Shown here piece after piece: positions 1 to 15,463 of a stretch of 15,463 nt of DNA. The stretch's first letter is position 1, and each line of letters opens with the position of its first letter. Source of the stretch: Thiotrichaceae bacterium (GTDB lineage: Bacteria > Pseudomonadota > Gammaproteobacteria > Thiotrichales > Thiotrichaceae); contig JALVRY010000209.1 of the NCBI GenBank assembly GCA_027024625.1, forward strand, positions 1 to 15,463, in the 5' to 3' direction. A program made the position numbers and the translations under genes. Below the pieces are notes generated by a model, which was given only the letters and a program-made list of their open reading frames with translations, made no database searches and had not been told where the DNA came from.

Positions 1-76
1 CTGCCTCGCGGCAACGCAGTTACTTTCAGCTACAGGGCTATGGCTTTCCCTGACATGGACTTTCACCATGCTAATT
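1..76 (-). mobile_element. possible 5' end of a group II intron (runs off window)
   Basis: Read on the minus strand, this stretch contains GGTGAAAGTCC, then a CAGGGAAAGCC...AGCCCTG pairing, then GTAGCTGAAAGTAACTGCG and CCGCGAGG. These resemble the conserved 5' part (domain I) of bacterial group II introns, which is recalled by eye and not aligned. The intron body and its reverse transcriptase would lie to the left, outside the window. A clear GTGYG 5' splice-site motif is not visible, so the boundary at about 76 is approximate. It could instead be an unrelated structured repeat. Confidence 0.33.
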
Positions 77-97
77 AAAACGCCTTCGAGGGCGTAC

Positions 98-121
98 CGT
101 TCCCAAATAAATTTGGGAACG
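98..121. repeat. GTTCCCA/TGGGAAC palindromic hairpin
   Basis: A perfect inverted repeat has ten-base arms (98-107 and 112-121) around a 4-base loop. Similar GTTCCCA...TGGGAAC palindromes are scattered between genes in several gammaproteobacteria, so this is probably a REP-like extragenic element. It lies beyond the 3' end of the minus-strand operon and could also stabilise or end that transcript, though no T-run follows on the minus strand. Confidence 0.6.
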
Positions 122-145
122 AGCTTATATCTGCTCTCCCCGTAG

Positions 146-214
146 GTCGGATTAGATGCACTTATGCCACAAATTTTGATTTTGTACTTTGCTTTGTGTG
201 CATCGTAATCCGAC
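146..214. repeat. GTCGGATTA...TAATCCGAC inverted repeat
   Basis: The left arm at 146-160 and right arm at 199-214 are complementary apart from one extra base, with a 38-base loop. The GTCGGATTAG...CGTAATCCGAC arrangement is a recurrent intergenic palindrome in gammaproteobacterial genomes (from memory). The rest of 122-307 is non-coding, with no promoter or RNA gene that I can recognise. Confidence 0.55.
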
Positions 215-307
215 GATTCGTGGCACATTCTTGTCGGTTTACGACACACTCAAACATTGTGCCTGATTTTAGTTTGTTAGTTTTGTGTGTCTAAGCCGAC
301 CTACTCT

Positions 308-3076
308 CTACTTTCTTATCAATTTCCGCAATCCAGCCCATAGCCCTGACCGTTGCGGCTCCGCTTTCGCAACTGTCTGGTCTACTGGCTGGCTTGCTCT
401 TTCTTGCACTTGACTTACATGACCTAGAAGAAGGCGGAAACCAAGGTTGTCGTAACGATTATCAGGCGAATCGGGGATACGGTAGGCAGAACGCACGTTC
501 CTGCCGCCGTCGAACCACGAGCCACCACGCAGAACGCGGTAAGAGCCTGTTTTCACCCCTTTCGGATTAGTCGCTGCTTGTTTACCTAAATGTTCTTGCC
601 AAAAATCTTGACACCATTCCCATACATTTCCGTGCATTTCATACAAGCCCCATGAGTTAGGTGGTAAAGATTTAAGTTCTACTGTTTTACGACGGTACAA
701 GCCTTTTTCTCCATCTGCATAAGGATAACTACCATTATAATTAACCTGTTTAGGCGTTATATTCTCCCCAAAAGAAAAGGGTGTTTGTGTGCCTGCTCTA
801 CAGGCATATTCCCATTCCGCTTCATAGGGGAGTCTTAATAGGGCTAAAGACGGTTCTTTTTGTAATTGTTTGATAAAGGCTGTTGCATCCTCCCAACTAA
901 CATTCTCCACAGGTCTATTATCACCTTCACCTTTAAAACTAGCGGGATTTTTGCCTGTCACCGCTTTCCATAAGGCTTGTGATACAGCAGTATCGGCTAA
1001 CCAAAAACCTTGTGTTAAGGTGACTGGGTGCAAGTCTTCATCATAATAACGCCCTGCTTCATTTTCTGGTGAGCCCATTATAAACTGCCCTGCTTCTATC
1101 CAACGAAAGCGTTGTATAATGCCTTTTATGTCGATGTCTTGATAGGCTCCATATTTATCACGTTTGATGTTTTTAGCTAATACGGCATCAGGGAACCAAA
1201 AGCCGCGTTGTTTTTGCCCTTGGCTATTGATTTTTTCTGGATGCCAATAGTAGCGGCTACTGCGATCTCCTAGTCGTGTTTCAATAAATAAGCCGTGCTG
1301 ATTTTGCCCTATATTTTCTGCAAAGCTGGGGCGTTGTATGGCTTTGAGCTGCCATTGGGTGTTTTCTGCGGTGAGCAGGTATTGTTGGCTTTGGGGTAGT
1401 GCTAATTGCCTATCTTTTGTAATAGGTTGCGGTTTAGCTTCGGCTTGTGTTTGCAGGGTAGCAGGTTGTGTGGCGGTGCTGCTAAATGGCAATAATTGCC
1501 CTATTTCGGGAGGGCGACTGCTGATATTGATTTTGCCTGTATGGGTCGTCTGGCTTAGGTAATACGGCACTTGGGCTTCGGCTTTTGTTTTATTATTGTT
1601 TAGTTTTCTTACATCTAACCCATTCGGCAAGTTCGCAGACCAGATGCCTGCTTGTATTTCATCTTCATAGGCAATGCTATAGGCATCATGCAGTAAATCA
1701 CGCGTGGCAGAATCGCCTTGCCATGCGGTTGTTGCGGTCATGGCAATTAGGGTTCGCAGTTGTTGTTTTAGGGCGGCTTGTTGCTCTGGATTGCTGCTTT
1801 GTTGGTAACTTGCCATAATCGACTGGTAATAATCAATCACCTCGCTTGCTTGTGAGCCTGAGAGTGTCGCTTGGTTAATCGCTTCTAGTTGTTTTAAACC
1901 TGTATAGGCGTGTTTGTGGTGATGCTTGACGATCTTCCAAAATTGTTTTTGCTCTTCTACAGGTAAATCTGCAAATTCCTGTTGATAATCTTCCCGATAT
2001 TCTGCCAATAGGCGAATACCTAAATAGCTTTGCTGTATGCGGTGGTCATTCCAGATAATGCCATCCAGTGCGGCATTGCCCCATTGGAAGGCTAAACGTA
2101 GTTTCCGTAATAAACCTGCATCCACTAATACCAATGGGGAGAGATAGGTTAGAGCCGTTTCAATTGCGGTTGCGTCTATCGGCAGTGTAAAGCCCTGCTG
2201 TTTGACTTGGCGAGATAAGCCTGCGGCTAGGCTTTGCGGTTTGGCGAGTCGTAGCCAGTGTTTTTCTTGGGGTGCAGATTGGGCGGGGCTGAGGCTGAGT
2301 ATTTGGCAGCCTTTGTTTTTTAGGGTTTGCAATAGCTCTTGCCAATCCCAATAGCGTTTGTTGCTGTTGTGTTCGTTGAGGTCGGTAAGTAGCAAAACGG
2401 AAGCTCCATTGATGCGGCGATGCCGTTCTAATCGCTCAATATGGCAGGCTTGTTGTGTACCACTTTGCACAAAGGGCATAGTCTCTACACAGTTTTTACC
2501 CAGTAATATTTCAAGCTGTTTGGCGATAACATCAAAGTCATTCCAATAGGGAAACAAGGCAGGGTGTTTGTCAATAATAATGGTGAGTTGCTGTGGCCAA
2601 TGTTTGACTTGTTGTTTGGGAAGTCTGCGAATGGCTTTGGCTTGCGTCAGCTTTTTAACTAGCTTGTTTTGGTCAATATGTTTGCCCGCTTTGTAATAGC
2701 CTAGTGCATTTAATATTAAGGGGAATAAGTTGGCAGATGTAATCATCGGTTCAGGCGAGTCAAAGACATAAGTGCCTGATTGGGCTTTGCTTAAATCCAG
2801 TACCTTTTGTGGGTCGTTTAAATAGTCTTTATTGCTTTCTTCGGGTTCTGCTAGTTCGGTGATGGATTGTATCTTCCAGAATACGGCTTGTAGGCTTTGT
2901 GCTTTGCTGGTGCTTGTGCTGTTTGTAGAGGTAGTGAGGATACTTTCTGGCGTTGTGGATTTTTTTTGGGTGCTGGTATTTTCAGCCACGCTATAGCCTA
3001 GCGTTTCTGCCAAGTCATTGATGTGTTCTTTGGCTTGCTCACTGGCGTGCAGTAAGGCGATGCGTCCCCATGCCAT
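308..3076 (-). CDS. vWA-like / FGE-sulfatase (C-type lectin fold) protein, MoxR-system partner
   Basis: This 922-residue protein has an FGE-sulfatase domain at about residues 655-885. Its landmarks are FRWIEAGQFIMGSP, RPVENVSWEDA, RLPYEAEWEYACRAG, GLYEMHGNVWEWC and RGGSW...GFRL. The N-terminal half has a Rossmann-like pattern at about 160-280 (LTIIIDKH at 164-171, VLLLTDLNEH around D232) that resembles a degenerate vWA domain. A Gln/Thr/Pro-rich linker lies between, and a basic tail follows the domain. The start chosen is the ATG at 3076, one base after the stop of the AAA fragment. An ATG ten codons upstream would overlap that gene. There is no signal peptide, so it is probably cytoplasmic. 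Proteins of this build pair with MoxR AAA ATPases in sensor or conflict-type systems and are frequent DGR targets. A sulfatase-maturing role is unlikely, because the fold here is usually a binding module. Its MoxR partner next door is broken. Confidence 0.85.
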   Translation of the reverse strand: MAWGRIALLHASEQAKEHINDLAETLGYSVAENTSTQKKSTTPESILTTSTNSTSTSKAQSLQAVFWKIQSITELAEPEESNKDYLNDPQKVLDLSKAQSGTYVFDSPEPMITSANLFPLILNALGYYKAGKHIDQNKLVKKLTQAKAIRRLPKQQVKHWPQQLTIIIDKHPALFPYWNDFDVIAKQLEILLGKNCVETMPFVQSGTQQACHIERLERHRRINGASVLLLTDLNEHNSNKRYWDWQELLQTLKNKGCQILSLSPAQSAPQEKHWLRLAKPQSLAAGLSRQVKQQGFTLPIDATAIETALTYLSPLVLVDAGLLRKLRLAFQWGNAALDGIIWNDHRIQQSYLGIRLLAEYREDYQQEFADLPVEEQKQFWKIVKHHHKHAYTGLKQLEAINQATLSGSQASEVIDYYQSIMASYQQSSNPEQQAALKQQLRTLIAMTATTAWQGDSATRDLLHDAYSIAYEDEIQAGIWSANLPNGLDVRKLNNNKTKAEAQVPYYLSQTTHTGKINISSRPPEIGQLLPFSSTATQPATLQTQAEAKPQPITKDRQLALPQSQQYLLTAENTQWQLKAIQRPSFAENIGQNQHGLFIETRLGDRSSRYYWHPEKINSQGQKQRGFWFPDAVLAKNIKRDKYGAYQDIDIKGIIQRFRWIEAGQFIMGSPENEAGRYYDEDLHPVTLTQGFWLADTAVSQALWKAVTGKNPASFKGEGDNRPVENVSWEDATAFIKQLQKEPSLALLRLPYEAEWEYACRAGTQTPFSFGENITPKQVNYNGSYPYADGEKGLYRRKTVELKSLPPNSWGLYEMHGNVWEWCQDFWQEHLGKQAATNPKGVKTGSYRVLRGGSWFDGGRNVRSAYRIPDSPDNRYDNLGFRLLLGHVSQVQERASQPVDQTVAKAEPQRSGLWAGLRKLIRK
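352..373. repeat. GC-rich hairpin downstream of the variable patch
   Basis: GTTGCG at 352-357 pairs with CGCAAC at 368-373 around a 10-base loop. A competing smaller hairpin GCGG/CCGC (355-358 with 361-364) sits inside. It lies in the C-terminal tail codons of the FGE gene, about 60 bp downstream of the variable patch. DGR targets often carry a short GC-rich hairpin just 3' of the variable region, so the position is suggestive only. Confidence 0.35.
437..540 (-). other. candidate DGR variable region in the FGE domain
   Basis: This encodes residues R847-F880 with the frame RGGSW-(variable)-RSAYR-(variable)-PDNR-(variable)-GFRL. In the three variable clusters the codons are TTC GAC GGC GGC, then ATC CCC GAT TCG, then TAC GAC AAC. 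Nine of these eleven end in C, as expected if AAC codons of a template had their adenines randomised. The patch is 61/104 G+C against 35/100 at 661-760 of the same gene. No template repeat or DGR reverse transcriptase is in the window. Confidence 0.5.
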
Positions 3077-3077
3077 G

Positions 3078-3625
3078 TTAGTCTTCCGCTTCTTTTTGAT
3101 AAACAAATTGGCTGATGCTGTCTAAACGGTCTTTTTGCTCGGCTTTGTTGAGTTGCGATAGCGGGCGAAGTAGGTCGAGGTATTCGGCTAAACTTGGGGG
3201 GTAGCGTTTGTGGCTTTTGCGGTCTTTCCAGAGGAGTTCGGCTGCATCGCGGTAAACGTCATCAGTAATGCTATCTGCAAAGTGCAGTTTGCCCCGTTTG
3301 ACGAGCCAATCAATTCGGGATTCGCCTTCGTCCATTTTTAGGGTATGGGTATAACAGCGACGCACTAATGCCGTTGGTAATTCGCGTTCTTCATTGGTGG
3401 TGATAATAATCAATAGGCGTTGTGGGTCGGCTTTGATGCGTTGATTAATATAGGGAACAGTGAACTCTAAATCCCCTAAGGTTTGTAATAAGCCATTGGG
3501 CAGGTCTGGGTCGGCTTTATCGAGTTCATCAATGAGTAACACTACGCCATCTTTGCTTTCATCCCAGCCTGCGGGGGCGTAGGGTTGCATGGCTTGAGCG
3601 GCTTCATTATCGGGCAGACATCGGC
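3078..3625 (-). pseudogene. MoxR-like AAA ATPase, 3' fragment lacking Walker A
   Basis: The frame reads DNEAAQAMQPYAPAGWDES, then Walker B VVLLIDELDKAD, then sensor 1 IIITTNEERELPTALVRRC with its arginines, then an all-helical lid. This is the second half of a MoxR-type AAA ATPase. The family is normally about 300-350 residues, and here only about 180 remain. The P-loop (GxxGxGKT) half is gone. The open frame begins after an in-frame TGA at 3651-3653, and recognisable AAA sequence starts near 3615. The first ATG is at 3590. It ends one base before the FGE gene, the normal operon order for a MoxR chaperone and its vWA/FGE client. Without Walker A it should not bind ATP. The junction with the preceding gene fragment indicates a deletion, not a separate short gene. 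Confidence 0.8.
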
Positions 3626-3838
3626 TGGCACTACAGGAATCGCAGATAGCTCAATATAGTTTAATTTGCCATTATTAGCGGCATAGGCAAGGTAGGCAGA
3701 GACTAGAACGATACACCAATTTTTACACGCACTGCTATTGCTTGCCATGCGGGTGATGATCCCTTGGAACATATCAATATGTTTTAATACGGCTTCATTT
3801 TCGGGCGGTAGAGGGTTTTGGTTTTGTGTCTCGGGCAT
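3542..3838 (-). pseudogene. small membrane protein, 5' fragment running out of frame into AAA sequence
   Basis: The 98-codon frame starts MPETQNQNPLPPENEAVLKH and continues with MFQGIITRMASNS, the TM-like CKNWCIVLVSAYLAYAA and YIELSAIPVV. This matches a common bacterial family of about 150-190 residues that I know only as hypothetical membrane proteins (HxxxxQxIIxRMAxNS, two to three TM helices, then a conserved LDAYYL...ER segment). After residue 68 (about 3635) the frame becomes Pro/Lys-rich nonsense, because it reads the AAA gene in the wrong frame to a stop at 3542. About half of the gene is lost. The start is well supported by AAGGAG at 3846-3851 (minus strand), 7 bases upstream. Confidence 0.72.
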
Positions 3839-3845
3839 TTCTACA

Positions 3846-3893
3846 CTCCTTCTTAATTATCAAAAACACGGGGATGTTTCTGCAAGGAGTATA
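3846..3893 (-). promoter_or_regulatory. promoter -10 and RBS of the minus-strand FGE operon
   Basis: On the minus strand a TATACT hexamer lies at 3893-3888, with no convincing -35. It is followed about 40 bases later by AAGGAG (3851-3846), ideally spaced from the ATG at 3838. Transcription would start near 3881 and read all three genes to 308. Confidence 0.45.
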
Positions 3894-4017
3894 GCGGTTA
3901 TTACTGCCCTTGAATAAGTTCGCAGCTATTGCAAACCTTTATAATTCTAACAATGACATAACTATTACCCCTATATTTTACGAGCAGACCATCATTGTGA
4001 GTCGTAGAAAAGATAAT

Positions 4018-4039
4018 AATAACCCCGAACGGGATTATT
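4018..4039. promoter_or_regulatory. HipB operator-like site 1
   Basis: The near-palindrome AATAA-c-CCCG-AA-CGGG-a-TTATT has one mismatched pair. It sits immediately upstream of the weak -35 of hipB. It shares CCCGAA with two further sites placed exactly 50 and 100 bp downstream, which argues for binding by the operon's own HTH protein. Confidence 0.55.
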
Positions 4040-4070
4040 TTGAGCGTATCAGTATCAAGCCTGCTATAAT
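4040..4070 (+). promoter_or_regulatory. extended -10 promoter of hipBA
   Basis: TGCTATAAT at 4062-4070 is a consensus extended -10 element. A weak -35 TTGAGC lies at 4040-4045 with a long 19-base spacer. The start point would be near 4077, giving a 5' leader of about 27 bases before the hipB ATG at 4104. No strong Shine-Dalgarno sequence precedes that ATG. Confidence 0.55.
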
Positions 4071-4089
4071 ATTCCCGAAAGGGATAATA
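4068..4089. promoter_or_regulatory. HipB operator-like site 2
   Basis: CCCGAAAGGG at 4074-4083 with AT-rich flanks overlaps the -10 and predicted start point, so binding here should block RNA polymerase. The outer half-site match is weaker than in site 1. Confidence 0.55.
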
Positions 4090-4103
4090 ATTAGGTTATT
4101 GAG

Positions 4104-4340
4104 ATGCAAAACGACTTTATAATCCCGAACGGTAATATTATTAATTCTGCTCAAGCATTAGGTTCATTCGTTCGGGACAAACGGAAAAAAGATCAATTAA
4201 CACAGATTGAGTTAGCTGAGTTGACTGGTGTGGGTGTGCGTTTTTTATCTGAGTTGGAAAACGGCAAGCCTTCTGTGCAATTGGATAAGGTATTACTGGT
4301 CTTAGCAGGCTTAGGCTTAAAGATTGGTATCGCACAATGA
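4104..4340 (+). CDS. hipB: HipB-like antitoxin, HTH transcriptional repressor
   Basis: The 78-residue protein is typical in length for HipB. A Cro/C1-type (XRE) helix-turn-helix spans about residues 18-75: SFVRDKRKKDQLTQIELAEL, then TGVGVRFLSELENGKPSVQL, then a helix DKVLLVLAGLGLKIGI. The GV-x-x-x-x-LSELENGK turn and recognition helix are characteristic of HipB. It should neutralise the downstream HipA kinase and repress its own operon as a dimer, with HipA as co-repressor. The ATG at 4104 follows the predicted start point by about 27 bases. The upstream region to 3910 is open in another frame but lacks any recognisable protein. The stop overlaps the hipA start by 4 bp (ATGA), indicating coupled translation. 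Confidence 0.88.
   Translation: MQNDFIIPNGNIINSAQALGSFVRDKRKKDQLTQIELAELTGVGVRFLSELENGKPSVQLDKVLLVLAGLGLKIGIAQ
4118..4139. promoter_or_regulatory. HipB operator-like site 3, inside hipB
   Basis: AATCCCGAACGGTAATA lies within codons 6-12 of hipB, with CCCGAA at 4124-4129. It could act as a roadblock or help build a multi-dimer repression complex. It also encodes protein (IIPNGN), so both constraints act on these bases. Confidence 0.45.
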
Positions 4341-5593
4341 AAACGTTGTATGTTTCTTATCAAAATAGTCATATCGGTATATTGAGCATTGATGAACAGC
4401 AATTATATCAATTCCAATACAAACAAAGCTGGTTAGATAATGCGAATGCGTTTGCTCTATCATGTTCATTGCCCTTGCAGAAAGCTCCTTTTGAGCATCG
4501 CTTTTCTTATGCTTTTTTCTCGAACTTAATACCTGAGGGGGACTTACGCTATAAGATTGCTCATTTACTTGGTATATCAGAAGAGAATGACTTTGCTTTT
4601 TTAGAGGCAATTGGTGGAGAAATTGCGGGGGCAATTAGTTTATCGACATCTGTAATTACGCAAGCTGATTTATCGACTAATATACAACGCAATTTATCAT
4701 CAGAAGAATTGGCTTTTATTGTTGAACAACTAGATTCTCAGCCTTTTTTGGTGAATGAAGAAGGTTTGCGACTTTCTCTGGCAGGGGCACAAAACAAGCT
4801 GCCAATTATTTATCAGGATCAGGTATTTGCTTTGCCACTAGGGGGAACAGCTTCTAGCCATATTTTAAAGCCAGACCCACAAAGAAAAAGCATTCCTAAA
4901 CTTGCCGTAAACGAGGCTTTTTGTATGACATTAGCCAAACGATGCCGATTAGAGTCTGCTAGTGTTGAGCTGATTGATATTGCAGATCGCCATTGTGTTT
5001 TAGTGCAACGCTATGATCGCAAAAATAAGCAACGCTTGCATCAAGAGGATTTTTGCCAAGCGATGGGCATTGTTTCCTTTAATAAATACGAGAGTGAAGG
5101 CGGTCCTTCTTTTGCAGACTGTGCAAAGCTAATTAGCCTTTATAGCTCACGCCCTGCGGCTGATAAGAAGCGATTATTGCAATGGACGCTGTTCAATTAC
5201 CTTATTGGTAATGCCGATGCACATGGCAAAAATCTATCATTTTTACAGCAACCTGAACGTGTTATCAGCCCATTTTATGATTTACTTTCAACCGCCATTT
5301 ACCCTGAACTCAATCAACGAATGAGTATGAAAGTTGGTGGCGAAAATCGACCAAAATGGATAATGAAAAGGCACTGGGAAAAATACTGTGACGTGACTCA
5401 GATTCCTTTTAGAATGCTACAACGTGAGGCTAGCAGCCTTATTCGATTGATGACTAAGGAGGCTGATTTATTAGCCGAAGAGACTGTCTTTTTGGAACAT
5501 AACGATGTAACGAGTCAGATAAAAAGCATAATTCAAGAAAGGCAGAGTTGGTTAACTTTACGACTTAAAGCTAATATCAAAAAAGGTGCATAA
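4337..5593 (+). CDS. hipA: HipA-like serine/threonine kinase toxin
   Basis: This 418-residue protein is full length for HipA (about 400-440) and includes the N-terminal subdomain (residues 1-105) that is split off in HipBST systems. Recognisable elements are LSLAGAQNKLP at 146-156, whose S147 matches the autophosphorylated loop serine (Ser150) of E. coli HipA; SHILKPD with K178; VLVQRYDR at 221-228; HQEDFCQAMG with KYESEGGP at 235-256; GNADAHGKN with catalytic D294; and FYDL with metal-binding D315. All kinase residues are present, so it looks active. In E. coli HipA phosphorylates glutamyl-tRNA synthetase and triggers the stringent response. The target here is inferred, not shown. It is translationally coupled to hipB. 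The operon sits directly upstream of mucD, where other gammaproteobacteria may carry algU-mucABC. Confidence 0.92.
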   Translation: MKTLYVSYQNSHIGILSIDEQQLYQFQYKQSWLDNANAFALSCSLPLQKAPFEHRFSYAFFSNLIPEGDLRYKIAHLLGISEENDFAFLEAIGGEIAGAISLSTSVITQADLSTNIQRNLSSEELAFIVEQLDSQPFLVNEEGLRLSLAGAQNKLPIIYQDQVFALPLGGTASSHILKPDPQRKSIPKLAVNEAFCMTLAKRCRLESASVELIDIADRHCVLVQRYDRKNKQRLHQEDFCQAMGIVSFNKYESEGGPSFADCAKLISLYSSRPAADKKRLLQWTLFNYLIGNADAHGKNLSFLQQPERVISPFYDLLSTAIYPELNQRMSMKVGGENRPKWIMKRHWEKYCDVTQIPFRMLQREASSLIRLMTKEADLLAEETVFLEHNDVTSQIKSIIQERQSWLTLRLKANIKKGA

Positions 5594-5608
5594 TGATTAT
5601 GCCCCCTT
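5583..5608 (+). terminator. hairpin at the hipA stop codon
   Basis: GCATAAT-G-ATTATGC (5588-5602) is a perfect palindrome spanning the hipA stop, and it can be extended by AAAGG pairing with CCTTT. Only three Ts follow, so rho-independent termination would be weak. It may only mark the transcript end. The remaining gap to 5783 holds the mucD promoter and nothing else recognised. Confidence 0.35.
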
Positions 5609-5688
5609 TACTTCGGCTATGCTCAATACAGGACGCAGAAATTTAATAAGTGAATGTCTATAACACAGACTTCCTTACATATTTGTAA

Positions 5689-5697
5689 TGTTATAAT
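5689..5697 (+). promoter_or_regulatory. extended -10 promoter of mucD/degQ
   Basis: TGTTATAAT is a perfect extended -10 (TGnTATAAT). No good -35 lies 16-18 bases upstream (TTCCTT at 5671-5676 is 15 away). The start point would be near 5704, giving an 80-base leader. No RpoE-type GAACTT/TCTGA motif is visible, so basal sigma-70 expression is the likely mode. Confidence 0.5.
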
Positions 5698-5783
5698 CCG
5701 CCCATTTTAGCTGATACTCATTGAAAATATGTTTCAAACCCCTATCATTTCACTAATTCAATCATTATTAAATAGGTTCTGAA

Positions 5784-7226
5784 ATGATCAAAGCAACTCA
5801 AGCTTTAGTAATTTCCTTTTTATTACTCTTTTTAAACACAGCGTTTGCTGTTGAAGGTTTGCCTGATTTTACAAAACTTGTAGAAGAGCATGGCAATGCT
5901 GTTGTTAATATCAGCACAACAATAAAAAAGAAATCTCACGCACGACTTTTCAAGAAAGGTTTTGGTTCAACAGAGGAGGAGCAAGCCTTTGAAGAATTAC
6001 TCAAACGGTATTTTGATTTCAATGGTGGTGGAAGTGGCTCATCACCGCATGGGCATAAGGCAAACCCATTAGGCTCTGGTTTTATTATTTCAGAAGATGG
6101 ATATGTCGTAACAAACCATCATGTGATTAGTGATGCCGATGAAATTACCGTTAAGCTAACGGATAGAAGAGAATTTAAAGCTAAACTGGTCGGCAGCGAT
6201 GAACGTAGTGATGTTGCTTTACTTAAAATTGAAGCAACGGGCTTGCCATTTCTGCACTTAGGTAGCTCAAAAGACTTAAAAGTTGGTGAGTGGGTACTTG
6301 CAATTGGCTCACCTTTTGGTTTCGATAATAGTGTGACAGCTGGAATTGTCAGTGCAAAAGGTAGAAACCTCCCTACTGATAATTATGTACCTTTTATTCA
6401 AACCGATGTCGCCATCAATCCTGGTAACTCTGGCGGCCCTTTGTTTAATTTAGCAGGCGATGTTGTGGGCATTAACTCACAAATCTATAGTCGTTCTGGT
6501 GGCTTTATGGGTGTTTCTTTTGCGATACCAACCCGCGTTGCAGCAAATGTAATCGAGCAACTTAAAACAAAAGGTAAAGTAAGCCGTGCTTGGTTAGGTG
6601 TGTATATTCAGGAAGTTAACCGTGAACTTGCTAAAAGCTTTAAAATGCCAAAACCAACCGGTGCATTGGTTGCAAAAATCATCAAAGGTGGTCCAGCAGT
6701 AGGACATTTGAAACTAGGCGATATTATTTTAGAATTCAATGGTCAAATTGTTCCCGATGTTGCCAAGCTACCTAATATTGTTGCTCAAGCAGAAATTGGT
6801 AAAGCAGTTGATGTGAAGGTTCTACGTGATGGTACTGAACAAGTAATAAACATTACTTTAGGTGAATTGCCTAAAGAAGACAGCTTAGTAGAGGCAAAAG
6901 ACACACAAGCAGAACCTGCACCAAAAGCTAAAAATATTGTTCTGGGCATGGAAGTTGAAGACCTTGATGAAATGTCTCGTAAAGCAACGAATGTTGAAAG
7001 TGGTGTCTTGGTCAGCAAGGTAAATAAAGGTGCAGCAAAAGATGCGGGGCTGATTCAGGGTGATATTATTGCCATGCTTGATGGACAGACAATAGAGTCC
7101 GTAGAGCAATTAAAAACAAAAATTAAAACACTAAAACCTGATGAAAGTGTTGCCATCCTTATACACCGAAATGGTACGGCTCGCTTCTTCGCATTAAAAA
7201 TACCTGCTGAATCCACTAGCCAGTGA
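5784..7226 (+). CDS. mucD: DegQ/MucD-family periplasmic serine endoprotease
   Basis: The 480-residue HtrA protease has a Sec signal peptide at 1-22 (hydrophobic core LVISFLLLFLNTAFA, cut before VEG). The trypsin-like domain at about 90-245 carries the catalytic triad H113 (TNHHV), D143 (RSDVAL) and S216 (NPGNSGGP). PDZ1 at about 255-345 has a RAWLGVYIQ carboxylate-binding start, and PDZ2 at about 385-475 begins at NIVLGMEVEDL. It should degrade and chaperone misfolded periplasmic proteins. In Pseudomonas, mucD also limits the AlgU envelope-stress response. The mucD label over degP/degQ rests on its place just upstream of the lepA-lepB-rnc-era block. Here it is not preceded by algU-mucABC but by hipBA. 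Its stop overlaps the next start by 4 bp (GTGA). Confidence 0.93.
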   Translation: MIKATQALVISFLLLFLNTAFAVEGLPDFTKLVEEHGNAVVNISTTIKKKSHARLFKKGFGSTEEEQAFEELLKRYFDFNGGGSGSSPHGHKANPLGSGFIISEDGYVVTNHHVISDADEITVKLTDRREFKAKLVGSDERSDVALLKIEATGLPFLHLGSSKDLKVGEWVLAIGSPFGFDNSVTAGIVSAKGRNLPTDNYVPFIQTDVAINPGNSGGPLFNLAGDVVGINSQIYSRSGGFMGVSFAIPTRVAANVIEQLKTKGKVSRAWLGVYIQEVNRELAKSFKMPKPTGALVAKIIKGGPAVGHLKLGDIILEFNGQIVPDVAKLPNIVAQAEIGKAVDVKVLRDGTEQVINITLGELPKEDSLVEAKDTQAEPAPKAKNIVLGMEVEDLDEMSRKATNVESGVLVSKVNKGAAKDAGLIQGDIIAMLDGQTIESVEQLKTKIKTLKPDESVAILIHRNGTARFFALKIPAESTSQ

Positions 7227-7483
7227 GTGAAAAGCGGACGATAACACTGTATCATCGCATCGGCTGTCATTTGTGTGAACAAATGGCAGCTTCTTTGTAT
7301 GCACTACAAAAAGAACTGAACTTTCGTGTTGAATTAGTTGATATTGATCAGGACGAAGCACTAAAGCAGCGTTACGACGTTGATGTGCCTGTGGCTGCAT
7401 ACCGTGATGAGGTGATTTTTTATCACTTTTTTGATGAAACAATGTTAAGACAATGCTTGCAAGAGCAAGTAACAGGTGAGTAG
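7223..7483 (+). CDS. glutaredoxin-like (DUF836) thiol protein
   Basis: An 86-residue thioredoxin-fold protein. It opens with a beta strand TITLYHRIGC, then a CHLC redox motif (C15, C18) at the start of a helix, then RVELVDIDQD, then the cis-proline region VDVPV (P56) before AAYRDEVI. It resembles the small glutaredoxin family often found between mucD/degQ and lepA in gammaproteobacteria. Its substrate is unknown. The start is GTG at 7223 overlapping the mucD stop, so translation is probably coupled. lepA follows after 7 bases, making a three-gene operon. No signal peptide is present, so it is cytoplasmic. Confidence 0.82.
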   Translation: MSEKRTITLYHRIGCHLCEQMAASLYALQKELNFRVELVDIDQDEALKQRYDVDVPVAAYRDEVIFYHFFDETMLRQCLQEQVTGE

Positions 7484-7490
7484 CTAGTCG

Positions 7491-9296
7491 ATGGGTGAAG
7501 CAAACAAATATATCCGTAATTTTTCTGTCATTGCACATATTGATCACGGAAAATCCACACTTTCAGACCGTTTTATACAGGAGTGCGAAGGCTTAAGTGA
7601 GCGTGAAATGGAAGCTCAAGTTTTAGATTCAATGGATTTAGAACGAGAGCGTGGAATCACAATCAAAGCTCAAAGCGTTTCTTTAGACTATACAGCGACA
7701 AACGGTGAAACTTATCACCTCAATTTCATTGATACACCCGGTCATGTTGACTTTTCTTACGAGGTGTCCCGCTCATTAACCGCCTGTGAAGGTGCATTAT
7801 TAGTCGTTGATGCCTCTCAAGGTGTTGAAGCGCAAAGTGTGGCGAACTGCTACACCGCTATCGAATTAGATTTAGAAGTCGTTCCTGTTTTAAATAAGAT
7901 TGATTTACCCGCTGCCGACCCTGATCGTGTATGTGAAGAAATCGAAGAGATTATTGGTATTGATGCAACCGATGCTATTCATGTCAGTGCCAAAACTGGG
8001 GTAGGCGTAATTGACCTGCTAGATCAATTAGTTGAGCGAATTCCTGCACCAGAAGGTGATCCAGATGCCCCGTTAAAAGCCTTAATCATTGATTCATGGT
8101 TTGATAACTATTTAGGCGTTGTCGCATTAATTCGAGTATTTGATGGGACAATTAAAAAGAAACAAAAAATAAAGTTCATGGCAACTGGCGATGTTGCTCT
8201 GGTAGATCGTGCTGGCATTTTCACACCAAAATTAAAAGATTTAGACGGTTTAACGGCTGGCGAGGTTGGTTTTGTCATCACTGGAATTAAAGAGATTGAT
8301 GCAATCAAAGTGGGTGATACGATTACCTCAGCAGTAAACCCCGCAGAAGAAGCATTAGATGGTTTTAAAGAAGTTCAGCCTCGTGTTTTTGCGGGTATCT
8401 TCCCCGTTTCATCGGATGATTATGAAAACCTACGCGATGCATTAAACAAACTCACGCTTAATGATGCCTCTTTGCATTATGAACCGGAAAACTCTCAAGC
8501 CTTAGGTTTTGGTTTTCGTTGTGGTTTCCTCGGCATGTTGCACATGGAAATCATTCAAGAACGCTTAGAACGTGAATATGATCTCGATTTAATAACAACT
8601 GCACCAACGGTTATCTATGAAGTAGAAAAAACAGACGGGTCAGTCATCAATATATACAGCCCTGCTGAACTTCCGCCTGTTAATAAGATTGTCGAAATTC
8701 GTGAACCCATTATTCGCGGTACAATTTTAGTTCCACATGAGTATGTGGGTAATGTCATTACCTTGTGCATCGAAAAGCGTGGCGTACAAAAAGAGATGCA
8801 ATATATGGGTAATCAAGTATCGATTATCTATGATTTGCCTTTGAGTGAAGTGGTACTGGACTTCTTTGATCGTCTAAAATCAGTGAGCCGTGGTTATGCA
8901 TCATTTGACTATGAGCTGGATCGTTTTGAAGCTGCGGATTTAGTGCGAGTTGATGTGCTGATCAATGGTGATCAAGTTGATGCACTGGCAGTCATGCTGC
9001 ATCGTGATAACTCACAATCTCGCGGTCGTGAATTGACCAGTAAAATGAAAGAAATCATTCCTCGTCAAATGTTTGATGTTGCAATCCAAGCGGCAATTGG
9101 TGGTAATATCATCGCCCGTACTAATGTTAAGGCTTTGCGTAAAAATGTAACGGCAAAATGTTATGGCGGTGATGTTTCGCGTAAGCGTAAATTGTTAGAA
9201 AAACAAAAGGCAGGTAAAAAACGCATGAAACAAGTGGGTAATGTAGAAATTCCTCAAGAGGCGTTTTTAGCGGTACTTAGGACAGATGATAAATAG
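7491..9296 (+). CDS. lepA: elongation factor 4 (LepA), ribosome back-translocase GTPase
   Basis: At 601 residues it matches the family (about 600). The G domain shows G1 AHIDHGKST at 15-23, G2 within ERERGITI at 51-58, G3 DTPGHVDF at 81-88 with the catalytic-type H85, and G4 NKID at 135-138. EF-G-like domains II, III and V follow, including [14 protein letters not shown]. The LepA-specific basic C-terminal domain with [20 protein letters not shown] is complete. The protein binds ribosomes and acts on stalled or mis-translocated complexes and on initiation. It is the last gene of the mucD-grx-lepA run, followed by a 277-base gap full of inverted repeats. Confidence 0.98.
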
Positions 9297-9344
9297 TTCC
9301 TGAATCCGTGATTTCACTACGGCAAATAGCGCGAGATATTGGAA

Positions 9345-9396
9345 GCGACACTTTAGTGTCGCCTGTAAGGTATTGAAATACCGTTTGTTTCAGGCG
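9345..9396. repeat. stacked hairpins after lepA
   Basis: GCGACACT-TT-AGTGTCGC (9345-9362) is a perfect palindrome. It is followed by CGCCTG (9360-9365) pairing with CAGGCG (9391-9396), and enclosed in that is GGTATT-GA-AATACC (9369-9382). No T-run follows the first hairpin. The set could act as a 3' end or processing structure for lepA mRNA, or be a composite intergenic repeat. Confidence 0.5.
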
Positions 9397-9492
9397 AGGC
9401 TTTAGAGACTGTGCAAGTATTCTGGGAGTGCGAAAAAATTTTAACCATTTTTTTTCGCGTTTCATGAATACTTACACAGTCTCTGAAGCCTC
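9396..9492. repeat. 97-bp inverted repeat, MITE-like
   Basis: The outer arms at 9396-9422 and 9466-9492 are 27 bases long and complementary at 25 positions. A 7-base unpaired bulge on each side leads to inner arms GCGAAAAAA (9430-9438) and TTTTTTCGC (9450-9458) around an 11-base loop. The arm core AGAGACTGTG...AGTATTC resembles IS terminal inverted repeats of the GACTGTGTAA type, so a transposase-less miniature element is plausible. No flanking direct repeat is obvious. It could also function as a strong RNA hairpin between lepA and lepB. Confidence 0.6.
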
Positions 9493-9520
9493 ACTTCCTA
9501 CTTAATCAGAATTTTCTTAA

Positions 9521-9551
9521 TTACATACTGATTCAGAATATATATTATAAT
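9521..9551 (+). promoter_or_regulatory. possible lepB promoter
   Basis: TATAAT at 9546-9551 is a perfect -10, with TTACAT at 9521-9526 as a poor -35 and a 19-base spacer. The region is very AT-rich, so chance matches are likely. It would put the lepB transcript start only about 15 bases upstream of the ATG. Confidence 0.3.
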
Positions 9552-9573
9552 TTTATTGAAATGAGAAAAAATA

Positions 9574-10362
9574 ATGGATTTTAATTTAGAGTTTTGGTTG
9601 GTTGTTGCAACCGCAGTAACCGGTATTATTTGGCTGTTATATGCCTTATTTTCTAAGAAGAAAAAGAATATTAATTTAGTCACGGATAGTGGTAGCAAAG
9701 ACCCCGTTATTCTTGAATATGCGAAATCATTTTTTCCTGTTTTACTAATCGTACTAACATTACGTTCTTTTATAGCAGAGCCTTTTCGTATTCCCTCTGG
9801 CTCGATGATTCCAACATTAGAAGTTGGCGATTTTATTTTGGTGAATAAGTTTAGTTATGGTATTCGTTTACCTGTGCTTCACACAAAAATAGTTGAAGTC
9901 GGTGAACCTAAGCGGGGTGATGTCGCAGTATTCCGTTATCCCATTGACAATAAAACAGATTATATTAAACGTGTAATCGGTTTACCCGGTGATAAAATTC
10001 GCTGGGAAAACAAGCGTTTATTTGTTAACGGTGAAGAAGTGCAGCATACACCTATTGGACCATTTGAAGCCCGTGATCAGAGAAATCATGTTCAACAAAC
10101 ATTACGATTGTCAGAAAAATTAGGTGATGTAGAGCATGATATTGTTATTATTCCAAATTCACAGGGGCCTGTAGATGAGACAGTAGTACCTGAGGGGCAT
10201 TACTTTATGATGGGTGACAACCGTGACAACAGTAATGATAGTCGCTACTGGAAATTTGTTCCTGAAGAAAACTTAGTCGGAAAGGCTCTTGTTATTTGGA
10301 TGCACTGGAGCATGGGCGGTGATGGCTTAAAACCATCTCGTATCGGTCAAGTTATAAAGTAA
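9574..10362 (+). CDS. lepB: signal peptidase I
   Basis: A 262-residue membrane protease that removes Sec/Tat signal peptides at the outer face of the inner membrane. TM1 spans about residues 7-26 and TM2 about 52-66, followed by the periplasmic catalytic domain. Box B EPFRIPSGSMIPTL holds the nucleophile S77. Box D DYIKRVIGLPGD holds the general base K132. Box E GDNRDNSNDSRYW is intact. The length is close to the shorter proteobacterial enzymes (E. coli has 324). It begins the lepB-DUF4845-rnc-era segment. Its ribosome binding site is poor (ATGAGAAAAAATA before ATG). Confidence 0.97.
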   Translation: MDFNLEFWLVVATAVTGIIWLLYALFSKKKKNINLVTDSGSKDPVILEYAKSFFPVLLIVLTLRSFIAEPFRIPSGSMIPTLEVGDFILVNKFSYGIRLPVLHTKIVEVGEPKRGDVAVFRYPIDNKTDYIKRVIGLPGDKIRWENKRLFVNGEEVQHTPIGPFEARDQRNHVQQTLRLSEKLGDVEHDIVIIPNSQGPVDETVVPEGHYFMMGDNRDNSNDSRYWKFVPEENLVGKALVIWMHWSMGGDGLKPSRIGQVIK

Positions 10363-10369
10363 CATTATT

Positions 10370-10390
10370 CTGCCGACTTATTGTCGGCAG
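10370..10390 (+). terminator. hairpin between lepB and the DUF4845 gene
   Basis: CTGCCGAC (10370-10377) and GTCGGCAG (10383-10390) form a perfect 8-bp stem around TTATT. Only GCTTTATAAA follows, not a proper U-tract. It is likely an attenuator or mRNA-stabilising end that lowers readthrough from lepB into the downstream genes. Confidence 0.45.
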
Positions 10391-10437
10391 GCTTTATAAA
10401 CACACCCAACAATAATTAAAATAATAGGGGAAAAATA

Positions 10438-10821
10438 ATGAGAAATAGTAAAAATCAGCATGGTTTAACATTTATTAGCTGGCTAGTTGTTGCCGCTCTT
10501 TTTGTCTTTATTGCAGTCACTATCGTTAAACTTGTACCAGTTTACATAAAATATGATTCTGTAAAGACGATTGTTGATAAGGTTGCTCAAGACCCCAAAA
10601 GCGTAAAACTCAACAAACGTATCATCATGGCTAATATTGATAAACATATCGATGTTAGTAGTATTTATGATTTAACTAGCAAGCAATTTACGCTAGAAAA
10701 AGTGCGAAAAAGCAAAAAGGCTCGTAAACTCTCAGTTAGTTACGAAGACAGAGTGAATTGGTTCGCAAATTTAGATATAGTGGCTGTCTTTGAGTATTCA
10801 GCAATTATTGGAGATGAGTAA
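10438..10821 (+). CDS. DUF4845 single-pass membrane protein
   Basis: This 127-residue protein is preceded by a good ribosome binding site (AGGGGAAA). The N-terminal segment QHGLTFISWLVVAALFVFIA (residues 8-27) is one TM helix that starts like a pseudopilin helix. The rest, with LVPVYIKYDSVK, NIDKHI and VNWFANLDIVAVFEYS, matches DUF4845, whose genes lie between lepB and rnc in many gamma- and betaproteobacteria. The position is the strongest support. The function is unknown. There is a 75-base gap from lepB containing a hairpin, and a short gap to rnc. Confidence 0.82.
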   Translation: MRNSKNQHGLTFISWLVVAALFVFIAVTIVKLVPVYIKYDSVKTIVDKVAQDPKSVKLNKRIIMANIDKHIDVSSIYDLTSKQFTLEKVRKSKKARKLSVSYEDRVNWFANLDIVAVFEYSAIIGDE

Positions 10822-10858
10822 CAAATAAATTGTATTTTGTTTGTTAACAAGGAAAATC

Positions 10859-11557
10859 TTGACTAGACCTAGCCGAAAGATCATAAACAGTAAACTTTCT
10901 AAAATGCTCCCTAACGCTATTTTAGAGTCAGAGAATTTCCACCTTGCGATGACGCATCGTAGCATGGGTGGAAATCATAATGAGAGAATGGAATTTCTTG
11001 GTGATAGCATTTTGGGCGTTATCATAACGGCCTATTTATACAATGCACTGCCGAAAGCATCAGAAGGATACCTTAGCCGTTTGCGTGCCTCCTTGGTGAA
11101 TGAAAATGCACTGGCTGAATTAGCAACAGAGCTATCCATTAGTGAGCATATTCGTCTTGGTTCTGGCGAATTAAAAAGCGGTGGGTTTCGTCGTAAATCC
11201 ATTCTTGCCGATGCATTTGAAGCCGTATTAGGTTGTATCTATTTAGAAGCTGGCATGGAAGTTGCCAGAAACTTTGTTCTTGATGTTTACCAAGACTTAC
11301 TGAAAAACTTGCCTTGTGAAGATGACTTAAAAGACCCCAAAAGTCGTTTGCAAGAATTACTCCAAGCCAATGGTCACGATATACCAAGGTATGAACTGGT
11401 CTCGGTGACAGGCGAAGCTCACAAACAAACCTTTACTGCAGAATGTTTTATTAAAAGTTTAAATATTCGCACCAAGGGTATCGCAAGTAATCGACGAAAA
11501 GCAGAACAAAAAGCTGCTAGCAGTGCAGTAGAAAAGGTATTAACGCATGTCAAATGA
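10859..11557 (+). CDS. rnc: ribonuclease III
   Basis: A 232-residue double-strand-specific endoribonuclease for rRNA precursors and dsRNA. The catalytic domain has NERMEFLGD (E42, D49) and LADAFEAVLG (D118, E121), so all four metal ligands are kept. The dsRNA-binding domain runs from about DPKSRLQELLQ (155-165) to the end, with RRKAEQKAA. The start is uncertain. No ATG exists before the conserved region except one at codon 16 of this frame. I choose TTG at 10859 because AAGGA (10849-10853) sits 5 bases upstream. Another TTG at 10841 would add six residues but has no ribosome binding site. The last 11 bases overlap era, indicating coupling. Confidence 0.95.
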   Translation: MTRPSRKIINSKLSKMLPNAILESENFHLAMTHRSMGGNHNERMEFLGDSILGVIITAYLYNALPKASEGYLSRLRASLVNENALAELATELSISEHIRLGSGELKSGGFRRKSILADAFEAVLGCIYLEAGMEVARNFVLDVYQDLLKNLPCEDDLKDPKSRLQELLQANGHDIPRYELVSVTGEAHKQTFTAECFIKSLNIRTKGIASNRRKAEQKAASSAVEKVLTHVK

Positions 11558-12449
11558 GAAACCAATAACCCGCTGTGGAAACGTGTCGATTGTAGGGCAT
11601 CCCAATGTTGGCAAATCAACACTATTAAACAAAATTATTGGGTATAAGGTTTCAGCCATTGCCAACAAGCCACAAACCACACGTAATGTTATCCGAGGTA
11701 TTCTGACTGAAGAAAATCATCAAATAATCTTCTTAGATACACCAGGTATCCATATAAAATCTAAAAGCTTATTAAATAAAACGATTAATCGAGAGGCTAT
11801 TTCTGCATTAGAAGATGTTGATGTAGTAGTAATGTTAGTTGAAGCAATGACGTGGACAAAGGAAGATGATTTTGTCCTCAAGCGTTTAGAAAATGTAAAA
11901 TGCCCTGTATTCTTATTGGTTAATAAAGTCGATAGAATCAAGCAAAAAGATAAACTGCTTGCTTATATGCAAGAAACAAGCACCAAGTATGACTTTGCTG
12001 AAGTCTTCCCTATTTCTGCTGAAAAAGGTGTAAATACGGATGAGTTTTTAACATCCTTATTAAACTACCTTCCTGAAGCCGAATTTATTTATCCTGAGGA
12101 TTACATCACAGATCAATCCATGCGATTTATTTGTTCTGAATTCATTCGTGAGCAGTTAATGCATAACCTACATCAAGAAGTCCCTTATTTGACCGCAGTA
12201 GAAATCGAAGAATTCGAAGAAAAAGTAAATATCACGAATATTCATGCAACGATCTGGGTGGGCAAAAAGAATCAAAAAGGAATTATCATAGGGCACAAGG
12301 GAGAAACATTAAAACGCATTGGCAGTGAAGCTAGGCGATCACTGGAAAGCTTTTTAATGACAAAGGTCTACCTAAAACTTTGGGTCAAAGTAGAAGAAAA
12401 CTGGCATAACAGCCCAAAACACCTAAAAGAACTTGGCATTTCAGGCTAA
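11547..12449 (+). CDS. era: GTPase Era
   Basis: The 300-residue protein is standard length. The GTPase domain has G1 GHPNVGKST (17-25), switch I with KPQTTRNVIRG (41-51), G3 DTPG (64-67), G4 NKVD (126-129) and G5 ISAEKG (156-161). The C-terminal type II KH domain has GxxG loop GHKG (249-252) inside KKNQKGIIIGHKGETLKRIG. It binds the 3' end of 16S rRNA and helps mature the 30S subunit, acting after RNase III processing, which fits its 11-bp overlap with rnc. The usual next gene, recO, is missing. After era come 231 non-coding bases and then the giant coiled-coil gene. Confidence 0.97.
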   Translation: MSNEKPITRCGNVSIVGHPNVGKSTLLNKIIGYKVSAIANKPQTTRNVIRGILTEENHQIIFLDTPGIHIKSKSLLNKTINREAISALEDVDVVVMLVEAMTWTKEDDFVLKRLENVKCPVFLLVNKVDRIKQKDKLLAYMQETSTKYDFAEVFPISAEKGVNTDEFLTSLLNYLPEAEFIYPEDYITDQSMRFICSEFIREQLMHNLHQEVPYLTAVEIEEFEEKVNITNIHATIWVGKKNQKGIIIGHKGETLKRIGSEARRSLESFLMTKVYLKLWVKVEENWHNSPKHLKELGISG

Positions 12450-12469
12450 TTGATTTTGTGCAGGTATTT

Positions 12470-12492
12470 GAGACCTTTGCACGAAAGATCTC
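12470..12492. repeat. hairpin / possible IS-end remnant after era
   Basis: GAGACCTTTGCACGAAAGATCTC forms GAGA-c-CTTT / AAAG-a-TCTC with a GCACG loop. TTTGAGACCTTTGCACGAAA also resembles terminal repeats of some IS5-like elements (from memory). It lies 20 bases after the era stop. There is no transposase and no second end nearby. The rest of 12493-12592 holds nothing I recognise. Confidence 0.3.
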
Positions 12493-12592
12493 TATTCTTA
12501 TTAAATCACGATATATTCAACTTTAAAGCCCACTAACATCACGAATTCCAGCAATTTATCGCTTAAATTAACAAAAAATAGACAATTTGTGA

Positions 12593-12620
12593 TTGTTATC
12601 GCTGTAACTTTGTCTACACT
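12593..12620 (+). promoter_or_regulatory. weak promoter candidate for the coiled-coil gene
   Basis: TTGTTA (12593-12598) and TACACT (12615-12620) are separated by 16 bases, each with mismatches to the sigma-70 consensus. The predicted leader is about 55 bases. No Shine-Dalgarno sequence precedes the ATG at 12681 (GGTACGGTGTT), so translation may be weak or rely on another signal. Confidence 0.3.
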
Positions 12621-12680
12621 AGAGCCTGAATGCAGTTAAGCAAGTGTTCATCTGGTTTTTGACGGTATTGGTACGGTGTT

Positions 12681-15463
12681 ATGAAAGTAAAAAATAAGGA
12701 TGTTGATCTATTTGATAAATTAGATACAAATTTGTATTTATCACTTGATGAAAAAAAGAATTTAAAAGCAAGGCTAGATTATTTAGATGAAAAATTGTCC
12801 GCTCGTGAAAAACGAATTCAGGAGTTGACGGATAAGTTACTTGAGAAAGATGGTCATATTCATAAGCGTGACAAAAGCCTAGAAGAACGCGATAAAAAAT
12901 ATCAAAACCTATTTAACATGCTCGGAGAAAAAGAGAAAATCTTAACAGAGCAAAGCAAACAATCTTTCGACAAAGACAAAATGCTTAAGCTACGAGATGA
13001 GCATTTGCTTACAAAAGAAAAAGCCTTAGAAAAACGTGATGCATTGTTACTCGAGAGAGAAGGACGATTACGTGACTTAGAAAGCAATATAATCCGATAT
13101 GAAAAATTACTGCAAGAGAAAGAATTACAGCTACAAAGTCATCATCGTTCATTAGAAGACAAAGACCGCCTTCTACAAAAACAAAACCAAACAGCCCTGC
13201 AAAAAGATAAATTACTACGCAGTAAAGATGAAGAAGCTAACCACAAAGATCGTCTTTTAAATGAAAGAGAAGCTTTATTACAAAGCCGACATCATGCAAC
13301 CTTAACACAAGAACGTTTACTAAAAGAAAGAGATGAACAACTAACTAGACGCGACCAACAAATCGATCAACGTGACTTGAGAATCACGCAAGCAAATATC
13401 CATAGTTCCGAACTTGAAACCCAACTAAGAGAAAAAAACAAACAAATTCAAGCAAAGGATGAGCAGGTAAAGAAGAAAGAACTCAGCATTGAAAATAAAG
13501 ATAAACTGATCGAACAACGTGATGCAAAAATATCTGAGCAAGATCGCCATTTATCTGAACGAGATAATTCAATTAGAGCCAGTGATGCAGCAATTCAAAA
13601 GCGTGATGCAACTATCTTACAAAAAGATGGCGTAATTAAGCAGCGTGATGCCTATATCACAGAAAAAGATAAACAATCATTAGATTTTCTTAGTTCGATC
13701 GAAAAGCTAGATATACAGCTAGAAGAACGAGATAAAAGCTTAAAGGAACGTGATAAGAAAATCACAGAGCGAGATGTTCGTATTCAAGTCACGGATGAAG
13801 AAGTGCGTAAGCGTGATTCTCAGATTGCCCATCGTGATAACTCCCTCAAGGAACGTGATGCCCAACTATCTGAACGTGATATCAGAATTAAAGAGCGAGA
13901 TACAACAATTCGCTCACGTGATCAACGGATTAATACACAAGATTTACAATTACGTGAACGTGATAAGCAAATTCAACTACGTGATAATCAGATTCAAACC
14001 CGTGAAGAGACCCTCAGTGATAGAGATCGTCAAATAAAGCACCGCGATGGCAGTATAGATAAGCTAAACCAGCAAATTCAGTCACGCGATTCTGAATTAC
14101 AAGCAAGGGATAACCAGCTAGCTGAACGGGATCGTATTATTCAAAAGCGTGACTTACATTTGCAAGAGCGTGATTCACAAATAAAACAACGTGATAATGA
14201 AATCCAGACCCGTGATAATCGTATCTCTGAACAGGATCGTTTAATTCAAGCCCGCGATGCTTCTTTAGAAGAACGTGAAGCACAACTACAGAAGCGTGAT
14301 GAGAATATCGCTAAACGTGATACACACATTCATGAACGCGATAATGAAATAGCACGACGTGACCAAGTCATTCATGAACGTGAAACTACAATCCAGCAAC
14401 GTGACGAGTCGCTACAAAAATCATCAAAACGGTTGCGAGAGAAAGAAGAAGTCATCAAAGAAAAAGATGATGAGCTGCATAAACGTAACCTGCAATTAGA
14501 ATCAAAAGATGCCGTACTTATTGAACGAGATCGCAGTATTAGTGATCGTGATAACAATCTACACAAACGCGATGAGAGTATTGCAGAACGCGACCAACGT
14601 ATTGAAGCACAAGAAAAGTCACTGCAAAAACGTGATTATCAGTTGGAACAGCGTGATATTCAACTCAACGATCGTGAAACACATATTAAATCACAGGAAG
14701 AGCAGCTACAAATTCGCGATAATGAAATCCAAAATCGTGATAGCAAAATTCAAGAGCGAGATACATCTTTAGCAAAACGTGATGAGCAAATTCAGCAACG
14801 CGATCAAAAAATTCAAGAACGAGATGAAAGCTTGAATAACCGTGATCTCTCGCTAAAAGAACGCGATCAAAAACTCTCTGAACGAGATAGAAGTTTACTC
14901 GAAAGAGATCAGCAAATTGCTAGTCGTGATGACAGCATTGCACAGCGTGATAATAGTTTGCGTGATAGAGATGAACAATTAAAAGAACGCGACTCCTTAT
15001 TGCAAAAGCGAGACAAAAGCCTACAAGAGCGTGATTTGCAAATTAAAGAACGTGATCAACACACTGCTAAATTACAGAAACAGATTGAAAATCGTGATAA
15101 CAAAATAACCCAACGAGATCAACAGCTACAAATTCGTGATGATACTGTAAAAGCACGTGATGTGCAGTTGAGTGAGAAGGAAGAAGTCCTCCAAGACCGT
15201 GAAACAACCATTGCAAATCGTGATGGACAGATTCATCTACGTAATATTCAATTGCAAGAAAAAGAGCGAACCATCGCCGAACGAGATCAGCATATCCTAA
15301 TGCGTGATGCTGAACTGGTAGAGCGTGAGACACAGATTCAAAATCGTGATCAGCAAATTCTTGAGCGTGATTCTCAAATTAAAGAACGCGATGCTCAATT
15401 GCAAGTGCGAGATAATGTGATCAAAGACCGTGATCTACTTATCAAAGAAAAAGAAAGTGTTAT
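12681..15463 (+). CDS. giant RD-heptad coiled-coil protein, 3' end outside window
   Basis: The frame has no stop for 927 codons and continues past the window. It begins at the only ATG after an in-frame TGA at 12660. A 34-residue N-terminal head (MKVKNKDVDLFDKLD...) is followed from residue 35 by 127 consecutive heptads with no insertion or deletion. The pattern is R-D-x-x-[I/L]-x-x, and 72 of the 127 units start with RD. Units with Leu at position 1 set the register: position 5 is a core a, position 1 is d, so most d positions carry Arg or Lys. Gln, Glu, Lys and Ser fill the rest. There are no Cys, Pro or TM stretches and no signal peptide, so it is a cytoplasmic or secreted-without-signal rod of about 132 nm (889 residues at 0.1485 nm). 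No Walker motif is present, so it is not an SMC protein. A cytoskeletal or scaffold role is a guess. Family unknown. Confidence 0.9.
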   Translation, partial: MKVKNKDVDLFDKLDTNLYLSLDEKKNLKARLDYLDEKLSAREKRIQELTDKLLEKDGHIHKRDKSLEERDKKYQNLFNMLGEKEKILTEQSKQSFDKDKMLKLRDEHLLTKEKALEKRDALLLEREGRLRDLESNIIRYEKLLQEKELQLQSHHRSLEDKDRLLQKQNQTALQKDKLLRSKDEEANHKDRLLNEREALLQSRHHATLTQERLLKERDEQLTRRDQQIDQRDLRITQANIHSSELETQLREKNKQIQAKDEQVKKKELSIENKDKLIEQRDAKISEQDRHLSERDNSIRASDAAIQKRDATILQKDGVIKQRDAYITEKDKQSLDFLSSIEKLDIQLEERDKSLKERDKKITERDVRIQVTDEEVRKRDSQIAHRDNSLKERDAQLSERDIRIKERDTTIRSRDQRINTQDLQLRERDKQIQLRDNQIQTREETLSDRDRQIKHRDGSIDKLNQQIQSRDSELQARDNQLAERDRIIQKRDLHLQERDSQIKQRDNEIQTRDNRISEQDRLIQARDASLEEREAQLQKRDENIAKRDTHIHERDNEIARRDQVIHERETTIQQRDESLQKSSKRLREKEEVIKEKDDELHKRNLQLESKDAVLIERDRSISDRDNNLHKRDESIAERDQRIEAQEKSLQKRDYQLEQRDIQLNDRETHIKSQEEQLQIRDNEIQNRDSKIQERDTSLAKRDEQIQQRDQKIQERDESLNNRDLSLKERDQKLSERDRSLLERDQQIASRDDSIAQRDNSLRDRDEQLKERDSLLQKRDKSLQERDLQIKERDQHTAKLQKQIENRDNKITQRDQQLQIRDDTVKARDVQLSEKEEVLQDRETTIANRDGQIHLRNIQLQEKERTIAERDQHILMRDAELVERETQIQNRDQQILERDSQIKERDAQLQVRDNVIKDRDLLIKEKESV
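12783..15461 (+). repeat. 127-unit diverged 21-bp tandem repeat (heptad-coding)
   Basis: Units begin every 21 bases from 12783. The most uniform stretch is 14715-15071, with seventeen RD units in a row. Arg-Asp is written variously as CGTGAT, CGCGAT or CGAGAT, so units differ at the DNA level while the protein pattern holds. The first 35 units are more degenerate (KD, KE, LE and QE openings). Confidence 0.9.

Follow-up and report, generated by a model that had tools for sequence, protein, structure and literature searches.

A long single-register heptad rod with a predicted C-terminal membrane anchor in the Thiothrix group

Long coiled-coil proteins that hold on to a membrane by one end have been described in eukaryotes, where the golgins serve as membrane-attached tethers whose rods contain numerous short breaks (as described in PMC5082667), and in plants, where PICC and PICL join long coiled coils to a C-terminal transmembrane segment (as described in PMC3581476). 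The protein that we analyse here, from a Thiotrichaceae bacterium with sulfur-oxidising relatives in Thiothrix, resembles both in combining a long rod with a putative membrane attachment at one end; however, golgin rods are eukaryotic, much interrupted and GTPase-linked, whereas our rod is bacterial, keeps one register, has no known link to a GTPase and gave no sequence match to them. Among bacterial proteins, crescentin and its intermediate-filament-like relatives also place a coiled-coil rod near the membrane. In crescentin the rod spans about 364 aa and includes a stutter, and the first 27 residues confer membrane localisation (according to PMC10873595), whereas the rod described here covers about 950 aa, has no stutter (its part in the window shows no net register shift) and would be anchored at its C-terminus. 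SgpD of the sulfur bacterium Allochromatium vinosum, perhaps a structural coiled-coil protein and one that is secreted with a signal peptide (PMC10386293), is likened to it by description only. Similar heptads, of the RDxxI type, occur in glycosyl- and methyltransferases and in WbdD-type rulers, and also on another contig of the same genome (C241), but these enzymes carry catalytic domains, and Pfam finds none in the rod protein. WbdD itself is said to work by a coiled-coil ruler mechanism. To our knowledge, neither DjlC nor Flk of E. coli is a 1,000-residue heptad rod. Both are tail-anchored proteins (as listed in PMC6794478), with a single C-terminal anchor like that predicted for the rod protein.

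The window, by which we mean the whole stretch of 15,463 nucleotides that was analysed, is the entire contig C209 of a draft assembly (2.6 Mb, 490 contigs, completeness 83%, contamination 6.6%). The ATG of the rod gene, at 12681, follows era at a distance of 231 bp, and the frame stays open up to the edge at 15463; the gene is incomplete in the window because the contig ends within it (Table 1). The preliminary description stopped at this edge, and contig C273 takes the gene on to its stop: there the rod frame runs for 90 residues more, into SQVCFIKGAAAGLLSAMVLFWLIYTPL, giving a C-terminus that consists of one hydrophobic segment, a putative tail anchor, and rpoH begins 127 bp after the stop codon. 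When the last 247 bases of the window were used as the query, the full overlap was found only at the start of C273, and two further matches were short, diverged pieces of rod; in alignments with one orthologue family, the C209 part corresponds to the head end and the C273 part to the tail end. An exact overlap whose full copy lies only at two contig ends, and two parts that fit one family, speak against an assembly artefact. Contamination is likewise rejected on the flanking genes, era on C209 being 85–87% identical to the congeners G002 and G001 (other genera ≤68%) and rpoH on C273 88% identical to G001 and 82% to G002 (other genera ≤73%). On these identities, we read both contigs as belonging to the source organism and as most probably adjoining in its genome.

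Table 1. Positions of the rod gene and its features in the window
Feature	Position	Strand	Remarks
Rod protein (family A), coding sequence	12681..15463	+	First 927 codons and 2 bases; the rest is on contig C273 (L003:128-398), total 1,017 aa
N-terminal head, residues 1-34	12681..12782	+	Short helix, turn and helix predicted (AF2, low confidence); KLDxNxxL core conserved in orthologue alignments
Residues 1-550, gapless against 774-aa orthologues	12681..14330	+	Deletions only in Thiofilum (7+7), L110 (7+3) and L120 (7), besides 2-residue start differences
Heptad rod, R/K-D/E-x-x-I/L/V-x-x	12783..15463	+	Residue 35 to the edge; continues on C273 to about residue 986
First conserved defect of the core, in the heptad at residue 203	13287..13307	+	Position 5 non-hydrophobic in the window and in the orthologue consensus
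Second conserved defect of the core, with a Leu/Phe-at-d cluster, residues 329-349	13665..13727	+	Helix break predicted here in both AF2 models
Region of the extra 35 heptads, residues 551-828	14331..15164	+	51+82+112 = 245 residues relative to 774-aa orthologues; placement inside the region arbitrary
Exact overlap with the start of C273, 127 bp	15337..15463	+	In full at only these two contig ends of the assembly

The 893 residues from residue 35 to the window edge make up 127 full heptads (889 residues) plus four residues, all in a single register, which in the completed protein is kept up to about residue 986, or about 136 heptads. Isoleucine, leucine or valine stands at heptad position 5 in 119 of the 127 window heptads, against a maximum of 45 and a mean of 32.4 in 2000 shuffles of the same residues, so that the unbroken register first proposed for this DNA is borne out; the wider motif [RK][DE]xx[ILV] fits 96 of the heptads and RDxx[ILV] fits 70. 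Proline is absent from the rod in all 21 distinct genes compared, that of the window included. Scanned in windows of 56 residues, the preferred phase is constant along the window rod at one setting, and at another offset just one of 63 windows (residues 161–216) favours the neighbouring phase; the flanking register is identical on both sides, and this is a locally weak stretch, not a register shift. Since DNA copies of 30–37 nt are only 64–85% alike to their reference copies and the tandem-repeat scores of the rod DNA are low (56–66), the rod does not stem from a recent expansion.

A rod without net shift is nevertheless not the same as a rod without a hinge, and here the original claim of neither stutter, skip nor hinge has to be divided: the register does hold, but freedom from hinges is doubtful. 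Eight window heptads lack I, L or V at position 5 (those at residues 70, 91, 168, 182, 203, 238, 329 and 791), and the consensus of nine representatives has T at position 5 of heptad 203 and G in heptad 329. Because these two defects are conserved, the absence of a hinge is not established. The rod might bend, or offer a docking site, close to residues 203 and 329. AF2 monomer models are helical, with breaks at 177–192, 331–353 and 561–565 in the T. caldifontis protein (pTM 0.22, mean pLDDT 71) and at 180–204, 331–354, 581–627 and 806–840 in the window part (pTM 0.23, mean pLDDT 69). The two models share alignment rows and hence are not independent, and the breaks at 581–627 and 806–840 fall where the other alignment rows have gaps, so we take all of these predicted breaks as hints of bends and nothing beyond that.

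In the pooled heptads of the 21 genes, a hydrophobic residue stands at position 5 in 96.8%, R or K at position 1 in 78.8% and D or E at position 2 in 84.6%. Residues other than R/K at position 1 are hydrophobic in 66% of cases, and those other than D/E at position 2 in 11%, which favours reading position 5 as a, position 1 as d and position 2 as e. The core of hydrophobic a and Arg or Lys d, followed by Asp, that the preliminary description set out thus gains from the substitution pattern, but the plain hydrophobic share does not help it, being no higher at position 1 (14.0%) than at positions 3 and 4 (12.9 and 16.0%). Selection on the rod is strong: pN/pS is 0.07–0.21 in five pairs drawn from six Thiothrix-group genes, and each of the five pairs shows its lowest pN at positions 1 and 2 (0.004–0.042), with 0.080–0.194 at position 5 and 0.033–0.156 at position 4. 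The Arg-Asp pair at positions 1 and 2 evolves more slowly than the hydrophobic position 5, where the changes are presumably swaps among I, L and V, and this R(d)-D(e) ladder probably sets the register and the number of strands.

The full-length sequences of 700–800 aa together with the window protein numbered 26, of which 23 remained once identical ones had been removed and 21 distinct genes once two more were dropped that represented the same gene with a start two residues later; the broken or open loci L030, L031 and L032 and the aberrant L123 were excluded (some alignment, hydropathy and consensus figures used the 23 rows, and a recount with 21 shifts none of them by more than half a percentage point). 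Measured from the aligned start, and with in-frame starts further upstream in several orthologues, 16 of the 21 genes encode 774 aa; the others encode 772 (Thiolinea), 765 (L120), 764 (L110), 760 (Thiofilum, from one residue after its start) and 1,017 aa (window). The distance from the EKDGH motif to RDRQxDK is 673 residues (96x7+1) in 17 genes, 666 (95x7+1) in Thiofilum and L120, and 918 (131x7+1) in the window protein, while L110 lacks EKDGH and so has no valid value. In the alignment, the 245 extra residues of the window protein are 35x7, and all lie beyond residue 550; with 35 heptads more than the 774-aa orthologues, it shows that the length is not universal. The only rod gap that is not in heptad steps is the 3-residue gap of L110, and a single phase runs along the rod in 19 of the 21 genes, the exceptions being a real phase change in L110 and the one weak stretch, without net shift, in the window. 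Identity between the window protein and the other orthologues is 38.4–45.5%, and near-constant rod length with diverging sequence, the pattern tied to spacers (in the account of PMC5082667), is what the sequences of this family present.

At the far end of the rod, the highest-scoring Kyte-Doolittle window of 19 residues (1.65–2.66) ends 0–7 residues from the C-terminus in all 21 distinct full-length genes, and windows beginning more than 80 residues from the end reach at most 0.61. The same hydropathy scan of the 21 genes finds neither an N-terminal signal nor a second hydrophobic segment. With a lone hydrophobic segment at the extreme C-terminus and no N-terminal signal, the rod protein looks like a member of the tail-anchored class, its insertion being a prediction, and this putative tail anchor, which lay beyond the view of the preliminary description, points to a rod attached to a membrane. 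The specialised, pH- or ion-sensitive filament suggested there finds no support in these sequences.

The impression that no named family fits was correct: scans with Pfam, NCBIfam and PADLOC give none that explains the rod protein, and no homologue of known function was found for it. Several candidates were tried and rejected. The Pfam entry RNase_Y_N scores 96.6 bits against a cut-off of 32, but only on the coil (495–559), the RNase_Y equivalog scores 41.5 against 454.35, and neither the Pfam nor the NCBIfam scan finds the KH and HD catalytic domains that would follow the coil in RNase Y. GAGA_bind (PF06217) reaches 80.1 bits against 26.6 over the whole protein, with no single stretch passing, and we attribute this match and that of RNase_Y_N to the composition of the coil; SMC_prok_B gives 35.2 bits against a cut-off of 567.35 and in the coil region only, and Pfam detects no ATPase domain of the SMC/Rad50 kind. 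A trimeric autotransporter adhesin is rejected too, as neither the window nor the C273 part has a Pfam match to a YadA-type anchor and there is no hydrophobic segment at the N-terminus.

Among solved structures, the window protein matches none at 0.001; at an E value of 10 it gives two weak matches, and L006 and L016 give none. The head profile returns 15 mixed matches, led by the chain H12 at E 0.0078. Profile A1 has seven sub-threshold matches (E 0.013–0.45), which include SadA, sigma-1, gp26 and TRAF3; profile A4, which shares rows with A1, has six (E 0.021–0.61), one of them a receptor peptide; and profile B has seven (0.036–0.68), six of which are designed constructs with three chains per entry. 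The trimeric adhesin SadA, reovirus sigma-1, the tail needle gp26 and TRAF3, which we take to be three-stranded coiled coils, are thus among the best sub-threshold matches, but these matches are not significant and the rod protein has no adhesin or viral domains. Most of the remaining matches are presumably trimers or three-helix bundles. The profile matches lean, as a weak hint, to three strands, and for the higher-order assembly proposed at the outset they are no more than that: three profile searches return mainly three-stranded assemblies, every match being below threshold.

Full-length rod orthologues were found in Thiothrix, Thiolinea and Thiofilum; the record of the T. fructosivorans orthologue is titled a plasmid contig. 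A search of 84,980 species genomes with a profile of the first 85 residues, applied via two peptide patterns and hence missing relatives with neither, yielded 14 loci, all from Thiothrix species, Thiolinea disciformis, Thiofilum flexile, uncultured Thiotrichaceae and one record named just Gammaproteobacteria. Within the bacterial family of the source, 25 of 63 genomes contain the rod-protein head (family A) at E <1e-15, namely 16 of 16 in genus g2, 7 of 9 in g6, the single g4 genome and 1 of 3 in g1 (the source genome alone); G062 of g6 has the tail end of A with a diverged start, raising the A-bearing genomes to 26, and A is absent from all 34 genomes of g3, g5, g7 and g8. In a class-level sample, 3 of 369 genomes match at 1e-6, all three from the family of the source. 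The congeners G001 and G002 lack A, their era and rpoH being flanked by other genes (two of these four loci lie close to a contig end), and A is therefore dispensable in genus g1. In a tree of 18 rows the window protein joins L110 with support of 54/55, both on long branches, so that the rod gene in the window may be old, with loss in the congeners, or may have been gained. A phage or plasmid origin is rejected, with no match in 50,697 phage records and seven matches in plasmid records that all lie within transferase genes. A search of a large protein database, which scored the 7987 candidates sharing most words, gave other coil proteins and not the orthologues known from genomes, which we take as a limit of that search and not as absence. 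As far as our searches show, the rod protein and its orthologues form a Thiothrix-group family that the literature searched does not describe.

Family A is accompanied by a second family. Paralogue B has a related head (EKIxxNRFLTxxDR) and last heptads similar to those of A, and the Thiothrix B proteins end where the anchor of A would begin, that is, they are tail-less; the B gene of the source genome, on contig C393, is cut by the contig end, with its tail outside the contig. B heads are found in 21 of the 63 genomes at 1e-8, so that 20 genomes have A and B, six have A only (G005, G064, G069, G074, G075 and G076, of which G005 and G069 contain B-like rods without a head match), one has B only (G060, 67% complete) and 36 have neither. 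Much of this co-occurrence is explained by shared ancestry, and the source genome, which has both when its two congeners have neither, supplies the one informative extra case. The B rods of other genera (g6, and also L128 of g2) shift phase in their second half, so a strict register characterises A and most of the Thiothrix B proteins. A soluble B would likely be a partner or a competitor of the rod protein.

What, then, might such a rod do? The plain observations are a rod that runs for about 136 heptads in a single register and without proline, a lone hydrophobic stretch at the very C-terminus and a near-constant length among orthologues. We think of it as an inner-membrane, C-tail-anchored cytoplasmic rod that serves as a fixed-length spacer or tether, a proposal that we consider evenly poised between right and wrong, and which draws on the near-constant length with diverging sequence, the anchor at one end and the conserved head at the other. 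The rod would lie in the cytoplasm as a parallel coiled coil of two or three strands, reaching about 140 nm off the membrane here and about 105 nm in the 774-aa orthologues, and the conserved N-terminal head would bind a target that the rod then spaces or tethers at a fixed distance. These lengths use the coiled-coil rise of 0.1485 nm per residue. Reckoned at about 1 nm for each heptad (as given in PMC5082667), they come to about 136 and about 102 nm, respectively. The argument from length is weakened since coiled-coil lengths are, according to the same source, conserved on average in general (PMC5082667), and a low indel rate could also explain the conserved rod length; the AF2 monomer pTM of 0.22–0.23 and the predicted breaks also count against the proposal. 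A more specific version, which we regard as rather unlikely, is a bacterial counterpart of a golgin, in which an inner-membrane-anchored three-stranded rod, its hydrophobic layers alternating with an Arg-Asp ladder under stronger selection than those layers, holds a target at about 105 nm (140 nm here) and is accompanied by a soluble paralogue.

The most serious competitor, possible if doubtful, is a membrane-associated cytoskeletal filament of the crescentin type, in which the rods would associate side by side or end to end beneath the inner membrane and the anchor would do no more than hold the filament there. A long rod with a membrane anchor would suit it, charged stripes every seven residues could order lateral packing, and the genera that bear the rod protein are known for filamentous cells. 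Neither intermediate-filament proteins nor crescentin gave a family match, however, and the stutter that these proteins have (as described in PMC10873595) is missing from a family in which 19 of 21 rod genes keep one phase, the window shows no net shift and L110 alone shifts. It is quite improbable that we are looking at a single long alpha-helix, or a disordered low-complexity repeat, kept by repeat bias alone and not assembling into a coiled coil: there is only one hydrophobic residue per heptad, AF2 confidence is modest and coiled-coil predictions are often wrong (a caution found in PMC10386293), but the near-invariance of position 5 across the pooled heptads, the strong purifying selection and a register that is kept across indels all speak against it.

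The neighbourhood raises a further idea, which we hold to be very improbable: a scaffold for signalling or sequestration that is linked to RpoH, the heat-shock sigma factor. Outside the source genome, 20 genomes have a B head, and in 19 of them the gene for B and rpoH are arranged head to head (the twentieth is G060, in which no rpoH was found); in the source genome A is directly upstream of rpoH. But neighbourhood alone says little, and in seven orthologue genomes (loci L006–L012) A and rpoH are on different contigs or about 350 kb apart. Least probable of all, in our estimation, is a protein of sulfur globules or of their positioning. Thiothrix and Thiolinea store sulfur, and the globule-associated SgpD could be a coiled coil (both as reported in PMC10386293), yet SgpD begins with a signal peptide and globules usually lie in the periplasm (same source), whereas the rod protein has no N-terminal hydrophobic segment. 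A link to sulfur metabolism is weakened by the distribution of dsrA, our stand-in for it, which does not track A: dsrA is present in 24 of the 36 genomes that have neither A nor B and in 21 of the 26 with A, being missing from the A-bearing G061, G063, G064, G065 and the source genome, several of which are incomplete.

The observation is real and conserved, and the mechanism is what we infer from it. The rod family offers a natural system for asking whether bacteria use long membrane-anchored tethers, and for asking how, when one of the two core positions carries a charged residue, a coiled coil picks its strand number and holds its register over 100 nm.

Among the 21 distinct full-length genes that we compared for the predicted tail-anchored heptad-rod protein (family A), the only rod indel that is not a whole heptad is one of three residues, and it lies in a divergent orthologue (locus L110, genome G067), where the register is changed by three residues near the N-terminus. 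The frames of the A-family genes in records L030/L059 and L142 (T. singaporensis) and in L031/L121 are interrupted, as is that of the gene for the tail-less relative (family B) in L142, and sequencing error or decay could be responsible.

Stretches of RDxxI-like heptads are also seen in enzymes from a range of bacteria, among them glycosyltransferases, methyltransferases and sulfotransferase-like proteins, and on contig C241 (L004) of the window's own genome.

Several further genes on the contigs that carry A and B are listed in the table. The two ORFs beside the own-genome B paralogue resemble an antitoxin and a PIN-type toxin, and the part of the 672-aa protein that follows its repeat array is presumably a heme-peroxidase domain. 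In the minus-strand cluster of the window, the ATPase, whose match to the AAA_5 profile is confined to that profile's second half, adjoins the FGE-sulfatase-domain protein, and the small ORF holds a PADLOC PDC-M50A match; the whole looks like an operon that has been rearranged or truncated.

Other genes on the contigs of the A and B rod genes
Feature	Location	Strand	Domains or basis
FGE-sulfatase-domain protein, short AAA ATPase, small ORF	window 308-3838	minus	domain/family matches
HipA-type protein	window 4337-5593		HipA_C, Couple_hipA
672-aa protein	L129:1674-3692 (contig C273, completing the window's rod gene)	minus	N-terminal GYDxxGYDxxGY repeat array
Two ORFs (142 aa, 147 aa) adjoining own-genome B paralogue	L002:1097-1959 (contig C393)
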